From: Hahella ganghwensis DSM 17046
Lineage (GTDB): Bacteria; Pseudomonadota; Gammaproteobacteria; Pseudomonadales; Oleiphilaceae
DNA length: 43,849 nt
Assembly: GCF_000376785.1 (NCBI RefSeq)
Contig: NZ_AQXX01000086.1
Location: 1 to 43,849, forward strand
Direction: 5' to 3'
Both the position numbers and the translations under genes were made by a program. This document shows, piece after piece, positions 1 to 43,849 of the stretch (position 1 is its first letter; the number at the start of each line of letters is the position of its first letter). The notes under the pieces were generated by a model. The model saw only the letters and a list, made by a program, of their open reading frames with translations, was not told the DNA's origin and searched no databases.

Positions 1-24
1 AGGTCTTGCTGAAAATCCATAAAA

Positions 25-55
25 AATCCGATGATGTTTCCATCATTGGATTTTC
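25..55. terminator. Bidirectional rho-independent terminator
   Basis: A 12-bp stem (25-36 with 41-52, including one G-U pair) closes a TTTC loop. It is preceded by a run of A and followed by TTTTCTATT, so it can terminate transcription from either side. It separates the collagenase from whatever lies left of the window. Confidence 0.7.
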
Positions 56-131
56 TATTAAGCCCTGCGCTAACTCAAACACTTAAGTGAACAGCATTGC
101 GGCATCTACCGGGGCTTTTCTTTTCAGTTTG

Positions 132-183
132 CAGGCAACTATTCAGTTTCAAGGTAGTCAGAAGAACTGACGAAAGTTGCCTG
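132..183. other. Long imperfect stem-loop downstream of the collagenase gene
   Basis: Outer arms CAGGCAACT (132-140) and AGTTGCCTG (175-183) are perfectly complementary, and inner arms TCAGTT and AACTGA also pair. It lies just after the collagenase stop codon on the minus strand. There is no T tract, so it may be an mRNA 3' stabilising structure rather than a terminator. Confidence 0.45.
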
Positions 184-193
184 TTGATTGTCA

Positions 194-2800
194 TTACCTC
201 ATGATCAATCGCAAACTCAGGTTTTCATACCCTTGTTCGGCTTTGAGCCATACATGGTAATAAGAACCTCCGACCGGGTTGTTAATGAGGACTTGCTCAT
301 AATTGTCGCCCCCCATTGAACGTTGGTCGTAGTTACCGGCATCCGGCCATCCATCACCGCGCACATAGATATCGGCATTACCGGAACCGCCCCAGGTGGC
401 CAGTTCAAAGTAGCTCGTTCCTTCTGGAACATAGAACCAGTAGTAGTCACCATTTGTCGAAGTCAGGTTGTTACGAACGATATCTGATTTCAGCTCCGGG
501 TCAGAAGAAGGCGTATCACTTCCACCGCCGTCACCACAGTCCGTCGGAACGTCGTCCAGGCCTACCGTAACACACAGACCCTCATACCCTGAGTTGGACC
601 TCAACAGCACATGGTAATAAGTGCCACCTTCAGGAGATGAAATCTGAAGGTCATTATCAGCACTTCCTGACGCTGATTTCTGGTCGTAATCAGAGGTTGT
701 GGGCCAGCCGTCATGTTTGACATAGACTTCCACATCGCCACTGCTACCACGAGTCAACAGATGCAGAATATTGGTGTTATGGGGAGCATATACATAGTAA
801 TACTCCTGAGATCCGGCACCGGCATTCAGTGTCTTTGGTTTGCCCGGTTGCAGTGCACGCGGGTCATCGTTGCCGTCATCGCCATCGTCACCATCCCCGT
901 CATCTCCATCGCCGTCGTCACCATCATCGCCGTCGCCGTCATCTCCATCACCATCGTCACCGCCGTCATCATCACCGTTCAGAACCGCATCCAGCCAGCT
1001 GGAGAAGTGTGAATCATAACGCGTTCCCAGAGAGTCCAACCAGGCCTCAAAGCTTTCATAATCGCCAGACCGGAACCAGCTCAGGATCTGCTGGGTGTCC
1101 TCAGGGCGCTGTTCAAGCATATATCTGGCCGCCCAGTAGCCCCAACGATAAATGCGGTCAACGCTGTCATCGTAGGTATTACGCAGGATGGCGGAAAGCG
1201 CTACACGCTCCTTCCTGGCCAGCTCTTCTGCTGCAGGGTTATCGTGCTCCTTGGAAACATATTCTGCCAGACCTTCGGTCCACCAGACTGTCGGAACCTG
1301 CATGCCGGTCTGGAAGTCACCATAGAGATCGAAACGCCCGTCCAGATAGTGGGTGTATTCGTGCTCCAGGTTCCATACCCTGTGGTTGCCTGGTGCATAG
1401 TCTGCCTGATAGGCAATAAAGCGAGCCTGATTATTCGGATCCGCCGGGTTGCCTTCCAGGTACATACCACCATTGTTGGTATCAATACCGAACAGCAACC
1501 AACCGAAATCACCATAGGCACCGCTGTCTTCAAAAACCACCAGCTCAAGCTTGTCGTTAAAGTCATCGGCAACAGGCTGGTAACCGGTATCCAGCATGTC
1601 ATGGAAAATACCAGCTCTCATGCCCAGTGTTTCGCAGGCAGAGGCAAGCTCGGTACTGTTCATGGCCTGAGCATTGATCGTGATCGTAGCGCTACAGTCA
1701 TGCCGGACACCCAGCACAACGCTCTGTACTCGCTCCTTCACATTGCAGGCGTCATAGCGCTCACAGTTTTCCTTGTCATGCAGTTCGATGGCACCCGCCA
1801 GCAGAGACCACATGCTCACATTTTCCGGCGTTAACGGGTATCTCTGCAGAAGGTCACCCACCCAGGAACCAACCTGCTGACCGATGCCACCGTACTGCAT
1901 AAAACGCCCTAACTCCCGGGTGGCATTCAGTACCAGATAATCACGATCTCCATCAAGCCATGCGCCATTATCAAGAATAAATTCATATAGCGCTCTTGGT
2001 ACTCTGGAATCATTGAAGACCTTATCCTGGAAGTCTTCGTAATTGTGCCCACGAAAATAGATGGTGAAGATACTGTTCAAAGCTCGGGCGTAGGCTGGCT
2101 CTACTTCGGCACGTTCCTGTAAAAGCTGCAACCAGGTAACCGTGTTATAGACAAAGGTTCCCTGATTCAGAGAACTGTCGACCAGGGTTAACGCTTCTCC
2201 GAGAATCGAGGCATTCTCTGTTTTATGGAGATAACCCATAGCACGGTCCATAAACGCCGAGAGACCATTTGCTGCGCTTTGCTTCAGACGATTGCTATAC
2301 TCTCCAACCTCATCAGAGTGATACCACTGAACGAAATAACCGGCACGCATATACAGGATCAACTGTTCCATGCCATTAGAGTTATTGCCCTGATAACGGC
2401 TAGACTCACTGGCAAAAGCCTGTGCCACGGTAATCATCTTGGATTCCTGGAACAAACCATGGGCCAGATTGCCCCGAGCCGAAAACAAATCGTTGATACA
2501 ACCCAGATCAGATTGCTGAATCGCCTTGACCAAAGCTGACCCACTCAGCGATGCCAGTCCCTGGGAATCACAATCCGCGACTTCTTTCTCAATAACCATT
2601 TTCATGGTCTGGCGGGACTCCTCCGGAGTCACTAAAGGAGGCGGCAAGTCCTTTTGCTGCCTAATGGAGACAACATCTTCGTGCGCATGCACGGGACGGT
2701 TGTCCAACGTCCCTTTCACTGGCGGGAGACCAGCTTGCGCCGTACTGGCGAGCAAAGCGGTCCCAACGAATACTCCAACTTTTGCTTTCTTGCGAAACAT
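194..2800 (-). CDS. Secreted M9-family collagenase (microbial collagenase) with two PPC domains
   Basis: This is an extracellular zinc metalloprotease predicted to cleave collagen/gelatin. A signal peptide is visible (KKAK followed by a hydrophobic stretch, cleavage near AQA, residues 1-23). The N-terminal M9 activator region spans about 70-370. The catalytic region carries HEYTH at 480-484 and the downstream WTEGLAEY motif (about 507-514), which supplies the glutamate zinc ligand. An Asp/Gly-only linker (about 609-647) follows, then two bacterial pre-peptidase C-terminal (PPC) domains (about 655-748 and 768-868), each with a DGWP motif, which usually bind collagen or calcium. Length (868 residues) suits Vibrio/Hahella-type collagenases. 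The ATG is preceded by AAGGA at good spacing. The gene stands alone. Export by the Sec pathway and then type II secretion is an inference; no secretion genes are nearby. Confidence 0.93.
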   Translation of the reverse strand: MFRKKAKVGVFVGTALLASTAQAGLPPVKGTLDNRPVHAHEDVVSIRQQKDLPPPLVTPEESRQTMKMVIEKEVADCDSQGLASLSGSALVKAIQQSDLGCINDLFSARGNLAHGLFQESKMITVAQAFASESSRYQGNNSNGMEQLILYMRAGYFVQWYHSDEVGEYSNRLKQSAANGLSAFMDRAMGYLHKTENASILGEALTLVDSSLNQGTFVYNTVTWLQLLQERAEVEPAYARALNSIFTIYFRGHNYEDFQDKVFNDSRVPRALYEFILDNGAWLDGDRDYLVLNATRELGRFMQYGGIGQQVGSWVGDLLQRYPLTPENVSMWSLLAGAIELHDKENCERYDACNVKERVQSVVLGVRHDCSATITINAQAMNSTELASACETLGMRAGIFHDMLDTGYQPVADDFNDKLELVVFEDSGAYGDFGWLLFGIDTNNGGMYLEGNPADPNNQARFIAYQADYAPGNHRVWNLEHEYTHYLDGRFDLYGDFQTGMQVPTVWWTEGLAEYVSKEHDNPAAEELARKERVALSAILRNTYDDSVDRIYRWGYWAARYMLEQRPEDTQQILSWFRSGDYESFEAWLDSLGTRYDSHFSSWLDAVLNGDDDGGDDGDGDDGDGDDGDDGDGDDGDGDDGDDGNDDPRALQPGKPKTLNAGAGSQEYYYVYAPHNTNILHLLTRGSSGDVEVYVKHDGWPTTSDYDQKSASGSADNDLQISSPEGGTYYHVLLRSNSGYEGLCVTVGLDDVPTDCGDGGGSDTPSSDPELKSDIVRNNLTSTNGDYYWFYVPEGTSYFELATWGGSGNADIYVRGDGWPDAGNYDQRSMGGDNYEQVLINNPVGGSYYHVWLKAEQGYENLSLRLIMR

Positions 2801-3025
2801 AAGTCAGTCCTTTTTGGTTTTAGTTGAATGTGGAGTAGCACCTAGCCTCATAACCACATATCGAAGCATTCTATTAACATAGTTAATTTATTAAAATCGG
2901 CCAGGTCGGCTATCCCAGGGAATAGGCCATTTCACTTAGGATTAGAGAAATCGGAAAGGAAAATTAAAGATGTATCGAAAAGTGAGCCTTTAGCGCCCAA
3001 AAAATGGGACTTGGATCGTTATTTT

Positions 3026-3583
3026 TTAACGGCCATTTGTCGCGGCCGACTTTGACTTGATTTCGTCATGGCGGTCTATTTCTCGAATTTGAGAACCAGT
3101 CGAACTTTTTCGGGAAAGATAAACGCCCATCACAATCAAACCAACTCCAGCCAACTTCCAAAGCATGCCTGACGACTCACCTCCGGCATCCAGAATCACC
3201 CCCGCCAGCATCTGACCGCCAATAACCAGAACCGTCGTTCTCAACACACCAATACGTGGTAGCACAAAGCTATTGATCGCGACAAAGAGTGCACCCAATA
3301 CACCACCCAGATAGCTTACAGCGGGAGCCTGAGACAGCGAGTTCAGCGTCGTACCACCGGACATCCACGACATCACTAATTGCCCTAAAAGCATTAACAG
3401 GGCAAGGAATCCAAAGCCGATCAAATGGTTGTAAAGAGAGGCCCTCAAGGGGCCTGTACTCATACCGAGTCGGCCGTTAATCACACGACTTGATGCAATA
3501 CACCCACCATTCAGCAAAGCAAGTCCGATATAGCACAACACCCTGATACTCCTTTTCCGAACCTGTCGACGCTTCATATGCAT
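3026..3583 (-). CDS. DUF606/YdcZ-type DMT-superfamily membrane protein (second of a pair)
   Basis: A 185-residue integral membrane protein with about five hydrophobic segments and the small-residue pattern of the DMT superfamily DUF606 (YdcZ) family. It begins 20 bp after the stop codon of a second DUF606 gene and is surely co-transcribed with it. DUF606 proteins often occur as adjacent short pairs and may act as heterodimers. Substrate is unknown; small-molecule export is a guess from the superfamily. The C-terminal tail after the last membrane segment (about 155-185) is charged and Ser/Lys-rich. An alternative start lies two codons downstream (second Met). Confidence 0.75.
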   Translation of the reverse strand: MHMKRRQVRKRSIRVLCYIGLALLNGGCIASSRVINGRLGMSTGPLRASLYNHLIGFGFLALLMLLGQLVMSWMSGGTTLNSLSQAPAVSYLGGVLGALFVAINSFVLPRIGVLRTTVLVIGGQMLAGVILDAGGESSGMLWKLAGVGLIVMGVYLSRKSSTGSQIREIDRHDEIKSKSAATNGR

Positions 3584-3603
3584 CGCCCACAGACTTTAAA
3601 GAT

Positions 3604-4074
3604 TCATGAAAAAATTATTATTCCGGCACCAGAGATAGTGCATAAACTGACGTGCGCATCCCTCCACTGCAGCTTCCTTCTGGGGATGCCAAAGAGCCCG
3701 AAATAGTCACATAACAAACCAAACAGTATTTGTCCGACCAGCATCAATGCCAGTGATCCGGACAGGCCCAGTGGACTGTTCACAGTGACAGCCGCCAGTA
3801 CGACAGTCATCGCTCCTGGAACACCTCCCAGATAACACCAAAACGGAATCCGTCCGGCAGCCGCCCCTCTGCTTTGACGCTGGGCAACTGAGTGTTTCCT
3901 GGAACCAACGACCAAACACAATCCCCAGGCCGCCAATCCACCTACGCCATGGGCAACCCAGGAAGCCACAACTGGGGAGCTGAACTCCGCCAGTTGGCTG
4001 TTGATATTGATCATGACCGCCAACAATACCCCTGCACCAAGCGCCAGCACCCAGTCTCCCGAAATCTTTACCAT
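3604..4074 (-). CDS. DUF606/YdcZ-type DMT-superfamily membrane protein (first of a pair)
   Basis: A 156-residue hydrophobic protein of the DUF606 (YdcZ) family, first gene of a two-gene operon. The start chosen is the ATG at 4074 (protein begins MVKISGDW), because GAAGGGG lies about 7-8 nt upstream; an in-frame start at 4125 would add 17 charged residues without a good ribosome-binding site. It shows GAGVLLAVMININSQLA near the N-terminus and further helices characteristic of the family. It is divergent from a LysR regulator whose promoter region it shares, so LysR control of this pair is likely. Confidence 0.78.
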   Translation of the reverse strand: MVKISGDWVLALGAGVLLAVMININSQLAEFSSPVVASWVAHGVGGLAAWGLCLVVGSRKHSVAQRQSRGAAAGRIPFWCYLGGVPGAMTVVLAAVTVNSPLGLSGSLALMLVGQILFGLLCDYFGLFGIPRRKLQWRDAHVSLCTISGAGIIIFS

Positions 4075-4167
4075 CTGAATACCCCTTCTCTCCTGGGCTT
4101 CACTCTGCCAGTCAATTTTCTGCACACTTTATATTGTTTTCTATTGACTGATAATCCAGCTATCTGG

Positions 4168-4202
4168 AAACTTATTGTCAATTATTAGTTAACAATAAGT
4201 TT
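4168..4202. promoter_or_regulatory. 11-bp perfect inverted repeat abutting the LysR start codon
   Basis: AAACTTATTGT (4168-4178) and ACAATAAGTTT (4192-4202) are exact reverse complements separated by 13 bp. The right arm ends at the base before the LysR ATG. It is placed where a LysR-type regulator would bind for autorepression and control of the divergent DUF606 genes. Binding by this LysR is inferred. Confidence 0.6.
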
Positions 4203-5123
4203 ATGGACTACTTATCTGACATCCCGGTATTTCTTGCTGTAGTGGAATCAGGCGGTTTTTCTGCCGCCGGTGTGCGACTGGACATATCCAAGTCTGCCGT
4301 CAGTAAACGTATCAGCCACCTGGAAAGCAGGCTGGGCGTTCAGTTGCTGCATCGCACCACCCGCCGCCTCACTCTCACCGAAGCAGGAGAGCGCTACCTG
4401 GCCTACGCCCAGCAAGCTCAGGGTTTACTCGTTGAAGGCGAAGACGCCATTACCCAGCTTCAGGGGAAACCTCAGGGCACTCTCAGGATCAATGTTCCGA
4501 TGGTATTTGGTCGGCTACATGTCGCGCCGCTGATACCGGCGTTTCTGTCAGCACACCCCGGCATCAGGCTGGATATGGTGATGGAGGATAAAATGGTTGA
4601 TCTCGTGGAGGGCGGATTTGATATGGCGGTCAGAATCGGACATCTTCCCGACTCCAGCCTGATACAGAAAAGGCTTGCCCCCTGCCAAAGTGTTCTCTGT
4701 GCTTCACCAGACTATATCAACCAATTTGGCTCTCCCAGCACACCTCATGATCTGTCTAATCACAATTGTCTGAGTTATTCCTACTTCCGGGGTGGCAGCG
4801 AATGGACCTTTCAAAGCTCCGTCGGCGAAATCCGGATAAAACCTGAGGGTAACTACCAGGTAAATAACAGCGAGGCGCTTCAAAGCGCTTTATTGGCAGG
4901 CATTGGCATCTGCCAGATGCCGACTTTTATTGTCGGTCCGGATCTGGCAGCCGGCAGGCTCAAGCCTCTTCTAGAGGCATATCCACTGCCGCAACATGCC
5001 ATTTACGCGGTACTACCCGAACGCAAATTTTTACCGGCCAAAGTCAGCACTTTCCTGGCCTTTCTGCAACAACACTTGGGAGCAGACATCCCGTACTGGG
5101 ATAGCTACCCTAATCAGGCATAA
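4203..5123 (+). CDS. LysR-family transcriptional regulator
   Basis: A 306-residue LysR-type regulator. The N-terminal winged helix-turn-helix is clear (residues 1-60, with SAAGVRLDISKSAVSKRISH and the HRTTRRLTLTEAG segment), followed by the periplasmic-binding-protein-like effector domain. It belongs to the CrgA/DsdC-like branch that typically controls a divergently transcribed gene, here the DUF606 transporter pair 128 bp away. There is no good Shine-Dalgarno before the ATG; the upstream inverted repeat occupies that space. The 3' end overlaps the last 10 bp of the convergent glutathione S-transferase gene. Confidence 0.9.
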   Translation: MDYLSDIPVFLAVVESGGFSAAGVRLDISKSAVSKRISHLESRLGVQLLHRTTRRLTLTEAGERYLAYAQQAQGLLVEGEDAITQLQGKPQGTLRINVPMVFGRLHVAPLIPAFLSAHPGIRLDMVMEDKMVDLVEGGFDMAVRIGHLPDSSLIQKRLAPCQSVLCASPDYINQFGSPSTPHDLSNHNCLSYSYFRGGSEWTFQSSVGEIRIKPEGNYQVNNSEALQSALLAGIGICQMPTFIVGPDLAAGRLKPLLEAYPLPQHAIYAVLPERKFLPAKVSTFLAFLQQHLGADIPYWDSYPNQA

Positions 5124-5779
5124 TCGTAGTCGCCGCCGGCAGCCAATGCCCTCTGGTAGGCAGGTCGCGCCTGAAACCTTTCAACATACTGACGTATATT
5201 CGGGTACCCTGCTGCAACACCTCTTGCCACCGAAGCCTCCAAAGGGAAGCTCATCTGAATATCAGCGCCGGTTATAGTGGCGCCAGCCATCCACTCATGT
5301 TGTTCCAAATAGGCTTCTACATAATCAAAATGGATTTTAATCTGGGGCCCAATAAACTGGCGTGTGGTTTCATCCGCAATTTTACGGACAATAGGTTTGA
5401 CAAAAAAAGGCACAGGGTTGGTTTTGATCTTCTCAAAGACCAACCTTAGAAGTAAGGGCGGCATCAACGATCCTTCGGCATAATGCATCCAGTAGACATA
5501 TTGGCGGTAATCCGCCGAACCAACAGCAGGTATCATTCTACCGTCACCATAGGTTTGTCCCAGATATTCAATGATCGCACCGGATTCTGCCAGTGTCGCA
5601 TCCCCATCAGTGATCACTGGCGATTTACCCAGCGGATGCACCTTACGCAAACTGGGCGGCGCCAGAATCGTTTTGGGGTCCCGCTCATAACGCTTGAGAT
5701 CATAGGGTATCTCAAGTTCTTCCAACATCCACAATATTCGTTGTGAGCGAGAATTATTCAGGTGGTGCAAAACAATCAT
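5114..5779 (-). CDS. Glutathione S-transferase family protein
   Basis: A 221-residue cytosolic GST. The thioredoxin-like N-terminal domain (1-80) starts MIVLHHLNNSRSQRILWMLE and carries the glutathione gamma-glutamyl-binding ES pair in LAESGAI. The all-helical C-terminal domain follows (about 85-215). It probably conjugates or reduces electrophiles with glutathione; the substrate is not evident. It is convergent with the LysR gene (10-bp overlap at the 3' ends), so the two are not an operon. Confidence 0.88.
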   Translation of the reverse strand: MIVLHHLNNSRSQRILWMLEELEIPYDLKRYERDPKTILAPPSLRKVHPLGKSPVITDGDATLAESGAIIEYLGQTYGDGRMIPAVGSADYRQYVYWMHYAEGSLMPPLLLRLVFEKIKTNPVPFFVKPIVRKIADETTRQFIGPQIKIHFDYVEAYLEQHEWMAGATITGADIQMSFPLEASVARGVAAGYPNIRQYVERFQARPAYQRALAAGGDYDYA

Positions 5780-5970
5780 TCGAGAACTCCTGGAGTGAAA
5801 AAAGCACTTACGTACAAACGAGGATCAATAGTTCAATCAATACGTAACAAGTCAACACAAGTTCACTGAAGTCTCGAGTTTTTCCTGCGAATCGTCAGAA
5901 CAGAGCGCGGACACATATAATTGGTATACGGGTGACCAGGTCGCGAAAACAGGGCTGTTTTACAGAACGA

Positions 5971-6786
5971 CTAATTAAAATTTTCCGGAGGATTCTTCAA
6001 TAAAATTTGACGACGATGATCCAAAGAAAGGCGCTCAAACGCTGAGGCCCAGTGTTTTCGGATCAACCTGTCCATCAATCCACTTTCACGGGCAGCCAGA
6101 ACGCTCTCCAGTACAATGGCTTTGTATTTTTCAGCTTTTTTGCTTAGATAGAACCTGAAATCCCGGTCGTATATCAACAACAGGTTGTTCTCTATCATCA
6201 GATAAGGATGCTGGTCAGCCTCTTCAACAACTTCAAACACGCCTCTGGAGAAGTAATCAAGGCCGCGTCGGCCAGAGGCAATCTGCCGGTACACCTTCGC
6301 CTGCCAGCCTCCTTCACGCTCGATATAGGGCAAGTCATTGAATTTCCAGACTTTGACGTCGTACCAGTTTTTTCCCAGTACCCCCACTTTATTGAGCTCT
6401 CGAAAATCATCCAGAGAATAAACCTCATCATACACATGCTGTTCGGTGGGGGGGATCAGAAGAACCCTGTGCCCAATCAATCCATTGGTAATCCCCACCT
6501 CGATAGGCACCATTTCATGATCTCTCTCATCAGTCTGAATCAACCAGGTCAGGGACAGATCACCATTCTGTACCATATAAACGGTTCGGGCCTGAGGCAG
6601 ATCCTCCAATATATCAATAGAGACATCATGACCCATAACTTCCATCGATTGTTGAAGCAAATCAACAAAGTACTGCTGCCCTCCCGCTCGAATCAATCCC
6701 ACCTTAAGGTCAATCTTTTCGGCCAAAGACACAGGCACACACAGCAAGGTGATGAGCTGAAGTAGAATAACACGCAGAGCCAACAT
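5971..6786 (-). CDS. Periplasmic amino-acid-type substrate-binding protein (SBP_bac_3-like)
   Basis: A 271-residue exported protein with a signal peptide (MLALRVILLQLITLLCVPVSLA) and an SBP_bac_3-like two-lobed fold. The start is ATG 6786, with GGAG nine bases upstream; a TTG one codon earlier has no advantage. There is no ABC permease or ATPase gene nearby, so it may be an orphan binding protein or sensor input rather than part of a complete transporter. It is divergent from a second binding-protein gene at 6991. Ligand unknown. Confidence 0.75.
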   Translation of the reverse strand: MLALRVILLQLITLLCVPVSLAEKIDLKVGLIRAGGQQYFVDLLQQSMEVMGHDVSIDILEDLPQARTVYMVQNGDLSLTWLIQTDERDHEMVPIEVGITNGLIGHRVLLIPPTEQHVYDEVYSLDDFRELNKVGVLGKNWYDVKVWKFNDLPYIEREGGWQAKVYRQIASGRRGLDYFSRGVFEVVEEADQHPYLMIENNLLLIYDRDFRFYLSKKAEKYKAIVLESVLAARESGLMDRLIRKHWASAFERLSLDHRRQILLKNPPENFN

Positions 6787-6990
6787 CAAATGGTACTCCC
6801 GGGATTCAGATGCACTTCAAGTATAGCAATCATTATTCAAACAATTTGAACAAAACGCATACAGAGAACTACCCTTACATTTGTACTCCGTTTTTCCAGG
6901 AAAGCCTATAATTAAGAAGCCACACATAAAGGCCCAAGTCTATGAGTTATCCTCACAGGAGTTCCTCCAGAAGCTTAATTCCCCCCTTAT

Positions 6991-7683
6991 GTGTCCCCCC
7001 AGTTGAAACATTACGGAGTCACCGCAAGGATTGTAAAAGAGGCTTTTGAAGAATCAGGGTATGAAGTGGTTTTCCAGTTTTTCCCCTGGAAACGCACCAT
7101 TCTTATGTCAGAGCAGGGATTAGTCGACGCATCTTTTCCCTGGAGCCGTAAACCGGAGCGAGAAAAACACCATTTGTATAGTAAACCTGTCGGAGAATAC
7201 GGCTATGTATTCTTCCATCAAAAAAACAGGTCATTCCAATGGAACACGCTGAAAGATTTACATGATATGACCATCGGCGGTACCAACAGCTACAACTACG
7301 GAGAAGAGTTTATCACTGCCGCTAAAAACGGCTATTTTCTCATTGAGTGGGTTCATTCAGACGAAATCAACTGGCGCAAGCTGCTGGCCGGCAGAATCGA
7401 TCTTTTTCCTTCTGATGTTGAAGCCGGCTATGCCAAGCTCCGGGATATTTTTCCAGATGAAAAGGCAGATAGGATCACTCATCACCCGCACCCACTCAAG
7501 CCGTTAACCCCCATGCATGTCCTTTTCAGCAAAGAAAAGCCTGAAAACCAGGAGCGCCTTGAGCGATTTAATCAGGGAATAAAAAAGCTGATCTCAGACG
7601 GAAGATTTGAACAATATCTGATGGAATCCAGGCAAGGTAAATACAGGCTGATCACTGAAGATATCAGAGAGGAAGGTTTATAG
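6991..7683 (+). CDS. N-terminally truncated SBP_bac_3-family binding protein, possible pseudogene
   Basis: The reading frame (230 residues, GTG start) matches the SBP_bac_3 family from its first strand onward: HYGVTARIVKEAFEESGYEV, then PWKRTILMSEQG. The two codons before the GTG read Pro-Tyr, and the frame upstream reads F-P-P-Y, the motif normally found about 10 residues into the mature protein. That motif is preceded directly by an in-frame TAA at 6976-6978. No signal peptide can be made in any upstream frame. The product would therefore stay in the cytoplasm, which is not where this family works. Either the gene has lost its 5' end or there is an assembly error. Confidence 0.65.
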   Translation: MSPQLKHYGVTARIVKEAFEESGYEVVFQFFPWKRTILMSEQGLVDASFPWSRKPEREKHHLYSKPVGEYGYVFFHQKNRSFQWNTLKDLHDMTIGGTNSYNYGEEFITAAKNGYFLIEWVHSDEINWRKLLAGRIDLFPSDVEAGYAKLRDIFPDEKADRITHHPHPLKPLTPMHVLFSKEKPENQERLERFNQGIKKLISDGRFEQYLMESRQGKYRLITEDIREEGL

Positions 7684-7914
7684 TCAGCGTTCTGTCCTCC
7701 AATACGGCCAACCCTTAACGCCCTCGTATTTGTCACTACAAATCACCCCTTACCCAACATTGCTCCAGATGTTGACCTGAGCTGATGAAGTCATATTTTC
7801 AGGTTCCATTCAGAAACGATGTGCATAATCGGCCACCTGCACATTCAAACAGGAATGCAGCACTTCTCATGCAGTAATTGAGATTCTAAAATTGCAAAAA
7901 GGGAATATTAGCAA

Positions 7915-9576
7915 ATGAGAAAGACATCCAGCTTTCCGGTTATCGCACTTTTATCATTCACCACAATCACATCACACGCAGCTTTTTTAGGAGCAGGATT
8001 CGACAGTGACCGCAATAAATCACTGCAGTCTAGTTGTCTTGCAGGCTCAATCACCACCACAGGGCAGGCTGACGTAGATATCACCGCCAGTTTCGATTCT
8101 GTACAAAACATTGCTGAACTTAATGAGGTATTGTTTACCAAAGTAAATGGTGAACCGGATCTGATCGAAAAGACCACCAATGAAACCCGATTGGAATTCA
8201 AACGTCTAATGACAGAAGGGGTCAACACCTATCCGATACTCATAACTTACAAATACAAAGCCCGGGAAAAAACCTATTCCCCAAACAATGAGGGTCTCCT
8301 CAATGAGTTTGGCCGGAAGGCGCTTAAACAGGGTAGTGATACATTTCAACGTCTCTGCGGCAATTCTTATGTCAGTCAGTTTGAACAAAGTGGGAAGTTG
8401 TTCTTCGGTATTCAGCTGGAGTTTGATAACAAGGGCGCTAAACAGGCTTTTGTGGACACAACAGATTTGAATTTCAATAATCTGGAGGATATCGAAAAAG
8501 CTCTGACCAGAGCAAACCGTTTGGGCAACTCCAAATTCCATGTCACAACGATGCAGATTGGTGGCCAAGAGCTTTCACTGGGGGAAATTCTTGGTGGCAC
8601 AACTAACAATGGCACTTCATGCAACGATGCAGGAAACCTTCTGTGCAATCAATACCTCGATAGTCTGGCAAAATACACCTCACCTGACGGAGGTCTGATG
8701 AAATCATGGAAGTCAGGAACCGCCGTAACAGATATCAGAACAAGCAAGTATAGTGATCTTCCGCTGGGTTTAGATGAGCATCACTCCGAACTCACCGATG
8801 ACATTTCTGACAGCAGAAACAAAATCGCCCGAGAATTTGAGAATCAACAGAGAATCCTGGCAAAAATCGACAGCGTTCTGAGGTTGCCTAACGATGGGTT
8901 GACCGGCGACAGATGGGAGAGACTTAAGAACCAATATCGCGATATCAAAATCGCTTCGGAATACAACGTTCAAGTACTGGCTGGAGCCATGAATACTTGT
9001 CACACTGATTTGGGCGCCTGTTACTCCACCAGTGTCAACACGTTGGCAAATCTGGACAATACAGAACTTCCTGCAGACCCGCACGCAGTGTATCAATACA
9101 GTAAAATCAGCGCCCGTAAAGGCGGAACAGAACTGTTCTGCCGCATTCCGGAAACAGCCGTGATTGTTGGCCTCGGTGCCCGGATTAAGAACGACGATGT
9201 AAAAGGCATTCGCCTGGGATTCCGGGAACTCGATGAAAACGGAACCTTGGGAGAGATTCAATACAAGCAATGTGGAAGTGGATCTGAAAGGTATGTCGAA
9301 GTGCCAGCGGGTTACGCTGTGACAGGTATCAAACTCCGAGTCAAGAACGATAACATTGCCGCTGTCAGCCTCCTTTCCAGAGAATGGGATGCAGAAAAAC
9401 GCAAACTCATCGGACCAGTTGCATCCTCCACTAGTGGGAGAGGCTTTGAATTGTCGCTGGATACCCGAAAGTCAGATAACCTGAATACGAATCACGCCGT
9501 CCTGACAGGAATCGGACTCAAGGCGTCTTCTGACAATCTTTCGGGAATGACTGCGACAATCGGCTGGATTGAATAA
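7915..9576 (+). CDS. Secreted protein of unknown function with MACPF-like signature and threefold C-terminal repeat
   Basis: A 553-residue protein with a signal peptide (1-22, ending SHA). I do not recognise a named family with certainty. Residues 145-160 contain C-G-N-S-Y followed six residues later by S-G, resembling the membrane attack complex/perforin signature Y-G-T-H-Y-x6-G-G and lying at a similar place after a helical segment. Residues about 405-553 hold three spaced repeats of the form hydrophobic-TG-hG-R-h-K-ND-N (near 414, 467 and 527), like a beta-prism with threefold symmetry. Cysteines are present in the mature protein, as expected for an exported protein. A pore-forming or carbohydrate/lipid-binding role is an inference only. 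It stands alone and ends in a strong terminator. Confidence 0.7.
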   Translation: MRKTSSFPVIALLSFTTITSHAAFLGAGFDSDRNKSLQSSCLAGSITTTGQADVDITASFDSVQNIAELNEVLFTKVNGEPDLIEKTTNETRLEFKRLMTEGVNTYPILITYKYKAREKTYSPNNEGLLNEFGRKALKQGSDTFQRLCGNSYVSQFEQSGKLFFGIQLEFDNKGAKQAFVDTTDLNFNNLEDIEKALTRANRLGNSKFHVTTMQIGGQELSLGEILGGTTNNGTSCNDAGNLLCNQYLDSLAKYTSPDGGLMKSWKSGTAVTDIRTSKYSDLPLGLDEHHSELTDDISDSRNKIAREFENQQRILAKIDSVLRLPNDGLTGDRWERLKNQYRDIKIASEYNVQVLAGAMNTCHTDLGACYSTSVNTLANLDNTELPADPHAVYQYSKISARKGGTELFCRIPETAVIVGLGARIKNDDVKGIRLGFRELDENGTLGEIQYKQCGSGSERYVEVPAGYAVTGIKLRVKNDNIAAVSLLSREWDAEKRKLIGPVASSTSGRGFELSLDTRKSDNLNTNHAVLTGIGLKASSDNLSGMTATIGWIE

Positions 9577-9597
9577 AGGTCCTTTGCTGATCAATAC

Positions 9598-9626
9598 AGG
9601 AGCTTCCCAGGAAGCTCCTTCTGTTC
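9598..9626 (+). terminator. Rho-independent terminator after the secreted MACPF-like gene
   Basis: Arms 9598-9607 (AGGAGCTTCC) and 9610-9619 (GGAAGCTCCT) pair perfectly, followed by TCTGTTC. It lies 22 bp after the stop codon. Confidence 0.7.
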
Positions 9627-9661
9627 GCAGACAGTGCTATCGTCTCCTGCAGACTTATTGT

Positions 9662-10063
9662 TTATATAGTTCCAACCTGTTCATACAATTCCAACGGCAG
9701 GTCATCCGGGTCCTGGAAAAAAGTAAACCGCTTGCCGGTCAATTCGTCCGTCCGAACAGGTTCCACATCAACTCCATGTTCTTGAAGATGTACAATCGTC
9801 GAATCGAGATTTTCCACCGCAAAGGCCAGATGCCGTAATCCTGCCGCTTCCGGCTTGCTGGGGCGTGTCGGGGGATCCGGAAAAGAAAACAGTTCAATCT
9901 GACTGTGGTCGCCGATCGCCAGATCAAGCTTATATGACTTGCGAGCCTCCCGATAAGTCTCACAAATAATCGGTAACTCCAGGATTTCAGTGTAAAAGTG
10001 TTTGGATTTCGCATAATCACGACAAATGATTGCCACATGATGAATGCGGTTAATCTTGATCAT
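9662..10063 (-). CDS. VOC-superfamily (glyoxalase-like) protein, YaeR type
   Basis: A 133-residue single-domain VOC protein. It starts MIKINRIHHVAIICRDY and contains the paired metal-ligand positions of the superfamily: His in IHHVA, Glu in QIELF, His in LRHLAF and Glu in PLELYE. The order and spacing match the YaeR/GloA2-like subgroup rather than classical glyoxalase I. The enzyme activity is unknown. The ATG at 10063 has AAGG seven bases upstream, so the TTG one codon earlier is not preferred. It stands alone. Confidence 0.88.
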   Translation of the reverse strand: MIKINRIHHVAIICRDYAKSKHFYTEILELPIICETYREARKSYKLDLAIGDHSQIELFSFPDPPTRPSKPEAAGLRHLAFAVENLDSTIVHLQEHGVDVEPVRTDELTGKRFTFFQDPDDLPLELYEQVGTI

Positions 10064-10233
10064 CAATAAACCTTCTGTTTTTCATCGCTGTCCGGGAAAC
10101 AACATTTTCGACCTATCCAGACAGTCCAACTGTTTCAACGAACTCATTGGAAATATCAGGTCACGCTATGACAGCAGCTTCCTGAGATATCCGACGTCAT
10201 TTGCCAGCAGATTATTCCTGCAATGTCGATACT

Positions 10234-12204
10234 TCAAATAGAAACCACCTTAGGCAGTTCAATCGTGAAACAAGTTCCCTCATCTACGATACTCGTAACG
10301 CCAACCTTACCTCTTAACACATTCCGCACAAGATTGTGAACGATATGCAATCCCAACCCAGAACCTCCGCGCCCCATTCGGGTTGTATAGAATGGATCAA
10401 ATATGTTCTTCAGCTTATCCTCAGGTATCCCTACCCCGTCATCACGGATACTAAATACGACGGCCTGATCATCACTGGAGACTAACGCAATATCAATATT
10501 TCCTTTATCTTTACCTTCAAATCCATGTATTAACGCATTCTGGATAATATTCGTCACCACCTGGCCAAGAGGCCCCGGATAACTATCCATCTGAATGGAA
10601 TCCGGAATATTCAGATGTACTTCCGCCACAGATTTTCGTAACACAGGTCTCAGAGTGGTCACCACTTCATCCAGCACCTGACGCAGACTGAATGGACGTC
10701 GCTGAGAACTGGACTGATCAACAGCAACCTGCTTGAAGCTGCGAATCAATTCGGAAGCCCGTTCAAGGTTGCGGACAATAATATCCGACCCCGTCTGACT
10801 ATGCTGCAACAGCTCCTCAAACTGTGAGCGGGTGAGGCTTCCATTATTGGCTGCCCCCCGAATAAGGGTATGTTCTTCCTGTAAGGAAGAAGCCGCCATT
10901 AACGCATTTCCTATCGGTGTATTCAGGTCATGTGCGATACCTGCCACCATCGCTCCCAAAGCCGCAAGTTTTTCTGAACGCACCAGCTCCGACTGAGTGT
11001 AGGTAAGATTTCGCAGCGCACTCTTCAACTCTGCATTGGTTTGGGTCAGGTCATGAGTTCTTTCCACCACACGCTTTTCCAACTCGATGTTCAGAGTTCT
11101 GATTTCCCGTTCCCGTATCTCAATTGCCTTGGCCGTTGATACCAGGTCAGCCCCCAATCGACGAAATTCCCGAACTCGGGACGGTGCGATTCCAAGTAGT
11201 TGATATGAGCCATCGGCTAACGCCTTGGCTAAGGTGGCATGCACTTCAAAACGTTGGCTGAGAAACCGGGTGACCAGACTTGCCATCAATATCGCACCAA
11301 TGAGTCCCGCTATCATCGCGATTGCCAGAATGCTGTACAGAGGTTGGCGTTTTTCGTTCACTCCACTCAGGTCCTGCGACGCAATCACCAGCCAGCGAGG
11401 CGATTCTATAGCAACCCCGGTACCGAGCATTTCCTGACCGTTAAATGAAAAAGAGCGAGTCGCGGTTTCTCCCTGCAATCCCAAGCGCACCAGATCTAAT
11501 TCACTTAAATCAATTTCTTTATCACTAAAAGACGCCTCGGGATGGATAATTAAATGGCCATGCTGATCAATAATCATGATCGTCAGTTGGTGGCGGGCAG
11601 CAATCTCTCGGACAAGCTCTTGTAGCTGGTTCACGGCAACTTCACCAACCAGTAAACCATCAGACGAGGGAATAGCGTAAGCGATGGAAAGCCTGTCCCC
11701 CATAGGTGAGGTATAAGTTTCTGACCACACAGGTTGTCCAGTAGCCAAAGCTTCGAGAATGAAGTCCCTCTGCTTCATACTTTGACCGATCAGCAAGTCA
11801 CGCATCTGCCGCTTCTTCTCAGGCAAACCCACAAGAGTGATCTCCCCACTGATGTCGATCCAGTAGATCGCTTCATAGATTGGCCGGTTACCGGCAAATG
11901 TATCCATCAGATGCTGATGTACCTGAGGCGTCTCATGTCTGAAAACCTTTAGAAGCAGGCGGAGATCACTGACAGTATTCGCGAGTTGCTCACCAACTTG
12001 ACCGGCTATCGCCCGGGACAAAGCCAGATGATTCTGCTCAATACTCTCTGTCATACGGGGCGAATAAAGAAACAATATCAACAGTGCCGTCACCACCACC
12101 GGCAAGACGCCAACAATGAGAAACTGGAGCAGAAGAATCGATCTTAGGGGCCACCCTTTCCGGGAATATCGAATCTGTTCTGAAAAACCTTCCGAAGACG
12201 TCAT
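10234..12204 (-). CDS. Membrane sensor histidine kinase
   Basis: A 656-residue inner-membrane kinase. A first membrane helix (about 21-47), a periplasmic Cache-like sensor region (about 50-285) and a second helix (about 290-312) are followed by a coiled coil (about 350-410). The dimerisation/phosphoacceptor domain has His425 in AGIAHDLNTPIG, and the ATPase domain has the N-box Asn556, DDGVGIP at 588-594 and a GSGLGLH glycine loop near 614-620. All catalytic elements are present. The start at 12204 was chosen because it lies 10 bp after the stop of the upstream regulator; a longer reading would overlap that gene with an Arg/Trp-rich, unrelated sequence. It is second in an operon with the REC-EAL protein, its likely partner. 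Confidence 0.92.
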   Translation of the reverse strand: MTSSEGFSEQIRYSRKGWPLRSILLLQFLIVGVLPVVVTALLILFLYSPRMTESIEQNHLALSRAIAGQVGEQLANTVSDLRLLLKVFRHETPQVHQHLMDTFAGNRPIYEAIYWIDISGEITLVGLPEKKRQMRDLLIGQSMKQRDFILEALATGQPVWSETYTSPMGDRLSIAYAIPSSDGLLVGEVAVNQLQELVREIAARHQLTIMIIDQHGHLIIHPEASFSDKEIDLSELDLVRLGLQGETATRSFSFNGQEMLGTGVAIESPRWLVIASQDLSGVNEKRQPLYSILAIAMIAGLIGAILMASLVTRFLSQRFEVHATLAKALADGSYQLLGIAPSRVREFRRLGADLVSTAKAIEIREREIRTLNIELEKRVVERTHDLTQTNAELKSALRNLTYTQSELVRSEKLAALGAMVAGIAHDLNTPIGNALMAASSLQEEHTLIRGAANNGSLTRSQFEELLQHSQTGSDIIVRNLERASELIRSFKQVAVDQSSSQRRPFSLRQVLDEVVTTLRPVLRKSVAEVHLNIPDSIQMDSYPGPLGQVVTNIIQNALIHGFEGKDKGNIDIALVSSDDQAVVFSIRDDGVGIPEDKLKNIFDPFYTTRMGRGGSGLGLHIVHNLVRNVLRGKVGVTSIVDEGTCFTIELPKVVSI

Positions 12205-12214
12205 GGCTGACCGC

Positions 12215-14458
12215 CTATCCCTTATGCAAGTGCTGCTCGATCCAGCGCTCCACTCCTGATGAGTCCATCGGACGTGCGTAGAGATACCCCTGAGCTTCCG
12301 GACACCCCATGTGCAACAGAAGATCCGCCTGATCCGGGGTTTCCACCCCTTCTGCAATGACCTCCAGCCCAAACTGCTGGCCCAGACGAATGATCATTTC
12401 CGGAATACTCCGGCTTTGTTTTTCCGGCGACAGTTTAGAGACAAAGGACTTATCGATCTTCAACCGATCAACATTCAACTCCTGCAAATAACTCAGGGAA
12501 GAAAATCCGGTCCCAAAATCATCTATCGCGATCGTCAGTCCAAGAGACTTAAGCTGGTTCAGCGTTTTCTTCACTTTTTCCTGGTCAAGCATGGTGACCG
12601 ATTCAGTAATTTCCAGCTCTACCAACTTGGGATCCACACCGGACTTTTCCAGAATTGAGGCAAAAGAGGCAACAAAGCCCGGATGGCGGAATTGTACCTG
12701 AGAAACATTGACCCCCATACGGGCCTGCAGACCAAATTTCTCTCCATTCCGAACTAATTCATCTATAGCCTGAGCGAACGCCCACTCCCCCAAGGGAACA
12801 ATCAGACCAGAGGTTTCCGCTGTTGGAATGAAAGCGTCAGGAGGTACCATGCTTCCACTTTCTGTTCTCCATCGCATCAATGCTTCCATCCCTACAATGG
12901 TGCCGTCCACAAGACTGACCTGAGGCTGGTAGGCGAGGAACAGATTCCTGAAATCAAATGCTTTCCGGAGACTCTGCAGAAGCTTCACCCGACGCTGAGT
13001 GGCGATTTCCATTTCCCGGGTAAACTCCACACTGTCTCCGCGCACTGTTTCTTTTGCTCTTTTTAGAGCAATACTGGCACGCTTGATGGCTTCATTTGCG
13101 GAGTTGCCCGATTCAGCCAGAGACAGGCAGCCCTGGCTGATTGACATCATCTGCTCATTACCGTCAATGACAAATGGTTCCAGGAACACCGCTTTTACAT
13201 TCTCCGGCGATAATTCCTCCTCCTGACCCAGAAGACCGAACTGATCACCAGCCATACGAGTCACCAGAACCTTCTGACCAAACCAAGCACAGAGACGCTC
13301 CCCAACCTTCTTTAACAGAGCATCTCCAAGGTTGCTCCCAATGGTGTCATTAATTTCGCTGAAGCCATCGATATCCAGCAGAACAATTCGAAGCGACTCT
13401 AATCCTTTATTAATAGCTTCATCCACCTGACTGGCAAAATATAATCGGTTGGGCAGACCCAGCAGGGAATCGTAATAGGCGTATCGATGCAGCCTTTCCA
13501 CCATCACGACATTGTCCAGACAGATGGAAATATTCACACTGAAGACTTCCAGCAACTGCTTTTCCGTTTCTTCAAGGGGCCGATAGATTTCCACATATAC
13601 CAACATGTCATCGCCGCTGCCATTGGCGAAATACAGCGCAGAAGCCTTTTCAGTCATCATATGGGACTGCCGATAGACGGCTTCCATCAGCAAACGGCGC
13701 ATCTCGTTATCGTCAATGTCTTTTAACAGGCAGTTCATACTGTGACCAAATCGACCAGAAGCAGCGATGACGGTGAAGTGCCGTTCCTCCTCATCCACAC
13801 TTTGATGATTATTCTTTTGATCAGCGAAGCTTCTGAGGCAGACAAGGCTATCCCCCACGATACCCAGTAAGGCGGTGATCTGGGTGATAATGCCGCTGGC
13901 GAATTCATGAAAACCACGCAAAGACATCAGTTCGCTGGAGGCTTTGACGATCATTTCCAGCCCCTGCTTACTGGCATCCAGTGCAACGATCTGGGAATAG
14001 GTTCGGATGGAGGCGGTCAGAGTGGTATAAAGTCTTGCCTGGGTTAGTTCCGCTTTGTTCTTGTAGTCATTGATATCATATTCACGGATTGCCTCGGTCT
14101 CAGGAGCATATCCAGGCTGACCTGTCCGCAATATGATACGGGAAGCCGTAATTTCCATATCCTGGCGAATGATACGAACCAGTTCAAGCCCTGCATGTTC
14201 GCTCTCCATCACGACATCCAGCAGGATCACCGCATAATCCTGACGCTGATGCAGTATTTCCATCGCTTCGGCAGCAGTGTAAGCATGATCGAACACCAGC
14301 TTTCTGCCCAGAATTCTGGCATTACGAAGCGCGAAAACTGTTGATTCATGGACATCCTTGTCATCATCGACAATCAGAATTTGCCAGCTTTTCTCTGAGC
14401 GGCCGGCATTATCCTCGTCACTTTCGTCAGCAAACTGCATGGGAATGTTGTCGGACAT
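12215..14458 (-). CDS. Response regulator with DUF3369, degenerate GGDEF and intact EAL domain
   Basis: A 747-residue cytoplasmic regulator of cyclic di-GMP. The receiver domain (about 25-150) has the acidic cluster DDD and phospho-acceptor Asp81 (LLDVVM). A DUF3369 domain follows (about 155-320). The GGDEF domain (about 325-480) reads A-G-D-Q-F in place of G-G-D-E-F, so cyclase activity is probably lost, although GTP binding may remain. The EAL domain (about 495-745) keeps MEALMRW, Asn in VNVSQ, ELEITES, IDDFGTG, LKIDKS and AEGVET, so phosphodiesterase activity is expected. ATG 14458 with AGGGG upstream is favoured over a GTG two codons earlier. The kinase gene follows after 10 bp, so phosphorylation by that kinase likely controls c-di-GMP breakdown. 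Confidence 0.92.
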   Translation of the reverse strand: MSDNIPMQFADESDEDNAGRSEKSWQILIVDDDKDVHESTVFALRNARILGRKLVFDHAYTAAEAMEILHQRQDYAVILLDVVMESEHAGLELVRIIRQDMEITASRIILRTGQPGYAPETEAIREYDINDYKNKAELTQARLYTTLTASIRTYSQIVALDASKQGLEMIVKASSELMSLRGFHEFASGIITQITALLGIVGDSLVCLRSFADQKNNHQSVDEEERHFTVIAASGRFGHSMNCLLKDIDDNEMRRLLMEAVYRQSHMMTEKASALYFANGSGDDMLVYVEIYRPLEETEKQLLEVFSVNISICLDNVVMVERLHRYAYYDSLLGLPNRLYFASQVDEAINKGLESLRIVLLDIDGFSEINDTIGSNLGDALLKKVGERLCAWFGQKVLVTRMAGDQFGLLGQEEELSPENVKAVFLEPFVIDGNEQMMSISQGCLSLAESGNSANEAIKRASIALKRAKETVRGDSVEFTREMEIATQRRVKLLQSLRKAFDFRNLFLAYQPQVSLVDGTIVGMEALMRWRTESGSMVPPDAFIPTAETSGLIVPLGEWAFAQAIDELVRNGEKFGLQARMGVNVSQVQFRHPGFVASFASILEKSGVDPKLVELEITESVTMLDQEKVKKTLNQLKSLGLTIAIDDFGTGFSSLSYLQELNVDRLKIDKSFVSKLSPEKQSRSIPEMIIRLGQQFGLEVIAEGVETPDQADLLLHMGCPEAQGYLYARPMDSSGVERWIEQHLHKG

Positions 14459-14744
14459 CTCCACCCCTGAAATTGCACTTTTCGTCGGTTATAGCGTGAT
14501 GAGCAAAGGGTTATAAGAACTGGTATAGATGCAATTTGAGGGCATCGGAGTCGTACTAGGGCCGAAAGTTACCAAGAGTGACTAAGGCCGTAGATAGAGC
14601 CCGCAGAAAAAGCGAGAAATTATGGTTCAATCGCCTCATATCGGGGAAAACCAGTAACGATTGCCGGAAGCACTCAGGAGCTGCCTCCGGCGAGGCCCTC
14701 ATCCAAATAAGACGTGGATTAAGCCAGGTAGGGGCGGTGTTCCG

Positions 14745-16829
14745 TTACTGACAATGATCCGGTAGCTCAATTGAGTCAGGGGCAAAGCTGATAGCGCAGT
14801 CCGATGACACCGTCTTCCGGATCGGTGGTAAGTTGGACAGCTCCAGAGGTGCAGCAGCCACTGATCTGGGAATTGTAGGTATAACCTGATGTTGAGGCAA
14901 AGGATGCCCATCCCGAAGATGTTCATACATCAGGTCCAGTGCCTGGGAAAAATAGTAATGCAGGCCGACATAGCGCGTCTGATACCCTGGGAGCAGCCCG
15001 TTGAGAACATCAAGATGATGGGCGTTCAGCACTTCCACATAGCTCAGATCGTTCTGAGTTTTTTTCCTGCGCTGGTTATCCGTCGCCCTGCTTTGTTGAG
15101 TCGCCACCCAGTTTTGATAAATAGCGGTATAAGCGCGCGAGGCATGATTAACAGGGATAATCGCATCAGATCGGCCATGAACAATGATCGTGGGAACCTT
15201 CAGTTTACGCGGATCGGCTTCTATTTCGCTGATACCTATGGCGACTCTTTTCGCCTCCGGACTATCACTGACGGCCAACTGCCGAAGACAGAAATGTCCG
15301 GCCATGTTCTGATCGAGACTTGAGATCCGGTCAATCAGGTCAGTTTTATTATCAATCAGCTGTACTCCCGCAGTGGGGGGTATCCCGTTTCCAGTAGCGA
15401 ATACTGAAGCCAATTGAAGTGGGTTTCCCGGTGCAGGACCAGCAAAAGCATCCGTATACGCCATGGAGAAATCGCATAAATTGTCCGTCACTCCATACCG
15501 GCCATATGCATTGGCATAGGTCACACTGATGGATTGCGGCACCTGAATCGTATTATTGGCATGCTGGGTAAAATCCTGTTCAGGCACCAGACCATATTCA
15601 CGCAGTTGAGTGCGCGCGTCAGTCACCAATGCCAATAAATTATTTCCTGATAGCAGGCCCTTTTCTTCCAGTGCCCAACAGCGATACTCACTTCCGCTTG
15701 GCACAGCAAACGGATCAGCGCCGACACTGGCACATGGTTGCAGAAGGTTCAGTAAAGTCGTGTAGTCCAGCAGGTTACGTCCGACCTGATCCCATTCCCA
15801 GATCCCCTGTTTTATTAATATCGGTGCTGAGAGTTCTGCCTTGGGGGTAATATTGGGCTCTGATACCACCACGGCATCAATCAAACCATACCGGTCCTGT
15901 TCTGCTGCTCGCAGTGAGGCCCCGCCTCCATTGGACACGCTGGCGGCAATGATCAACATATTCTCAGGTGTCAGCTTCCTCAAAACCCATTGTTCAGACA
16001 GGACCTGGCCAAAGTTCTCAGGTAAATTAAGTACATACAAAGCGACCTCCGCAGACTGCAAAACAAACTGCCCCCAGTCTTTTTCAGGATTAAGGCGGCT
16101 ATGCGCATGTTTAAATGCCACCCGATGTGGATAAGCGGCTTTATATTCAGCCAGGTCACTATCATTGACCTTGAATTGAGCCGTTTCTCCAGCGGATTCT
16201 GCGGGGACAATAACACCATCCATCAAAGTGACCTGATCAGAATCCAGATCATGAATGCCATTACCCGTGCCTTTATCCGTGTAAGCCACCGCACAGCCCC
16301 GGTTCAATCCCCATTCTCCAGCAGTCCCGATCGCACCGTAAACCCCACGGGAACCAGATGACGCGCCAAGCACTAGACAGGGATTTTCGGGGTCAAAACT
16401 GTCCGGTATCTGAACCATGACGGTCACGTTTTGGTATAAACCCGATTGATCTGTCATGACCAGATATTCCTTACCCGGAATTTTTCCGCCATGAGACTGA
16501 ATCTTGCCAGCAGAAATATTGGGACCATATAAACGACCAAACCCTCCAGATGTTGTTGTATCCAACAACGCCCGGTAGTTGTTATAAATTGCCAACCTGC
16601 GCAGTTCAGCTGCAGTCGGAAACATAGGGTCGGCAGGTAATGGCGCACCACCCTGTAAACCGGTGACTCCCAATCCAGCAGTCAGTAGGTCATCACTTTG
16701 GCCATCGTAGTAGGTCACTTGAGGATCGCCGACGATATAATCGGGCCGGGTGTTCAATTCATAGCAACCAGTCAGCAAGGCGATAGCACCTCCGAAGGCC
16801 AGTAATCGTAGGGTTGTATTGGAAAACAT
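14745..16829 (-). CDS. D-(-)-3-hydroxybutyrate oligomer hydrolase, predicted lipoprotein
   Basis: A 694-residue esterase of the 3HBOH family, which cleaves 3-hydroxybutyrate oligomers produced from polyhydroxybutyrate breakdown. Residues 1-22 form a lipoprotein signal peptide with LTGC (Cys22). The nucleophile is Ser299 in S-V-S-N-G-G; further conserved segments include GASSGSRG (about 155-162), VAYTDKGTG and a C-terminal VHGRSDAIIPVNHASR segment holding the acid/base residues. Length agrees with the family (about 690-700). A ribosome-binding site GGGA precedes the ATG. No other polyhydroxybutyrate genes are in the window. Lipid anchoring would place the enzyme at the cell surface or in the periplasm. 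Confidence 0.9.
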   Translation of the reverse strand: MFSNTTLRLLAFGGAIALLTGCYELNTRPDYIVGDPQVTYYDGQSDDLLTAGLGVTGLQGGAPLPADPMFPTAAELRRLAIYNNYRALLDTTTSGGFGRLYGPNISAGKIQSHGGKIPGKEYLVMTDQSGLYQNVTVMVQIPDSFDPENPCLVLGASSGSRGVYGAIGTAGEWGLNRGCAVAYTDKGTGNGIHDLDSDQVTLMDGVIVPAESAGETAQFKVNDSDLAEYKAAYPHRVAFKHAHSRLNPEKDWGQFVLQSAEVALYVLNLPENFGQVLSEQWVLRKLTPENMLIIAASVSNGGGASLRAAEQDRYGLIDAVVVSEPNITPKAELSAPILIKQGIWEWDQVGRNLLDYTTLLNLLQPCASVGADPFAVPSGSEYRCWALEEKGLLSGNNLLALVTDARTQLREYGLVPEQDFTQHANNTIQVPQSISVTYANAYGRYGVTDNLCDFSMAYTDAFAGPAPGNPLQLASVFATGNGIPPTAGVQLIDNKTDLIDRISSLDQNMAGHFCLRQLAVSDSPEAKRVAIGISEIEADPRKLKVPTIIVHGRSDAIIPVNHASRAYTAIYQNWVATQQSRATDNQRRKKTQNDLSYVEVLNAHHLDVLNGLLPGYQTRYVGLHYYFSQALDLMYEHLRDGHPLPQHQVIPTIPRSVAAAPLELSNLPPIRKTVSSDCAISFAPDSIELPDHCQ

Positions 16830-17210
16830 AAGTCAGGTCCCTTTTGTTTTTTTAAGCTTTGAGCAGGGGGATTCAGGATCGATCATTCATCGGCACAGCC
16901 CACTGCAACCAAACGACCATGACAATATTTTTTCTTTAGTTTCAGGAGATTACCTAGTCTCACCATCCACGATTTCCAGCGGAACATAGACATACTGAAA
17001 TAGAAGTGTCTGACTTTCCGGATACCTGAGGAGATATCCCGCCCAACACGTCCGAATCATCGGACATGGTTGTCGACGTTTTCAGACACATTCAGGAAAT
17101 CTATTCCAGAAATCAGTGGATAAGAGCAATTGCCCGATGGAAGTCAGCGTTATTTTGGCTACGATGGAGCCTTCATCTGGTGAGGAATAGCTTCTTTAGA
17201 AGGATTCAGT
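16830..17210. promoter_or_regulatory. Divergent intergenic region between the 3HB-oligomer hydrolase and nitronate monooxygenase
   Basis: 381 bp without a convincing gene. It must hold the promoters of both flanking genes. A short palindrome, GTCCGA-ATCA-TCGGAC (17050-17065), lies 145 bp before the monooxygenase start and could be an operator. An open frame in this stretch continues into the monooxygenase gene in another frame and shows no protein-like composition. Confidence 0.4.
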
Positions 17211-18257
17211 ATGAACATCCAACAACTACTCGGTATCGAGCTTCCCATTATTCAGGCTCCCATGGCCGGAGTTCAAGATCATCGACTGGCCATTGCAGTG
17301 TCCAATGCCGGCGGTTTGGGATCACTTCCCTGTGCCATGCTGTCTCCTGAGAATCTGAGTCAGGCACTGAGAGTTATCCAAGAATCCACAGATCGCCCGT
17401 TTAATGTCAATTTCTTTTGTCATCATGTTCCTGCCCCCGATCATTCCAGAGAAGCTCTATGGCGAAAAACCCTGACTCCCTATTATGAAATATTCGGAAT
17501 AGATTCAGAAACAATACCCACCGGCCCTGGGCGACAGCCTTTCAGCCGGGAAATCGTCGATATCCTAGAACCATTCAGGCCTCCGGTCGTGAGTTTTCAT
17601 TTCGGCTTACCTGAACCTGCACTATTGGATCAGGTGAAAAGCTGGGGTTCAAAAATACTGGCGTCGGCCACAACAGTGGAAGAAGCAATCTGGCTGGAGA
17701 GAAATGGTGCAGATGCTGTCATTGCCCAAGGAGTGGAGGCAGGAGGTCATCGTGGCATGTTCCTGACAGAAGATCCCACCACCCAGATGGGGACCTTTTC
17801 TCTACTCCCCCAGATAATCGATGCGATTAGCCTGCCGACCATTGCCGCAGGCGGAATAGCATCATCCGAAGGGGTGACAGCAATGCTGCAGCTTGGCGCA
17901 GCTGGTGCTCAGATAGGAACAGCCTACATGCTCTGTCCAGAAGCAACGACGTCACGAATACATCGCCAGGCTCTACGGTCTTCAACGGCCAGACACACAG
18001 CCTTGACCAATGTATTCTCCGGCAGGCCGGCCCGTGGAATCGTTAATCGCATCATGCGTGAAATTGGCCCCTTTTGTGATACAGCCCCTCCGTTTCCAAT
18101 GGCCGTGTCGGCAATGGCACCTTTAAGGGCGGCGGCAGAGAAACAGGGAAGTGGAGACTTTTCCCCCTTATGGGCCGGTCAGAATACCAGCGGCTGCCGA
18201 GAGATCTCTGCTGCCGAGATAACGCTAAACCTCGCCGGTCTTCCTTTATCTGGCTGA
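17211..18257 (+). CDS. Nitronate monooxygenase (NMO/2-nitropropane dioxygenase family)
   Basis: A 348-residue FMN-dependent TIM-barrel enzyme that oxidises alkyl nitronates such as propionate 3-nitronate. The N-terminal ELPIIQAPMAGV and GGLGSLP segments are typical. VEAGGHRG (about 182-189) carries the catalytic His of class I NMOs, and IAAGGIAS plus GAAGAQIGTAYM form the FMN phosphate site. The ATG has AAGGA upstream. It is convergent with the cyclase gene (24 bp between stops). Confidence 0.9.
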   Translation: MNIQQLLGIELPIIQAPMAGVQDHRLAIAVSNAGGLGSLPCAMLSPENLSQALRVIQESTDRPFNVNFFCHHVPAPDHSREALWRKTLTPYYEIFGIDSETIPTGPGRQPFSREIVDILEPFRPPVVSFHFGLPEPALLDQVKSWGSKILASATTVEEAIWLERNGADAVIAQGVEAGGHRGMFLTEDPTTQMGTFSLLPQIIDAISLPTIAAGGIASSEGVTAMLQLGAAGAQIGTAYMLCPEATTSRIHRQALRSSTARHTALTNVFSGRPARGIVNRIMREIGPFCDTAPPFPMAVSAMAPLRAAAEKQGSGDFSPLWAGQNTSGCREISAAEITLNLAGLPLSG

Positions 18258-18281
18258 CAAAGCAATACGGCTGACAGCAGG

Positions 18282-20528
18282 TTATTTGGTTGTGTGACGA
18301 TATACACCATCCCAGTCGTCCGGTAGCGATCGTTCCCGAAGCTCCCCAATACGTTCCCGGTAAAGCTGGTATAGCCGGCAATCAGGCTCCTCCAGTTGTA
18401 GTGTCAGGAGCAATTCATCTGCCTGTTGCCACTGCCGATCACGGTACAGCCTGATAGCTTCATGGTACCGTTCCAGACGTTCCAGAATGGTTTGTGTTAA
18501 CTGTGCTTTTTCACCAATGGGTTCATAGGCATTAATCGCCTCATCCTTACCCTTCACAGCTAACCGATCACAGAAGCGGAACGTAATACTTTCCGCTCCC
18601 CGGGCAGTGTCCTCTCCCACCAGGATATCCACGCCATAAAACTTGGTAAGCCCCTCCAGTCGGGAGCCCAGATTCACGGCATCTCCCAGCACGGTGTAGG
18701 CTTTGCGGTACTCGGACCCCATATCTCCAACATTCATAATGCCGGTATTCAGTCCGATGCCGATGCGAATATGTGGTAACCCTTCTTTGGTCAGATCCGT
18801 TGAAATCTTCCTGGTAATTGCCTGCATCTGTATCGCTGTCATTACCGCCTTCTCATGATGCAGAGGATCTGCCACCGGCGCCCCCCAAAATGCCATCACC
18901 ATATCGCCCACATATTTGTCTATCGTACCGTCATTTTGAAATATAGCCTCGGTGATAGGAGTAAAATAAATATTCAGCAGCTTCTTCAACTGGGAAGCGG
19001 ATAATTGTTCAGATATCGTGGTAAAGCTACGGATATCTGAAAACAACACCGTCAGCTCCTTGCTTTCACCTTCCATGGAATATTGCTCAGGATTATCCAG
19101 CATATGGCTAATATGCTCCGGAGGTACATATTGGGCAAACATGCCACGCAGACGTCTTTCCGTGGTGTACTCCCGGATAAATCCGGTGACCAGATACCAT
19201 CCGAAGACCCCCTGAGTGATCATCAACGTGCTGACCAAAGGGAATTCCAGATGCCACTGGCTCCATATCATCGTATTCGCACCAACCAGTACCAAAGTCA
19301 CTATCAAAGCACTCACAACCATCACAACCGGACGGCGACCAGAGAAGAGCAGTATGAGCAAAATCAAAAGCACACACTGAAACACCAGCAAAGCCCCCGG
19401 TTCCCAGACCGGTCGATAAGGGAACTCTCCGGATAACAGAGATTGCGCCACAACAGCATGAACTTCCACACCCGGGAAGGAGGTTTCAAATGGTGTACTA
19501 ACCAAATCTGCAAGCCCGATTGCCGAAGTCCCCACGAAAGCCAGCTTTCCACTGAGCTCCCCAGGCGCAAGATCGCCAGCCAATAGCCGCCAGGCGGATA
19601 TATAACGAAACTGACCGCGCCCCATCTGGTAGGGGATCAGCACCCTTCCCAAAGCATCCGTCTTTGCTGGTTCATCTGTCAAACGGATCTGGGACAGGGC
19701 CTTCACCTCGCCAACCTGCACAAAGTCCTGTTCCACTTCATCTATCAGAAGGTAGGTCATGACCGCTGCGAGCGATAGCGACGGATAGATGTATTCATTG
19801 ACAGCCATCACCAGAGGGGTTCGCCGGATTACACCGTCCGCATCAGGAAAAGTTGTAACAAAACCTGAACCTGTGGAGGCCTGTTCCAGATCCGGTAATG
19901 ACGCGGTATAGCCTCTTGCTTCAATTAAGACATGATCCGGTGGTGGAGACCCAAGCGGCTCCGACAGGATGCCGGTCTGAACGGATATTTCCGTATGCAG
20001 AAAAAAACCCAGCACGGAGTCCAGCGTCGTCAGTTGTTCAGCCAGAATATCATCGGCGCGCCAGCTCTTTGCAGCCCGTTCAAGAATTACCAGTTCTTCC
20101 GGGGTAAATAGTCCACGGTCATATTGCGGGACCAGATTCACGGATTCTGCTTCTGAAAGCACCATATCAAACGCTACAACAGTGGCTTCTGCTTCCCTCA
20201 AACGTTCTACCAGTGCCGCAATTTTTATCCGGCTCCAGGGCCAGCGTCCCTCCTTAAGGATTGATGCTTCATCGATATCGATAATAACTACATCTTTGCC
20301 GGGCTCATTGGAAGAAAAGTAAGCATCCAATTGCAGGCGCCAGTCATAAAAAATGTAATCCAGTCGATTCAGGAAAGACCGGTCACCTACCTGCGTGGTC
20401 AATTGCCAGAACATCATGATCAATGCAACCAGGACAACTGGAATATGTTTGGAGTATGCGAGGAGTTTTATATCGGTATCCTCCAATGAAATGTCGTTTC
20501 CGCTACGTGTTACTTCATTAGATTTCAC
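18282..20528 (-). CDS. CHASE2-domain class III adenylate cyclase
   Basis: A 748-residue membrane receptor cyclase. A first helix (about 31-47) leads to a periplasmic CHASE2 sensor domain (about 52-370), then three membrane helices (about 377-397, 400-422 and 428-450). The cytoplasmic class III catalytic domain (about 485-660) has metal-binding Asp498 (FSDIRSF) and Asp542, Lys538 (DKYVGD) and Asp616 (VLGDAVNLGSR) for adenine, plus transition-state Asn619 and Arg623. ATP rather than GTP is predicted. A helical TPR-like tail closes the protein. The start is a GTG without a strong ribosome-binding site; the next Met falls inside the first membrane helix. Its 74-bp upstream gap is shared with the divergent outer-membrane protein gene. 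Confidence 0.93.
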   Translation of the reverse strand: MKSNEVTRSGNDISLEDTDIKLLAYSKHIPVVLVALIMMFWQLTTQVGDRSFLNRLDYIFYDWRLQLDAYFSSNEPGKDVVIIDIDEASILKEGRWPWSRIKIAALVERLREAEATVVAFDMVLSEAESVNLVPQYDRGLFTPEELVILERAAKSWRADDILAEQLTTLDSVLGFFLHTEISVQTGILSEPLGSPPPDHVLIEARGYTASLPDLEQASTGSGFVTTFPDADGVIRRTPLVMAVNEYIYPSLSLAAVMTYLLIDEVEQDFVQVGEVKALSQIRLTDEPAKTDALGRVLIPYQMGRGQFRYISAWRLLAGDLAPGELSGKLAFVGTSAIGLADLVSTPFETSFPGVEVHAVVAQSLLSGEFPYRPVWEPGALLVFQCVLLILLILLFSGRRPVVMVVSALIVTLVLVGANTMIWSQWHLEFPLVSTLMITQGVFGWYLVTGFIREYTTERRLRGMFAQYVPPEHISHMLDNPEQYSMEGESKELTVLFSDIRSFTTISEQLSASQLKKLLNIYFTPITEAIFQNDGTIDKYVGDMVMAFWGAPVADPLHHEKAVMTAIQMQAITRKISTDLTKEGLPHIRIGIGLNTGIMNVGDMGSEYRKAYTVLGDAVNLGSRLEGLTKFYGVDILVGEDTARGAESITFRFCDRLAVKGKDEAINAYEPIGEKAQLTQTILERLERYHEAIRLYRDRQWQQADELLLTLQLEEPDCRLYQLYRERIGELRERSLPDDWDGVYRHTTK

Positions 20529-20602
20529 TCTCGGCTGGAAAAATCGCCCGAGCTTTCTAGACTTAATTGCATTGAAGGCTTTCTACATGGACAGCTCAAG
20601 GG

Positions 20603-21961
20603 ATGATTACTTCGCCGCTACTGACACCGGATAGGCCGCCAGGTTTGCTTCTGCGATTAAGCCGGGCTCACTTGCTGATACTCACGCTCACCTCCCTATG
20701 GTCACTTTCCTGCACAGCTCAGGACTCTCTAAAGCATAGTTCAATTAACCAGAGCCTGAAGGAACTTACTTCCACCGCAAAGTACGAGGATGCCTATCAA
20801 TTAGGCCTGGAGCACCTTGCTTCCGGTGAAGGGGATCCTACCTTCGATTTCTATTTTGGCCTGTCTGCACTGGAAAGCGGACACTACCCTGAAGCCCAAT
20901 TTGCTTTTGAGCGGCTGGTCGCACAATACCCTGACCAAGACCGCTTTCGCCTGGAGTACGCCCGCACTCTCTTTCTGTTGGAGCAATATGCCGCGGCCAG
21001 GGAAGAGTTTCAGAATGTACTGGCCAATCAACCTCCTGTTGCTGTCAAAACCAATATCAATCGCTTTCTGGATGTCATAGAAGAACGGGAAAACGAAAAT
21101 ACTCAGCAATTCAGCGGTTATGTGGACTTGGGTGGAGGGTTTGACAGCAATATCAACAATGCCACGAATGAACGCTTTATTGGACTATTTGAGCTACCTG
21201 ACTCCGCTCTGGAATCAGAAAGCGGCTATGCCGCCTTTCGAACAAACATGAATTACGGCCATTCTTATTCACAGATCAACTCCGCAAATGTGTCATTTAA
21301 CAGCCGCCACAAGCACAACTTTATCAACAGTGATTATGATCTCGACAGCGCCCGTCTGAGTGCTTTCTGGAAACATTCACTCACTTATCGTGAGTTACAG
21401 CTCGGTGGAGCGTATCAGCATATACTTCTGGATGCTGAAGACTATCAGCGCAGCACAGGCATTTTTGGCCAGTGGAAGGAGCAATGGAGTGACCATATAT
21501 TGACTTACGTATACACCGGCGTATCGATCAAGGACTCCTTCGCCAATGAACTTCTGAATGCCTACCAACCCATTGCCAGCCTGGCGCTTCTTGCCCCCTA
21601 CGACAAGTTAATTCACATTCTGAGTTTTATTACTGGTACGGAAAATCCCCGTACAGAAGGTGGCACTTACCTGGTGAAAGACTTTAACAGTGTCGGCTAT
21701 AAAGTCAGCTACCAGATATCCTCCAGCCTGATTCCATATCTTGGGGCATCAGCCTACTTTGCGGATTATAAAGACGAACACCCTGTCTTCGGTGACACTC
21801 GTGAAGATGAGTCCTATCAAGCCACAACAGGCGGAGAATGGAAAATCAGTAAAGACTACAGCGTACTCGCCGATGTCTCATATACAAAAAACTCCAGCAG
21901 TCTGGACATCTATGATTATTCACGCTGGAAGGGAGAACTGAGATTCCGCATGAAATTCTAG
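20603..21961 (+). CDS. TPR/beta-barrel outer-membrane protein resembling Slam/DUF560 (type XI secretion) proteins
   Basis: A 452-residue exported protein. After an unusually long basic N-region the signal hydrophobic core lies at about 22-38. TPR-like helices follow (about 55-160, with repeated small/large patterns and LEYARTLFLLEQYAAA). From about 165 the sequence alternates polar and hydrophobic residues, beginning SGYVDLGGGFDSNINN, and ends in LRFRMKF with a terminal Phe, the signature of an outer-membrane beta barrel. This TPR-plus-barrel architecture is that of Slam/DUF560 proteins, which export TbpB-like substrates. The next gene encodes such a candidate substrate. The ATG lacks a strong ribosome-binding site. 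The stop codon lies within the edge of a MITE. Confidence 0.72.
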   Translation: MITSPLLTPDRPPGLLLRLSRAHLLILTLTSLWSLSCTAQDSLKHSSINQSLKELTSTAKYEDAYQLGLEHLASGEGDPTFDFYFGLSALESGHYPEAQFAFERLVAQYPDQDRFRLEYARTLFLLEQYAAAREEFQNVLANQPPVAVKTNINRFLDVIEERENENTQQFSGYVDLGGGFDSNINNATNERFIGLFELPDSALESESGYAAFRTNMNYGHSYSQINSANVSFNSRHKHNFINSDYDLDSARLSAFWKHSLTYRELQLGGAYQHILLDAEDYQRSTGIFGQWKEQWSDHILTYVYTGVSIKDSFANELLNAYQPIASLALLAPYDKLIHILSFITGTENPRTEGGTYLVKDFNSVGYKVSYQISSSLIPYLGASAYFADYKDEHPVFGDTREDESYQATTGGEWKISKDYSVLADVSYTKNSSSLDIYDYSRWKGELRFRMKF

Positions 21962-22105
21962 GAAACCTCTGAAAAACGTTGGCGAGGCCGCCAGTGCAAG
22001 GAAAAAGTCGGAGAAAAAGCGCAGTTTATCGTGATTAAATGAGTATTTTGAGCCGACCTTTAACGCCGCAATGGCAACGCAGGTAGTTTTTCAGAGGTTT
22101 CCTAG
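21958..22105. mobile_element. MITE of about 140 bp with perfect terminal inverted repeats
   Basis: Left repeat 21955-21977 and right repeat 22086-22108 are exact reverse complements (23 bp); the core reads GAAACCTCTGAAAAAC. The outermost bases include CTAG on both sides, compatible with a 4-bp YTAR-type target duplication as in the IS5 group (a TA duplication is also possible). The interior encodes no protein. The pre-insertion site would have been ATTCTAGAAT, a palindrome containing the stop codon of the upstream gene, so the insertion left that protein intact. Confidence 0.85.
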
Positions 22106-22187
22106 AATATTGATATGTGGATTCTCAAATGCGCCATAATGTTTGACTGCAAACAAATTACGAGGTTTGCACCAAGAGGAAACCGCC

Positions 22188-24356
22188 ATGAACAGGCAAC
22201 TGACAAAAGCTTCCTTATGGATTCTACTCTGCCTCACCCCTGTCAGCATTCAGGTCCAGGCTGCTGCAGAGGCCGCCAAAGTCATCATGGCCCGGGGCAC
22301 TGCCACCGCTATTGATGAGCAGGGCGAATCACGCAAGCTGAAAAGACGCTCTGTGATCTATGTTGGCGATACCCTGTCCACAGGCGACGACTCGCTCATG
22401 CAGTTGAGATTTACCGACAAAGCCGTCATGACTCTCAGAGAAAACACTCGCTTTCAGATAGAGGAATATCAGGCAGGGGATGACAACAAGGGCGGTGAAG
22501 CCATTATGAAGCTGCTTGAAGGAGGATTTCGCACCATTACAGGCTCCATAGGCAAAGGCAGTAGCGACAACTACAAGGTCTCTACCAATGCCGCCAGTAT
22601 CGGTATCCGGGGCACCCATTATGAAGCCCTGGAAACACTGGGCAAGAAACTCCTGGTCGCCGTATGGCAGGGTGGTGTGAAATTGGAAAATCCCTCCGGA
22701 CAACTGAATCTTGGCCAAAATGCGCCTTTCAGCTTCGCGGAAATCGCACCGGGTAAAGCACCAACCGGCTTAATGACTCCGCCGGAGCAACTGCAGAAAG
22801 GACTCCCCCTTCCCGCCAGCCAGGCTCGACGTCCTGCAGCAAACAAGCAGGCTGACTCATCGGGCCAATCTTCTACCGAGCAATCTTCTGACGATCAACC
22901 TGCTAACGACCAGACTTCAACAGAAGCAGATGGAACGGTGGCTGACGGTTCCGAACCTCCACCTGATGACACCCTTGGGCCACTGTCGGAGAGCGAGTTC
23001 ACGGAATCAGATAGTTCTCTGGGTGACTCCGAATTGAATGATGATCCCCTGATTGCGTTAGAAGAGACAAATCCTCTGGACACCTTAACTCAGCAGGAAG
23101 ACCTGAATTTTACTGAGACTAACCCGGAACTCTCAGATACGCTCTCGGTATCATCCCAAGACCCCAGATTAACCATTCAGGAATTTGACCAGATAGGGAC
23201 TACCTCCACGCTCGGGGCCGGTGTCATTGCTGGCCCTAGCGAAGAGATTCTGGCAACCATCATTTCCATGCAGGATCCAACTCCGTTTAACTATTTAAGT
23301 GCGGGTTCTGTTAGCTTCGGCCTGCAATACTATTACGACACCCCCGGTTCAACTCCAATTTACACGGACGTCGTGATTACTCTTGAAAGCAACATTAGCG
23401 ATATCAATAGCCTGATCGCGGATATCGAAGATGAGTTGATCGCCTCAGGTGCTCCCGTAGGGGTTCGGGAATCCATGATGGAACCCGGCAAGTTGGAGTT
23501 TTATACCACCAATGGTGATGAAACCTTGCAATTCGGCATTGTCTTTTTTGATACCACAAGTTCGAGCGCCACGGATACAGACCTTTCGTCATCACTGGGC
23601 GGTATCATGACTGGAACCTTTGGTTTCGGCGGTATCGACCATGCGGGCTCAGGCACTATGAAGGTAGTTTACGACGCCAACGGCGAGCCAGTATTTCTAG
23701 TACCGAATGATGAAGGACAAAGCACCGGCTCGGGCCCACCCCCACCCGAGTTTATTGATCCAGCCAATCTCGGTAAGTATGAAGTGGTACGCCGCGGCGA
23801 AGCTGTGCTGACTGATTTCAACCCCAGCGTGGGCGGTCGTAGCAATATCAGTTGGGGCGTCTGGAATACCTCCGGGAATAACCCAGTTTATATTTACGAA
23901 GACCCAAACGACCCGTCCGTGCTGGCTAAAGAAAATGAAACTGTTTACTGGCTGACGGCAGAAGCAGCCAATTCCACAGAGTTGACGGGTACTGCCACCT
24001 TTGCCGCAACTCCAGAGTTTATTGGCAGTGGGTCTGACGGTATGGTGACCGGGGTCACCGGCTCTTTCGATGTTAACTTTGATTCCGGAGAAGTTAGCAA
24101 TGGCTCTCTGAATGTCATGACCGTCAACCAGACCTGGAATGTACTGATGGATGGCGCATATGAGAAAGCACAGGCCCACATGGACATTATTGACGGCCAG
24201 ATCAGTGGGTCAGTGAACTGCAGCAATTGCGTCAAAGGCAGAATGAGTGGGGTTTTTGTCGCGCCAGGTGACGCCTTTGCCGGAGGTTTTGATATGCAAA
24301 AGTTTGATGACAGAAATACTCATGTCGAAGGACTTATGCTCATGGAAAAACAATAA
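22188..24356 (+). CDS. Secreted FecR-domain protein with a TbpB-like C-terminal segment
   Basis: A 722-residue exported protein. The signal peptide ends at QAAA (about 27) and no lipobox or further membrane helix is visible. A FecR domain spans about 30-175 (GDTLSTGDDSLMQLRF, RGTHYE). A low-complexity acidic/Ser-rich linker (about 215-330) follows. The C-terminal 200 residues are Gly/Ser/Thr-rich beta sequence ending in SGVFVAPGDAFAGGFDMQK and VEGLMLMEK, resembling the small C-terminal barrel of TbpB-like, Slam-dependent proteins. The start was set at the Met at 22188, with AGAGGA upstream. The upstream outer-membrane protein would be a fitting exporter. FecR domains without a sigma/anti-sigma context are common next to CHASE2 proteins; the actual ligand is unknown. 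Confidence 0.8.
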   Translation: MNRQLTKASLWILLCLTPVSIQVQAAAEAAKVIMARGTATAIDEQGESRKLKRRSVIYVGDTLSTGDDSLMQLRFTDKAVMTLRENTRFQIEEYQAGDDNKGGEAIMKLLEGGFRTITGSIGKGSSDNYKVSTNAASIGIRGTHYEALETLGKKLLVAVWQGGVKLENPSGQLNLGQNAPFSFAEIAPGKAPTGLMTPPEQLQKGLPLPASQARRPAANKQADSSGQSSTEQSSDDQPANDQTSTEADGTVADGSEPPPDDTLGPLSESEFTESDSSLGDSELNDDPLIALEETNPLDTLTQQEDLNFTETNPELSDTLSVSSQDPRLTIQEFDQIGTTSTLGAGVIAGPSEEILATIISMQDPTPFNYLSAGSVSFGLQYYYDTPGSTPIYTDVVITLESNISDINSLIADIEDELIASGAPVGVRESMMEPGKLEFYTTNGDETLQFGIVFFDTTSSSATDTDLSSSLGGIMTGTFGFGGIDHAGSGTMKVVYDANGEPVFLVPNDEGQSTGSGPPPPEFIDPANLGKYEVVRRGEAVLTDFNPSVGGRSNISWGVWNTSGNNPVYIYEDPNDPSVLAKENETVYWLTAEAANSTELTGTATFAATPEFIGSGSDGMVTGVTGSFDVNFDSGEVSNGSLNVMTVNQTWNVLMDGAYEKAQAHMDIIDGQISGSVNCSNCVKGRMSGVFVAPGDAFAGGFDMQKFDDRNTHVEGLMLMEKQ

Positions 24357-24374
24357 TTTCCCATTCAGGCATTT

Positions 24375-24399
24375 CTCGTTTCCCTTCGGGTTAAACGAG
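24375..24399 (+). other. UUCG-capped hairpin after the FecR-domain gene
   Basis: CTCGTTT (24375-24381) pairs with AAACGAG (24393-24399) around a C(UUCG)G tetraloop. It has no T tract (AAAAG follows), so it is either a weak terminator or an mRNA end-stabilising structure between the FecR gene and the cyclic-nucleotide-binding gene. Confidence 0.5.
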
Positions 24400-24531
24400 G
24401 AAAAGTGAGATGGGCAACCAATTTTCCATACAAAGGGGTAGGACTTTTATCCCTTACGAACTTTCATGATACTTAACATAATTTTGATGTCTTACAACAC
24501 AAGTAGCGACAAGCATTGGGAGCCTTAGCAG

Positions 24532-25311
24532 ATGCAATTTCTAGACAGCTCTTCAGAAAAACTGACATCCCTTGGAGCCAATGTCACTCAGGCCAGTGTG
24601 CGCCTTTTCAACACGATAAAGTTGGTATGCGAGAATATCGAGATAGATGAAACTGATGATTTATATCGGGAATTTGAAGGGGATTACCTCTACTTTGTCG
24701 AAAGTGGCGAACTGGACGCCGTCACGGAAGAAAGCGCGGTATACAGTTTTGATCAGGGCGATTTGATTGGCATCCAGATACTTACAGGCTTTCCGGTTCC
24801 CATAATCCGAACAATGGGGCCGGTCACCCTGGCACGCATTGACAAGGAAACCTTCAAGGAAGTCGCCACAGGTTCACTGCAGTTCAAAGACTATTTACTG
24901 CAACTTTCCGCTTTTTTTGCCGAAGCCTGCTGCCATGGACTAGATAGCGCACCGGAAACCAAAACGTCCTTCAGAACTTATAAGGAAGGTGAAGTGATTA
25001 TCCATGAGGGTGATCCCGCAGAGGAAGTTTTCGATCTCATCAGTGGCCGGGCGACGGTTTATGTACAGGAACAGGAAGTCGGCCAGGTCAGCCCCGGTGA
25101 AATTTTCGGTGCAATGGCGGCTCTGACCAAAACGCCAAGAACGGCAACCGTCGTGGCCAACCGCCCGTGTACCGTGATGGCCGTTCCTATGGAAGAGTTC
25201 ACGACTCTTATCCGCAATCAGCCCAGAACCTGTCTGGCACTGTTGGAAAATATGGCCAAGCAGATTCTGGATTTGAACCAGAAATTGGTGGACGTATTAC
25301 AAAAGCATTGA
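24532..25311 (+). CDS. Protein with tandem cyclic-nucleotide-binding-like domains
   Basis: A 259-residue cytoplasmic protein. The C-terminal half (about 145-240) is a clear cyclic nucleotide-binding domain: YKEGEVIIHEGDPAEEVF, then GEIFGAMAALTKTPRTATVVA as the phosphate-binding cassette. The phosphate-binding Arg203 is present, but the Glu normally found in FGE is Ala194. The N-terminal half (about 20-125) resembles a second, degenerate copy (LYREFEGDYLYFVESGEL). There is no DNA-binding or enzymatic domain, so it is not a Crp-type regulator. Its position beside an adenylate cyclase suggests it reads cAMP from that enzyme, possibly as a regulatory subunit; this is inference. GGGAG lies nine bases before the ATG. 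Confidence 0.82.
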   Translation: MQFLDSSSEKLTSLGANVTQASVRLFNTIKLVCENIEIDETDDLYREFEGDYLYFVESGELDAVTEESAVYSFDQGDLIGIQILTGFPVPIIRTMGPVTLARIDKETFKEVATGSLQFKDYLLQLSAFFAEACCHGLDSAPETKTSFRTYKEGEVIIHEGDPAEEVFDLISGRATVYVQEQEVGQVSPGEIFGAMAALTKTPRTATVVANRPCTVMAVPMEEFTTLIRNQPRTCLALLENMAKQILDLNQKLVDVLQKH

Positions 25312-25413
25312 GACACGGCAAGCTCAATATGTGAGCCAGTCCAGAGCCGTTATCAAATGATTATCGCGATAATGGCCCCAAGGTGAATAAAAACAACATC
25401 AGGGATATTGCTC

Positions 25414-26085
25414 ATGAACCAAAAATCTCGCTTATTGGCAGTCACTTTATTCGTCACTATCAGCGGTTGGATTATCTACTCCATTTATCCCGCAGATCCC
25501 TCGCCATCGACCGTTGCGCCAAGCACAACCAGCACTGAACCTTCTGCGATCGCGAAAAAAGCGTCTCAACCGAGCACAGATAAGCAACCAGTCTATACCC
25601 AACCCCATTCAGATCCAGAGCTTTCAAAAAATGCATTGCTGAAACTCAGGGAGTATCAATCCCTTTTTGAAACCCGTGAAGACATACGCGACCTGATTGA
25701 GAAGGCGGATGAACTCGATGATCAGACCCGGCAAGAGAGATTCGAACAGCTGATCGCAGAGATGAAAGCACTGGAGCAGGAAAACAAAGTCACCTCAGCC
25801 GAGTCACTCCTTCTACAACTTGCCGCATTAAAGTTCTCCCCCTACCCCGAACAGGCAAAAGAACAGGGCAAGATCCTTATCGATCAATACAAGCAACTCA
25901 GCGAAGCCCGCTTGAAAGAGTTTCAGGAAAATCCTGATCCCAGGTTCGTCAGCTACAAGGAACAGGAAGCGGAAATCGTTAAAGAAGTGATGAAAATGTC
26001 CCACTATCCTGATGGATTAAGCCGGGAGAAATACCTGGCTCAACGGCTACAGGATTTGAGGAGTGAGGTTTATAAGGTGGATTAG
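25414..26085 (+). CDS. Membrane-anchored periplasmic helical protein of unknown function
   Basis: A 223-residue protein with one N-terminal hydrophobic segment (about 7-25), then a Ser/Thr/Pro-rich linker (about 27-65) and an almost wholly helical, Lys/Glu/Gln-rich domain (about 70-223). The arrangement and helix content recall lipase foldase or phospholipase accessory proteins (LifO/PlcR-like), but I cannot assign it to either. The ATG at 25414 is supported by AGGGA at 25401-25405; no lipase gene is adjacent. It follows the cyclic-nucleotide-binding gene by about 100 bp. Confidence 0.65.
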   Translation: MNQKSRLLAVTLFVTISGWIIYSIYPADPSPSTVAPSTTSTEPSAIAKKASQPSTDKQPVYTQPHSDPELSKNALLKLREYQSLFETREDIRDLIEKADELDDQTRQERFEQLIAEMKALEQENKVTSAESLLLQLAALKFSPYPEQAKEQGKILIDQYKQLSEARLKEFQENPDPRFVSYKEQEAEIVKEVMKMSHYPDGLSREKYLAQRLQDLRSEVYKVD

Positions 26086-26152
26086 CTCGCAGTTAAATTT
26101 CGGTTCCTAAGTTTTGTAAAAATGCTATATTATCAGCTCGAAATTAACAGTT

Positions 26153-26204
26153 AGGAGGATATTTGATGATTGTAATGACGCCTGACCGGGTAGACGCTCA
26201 CTAG
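26153..26204 (+). CDS. Candidate 12-codon leader ORF upstream of rsgA
   Basis: A consensus AGGAGG (26153-26158) stands seven bases before an ATG (26166), opening a 12-codon frame that reads MIVMTPDRVDAH and stops at 26202-26204. An extended -10-like TATATT lies upstream near 26126. A stem CCCGG/CCGGG follows downstream (about 26249-26264). Such a strong ribosome-binding site before a tiny frame suggests a translated leader controlling the gene that starts at 26320. I know of no named family for it. Confidence 0.4.
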
Positions 26205-26319
26205 GGATTCTTTCGGCAACCGCCATACTTCCTGAAACGTCACTTTTCCCGGTGTTTAACCGGGGCTCAATACCAGCCCCATAGGTTTTACAGATTACGC
26301 ATTCGCGTAGGGGTTCGTC

Positions 26320-27363
26320 GTGACTCATCATTTATCTTTAGCCGACCTCGGTTGGCAACCGTTTTACCAACAGCAACTCAGCCTTGAAGAGTGGGAAGCC
26401 TTCCTCCCCGGCCGTATCGTGGAACGTCATCGCTCGGAAATCGAGGTTCTGACAGAAACAGGCCCCGTCACCTTTCCCATCACCCATTCAACACCAGAAT
26501 TAACAGTGGGCGACTAGCTGCTGATGTCCCATGAAGGACACTTTGTCCGTGCTCTTGAGCGTAAAAGCTGTTTTAAGCGCAAGGCGGCGGGTAGCAGGAT
26601 CAGTGAACAGCTGATTGCAGCTAATGTGGATACCGCCTTTATAGTCTGCTCTCTTAATGACGACTTTAACCTGAATCGCATCGAACGATTTCTGGCTATC
26701 GTCAACGAAGCAGGAGCCGAGCCAGTCATTATCTTGAGCAAAATGGATTTATGCGCTGACCCGGAGTCTCACAGACAGCAGGTCCATCGCATTGACCCAA
26801 TGCTCAGCGTAGAACTGATCAATGGACTGGATGCACAAAGCCTTACTCCGCTAACAAGCTGGTGCCGAAAAGGCAGAACGATCGTGTTATTGGGTTCTTC
26901 AGGTGCAGGAAAATCCACGATTACCAACACGTTACTGGGAAAAGAGCAGCAAAAAACCGATGGCATCAGGGAATCAGATGACAAGGGCAGACATACAACA
27001 ACCCGACGATCATTACTCCCCATGGCAAACGGAGCCCTGCTGATCGATACCCCCGGCATGCGCGAGATACAACTTGCAGACTGTGAGGAAGGTATCGCCG
27101 CAACCTTTGCCGACATAGAAGCTTTGGCCCAGCATTGTCGCTTCAGCGACTGTACACACTCCGGTGAGCCTGGCTGTTATGTCGCTCAGTCTCTTCAGCA
27201 GGGAGATCTGGAACAAAGACGGTTGGACAACTACCAAAAGCTATCCCGTGAGCAAGCGTTCAACTCAGCCAGTCTGGCGCAAAGACGTGCCAAGGAGCGT
27301 GACTTGGGCAGGTTCTATAAACGCGTACAACGGGCATCCAAAAAGACTAAACGAGGAGAATAG
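26320..27363 (+). pseudogene. rsgA: Ribosome small subunit-dependent GTPase RsgA, interrupted by an in-frame amber codon
   Basis: RsgA is a circularly permuted GTPase that helps mature the 30S subunit. The reading frame is continuous except for TAG at codon 66 (26515-26517). The N-terminal piece (26320-26514, 65 residues, GTG start with TAGGGG upstream) holds the OB-fold beginning and ends ELTVGD; the second piece, from 26524, begins with MSHEGHFVRALERKS and has permuted motifs in order: SKMD (G4), GSSGAGKST (G1), DTPG (G3), then the zinc motif C-x4-C-x-H-x5-C. RsgA homologues have a Trp right after VGD, and TAG differs from TGG by one base. Without readthrough the product is split; a downstream start at 26524 would lack most of the OB domain. 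Confidence 0.85.
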
Positions 27364-27380
27364 CTATTTAGCTTAAACCA

Positions 27381-27407
27381 GGGGCGGACCTTGCATCCGC
27401 CCCTTTT
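27381..27407 (+). terminator. Strong rho-independent terminator after rsgA
   Basis: GGGGCGGA (27381-27388) and TCCGCCCC (27396-27403) pair perfectly around a 7-base loop, followed by TTTT. It lies between rsgA and the convergent hydrolase gene and may stop transcripts from both sides. Confidence 0.88.
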
Positions 27408-27411
27408 CCTG

Positions 27412-28815
27412 TCACAACAATTGATCCAACAACCAATACAGCAGATTGAATCCCTTGTTGTAATCGCTCACCGTATCTTCTTCTGAGGCCTGCATAACAT
27501 TGCCTGAGCCAGACAGAACGTTATCCACAAAATGACCAAGCTCCAGACCATCTTCCTGAATATCCGAATTATTGTATTCAATGATAGTGGTGCAGTGGCT
27601 TTCGTTCACATCACGGAATCTCGGCAGATAATAGCCGAAATTGTCATAGCCATTCAGAGACGCCATAAGATTGCCGGTATCCTTGTACCAGCGTTGATGG
27701 ATCTTCTGTTCACGGCTTGCCTGATCAGGGTCATTGTAAATATCAGGGTAAAAGCGTTCGTAGGAATAGGATGAATAATTCAGATCCTCCCAGAACTGGG
27801 TGTGTCCCATACGATCATTGGGAAACGTATCAGCCAGAGCGGTCATCAATGTTCCAAGGTTATTCAGATCCAGACTCGGCATTTCACCCTTGAGATAATA
27901 GAGCGGCCCATCGCCATTTCCATCCAGCCCCCAGACATCACGGATACGATTCTGTAGTAACAACGACGGATAGTCGTCTGTCGAACCTGTTACCGGGGCA
28001 GGATAAATCGGGCCGGAATCATTCAGCATATAACCACGGCTTGGCGCCATATCCCGTCGGAGCGGATAGTAATTCCCCAGAGTACCAGTACCGCCGGCAC
28101 TGCACCCGGTCACCAGCATTTGTCCCGGACGTTCAATATTATCCTTCAGCCAGGAAACCACAGCGCGCATATTTTTTACGCCATTGTGGTGCCATACAAG
28201 GGGATCTGCTTCGCCGTCCGGGTCTTCATAGATGGCGACCTTATCACCGGTATAGGTATCCCCGGTACAATAAGGCACATACACCATGTTCCAGCCCTGG
28301 GTCTCAGTCCGGGTCCAGGGGTGCAACCTGACCACCAGTGGAGACACCATGCTGGCCCCCGGATTTTGCAGGCTCATATAGTCATCAGGAATCCCATTGG
28401 GGTTACGCGCACCGCGGATTCCAGTCTGCCCTGTACAACTCTCATAGTCCCAGCAGGCACCACCTCCCTCCATATAAATAATCATATTACTGGTATGCGC
28501 AACACGATTAACGAAGAATTTGTACGGCGATCCGTTCCCGCATACGGCCCCTGTATCAGGGTGTAACTGAACGGTTTGCCACGCCAGGTAGTTCCCTGGA
28601 CTGAACCCGTCATCAAAACCACCAGGGTTGGGTAGGAGCGGGTATTGATCAGCATTGCGCTGTTCCGAAGTCACCGTATTGTTTGCAGATGGTGGGGAGA
28701 AAAGATTCAGAAAGGTTTGCCAAGCGGAATAGTCACCAAGCTCTGCCGAAGCAGGTAGTGAGCTGGTCATGAATCCGGCAAGACATAGCATTTTTATTTT
28801 TGTTTTGACATGCAT
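27412..28815 (-). CDS. Secreted pectinacetylesterase/Notum-family hydrolase
   Basis: A 467-residue exported serine hydrolase. A signal peptide spans residues 1-24 (ending ASA). The family signatures are FVNRVAHTSNMIIYMEGGGACWDYESC (oxyanion-hole region, about 100-126, written here by key elements YMEGGG and ACWD) and TGCSAGG with the nucleophile Ser. The catalytic acid and His lie in the C-terminal part. The family removes acetyl or acyl groups from polysaccharides or lipid-modified proteins; the substrate in this organism is not evident. Cysteines are numerous, as in exported members. GAGG nine bases before the ATG supports the start. No carbohydrate-uptake gene is adjacent. Confidence 0.85.
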   Translation of the reverse strand: MHVKTKIKMLCLAGFMTSSLPASAELGDYSAWQTFLNLFSPPSANNTVTSEQRNADQYPLLPNPGGFDDGFSPGNYLAWQTVQLHPDTGAVCGNGSPYKFFVNRVAHTSNMIIYMEGGGACWDYESCTGQTGIRGARNPNGIPDDYMSLQNPGASMVSPLVVRLHPWTRTETQGWNMVYVPYCTGDTYTGDKVAIYEDPDGEADPLVWHHNGVKNMRAVVSWLKDNIERPGQMLVTGCSAGGTGTLGNYYPLRRDMAPSRGYMLNDSGPIYPAPVTGSTDDYPSLLLQNRIRDVWGLDGNGDGPLYYLKGEMPSLDLNNLGTLMTALADTFPNDRMGHTQFWEDLNYSSYSYERFYPDIYNDPDQASREQKIHQRWYKDTGNLMASLNGYDNFGYYLPRFRDVNESHCTTIIEYNNSDIQEDGLELGHFVDNVLSGSGNVMQASEEDTVSDYNKGFNLLYWLLDQLL

Positions 28816-29374
28816 ATCAGGCGTCCTCTGTTTTGTTTTTAGTTAGATCCCTTACGAGAACTGTTCTAGAGTCCAGCATCCACTCCGCCACTGCCTGATC
28901 AGAATTTCCTCTTGCGGGACAACAGGTACACCCAGCTGACTAAAAAATAGGCTAGTCCGCCCCCTGAAGAAATGCAAAGTTTATTGAACGACGTTTAGTT
29001 TTTATAACTGACATTGAATACCAGTTCTCAAAAATAAGAGTGTCTCGGATACAGCTCCTCCCTCGGACAGGCTAGCACTCACCCACACTCTCTATCAGTA
29101 GGAAGGCTCTGGAAAATCTGTAGAAGGGCCGCGTGACAAAAATCAGGAATATTGAAACAAAAAGGATGGCACTCGTCAGCATTTCCAGAATGTTTAAGAA
29201 GCGAAGTGTTGAACGGGCAAAAATCAAATTAAGCCATTAGTAACTTGACTCGTATGTACTTACAGGTATTTTCCTGATCCTAGAGACAAGCGAAAGTATC
29301 TGTGCGATTCCCGCAGACAACTGCACCTGCGACATCTCAGGATTTCCAGCACATTAATCAAGGCCGGTAGTAAG
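28816..29374. other. Long intergenic region between the Notum-type hydrolase and the YdjM-family gene
   Basis: 559 bp with no gene I can support on either strand. It contains the hydrolase leader on the minus side. On the plus side there is a possible promoter, TTGACT (29245-29250) with TATTTT (29267-29272) at 16-bp spacing, about 100 bp before the YdjM-family start. No inverted repeat or RNA structure stood out. Confidence 0.35.
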
Positions 29375-30454
29375 ATGGATTCAGTTACACAAATTATGTT
29401 GGGGGCCGCTGTTGGCCAGGCCGTGATTGGTCACAAAGTCGGCCGTAAAGCGCTGGTATGGGGGGCGATCTGTGGCACTCTGCCGGATCTGGATGTATTT
29501 ATCCCCTTTGGCGGCGCAGTAGAGGATTTTACTTTTCACCGCAGCTTCAGCCATAGCCTTTTGGTGCAGGCCCTGATCGCTCCGCTGATTGTCTGGATCA
29601 TCCTGAAATGTCATCCACAGACCCGGGAGCATCGACAAAGGTGGTTCTGGCTTGTCTTGCTGGCATTATGGACCCACGCTCTTTTAGACAGCTTTACAGT
29701 TTATGGGACGCAACTATTCTGGCCACTCTCGGAATATCCTGTCGGCTTCTCCAGCATCTTTATTATTGATCCGATATACACCGTCCCTCTGATTATCGGT
29801 GTGTGTGCCGCTGCGATAATACGAAGACATCCACAGCAGGGTATCTGGCTCAATTATGCCGGTCTGTTTTTGAGCTCTCTCTATCTTGGATGGACACTAA
29901 TTGCCAAGGGACTGATCGAACATCGCCTGGAAACAGCTATGGCAGACCAGGGAATCGAATCTGACAAAATACTGACAACGCCAGCCCCTTTTAATACCCT
30001 GCTTTGGCGGGCCGTGATTATGGATGATACGCAATATCATGAAGCCTATCTCTCGGTCCTGGATACCCCCGAGGATATGACAATCAACTCCTACCCGACT
30101 GAACCAGCGCTACTTACAGCTCTGGAAGACGAATGGGGCGTCCAACGACTGCAATGGTTTACCAAAGGCTTTTACATTGTACGACAGGAAGGTGACCAGG
30201 TGGTCTTGAGCGACTTGCGAATGGGCGTTGAAGGCAGTTATGTATTCAATTTCCAGGTAGGCAGTATTAATCAGGAACCAGAGCACAGAGGTGTCATTTT
30301 CCCAGGTACTTATAAACGGGTGGAACATCCCAGAGACCTCAACAGACTTTCCAGTATCTGGGCAAGAATCTGGGACGCGTCAATTTCCCTGGCTCCGATG
30401 CCTCCCACATTATCTCAATCACCAACACTGGAGTCTTGCTCTGAGCCTTGTTGA
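29375..30454 (+). CDS. YdjM-family membrane-bound metal-dependent hydrolase
   Basis: A 359-residue inner-membrane protein of the LexA-regulated YdjM family (PF04307). It begins MDSVTQIMLGAAVGQAVIG and shows LPDLDVF and FHRSFSHSL, the conserved metal-binding Asp/His clusters, followed by about five membrane segments in the first half (to about residue 185) and a soluble C-terminal domain of about 170 residues. The biological substrate is unknown for the family. It is convergent with the PsiE-like gene. Confidence 0.85.
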   Translation: MDSVTQIMLGAAVGQAVIGHKVGRKALVWGAICGTLPDLDVFIPFGGAVEDFTFHRSFSHSLLVQALIAPLIVWIILKCHPQTREHRQRWFWLVLLALWTHALLDSFTVYGTQLFWPLSEYPVGFSSIFIIDPIYTVPLIIGVCAAAIIRRHPQQGIWLNYAGLFLSSLYLGWTLIAKGLIEHRLETAMADQGIESDKILTTPAPFNTLLWRAVIMDDTQYHEAYLSVLDTPEDMTINSYPTEPALLTALEDEWGVQRLQWFTKGFYIVRQEGDQVVLSDLRMGVEGSYVFNFQVGSINQEPEHRGVIFPGTYKRVEHPRDLNRLSSIWARIWDASISLAPMPPTLSQSPTLESCSEPC

Positions 30455-30464
30455 GCACTCGACC

Positions 30465-30908
30465 TTAATCGCCTGTATGCTGCGAGTCAGGTAACCGGTG
30501 AATAAGCCAGTACCCTATGCTCATCGCCAGAACAACGGCTCCTAATGCCAGGATATATGCTGGATCGGCTTGCTCCGTATCCAGTATGATCACTTTTCGC
30601 GCGATAGCCATCAGGGCTGTTGCCAAAACAATTTTCACATGGATGACGTCTTCCCTGAGATAAATGGTAATGTTGATAAAGATCTCAATGGCGATCAAAA
30701 CAGCCATAAAAGCGCCAAAGGTGGCAAGCATGTCCGAAATAGTGAGTATGAACTGTGGCGGTGTAATTAACTTCTGGTAAAGAGTCCAGCCCACATCCAC
30801 GACGCCCATGACGATGACAAACACCATGAGGATCGCCAACAATCGGACAGACCAATGGATGATGTGCTGTAAGCTTCCGATCAGTCTGTCATTATTGTCG
30901 ATTTTCAT
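30465..30908 (-). CDS. PsiE-family (phosphate-starvation-inducible) membrane protein
   Basis: A 147-residue protein with four predicted membrane helices and the PsiE family core: FGAFMAVLIAIEIFINITIY, then REDVIHVKIVLATALMAIARKVI. Family members are induced by phosphate starvation in E. coli; function is unknown. Two starts are possible: ATG 30908 (used here, GAGG 11 bases upstream) or GTG 30914 (GAGG five bases upstream). It lies 27 bp downstream of the DUF7352-like gene and is probably co-transcribed with it. Confidence 0.82.
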   Translation of the reverse strand: MKIDNNDRLIGSLQHIIHWSVRLLAILMVFVIVMGVVDVGWTLYQKLITPPQFILTISDMLATFGAFMAVLIAIEIFINITIYLREDVIHVKIVLATALMAIARKVIILDTEQADPAYILALGAVVLAMSIGYWLIHRLPDSQHTGD

Positions 30909-30935
30909 ACTCACTTTATCCTCGAAGTCAAAACT

Positions 30936-31265
30936 TCAGGCTGCCTGCTTGTTCATTGCCTCTTTGATACTTTCCGCTTGCGCAACCGCCACGGGAATTT
31001 CATAAACATGAAAAGCTTCGGGGCCAAATGTATCCAGTGCGGTATCCCGATATACGTAGTTCATCGGCACGGGCTCTCCGGTAAGTATTACAACAAACTC
31101 TGTGGCAACCACTGGCACTGAGACAGAAAGTGGTTCTTCCACCCAAATAAAGACGGCTTTTTCTGTTATCAAGTATTCCGAGCGAACAATACGATAGCCT
31201 TCACGCAAGTTCAGAGTGTTAATCGCCGCATCGCTCTGCAACCTATATTTATGAACCGTTTTCAT
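30936..31265 (-). CDS. Small DUF7352-like protein of unknown function
   Basis: A 109-residue soluble protein. It begins MKTVHKYRLQ, continues with a LREGYRIVRSEY segment and ends near FGPEAFHVYEIP, a pattern like the DUF7352 proteins seen in phages and bacteria (short beta-sheet protein starting MKTxxKY and ending in HVYE). The start was set at 31265 because GGGAGGA lies six bases upstream; a longer reading adds 34 residues without support. It is first of a likely two-gene operon with the PsiE-like gene. Function unknown. Confidence 0.7.
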   Translation of the reverse strand: MKTVHKYRLQSDAAINTLNLREGYRIVRSEYLITEKAVFIWVEEPLSVSVPVVATEFVVILTGEPVPMNYVYRDTALDTFGPEAFHVYEIPVAVAQAESIKEAMNKQAA

Positions 31266-31451
31266 ATCAGATCCTCCCATTGAGTGTTTGACATGGGCAG
31301 TGTGCGGCAACAGATACGAAGATAAAATCAGATTATACGGTATCGTTAATACGGTTTTTTCGATCAATTAAAGAGAGAAGACCGGGCACCTGGTCAAGTG
31401 ACAGTCAACAGGTAATATGCAACAGCCAAACAGGTGTGAGTTGATTTAAGA

Positions 31452-32342
31452 TTAGCTCTGATAGCGCTTGCAAATCGCTTCAACTGCCAAATTACCGGAT
31501 AGGCGGGCCCTGGTGATCGCAAATAGGTTTTCCATTACAACATCAATATCGCCGATCGACTCGACCTGATATTGTCGACAAACCTCATCTGCCACGATTG
31601 TAGGGGCAGCGAAAATTCCCAAACCATGGGCACCAAAGACTTTAATCAATGCGCTGTCATCAATTTCTGCACGCACAACAGGCTTGATTCCCTGATTGTT
31701 TAACCACTGCATGAGCTGATGGAAGTAGGGTGATTCCAAAGTTGCCGCCAAAAAAGGCTGCCCATGAAGACTCTTGGGAAAACGCGAACGCAACCTTTTG
31801 GCAAGTTCAGGGGCAGCAAACAAGCTAATCGTTGATTCTTCCAGCTTATACCAATGGATAGAACTGTTGCGTTGTATAGTTGGCAAACGGTCAGCCAGGA
31901 CAATATCGAACCGGTGATGGTCAAGCTCTTGTACCAGGTATTCCACTTGTCCTGTCTGACAACTAAAATCCACCTGTCGCTCCAGCTTCATCGCCGGTTC
32001 CAGCATTCGATAGGCAAACAGCTTGTGAATAGAAGCTGAAATACCAACAGAAACCCTGATTGATTGCTGAGTTGTGATCATTGAAGTCACATGCTTCAGT
32101 TCTTCAGCAACTCTGAACATTTCATCAGCATACTTCAACACAGTATGACCAAGATGAGTGATCACGAGCTGTTTACCCTGACGTTTAAATAACAGCCCTC
32201 CCAACTGGGATTCCAAAGCTGCCAACTGTCCGCTCAATGTTTGCGGAGCCAGATTTAATTCCCGACTCGCAGCGACCAGTGATCCTTCCCTTGCTATCAC
32301 CCAGAAGTAATACAAATGCTTGAAGTTGATCATATTAGACAT
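31452..32342 (-). CDS. LysR-family regulator of the NhaR type
   Basis: A 296-residue LysR regulator. The N-terminus MINFKHLYYFWVIAREGSL and the recognition segment APQTLSGQLAALESQLGG match NhaR, the sodium/proton antiporter activator, closely. The effector domain follows from about 90. No antiporter gene is adjacent, so its target may be elsewhere. The start was placed at 32342, matching NhaR homologues; an ATG at 32405 would add 21 mostly basic residues. No strong ribosome-binding site is seen at either position. Confidence 0.85.
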   Translation of the reverse strand: MSNMINFKHLYYFWVIAREGSLVAASRELNLAPQTLSGQLAALESQLGGLLFKRQGKQLVITHLGHTVLKYADEMFRVAEELKHVTSMITTQQSIRVSVGISASIHKLFAYRMLEPAMKLERQVDFSCQTGQVEYLVQELDHHRFDIVLADRLPTIQRNSSIHWYKLEESTISLFAAPELAKRLRSRFPKSLHGQPFLAATLESPYFHQLMQWLNNQGIKPVVRAEIDDSALIKVFGAHGLGIFAAPTIVADEVCRQYQVESIGDIDVVMENLFAITRARLSGNLAVEAICKRYQS

Positions 32343-32538
32343 AGCTGTATGCGCCTGCGGCTGAACTTTATAAGATTTTTTTGACCGGGGGATCACTGTT
32401 TTCATAAAAACAGGCTACTAAAATCGTAGAAAGTTTGTCACTGCCAATGCTGCCAGTATCATTCCTATTACTCGACTGACAATACTTGCCCTCAGCGAGG
32501 ATCAAAACTCCAGCACTCTGTTTGTTCAGTTATTAACT

Positions 32539-34221
32539 CTATGTATATAACTTCTTAAAATACTGCTTCAGCATTTCCTCGACAGAGTATTTGGCCGTTA
32601 CCGTCTTCATACTCTGTTGCATCATCTGGATCCATCGATCCATATCGTGATAGTAGGTCGGCACGACCTCATTCAACAGGATATCCGCCAGAAAACGGGC
32701 GTCCCTTTTGTCTTGACCCGCAATCGCTTTGGGCTTGTCAGAAGCCGCTATCTGCTCATCTCCGATCGCCCATCCGTTTAGGCCGTGTTCACAGGCTTCA
32801 GGCCACCATCCGTCGAGAATACTGACATTCAGCACACCGTTCATCGCCGCCTTCATTCCAGAGGTGCCACAGGCCTCAAGAGGTCTGCGCGGGTTATTCA
32901 ACCAGACATCACAACCCCGGGTCAGCATCGCACCAATTTCCATGTCGTAGTCCTGCAGAAACACCACACTGTCCTTCATGGTCCGGGAGTAGCGATAAAT
33001 TTCCTCTACAATGCGTTTGCCGTTGTCGTCATTCGGATGGGCTTTCCCGGAGAAAACAATCTGAATCTTGCCGGCACTCAATGCATCCATCACTTTTTTT
33101 CCTGCATTGAAGATCAGATTAGAGCGCTTGTATGGGGCCGCCCGGCGTGCAAAACCCACCAGAAGCCGGTCCTGATCCAGTGACACTCCGGTTCTGGTCT
33201 TGACGAAATCAATCAGATCCGATTTCAGCTCACAGTGACGCTTCCATAATTTATCTGGACTACCCTTCACTTTCTGAATTCGGGAATCCACCCAGGTGCC
33301 CCGATGTATTCCATTGGTAATACCGATGATTGGTTTACGGTCGCGAATCTCTGCCCACATTTTTTCGGCGGTTTCCGCATGCAGCTGGGCAACCGCATTC
33401 GTGGCTTTGGTCAGCCTTAAAGCGGCTATGGTCATATTAAATGGAGTACCGCCAATCTCGTGCAACTCTTCAACGCTCAAGCCCAGATTCGCCCCCATAT
33501 ACTGGAGCAATTCATGTGGATGGGATTCATTGCCCTCTTTAATCGGAGTGTGCGTCGTGAAGACACATTGTTTCCGCGTTGCTTCCTTCGCTTCAGCCAG
33601 AGACATTCCCTGGTCACGCTTTTGCCGAATCAGTTCAAGAGCCGCCAATACAGCATGCCCCTCATTGAAATGATAGAGATCCGGTTCCTTGCCAAGAGTC
33701 TGCAGCGCCTTGACACCACCGACGCCCAGTACGATCTCCTGCGCAACACGTTCTTCGCCAAACCACCCATAAAGTTGTCCCGTGATCAGGTTGTCCGGGT
33801 TATCCGGATGATCCGTATCCAGCAGGATGAGTTCACTCATACCAAAAGCAGTGCTTCGCCAGATACGACATATTACCTCTCGTTGGCGAATCGTGACCGT
33901 TACACTTTTACCGGTATCTTCAAATTTACTGTAGGGATGATTCTTGAACGCATCAACCACCTGACCATGGGCGTCGACTGACTGGGAGGTATACCCCTGT
34001 TTCCATTTCAGACCAACGCCTGTCACCGGGTAGTTACCCTCTTTGGCACCTTTAAGGTAGTCTCCTGCCAGAATACCAAGCCCACCGGCATAGGTTTTAA
34101 TGCTGGAATCGATCGCAAACTCCATGCAAAGGTAGGCAACCGATGGCAAGTTAGACTTTTTGGAAGTTTTTCGATTGGCAGTCGCTTTTTTATCAGAGAT
34201 AGCACGTGACTTTGGCTTCAT
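32539..34221 (-). CDS. glgP: Alpha-glucan (glycogen/maltodextrin) phosphorylase
   Basis: A 560-residue enzyme that releases glucose 1-phosphate from alpha-1,4-glucans using pyridoxal phosphate. It belongs to the short alpha-glucan phosphorylase group (AgpA/TIGR02094 type), without the N-terminal DUF3417 extension of longer members. Visible signatures are YLCMEFAID near the start, TYAGGLGILAGDYLK, NEGHAVLA, TNGIHRGTW, RRAAPYKR (phosphate site) and EACGTSGMKAAMNGV, whose Lys binds the cofactor. A basic Lys-rich stretch (residues 1-25) precedes the core. The start at 34221 has AGGGGA five bases upstream. No other glycogen gene is nearby. Confidence 0.92.
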   Translation of the reverse strand: MKPKSRAISDKKATANRKTSKKSNLPSVAYLCMEFAIDSSIKTYAGGLGILAGDYLKGAKEGNYPVTGVGLKWKQGYTSQSVDAHGQVVDAFKNHPYSKFEDTGKSVTVTIRQREVICRIWRSTAFGMSELILLDTDHPDNPDNLITGQLYGWFGEERVAQEIVLGVGGVKALQTLGKEPDLYHFNEGHAVLAALELIRQKRDQGMSLAEAKEATRKQCVFTTHTPIKEGNESHPHELLQYMGANLGLSVEELHEIGGTPFNMTIAALRLTKATNAVAQLHAETAEKMWAEIRDRKPIIGITNGIHRGTWVDSRIQKVKGSPDKLWKRHCELKSDLIDFVKTRTGVSLDQDRLLVGFARRAAPYKRSNLIFNAGKKVMDALSAGKIQIVFSGKAHPNDDNGKRIVEEIYRYSRTMKDSVVFLQDYDMEIGAMLTRGCDVWLNNPRRPLEACGTSGMKAAMNGVLNVSILDGWWPEACEHGLNGWAIGDEQIAASDKPKAIAGQDKRDARFLADILLNEVVPTYYHDMDRWIQMMQQSMKTVTAKYSVEEMLKQYFKKLYT

Positions 34222-34463
34222 AGCGGTCCCCTGAAGTCGCAATAGATTTCACCCGGTAACCCGGACAGACGTTGTTGTACTGCTATTGTCTAACGAATTA
34301 AAAATGGCTGAACTACTCGGCAACAACGGGACAGCTCGAATCCATCCAATGCACGTCATAAAAGACTACTTCAGGCCAACCTCATATGCCAGCCCGAGTA
34401 TCTGGGCCTGGGAGCGACCTTGCACTCAACGCCACCAATCTTGTAAAGGGTTCAGGATTAGGT

Positions 34464-35360
34464 TTATGACTCCACTGCCAGTTCCGGATTGTGCTGGGGC
34501 CGCTTTTGCTGAGACAACATTTGGGCAATCAGAGAAGCGCCGATCATCACCAACATTAACAGGTATTCCTGAGAGGAAAACTGCTCCTGCACAAGTACTG
34601 CTCCCACCAAGATACCGCCAACAGGGTTCGCAATACTGGCAAAGGCAAACTGGACCACACTGATACGGGTTAACACCCACATGAAAACCGCATAAGCCAG
34701 AGCAGTATTGGCAAGCACCAGCCATAGCCCAGTCAAAACCCTGTCAGCATCGAAGTTCAAAGCGGAGACATATAACTCAGCATCAAGCCACCACTGAAGA
34801 ATTCCCAAAGGCAGTAACATCAGGCCGCCCAGAATGAGCTGCCACACCACCATGGTCCACCAGTCGATTCGTAACATGGCGTGTTTCAAATACATACTTC
34901 CCATCACCATGACCAGCATCGCCGCTATCATAGAGACCACTCCCACTACCGTAATATCCTCACTGGAAGGATTAAACAGTGTGGACGTTACCCCCACCAG
35001 CAGCAGAGCTACCAACGCCTGGGCAATCCCGGGGAAAGTCCTCGATACAACCATCGTCACCACAAGCGCCACCAGCGGTGTTGCCGACATGCCCACCGCC
35101 GCTAAAGTCGCGGGAAGGTTCTGAGCAACCAGGAAAACCAAAGTAAAAAATAAGGTGATATTGATACCGGCATTCGCCAGTATCGACCTCCACTGCCCCG
35201 ATTTCGGCAATGTCGGCTTCAGCGCAAGCAATATCAATCCCGCCGGAAGCGCCCTTAATGCAGCCAAAGCCAGAGGTGGCCAGTCCATAAAACCCAGGTG
35301 GGTGGCTGCAGCAGTGGTTCCCCACAGGAAGGTTACCATCATCGCCAACATAATATTCAC
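34464..35360 (-). CDS. EamA/DMT-family transporter
   Basis: A 298-residue inner-membrane protein with ten predicted helices in two EamA repeats, typical of drug/metabolite exporters. The substrate is unknown. The start chosen is the GTG at 35360 (VNIMLAMMVTFLWGTT, as in homologues), with GGAG nine bases upstream; in-frame ATGs at 35375 or 35432 lack a ribosome-binding site, and the latter would begin inside the second operator. It is divergent from a MarR regulator, with two matching palindromes in between, so MarR repression is likely. Confidence 0.88.
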   Translation of the reverse strand: MNIMLAMMVTFLWGTTAAATHLGFMDWPPLALAALRALPAGLILLALKPTLPKSGQWRSILANAGINITLFFTLVFLVAQNLPATLAAVGMSATPLVALVVTMVVSRTFPGIAQALVALLLVGVTSTLFNPSSEDITVVGVVSMIAAMLVMVMGSMYLKHAMLRIDWWTMVVWQLILGGLMLLPLGILQWWLDAELYVSALNFDADRVLTGLWLVLANTALAYAVFMWVLTRISVVQFAFASIANPVGGILVGAVLVQEQFSSQEYLLMLVMIGASLIAQMLSQQKRPQHNPELAVES

Positions 35361-35363
35361 ATC

Positions 35364-35386
35364 AAGTATCTCCATATAAAGATATT
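35364..35386. promoter_or_regulatory. Candidate MarR operator 1 (overlapping the EamA ribosome-binding site)
   Basis: The palindrome TATCTC-N6-AAGATA (35367-35384) sits inside a 23-bp block that is 19/23 identical to a second block 57 bp away. It covers the GGAG and leader of the transporter gene, so a bound regulator would block that gene. Confidence 0.65.
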
Positions 35387-35420
35387 TTTCGCAACTATAC
35401 ATAGCCAGCATCCTTGGGTA

Positions 35421-35443
35421 AAGTATCTTCACTTAAAGATAAT
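35421..35443. promoter_or_regulatory. Candidate MarR operator 2 (just before marR)
   Basis: TATCTT-N6-AAGATA (35424-35441) is a perfect 6+6 palindrome within the second copy of the 23-bp block, ending 12 bp before the MarR ATG. Autoregulation is expected. Confidence 0.65.
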
Positions 35444-35455
35444 TGATTCCAACCA

Positions 35456-35959
35456 ATGAAACAGACAGACAAAGACTCCGTAGACCTCATCGCCGCACAA
35501 TGGCAAAAAGAACGCCCGGAACTGGAGCTTCTGCCCATGGAAATCATCGGGCGGTTTTCACGAATCTATAAATACGCCTCACGGACAATCGAAAAATGCC
35601 ATCAGGACTTTGAATTGAAACCCGGTGAGTTTGACGTACTGGCCACTCTCAGGCGTTCCGGTGAGCCCTTTACACTGACCCCCTCCCAGTTATTCAATTC
35701 GATGATGCTGAGTTCCGGCGCGATGACCAATCGACTCGACAAGCTGGCTGACAAGGGATTAATAAAACGTGTTCACAGCGAAGAGGATCGGCGCAGCGTA
35801 TACGTATCGCTGACAGACAAGGGATTGGAACTTATCGACCTGGCCGTGGAAGAGCATCTGAATGCTGCAGCCAGCTTACTGGAAGGCTTGTCCGAAAAGC
35901 AAAAAGGAGAATTGAATAACGCGTTGAAATACTGGCTTAGTCTTTTTGAAAGAGGATGA
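35456..35959 (+). CDS. MarR-family transcriptional regulator
   Basis: A 167-residue winged-helix regulator. The DNA-binding part is clear: LKPGEFDVLATLRRSG, then LFNSMMLSSGAMTNRLDKLADKGLI (helix-turn-helix) and the wing EEDRRSVYVSLTDKG. N- and C-terminal helices form the dimer. It is divergent from the EamA transporter gene, separated by two near-identical palindromes, and most likely represses it and itself, with release by a small-molecule ligand as usual for the family. Confidence 0.93.
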   Translation: MKQTDKDSVDLIAAQWQKERPELELLPMEIIGRFSRIYKYASRTIEKCHQDFELKPGEFDVLATLRRSGEPFTLTPSQLFNSMMLSSGAMTNRLDKLADKGLIKRVHSEEDRRSVYVSLTDKGLELIDLAVEEHLNAAASLLEGLSEKQKGELNNALKYWLSLFERG

Positions 35960-36051
35960 GGCTATTGAAAGCTAAGAAGTCTGCTCAATTAAACAGGTTT
36001 CTGCGATAGATTGTGCCCAGTCAGTTTAATGGAATTACGGCAGCACTCAAA

Positions 36052-36450
36052 ATGCTTAACCTACTAAAGAAGTTACCGGATCAACTTTTATCCAGGCTCA
36101 AGAAAATCCCCTTTTCGCTGTTCGTTCTCGGCGCCCTAGGTGTAATCCTTCTAATACGCTGGATACTGATAAGTTCGCAACCCGTGGTCATTGAATCCAG
36201 CCAATACGAGTGCCGGAAACGACATTGCCACTATGAAATAAAATTGGTGAATTCAGGCACCGAGATAGCGACAGGACAGGTATGGATCATTGGAGACAAA
36301 TCCAAATCATTGTTATTCAGCAGATCCGGAAACTCAGCCGGATCTTACGGAGAAAGTTTTCAACTTGATCCTGGTGAGCGTCTGACAATTAATGATTCAC
36401 TGATCTTTTCTATCGCACCAGCAAGACTAAGGTTCGAAATCTCAGGTTGA
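36052..36450 (+). CDS. Small single-pass membrane protein of unknown function
   Basis: A 132-residue protein with one membrane helix (about 21-42, FSLFVLGALGVILLIRWIL) after a basic N-terminal amphipathic segment, and an extracytoplasmic beta-rich domain that includes a Cys pair (ECRKRHC). The pattern suits a periplasmic immunoglobulin-like domain, but no family is recognised. ATG 36052 is used; a GTG at 36013 would add 13 residues, and neither has a strong ribosome-binding site. It ends 5 bp before the convergent selO gene. Confidence 0.6.
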   Translation: MLNLLKKLPDQLLSRLKKIPFSLFVLGALGVILLIRWILISSQPVVIESSQYECRKRHCHYEIKLVNSGTEIATGQVWIIGDKSKSLLFSRSGNSAGSYGESFQLDPGERLTINDSLIFSIAPARLRFEISG

Positions 36451-36455
36451 TCATT

Positions 36456-37934
36456 TCAAGTCCCGCAAAAAGTCTGCCTCACCACCTGATGCGGTTCAGG
36501 AGGCTGAGTCATATCACTGTTTTCGGGGTCATAGCTAAATGGATTTTCCAACACATCGACCAATCGATGGAACAGGCGGAGGTCTCCAGTTCGCTGAGCC
36601 TCATTAATGGCTTCTTCAACCAGGTGATTGCGAGGAATAAAAGCAGGGTTCACCGCGTATATCTGCCGTTGGATTTCCTCGTCTGAAGTACCTTGCTGTT
36701 TTCGGAGCTCGCGCCACTGATTCAGTAGCGGAGTGAAATGGTCTGGTAACTGATAATAGACCGGGTGCTGGGACGAGCCTGTCCCGGCAGCGATATCCGA
36801 CAGATGCCTGAAGGTCAGTGTAAAGTCCGCATTCTGGCGAGACATCATGTCGAGAAAGCTTTCCGTAAATGCCACAGTATTCTTACTGACCTCATTCAAT
36901 CCGAACTTTTGATGCAGACCTGACTGATAAGCTTCCTGGTAATCATCCACATAGCGGCCCAACAATTCTCTCGCGATTTCAACGCCTTTATCGGTATCAC
37001 TGTCCAGCCACGGTAACAGCGCCTGAGCAAGCCAGGACAGGTTCCACTGTCCAATCGCCGGCTGATTGCGGTAGGCATAGCGCTTCCTGTGGTCAATAGA
37101 ACTGAAACAGGTTTCCGGGTGAAAATTATCCATGAAGGCACAAGGCCCATAGTCGATGGTATCGCCGTTCACCAACATATTGTCGGTATTCATCACCCCG
37201 TGAATAAACCCGATCAATTGCCACTTTGCAATTAACTCTGCCTGGCGGGAGATCGACTGCTCCAATAACGCAATATAAGGATTGGCTGCCCCCTGGATAT
37301 CCGGGAAATCCCTGGCGATTAAGTGCTCTGCCAGTAATTGCACCGCTTCCAGGTCCTGACGGGCAGAAAAATACTGAAAATGCCCTACCCGTATATGGCT
37401 TCGGGCAATTCTGGTGAGGATCGCTCCTGGCAGAACACTTTCCCGTATCACAGGTTCTCCGGTAGTCACCGCCACCAGGCTTCGAGTTGTAGGAATACCG
37501 AACGATGCCATAGCCTCGCTGACAATATACTCCCGCAAAACCGGTCCCAGCGGAGAGCGTCCATCTCCCATTCGGGAAAACGGTGTCTGGCCTGAACCTT
37601 TCAGTTGAATATCATAGCGTTGGCCTTGTTGGTCAACGACTTCACCAATGAGAATCGCACGCCCATCACCTAGCTGAGGATTCCAGTTACCAAACTGATG
37701 GCCCGCGTAAACCGTGGAAATCGGCTCTGCTCCAGAGGGAACGGAGTTTCCGGAAAACACCTCAACAACCTCCTTTGTGGCAAACCACTGGGGGTCTATT
37801 CCCAACTGCGCTGCCAACCGCGGATTGGCCCTGATGAGATTTGGGGAATCCACCGGAGTTGGCTGCTCATGACTGAAAAAGCGTTCCGGAAGTTGAACAT
37901 AACGGTTATCAAATGGGATGGGGGTATCGGTCAT
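36456..37934 (-). CDS. selO: Protein adenylyltransferase SelO (YdiU/UPF0061)
   Basis: A 492-residue pseudokinase-fold enzyme that transfers AMP to Ser/Thr/Tyr of target proteins and protects cells from oxidative stress in E. coli. Signatures present: YAGHQFGNWNPQLGDGRA, LKGSGQTPFSRMGDGR, HGVMNTDNM with catalytic Asn/Asp, and CAFMDNF. It ends QTFCGT; a Cys near the C-terminus is conserved in bacterial members in place of the selenocysteine of animal SelO. Length is typical. It stands alone; no regulatory site was recognised. Confidence 0.93.
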   Translation of the reverse strand: MTDTPIPFDNRYVQLPERFFSHEQPTPVDSPNLIRANPRLAAQLGIDPQWFATKEVVEVFSGNSVPSGAEPISTVYAGHQFGNWNPQLGDGRAILIGEVVDQQGQRYDIQLKGSGQTPFSRMGDGRSPLGPVLREYIVSEAMASFGIPTTRSLVAVTTGEPVIRESVLPGAILTRIARSHIRVGHFQYFSARQDLEAVQLLAEHLIARDFPDIQGAANPYIALLEQSISRQAELIAKWQLIGFIHGVMNTDNMLVNGDTIDYGPCAFMDNFHPETCFSSIDHRKRYAYRNQPAIGQWNLSWLAQALLPWLDSDTDKGVEIARELLGRYVDDYQEAYQSGLHQKFGLNEVSKNTVAFTESFLDMMSRQNADFTLTFRHLSDIAAGTGSSQHPVYYQLPDHFTPLLNQWRELRKQQGTSDEEIQRQIYAVNPAFIPRNHLVEEAINEAQRTGDLRLFHRLVDVLENPFSYDPENSDMTQPPEPHQVVRQTFCGT

Positions 37935-38116
37935 GGAGGCTCAAATCTACTTTAAAACTTATCGTCACGGTCTTACTGTTTACCGCCACTATAACCCCTG
38001 TTGCCCATATAACCGAAATCAGGCACGAAATTCAGGGGGGATAGTACCTTATGACTCATGGGGCGAACCTTGCGTGTAGCAGTTCTATATCACTTGATAT
38101 CCACCAGCATGACTAG

Positions 38117-38578
38117 TTATTCACCTACATCAATCGTCGTTTCGAACTTTTGTCTGCGAATGGATATCAGCGTTCGAAACTTCTTCATATCGGGGTTTGC
38201 ATAGAGAACTCGTTCACAGAAGGCTTCATAGGAAGGCATATCCGGAACCATGACGATCAGAACAAAGTCCACCTCGCCGGTAACCTGATAGCATTGCTTA
38301 ACCTCTTTCGACTCTATGGCACTTTTGGCAAAGGCATGATTAACGTGTCGTTGATCGCTGGTCAATTCCACTTCCACCACCATATGCAGATAGGGACCAA
38401 AGGAGCCCGGCGCCAGAATTGCCACCTTTTTGTCTATATAACCCTGATCATTAAGACGCTTAACCCTTTTTAGGCAAGCCGGAGGCGATAGTCCCACAGA
38501 TTCCGCCAACTGAACATTTGTCAGGCTGCAGTCCCGCTGCAGTTGGTCGAGTATTCGACGATCGATTCGGTCCAACAT
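38117..38578 (-). CDS. Lrp/AsnC-family transcriptional regulator
   Basis: A 153-residue regulator. An N-terminal helix-turn-helix (MLDRIDRRILDQLQRDCSLT, then LAESVGLSPPACLKRVKRL) and the RAM ligand-binding domain (about 65-150, with VTGEVDFVLIV) are complete. It is divergent from the Gate-domain membrane protein gene across 210 bp of AT-rich DNA, the usual arrangement for an Lrp-type local regulator and its transporter target. Confidence 0.92.
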   Translation of the reverse strand: MLDRIDRRILDQLQRDCSLTNVQLAESVGLSPPACLKRVKRLNDQGYIDKKVAILAPGSFGPYLHMVVEVELTSDQRHVNHAFAKSAIESKEVKQCYQVTGEVDFVLIVMVPDMPSYEAFCERVLYANPDMKKFRTLISIRRQKFETTIDVGE

Positions 38579-38788
38579 GATGAATAGTACTTCTGCACAA
38601 CAGGTTAATAAAATTTCAAAATATCATGAATAAACAAATTATTGATTAACTATTGAAGTATTTAGTTGAAATTATTATCCGTCACTTTCCTACAATGTGG
38701 ACCTTGTTGGCAATTTTTCCCACCTTTTACGGCTATACGGTCTTCATCTACCAAGCGCCGAAAGGGACTCGATAAGGATTTTCCAGGA

Positions 38789-39769
38789 ATGATGACGGTA
38801 CTGAAAAACCTCAAATTGGAGATTACCGATCTCCTGAAGCAAACCACCAGGGTTTACTGGACCTTACTGAAAGTCATGGTCCCTGCCCTGATCATCGTGA
38901 AGTTTCTGGACATGATGGGAGGTACGGACTTACTGGCCCAGATACTATCCCCTGTCATGCAGTTACTTGGTTTGCCTGATAGTATGGGCCTGGTTTGGGC
39001 AGCCACCATGCTGACCAATATTTACACGGGATTGCTGGTATTTTTTAACCTCACACTGGAACAACCACTCACGGTTGCGCAAGTAACGGTACTGGGCTGC
39101 CTGATGCTGCTGGCCCACTCTCTGCCCATTGAAGGGGCTGTCGCCAAAACTGTTGGGATTAGCTGGCGGGCGACTCTGACAATAAGAATTGGTGGAGCAT
39201 TGCTCCTGGGTTTGCTGATAAATTTTATTTACGGCTATTTTGACCTGCTCCAGACCCCAAGCGTCATGCTGTGGCAACCCACGGGTACATTGGACACCAG
39301 TTTCGGGGGCTGGGCCCTGAAACAGGTTCAGACTCTGCTCTGGATATTTCCGGTTATTCTGTCTTTATTGGGATTACTGAGACTGTTACGGCTACTGGGG
39401 ATTGAGCGTCTGATTCACTTCATGTTGTACCCTGTATTGAGGTTGTTGGGTATTGGGAGAGAAGCCGCGAATGTCACTGTCATAGGAACTGTCCTCGGAC
39501 TCACTTTCGGTGCAGGTCTGTTAATTCAGGAAGCCAAGGCAGGCCATATCAACCGACGGGATATATTTCTGACCCTGGGCTTCCTGGGCATATGCCACGG
39601 CATCATAGAGGATACGATGCTGATCATGCTGATAGGCGCCGATCTGTCGGGTATTCTATGGGCTCGTGTTATCTTTTCTATTGTGATTATCGGTTGTATG
39701 GCCAGACTGTCTTTCGTCAAACGAAAGATGACCGATATTCCTGCCGAAGCAGCCAATGAGTCTATCTAA
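38789..39769 (+). CDS. Nucleoside-recognition (Gate) domain membrane protein
   Basis: A 326-residue protein with about eight membrane helices and two Gate-type halves (about 20-165 and 190-320), each with small-residue-rich helices such as AHSLPIEGAVAKTVG and ICHGIIEDTMLIM. Relatives include nucleoside-transporter Gate domains and spore maturation SpmA/B proteins; the transported compound is unknown. The start is ATG 38789 (AAGGA upstream); a TTG at 38666 would add 41 residues unlike the family. An Lrp regulator is divergent and probably controls it. Confidence 0.85.
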   Translation: MMTVLKNLKLEITDLLKQTTRVYWTLLKVMVPALIIVKFLDMMGGTDLLAQILSPVMQLLGLPDSMGLVWAATMLTNIYTGLLVFFNLTLEQPLTVAQVTVLGCLMLLAHSLPIEGAVAKTVGISWRATLTIRIGGALLLGLLINFIYGYFDLLQTPSVMLWQPTGTLDTSFGGWALKQVQTLLWIFPVILSLLGLLRLLRLLGIERLIHFMLYPVLRLLGIGREAANVTVIGTVLGLTFGAGLLIQEAKAGHINRRDIFLTLGFLGICHGIIEDTMLIMLIGADLSGILWARVIFSIVIIGCMARLSFVKRKMTDIPAEAANESI

Positions 39770-39775
39770 GGCCTG

Positions 39776-39808
39776 CGAAGCTACCGGTCAATGGTACAGG
39801 TAGCTTCG
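39776..39808. other. Stem-loop between convergent genes
   Basis: CGAAGCTACC (39776-39785) and GGTAGCTTCG (39799-39808) pair perfectly around 13 bases, just after the Gate-protein stop codon. There is no T tract, so terminator function is uncertain. Confidence 0.5.
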
Positions 39809-39859
39809 GCAAACCATATATCCTCTGCCAGTCTTATTCCTGTCATATAGATCCCTGAA

Positions 39860-40039
39860 TCAGCCTTCCTCGGCACCGTCTTTAGCAATTCGGATCATTT
39901 CGAGCTTTTCTTCCAGCAGCTTTTCCAGGGCAATCAGCTTTTGCCGTGTGGTTTCATCTTTCTGATGTTCATATAACTGAGTGAAAGTCTTGGTAACTTC
40001 ACTCAGGATAGGATGCAGTTTTTCATATTCTTCTGACAT
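39860..40039 (-). CDS. Small helical protein of unknown function
   Basis: A 59-residue, highly charged and helical cytoplasmic protein (MSEEYEKLHPILSEVTK..., then Leu/Glu/Lys heptads). The start at 40039 is backed by GGAG seven bases upstream. A longer frame upstream to 40114 has no ribosome-binding site. I recognise no family. It is convergent with the Gate-protein gene and unlinked to the LysR gene upstream. Confidence 0.6.
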   Translation of the reverse strand: MSEEYEKLHPILSEVTKTFTQLYEHQKDETTRQKLIALEKLLEEKLEMIRIAKDGAEEG

Positions 40040-40186
40040 GGAAACACTCCAAAATCCCAAGGGCCTTATTTCTTTATTAGCCCGGTCCCAGCCACTTGTC
40101 CAGAAAATGATCAACGATGATCAGGTGATGATGACGTAATCCTTACTCATCGGACACAAGGCCATTCCAGGTACAAGCCAGAAATA

Positions 40187-41089
40187 TCAAGCAGAGCCCG
40201 CCAGATGGAGGATAAAGAAGTCCACTGCCGCTTTGACCTTTGGCACCACATATTTAGGTTTTTGATAAAGGAGGTAAATCCCCAGACTAGGCGCCTGTGA
40301 AACATGTAATGAGTGATCCAGCTCCAGAACCTGGAGATCACCAATTAAACCTGACTGGATTGCCCAATTTGGCATTAACGCCATCCCCTCGCCATTTTGC
40401 GCCCAGAGACGCATGACCTTGGCTGAGTTGGTAATTAACGACGGTTGCACCGGAACCGATTGCCAGCGACCATGAATCTGCACCTGCCAGTGCAACACCT
40501 GATCCTGGGTCCGGTAAAAGATCGCTCGGTGGTTAACCATATCCGCCACAGTCTCGGGCAAACCAAAGCGGGCAATATAGGCCGGCGAAGCTACCAGGGA
40601 AAAGTTATTGTCATCAATGTACTTTGCCACAACCCGATCATCAGGCACCCGCCCCGCCCGAATAGCGATATCTACGGTATCCCGATTGATATCCACAATG
40701 CGATCTGTCAGATCAAGATCGATTAGAAGCTTAGGGAACTGCGCCTGAAGTTTCGGTAATAACGGGACGACGCGATGATCTCCGTAAGAGATACTGCAAC
40801 TGATATGCAGAGTGCCAGAGGGTTCCTGTTGATAATTGGCGACCAGCTCATCCGCATTATCCAGACTACCCAATATCTGCTGGCAGCGCTGAAAATATAT
40901 TTCACCAATCTCTGTCAGTCGCACCATTCGCGTCGTACGATGCAGCAATCTGGCACCGAGCTCATCCTCCAGCCCTTGAATCTGGCGCGTCACACTGGAG
41001 ACAGGCACATCAAAAAGACGGGCCACCTCACTGAAGCTACCACATCTGCCAACATGATCAAAAAACCGCATCGCCCGAAGCTTATCCAC
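40187..41089 (-). CDS. LysR-family transcriptional regulator
   Basis: A 300-residue LysR regulator of the CrgA/DsdC-like branch. The helix-turn-helix (residues 1-60, SEVARLFDVPVSSVTRQIQGL and HRTTRMVRLTEIGE) and effector domain are complete. The start is a GTG with GGAGG about six bases upstream; an ATG six codons later lacks such a site. It is divergent from the oxidoreductase gene across 169 bp and is its probable regulator. Confidence 0.92.
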   Translation of the reverse strand: MDKLRAMRFFDHVGRCGSFSEVARLFDVPVSSVTRQIQGLEDELGARLLHRTTRMVRLTEIGEIYFQRCQQILGSLDNADELVANYQQEPSGTLHISCSISYGDHRVVPLLPKLQAQFPKLLIDLDLTDRIVDINRDTVDIAIRAGRVPDDRVVAKYIDDNNFSLVASPAYIARFGLPETVADMVNHRAIFYRTQDQVLHWQVQIHGRWQSVPVQPSLITNSAKVMRLWAQNGEGMALMPNWAIQSGLIGDLQVLELDHSLHVSQAPSLGIYLLYQKPKYVVPKVKAAVDFFILHLAGSA

Positions 41090-41258
41090 TTCTCCCCTCC
41101 AACACTTTCCCCAACCAATACTTATCCGACGTACCTTGGTTTTATTATTGCCAAATAAGCAAAAGTAATTTCGAATTTATCATGTTTATCTTATATATAG
41201 ACAATAATTAAACTATTCCTCATTGATTGATCACCTGGCTGACTATTGAGGAGACTCC

Positions 41259-42251
41259 ATGAATTACAAGGCTATAAAACTGGTTAAAAGACCGGAAACT
41301 CAAATTGAATCCGATGGTTTTTCTCTGGTGGAACTGAACATCCCGGAACTGAATGACGGAGAGTTCCTGATCAAACAGACCCATATGTCCCTGGACCCAG
41401 CAATGCGAGGATGGATGAGTGCAGCCACTGACAGCTATATTGCCCCCGTGGAGCTCGGAGACATTATGCGCTCCAGTGGCGTTGGCGAGGTGGTAGAGTC
41501 CCGTCATGAAAGTTTCCCGGTCGGCACCAAAGTCGCGGGCCTGTTTGGCTGGACCGAATATCTTGCCAGTGATGGCACCGGTGTATCCGTCATGCCAAAG
41601 GAACTACCAGCAGAAGCCATACTCTCCGTTCTGGCGCTTTCGGGTGTAACCGCCTATCACGGCCTGATGGAAATCGCCAAACCGAAAGCCGGCGAAACCC
41701 TGCTGGTTTCCGGCGCCGCAGGATCGGTAGGGTCGATCGTCGGACAAATCGCCAAAGCAGAAGGGTTAAGAGTGATTGGGGTTGCCGGATCGGATGATAA
41801 GTGCCGGTGGCTGACTGAAGAGTTAGGATTCGACGACGCCATTAATTACAAAACTGCAGACCTTGAGTCGGCTGTCCGGGAAGCGGCGCCGAACGGCATC
41901 GATATCTACTTTGAAAATACCGGCGGCCCTATTCAGCACATTACATTCAACCATATGAATACCTTTGGTCGGGTAGTTGTCTGCGGCGTGATCTCCGACT
42001 ACAACTCAATTTCCCCCGCCGCTGCCCCAAGCTGGATCAATGTTGTGAAGAAACGACTGAACATTCAAGGATTTGCAATGCCAGATCAGTTTCATCGATT
42101 TGGAGAGCTGTCACAAAAGGTTGGCGCTTATCTGATGAAGGGACAGATCAAATATCGCAGCCACGTCCTGGACGGCCTGGAAAGCGCCATTGACGGTATC
42201 AACCTGCTGTTCACCGGAGGCAATGAAGGCAAATTGATTGTAAAAGTGTAG
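41259..42251 (+). CDS. NADPH-dependent medium-chain dehydrogenase/reductase (leukotriene/curcumin reductase type)
   Basis: A 330-residue zinc-free MDR enzyme that reduces activated double bonds (enones/alkenals) with NADPH. Family marks are LDPAMRGWMS, SGVGEVVES, the nucleotide-binding VSGAAGSVGSIVGQIAK, and YFENTGGP. Length is typical. A strong GAGGAG precedes the ATG. The divergent LysR gene is its likely regulator, probably responding to an electrophile. Confidence 0.92.
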   Translation: MNYKAIKLVKRPETQIESDGFSLVELNIPELNDGEFLIKQTHMSLDPAMRGWMSAATDSYIAPVELGDIMRSSGVGEVVESRHESFPVGTKVAGLFGWTEYLASDGTGVSVMPKELPAEAILSVLALSGVTAYHGLMEIAKPKAGETLLVSGAAGSVGSIVGQIAKAEGLRVIGVAGSDDKCRWLTEELGFDDAINYKTADLESAVREAAPNGIDIYFENTGGPIQHITFNHMNTFGRVVVCGVISDYNSISPAAAPSWINVVKKRLNIQGFAMPDQFHRFGELSQKVGAYLMKGQIKYRSHVLDGLESAIDGINLLFTGGNEGKLIVKV

Positions 42252-42378
42252 GACTCGATACAGATACAAGCTTAAGGCAGCCGACAAATAAGTCAGGACA
42301 CCGGTAGCAATAACCACTAAACTAGGTTCTCCATTCCTATCGGTTCCCGACTCAATCTTCTTCACTTTTCTATTTTCT

Positions 42379-43542
42379 ATGCACGCATCTGAAGAGAGCC
42401 CAAAAGAGCGTTATAAAAACCTGGTCAAGAATGCGGTTATCGACTTCGATCCATCCCAGCAGTACGCTTTGGACGCCCTTCAAAATCTCTATCAGGAACT
42501 GCGGGTAGGCGCTGCCAACCAACCACGTTTTTTTCGACGTTCTGGTAGCGGTATTCTGGGGCTTTATCTCTGGGGAAAGGTTGGAAGAGGTAAAACCCTC
42601 CTTGTTAATCTCCTCGTAGAATCACTGGACCATGAGAAATGCCTGCGCCTGCATTTTCATCACTTTATGGCCATGGTTCATCAGCAGCTTAAACACCACC
42701 ACGGTTCGCCTGACCCATTGAAAATCATTGCCCGTCATCTCGCTCAGCAATATCAGGTACTATGCTTTGATGAGTTTTTTGTCTCGGATATCGGCGATGC
42801 CATGCTACTGGGCAGGCTCATGCAGTATCTTTTCAGATATCAGGTGACACTTGTTGCCACCAGCAACACCCCACCCGAAGACCTGTACCGGGACGGTCTG
42901 CAGCGGTCACGTTTTCTTCCTGCCATTGAAGCGATAAAAAACAACACTAGAACCATCCACTTGGCAGGCCATCAGGACCACCGCAATAAACACGCAGGTC
43001 TGGACAAAATTTACTTTACTACTCAGAACTCAACTCACGCAGAAACACTGACAGAGGATCTATTGAAGCGGTACGATCTGCCCGTCGGCGATACGACTTC
43101 TGATCCCATAATGATCATGGGACGGAAGATTCCCTGTGTATCGCAAAATGGAAGCACCATCTGTTTTCAGTTCTCCCACTTATGTGAAGGTCCTCGCAGC
43201 CATCTGGATTACATGGAAATTGCCCGCCAGTTTGAAGTGGTCATCCTGTTGGATGTTCCTCTCTTGGGAGGCGTCGCTTATGAACGCATCAAAGCCCGGG
43301 GTACTGAAGACGGGCACATTGGCTCAGGCGCCACTGGCGAACGGGCGGTGGCGCTTTCCCGTACCGATGATGCGGCCCGCCGCTTTATCGCGCTGATAGA
43401 CGAATTATATGATCAGCGTATCAGGTTAGTGTTAACCAGCCAGGTCCCACTATGTGAGCTTTACACCCATGGCAACCTGATGTTCGAGTTTGAACGTGCC
43501 CGCAGTCGCCTGATGGAGATGGGCAGCTCTGGCTATAGCTAA
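42379..43542 (+). CDS. zapE: Cell division protein ZapE (AFG1-like ATPase)
   Basis: A 387-residue AAA-type ATPase that associates with the Z-ring in E. coli. Walker A is LWGKVGRGKTLL (near residue 64), Walker B is VLCFDEFFVSDIGDAMLLGRL (written by key elements CFDEF), and the sensor segment reads LVATSNTPPEDLY. Length is typical of the family. No ribosome-binding site precedes the ATG, which follows a pyrimidine-rich stretch; translation initiation may be weak or the 5' UTR very short. The stop codon is part of the first 20-bp repeat unit downstream. Confidence 0.92.
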   Translation: MHASEESPKERYKNLVKNAVIDFDPSQQYALDALQNLYQELRVGAANQPRFFRRSGSGILGLYLWGKVGRGKTLLVNLLVESLDHEKCLRLHFHHFMAMVHQQLKHHHGSPDPLKIIARHLAQQYQVLCFDEFFVSDIGDAMLLGRLMQYLFRYQVTLVATSNTPPEDLYRDGLQRSRFLPAIEAIKNNTRTIHLAGHQDHRNKHAGLDKIYFTTQNSTHAETLTEDLLKRYDLPVGDTTSDPIMIMGRKIPCVSQNGSTICFQFSHLCEGPRSHLDYMEIARQFEVVILLDVPLLGGVAYERIKARGTEDGHIGSGATGERAVALSRTDDAARRFIALIDELYDQRIRLVLTSQVPLCELYTHGNLMFEFERARSRLMEMGSSGYS

Positions 43543-43600
43543 CAATTAAAACCTAAAGTTAATAATTAAAACCTAAAGTTAATAATTAAAACCTAAGGAG
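43541..43600. repeat. Three tandem 20-bp AT-rich repeats after zapE
   Basis: Units at 43541-43560, 43561-43580 and 43581-43600 share AAYAATTAAAACCTAAAGTT; the third departs from the others in its last bases because the insertion-sequence end begins there (43597). The first unit includes two bases of the zapE stop codon. Confidence 0.85.
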
Positions 43601-43849
43601 AGTCTGAATAACCCCAAGGTTCTGAGGTAATTCAAACTCTCGACGATATATGGCCGAATATTCAGAGTGTTTTTCCGGCCATTTTGGATCTTCCCCCCCT
43701 GTGGGGCGTCATCTGGGCTCACTGCCCCTATACCTGCAGCTCTTTCCTTGCCATCAGCAGATTGCTGAAGGCCGCCAACAGATAGAGCCGGCTCTTGTTC
43801 TTGGCCAAGCCTCGATAGCGGACTTTGTCGTAACCAAACACCTGCTTGA
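43597..43849 (-). mobile_element. IS5-family insertion sequence, left end (continues beyond the window)
   Basis: The element appears to start at GGAGAGTCTGAATAAC (43597-43612), preceded by CTAA (43593-43596), which fits the YTAR target duplication of IS5-group elements. The subterminal bases form an imperfect hairpin (43598-43641). The transposase reading frame lies inside and runs off the right edge. Confidence 0.75.
43728..43849 (-). CDS. IS5-family transposase, C-terminal fragment (runs off window)
   Basis: The last 39 codons are in the window, ending at TAG (43728-43730). The readable sequence includes FGYDKVRYRGLAKN and NLLMARKEL, the C-terminal signature of IS5-family DDE transposases; the DDE catalytic residues lie outside the window. 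It is transcribed toward zapE. Confidence 0.8.
   Translation of the reverse strand, partial: KQVFGYDKVRYRGLAKNKSRLYLLAAFSNLLMARKELQV

Follow-up and report, generated by a model that had tools for sequence, protein, structure and literature searches.

Why would the gene for what appears to be a Slam-type exporter, the kind used by pathogens for placing iron-scavenging proteins on their surface, stand beside the gene for a cAMP-making enzyme? This question is raised by four neighbouring genes in a 43,849-nucleotide stretch of the genome of the marine bacterium Hahella ganghwensis DSM 17046 (contig NZ_AQXX01000086.1, positions 1 to 43,849; hereafter the window). The explanation that we consider best, and in which we place slightly more belief than doubt, is that a dedicated T11SS/Slam translocon and its non-lipidated FecR-domain partner feed CHASE2-dependent cAMP signalling. 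As the exporter is paired with a probable sensor and lies beside a cAMP-making enzyme, its export route may also serve signalling.

The four open reading frames lie where the first-pass annotation had placed them. On the minus strand is the CHASE2 class III adenylate cyclase gene (18282..20528), a divergent neighbour of three plus-strand genes encoding the T11SS/Slam-family outer-membrane protein (20603..21961), the FecR-domain protein that is its predicted partner or cargo (22188..24356), and a protein with two CNB-fold domains (24532..25311). Because it lies on the opposite strand, the cyclase gene does not share their operon. The same four genes occur in the same arrangement in five of the six other members of the genus sampled, the sixth (G042) being without the four-gene block, and this recurrence indicates that the grouping is more than chance. 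They also behave as a unit, since six other genes of the window, used as queries, were not found in the 19 kb examined around each of the blocks L036-L039.

The barrel protein had been described from its shape as a Slam/DUF560 protein, and its membership of the T11SS/Slam family (DUF560, PF04575) is supported at the family level. In the AlphaFold model (pLDDT 92.5), TPR helices at residues 41-167 are followed by exactly 14 strands (168-451) and by a C-terminal Phe452; in Pfam the protein matches TPR_19 (2.3e-8), with TPR_Slam (3e-5) and BBP2_2 (3.5e-4) both under the cut-off. An N-terminal TPR region and a 14-stranded barrel, as in T11SS/Slam proteins, are thus both present. PF04575 itself gave no match to the window protein at E ≤ 1; its whole genome gave none either, but as the 14 control genomes were equally blank, that genome search carries no weight by itself. 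The link to PF04575 is supplied by relatives and by profile-profile comparison, not by the protein's own sequence. An orthologue that is 45% identical (L052) scores 27.3 bits against a cut-off of 22, over positions 4-288 of the 288 in the profile, and SlipAM (PF04575) matches 32 of 70 barrel relatives (a set drawn from 75 barrels) at E ≤ 0.1; among ten relatives examined singly, just two reach E ≤ 0.01. With hhalign, the barrel profile was matched to five PF04575 proteins at 99.6% over 279 of the 288 barrel columns, against 1.6% for an unrelated outer-membrane protein family as control. In the VIA comparison, the model comes closest to two solved 14-stranded channels, CymA and OmpG, and no Slam is found among the 50 matches listed. 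A sequence search of the PDB with the barrel profile likewise yielded, among the best 60 of 73 matches, TPR proteins, OmpX and similar entries, none of them named Slam.

The gene that follows encodes a protein with a FecR domain (PF04773, 1.7e-14; 22368..22682, plus strand, residues 76-180 counted from the TTG at 22143 where the listed reading frame begins). Translation more probably begins at the ATG at 22188. Like the barrel protein, it carries an N-terminal hydrophobic core resembling that of a signal peptide, and it has no lipobox. By a simple regular expression and hydropathy, all 68 FecR open reading frames adjacent to barrel genes have such a core, as expected of T11SS cargo with a Sec signal peptide; the single lipobox-like string among them was judged to be chance. 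The NCBIfam model retention_LapA also touches the window protein, overlapping the start of the FecR domain, and was set aside (1.6e-6; 28.4 bits against a cut-off of 50).

It is the other end of the FecR protein that recalls T11SS cargo. Residues ~617-737 (23991..24353, plus strand) model as an 8-stranded barrel, in keeping with the earlier proposal of a TbpB-type small barrel. All 24 Foldseek matches in the PDB at E ≤ 0.001 are chains of TbpB, LbpB, haemophilin, HpuA, NHBA or fHbp type, and the 50 matches listed by VIA are all entries of these same kinds. A C-terminal 8-stranded barrel of the TbpB_B_D, lipoprotein C or HphA type is thus seen by model and fold in the window protein, and by sequence in relatives only. 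TbpB_B_D has no sequence match in the window domain, and it matches six of 34 relatives' C-terminal domains, one of them over the cut-off (L117); this is not a count over all 49 domains, because 15, mostly divergent ones of Neptuniibacter/Amphritea type together with near-duplicates, were omitted. Profile-profile comparison of the C-terminal domain with four canonical cargo tails failed (0.4%), and its match to whole cargo proteins was weak (best 12.9 bits, with shuffles reaching 5.9). A PDB sequence search with the same profile gave one match, at E 0.22, which was read as chance. Just before the small barrel, a strand-rich region in the model (residues ~546-608; 23778..23966, plus strand) is positioned like the handle or pedestal described for T11SS cargo (PMC12282271), to which it may correspond.

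The pairing of the two genes extends well beyond the genus. A FecR gene lies directly behind the barrel gene in 66 of 79 named loci and, in the reverse direction, a gene for the C-terminal domain is immediately downstream of a barrel gene in 20 of 25 domain-bearing genomes, each checked by open reading frame. When PF04575 was the sole criterion for sampling genomes of the window's class, 13 of the 17 genomes over the cut-off had FecR next to the barrel (27 stretches cover 28 of the 29 match rows, one 35-aa row of G528 at E 6.8e-4 being omitted). These tests are not fully independent, because some genomes appear both in the genome sample and among the named loci (e.g., L050=G037, L051=G019, L053=G372, L087=G348, and L108=G311). 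FecR is a steadier partner than the small barrel: some partners are FecR-only (L256, L257, L260, and L112), and many at PF04575 loci are without a detectable C-terminal domain. Frame breaks seem to explain the apparent splitting of FecR/C-terminal domain genes in three cases (L083, L086, and L267), which were therefore not counted as separate genes.

The divergent gene encodes a predicted periplasmic CHASE2 sensor (PF05226, 2.6e-56) joined to a cytoplasmic cyclase (PF00211, Guanylate_cyc, 2.5e-18). Alignment to solved cyclases shows that the motifs FSDIRSFT, DKYVGDMV, and GDAVNLGSR are retained, and these domains and catalytic motifs point to a class III adenylate cyclase of putative activity and adenine specificity. 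Its genetic link to the barrel-FecR pair is conserved: CHASE2 is encoded nearby in 27 of 66 paired loci, whereas it is near none of 13 unpaired loci, and it is present in 24 of 25 domain-bearing genomes against 87 of 268 others (Fisher 2.4e-10, with genomes that are not independent of one another). The strong-barrel list that accompanies this comparison comprises 38 genomes (E below 1e-17), picked out by visual inspection. Taking all 79 named loci, 27 encode a CHASE2 cyclase close to the barrel, as does the window; this is the arrangement expected of an NsrA-type receptor and, presumably, the one found in S. meliloti itself.

Under the explanation that we favour, the barrel gene would encode a T11SS/Slam-family translocon in the outer membrane, and the gene behind it a dedicated, non-lipidated partner, in which an N-terminal FecR domain is followed by a linker and by a C-terminal 8-stranded barrel marking it as T11SS cargo. 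The TPR domain may capture the small barrel in the periplasm, after which the translocon would deliver the partner to the surface. More speculatively, the periplasmic CHASE2 domain could sense the FecR domain, either ahead of export or in the course of it, whereby surface or export state would be turned into cAMP. More broadly, a large branch of the T11SS in environmental Proteobacteria might install FecR-anchored sensors in the envelope, with the FecR domain in the periplasm, the C-terminal barrel passed through the translocon, and translocation or surface binding signalled to the CHASE2 cyclase; we offer this extension tentatively and regard it as rather unlikely. If this extension is true, the T11SS would be more than a route for nutrient-binding or adhesive surface proteins, and secretion would be coupled to cAMP signalling.

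Several features of the proposed system have counterparts elsewhere. Like T11SS/Slam systems with TbpB, haemophilin, HpuA, or fHbp as cargo, it combines a TPR and 14-stranded barrel protein with an adjacent partner bearing a signal peptide and a C-terminal 8-stranded barrel, and, as in TXISS-1B, that partner is soluble. However, the partner here begins with a FecR domain, and the pair adjoins a CHASE2 cyclase instead of TonB or haem genes. Clusters of CHASE2, FecR, and TPR genes have already been published: in Campylobacterota, CHASE2 adenylate cyclase, FecR, TPR, and phosphodiesterase genes cluster together and have been proposed to form one pathway, which by description resembles the present locus in its cyclase, FecR-domain envelope protein, and TPR protein, although the sections of that paper used here mention no T11SS barrel or cargo domain (PMC9239204). 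In the BiofilmReg operon of Burkholderia contaminans, the gene for a periplasmic FecR-domain protein also adjoins a CHASE2 sensor gene, but the output is a histidine kinase, the FecR protein carries LysM, and the portion of the article used shows no outer-membrane barrel gene; the FecR-CHASE2 pairing thus exists also without such barrels (PMC5192318). According to the same article, CHASE2 is a widespread kind of sensor for which most ligands are unknown. The present pair would give CHASE2 cyclases a physical means of learning about the cell surface. Work on the T11SS to date has dealt with an iron-linked cluster 1 and a marine cluster 3, and a 2025 survey, which recorded the cargo barrel in only eight of 145 cluster 3 loci, speculates that sensor proteins may be among what the T11SS carries to the surface (PMC12282271). 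With FecR adjacent in 13 of 17 PF04575 genomes, the pair offers a concrete case in which that idea can be tested. No mention of FecR as a T11SS partner was found in the open-access literature searched: the word does not occur in the main text of three T11SS papers, and a search for FecR with DUF560 or surface lipoprotein assembly modifier returned none.

The strongest competing reading, possible though clearly less probable than the favoured one, is a split trans-envelope receptor without full export, in which the FecR domain remains periplasmic, the outer-membrane barrel carries the small barrel on display or docked inside it, and the pair relays an outside signal to CHASE2 as a two-protein version of the NsrA-CyaK route of S. 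meliloti. NsrA, an outer-membrane β-barrel protein, is required for signalling through CHASE2-domain cyclases (CyaK, CyaD1, and CyaD2) and is similar to the present system by description, but it is a single long protein whose barrel occupies residues ~600-1200, and the parts of the reports used describe no partner with a small barrel (PMC7529298, PMC13001267). FecR-TPR-barrel fusions in three genomes (L145, L152=L197, and L153), each followed by another FecR open reading frame, speak for such a receptor, as do a stand-alone FecR gene just upstream of the barrel gene in six genomes (L076, L081, L082, L087, L089, and L109; L136 duplicates L087) and the FecR-only partners. However, four FecR/C-terminal domain genes stand behind one barrel gene in L194, and up to seven cargo-type barrels occur within one partner protein among the named loci, which is cargo-like rather than one-to-one, and the nearest folds are those of exported surface proteins.

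We think it unlikely that the pair is a T11SS with ordinary surface or secreted cargo and that the cyclase controls its expression rather than reading it. In 39 of 66 paired loci the flank examined has no CHASE2 (some flanks are cut), and in the window the cyclase is divergently transcribed; against this stand the locus-level and genome-level associations with CHASE2, the FecR domain kept in the partner, and the CHASE2-FecR pairing known from other lineages (PMC9239204, PMC5192318). Least probable is an ordinary porin-like barrel of BBP2_2 type, with a purely periplasmic FecR protein and a convergent resemblance to Slam and TbpB: at E ≤ 0.1 a BBP2_2 match is seen in 49 of 70 barrels and the nearest solved structures are channels, but SlipAM spans the entire L052 barrel while BBP2_2 matches just the last strands of the window protein, hhalign favours PF04575, and the partner carries a cargo-type barrel.

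The fourth gene fits the signalling scheme less well. Its product matches cNMP_binding (PF00027, 4.6e-29) in two stretches, and the first-pass annotation had taken it for a reader of cAMP. This role is doubtful, because the canonical Glu of the phosphate-binding cassette is replaced by Ala194 in all six aligned sequences: the second domain has FGA...PRTATV where solved PKG domains have FGE...PRSAT, with Arg203 retained, and the first domain lacks both the FGE string and any clear cassette. Only members of the window's genus showed the double-CNB protein. The CNB genes seen elsewhere differ from it in build, and seven of these encode small proteins with FGE...R. It is possibly a cytoplasmic effector, its ligand being uncertain. 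The earlier interpretation is supported in part, in its Slam-type barrel, its TbpB-type small barrel, and its conserved neighbourhood, which recurs in genus members, in named loci, and in the PF04575 sample; the export of the FecR protein and its signal to CHASE2 stand as proposals. The three outcomes that it had set against itself did not occur: the barrel did not prove to belong to a family other than DUF560 (though the single window sequence misses PF04575), the FecR C-terminus was not modelled as another fold, and relatives share the neighbourhood.

Rfam at its gathering threshold and a tRNA gene search gave no matches in the window, and scans for promoters and terminators did not exceed what shuffled sequence gives (6 vs 6.1 and 6 vs 5.1). 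The interval between the barrel and FecR genes holds a MITE-like insertion (21962..22101), read from the sequence, with 16-bp terminal inverted repeats and CTAG on either flank. It does not belong to the conserved module, and its own genome contains 29 matches to it, four of which, this copy included, are 148-151 bases long.

Searches for ORFs and domains placed four genes at 18282-25311 of the window, which is contig C86 of the 6.56-Mb genome. One, on the minus strand, encodes a CHASE2 adenylate cyclase (748 aa); the three plus-strand genes encode a TPR-barrel protein (452 aa), a FecR protein (737 aa counted from a TTG, with the ATG at 22188 as its likely start) and a protein with two CNB-fold domains (259 aa). 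The conserved neighbourhood anticipated by the first-pass annotation was found, as the complete block is present in five of the six other sampled members of the genus; by barrel protein, the closest named relatives are Hahella sp. CCB-MM4 and HN01. One of the five block-bearing relatives (L035) also shares flanking genes with the window. In the 19-kb stretches of L036-L039, six other query genes from the window were searched for and none was found, and the four genes therefore behave as a unit. The next gene in the window (25408-26085), found among the five relatives only in L035, has a weak likeness to the phospholipase C accessory protein PlcR (5.8e-6; 27 bits against a cut-off of 99.1). In the genus member without the block (L042, G042:C61:7000-22000), reading by eye shows a TPR-barrel-like gene that points away from genes for another kind of FecR protein and for a CRP-like regulator, and a very large RTX-like ORF adjoins them.

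The barrel alignment, run against GTDB species genomes, yielded 79 named loci, from the best 80 of 110 confirmed; they are mostly gammaproteobacterial, with some betaproteobacterial records and one alphaproteobacterial MAG. The next gene downstream of the barrel encodes FecR in 66 of the 79, at a gap of -130 to 383 bases. Nine of the 13 unpaired barrels lie upstream of an aminotransferase-like gene (L053, L054, L056, L057, L061, L067, L068, L100, L111), and six of these nine have a divergent small OMP gene (~270 aa) upstream. The barrel locus of L069 stops at a contig edge, in L074 the contig end truncates the barrel and FecR lies upstream of it, and the downstream genes of L121 and L125 are FecR-like by eye, below threshold. 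Conversely, the modelled C-terminal domain of the FecR partner occurs in 25 of 293 genomes of the order, and in 20 of them its gene, each verified by ORF, lies directly behind a barrel. Contig ends interrupt three of the others (G157, G162, G335); no barrel lies ahead of the gene in G354, nor in the 941 upstream bases covered in G111. On these sequence grounds, the pair is both widespread and specific.

Searching the class with PF04575 alone matched 23 of 229 genomes at E<=0.001, 17 of them over the cut-off. The barrel has a FecR ORF next to it in 15 of the 23 and 13 of the 17; in L264 this ORF is upstream. Among the four over-cut-off genomes without FecR (including G595), G528 and G603 have ORFs beside the barrel whose ends resemble, by eye, those of TbpB-type cargo.

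Export of the FecR partner as a T11SS-type cargo is suggested by the cargo-type fold modelled for its C-terminal domain, by a single barrel gene followed by four different FecR/C-terminal-domain genes in a row (L194, G147:C1:1364000-1383000), and by partners of ~2,300 aa with seven tandem cargo-type barrels (L059, L060, L063, L064, L114). A periplasmic role of the FecR domain is suggested by its N-terminal fusion to the TPR-barrel in three genomes (L145, L152, which equals L197, and L153), each fusion being followed by a further FecR ORF, by six genomes in which a stand-alone FecR gene precedes the barrel, and by partners consisting of FecR only. Both sets of evidence may be accommodated if the C-terminal barrel were to pass through the translocon to the surface while the FecR domain is sensed in the periplasm by CHASE2. 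That the partner is exported, reaches the surface and takes part in signalling is in each case an inference.

CHASE2 lies in the covered flank of 27 of 66 paired loci versus none of 13 unpaired, and in 6 of 17 FecR-adjoining PF04575 stretches (5 of 15 genomes) versus 0 of 10 others. Counted by genome, with related genomes not independent, CHASE2 occurs in 24 of 25 that have the C-terminal domain and in 87 of 268 that lack it (Fisher 2.4e-10). It also occurs in 35 of 38 genomes that match the barrel strongly. In two Bermanella loci (L098, L101), a cyclase gene without CHASE2 lies ~4.4 kb from the barrel. Of the 79 named loci, 11 carry CNB-fold genes, and seven small ones (Bermanella, Thalassolituus and relatives) keep FGE...R. 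The tandem CNB protein of the window, earlier proposed to read cAMP, is not assigned as a cAMP receptor because its second domain has FGA...R instead.

Clusters of CHASE2 cyclase, FecR and TPR genes have been reported as one likely pathway in Campylobacterota (PMC9239204). Other reports place FecR next to a CHASE2 kinase in Burkholderia (PMC5192318) and describe, for S. meliloti, CHASE2 cyclases that receive input from an outer-membrane barrel (PMC7529298, PMC13001267). T11SS has been speculated to deliver sensor proteins (PMC12282271), and a word search for 'FecR' found none in the main texts of three T11SS papers (PMC12282271, PMC8406197, PMC5449769). Within the literature searched, the novelty lies in recognising the FecR partner as a likely T11SS-type cargo or sensor and in how broadly the pairing occurs.

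A 140-bp MITE-like element (21958-22105 including flanks) has terminal inverted repeats of 16 bp and is bordered by CTAG at either end. It lies precisely at the stop codon of the barrel gene and separates the barrel and FecR genes, which in L050 and L051 overlap or lie 13 bases apart. Its stretch has 29 matches in its own genome, four of them near full length.
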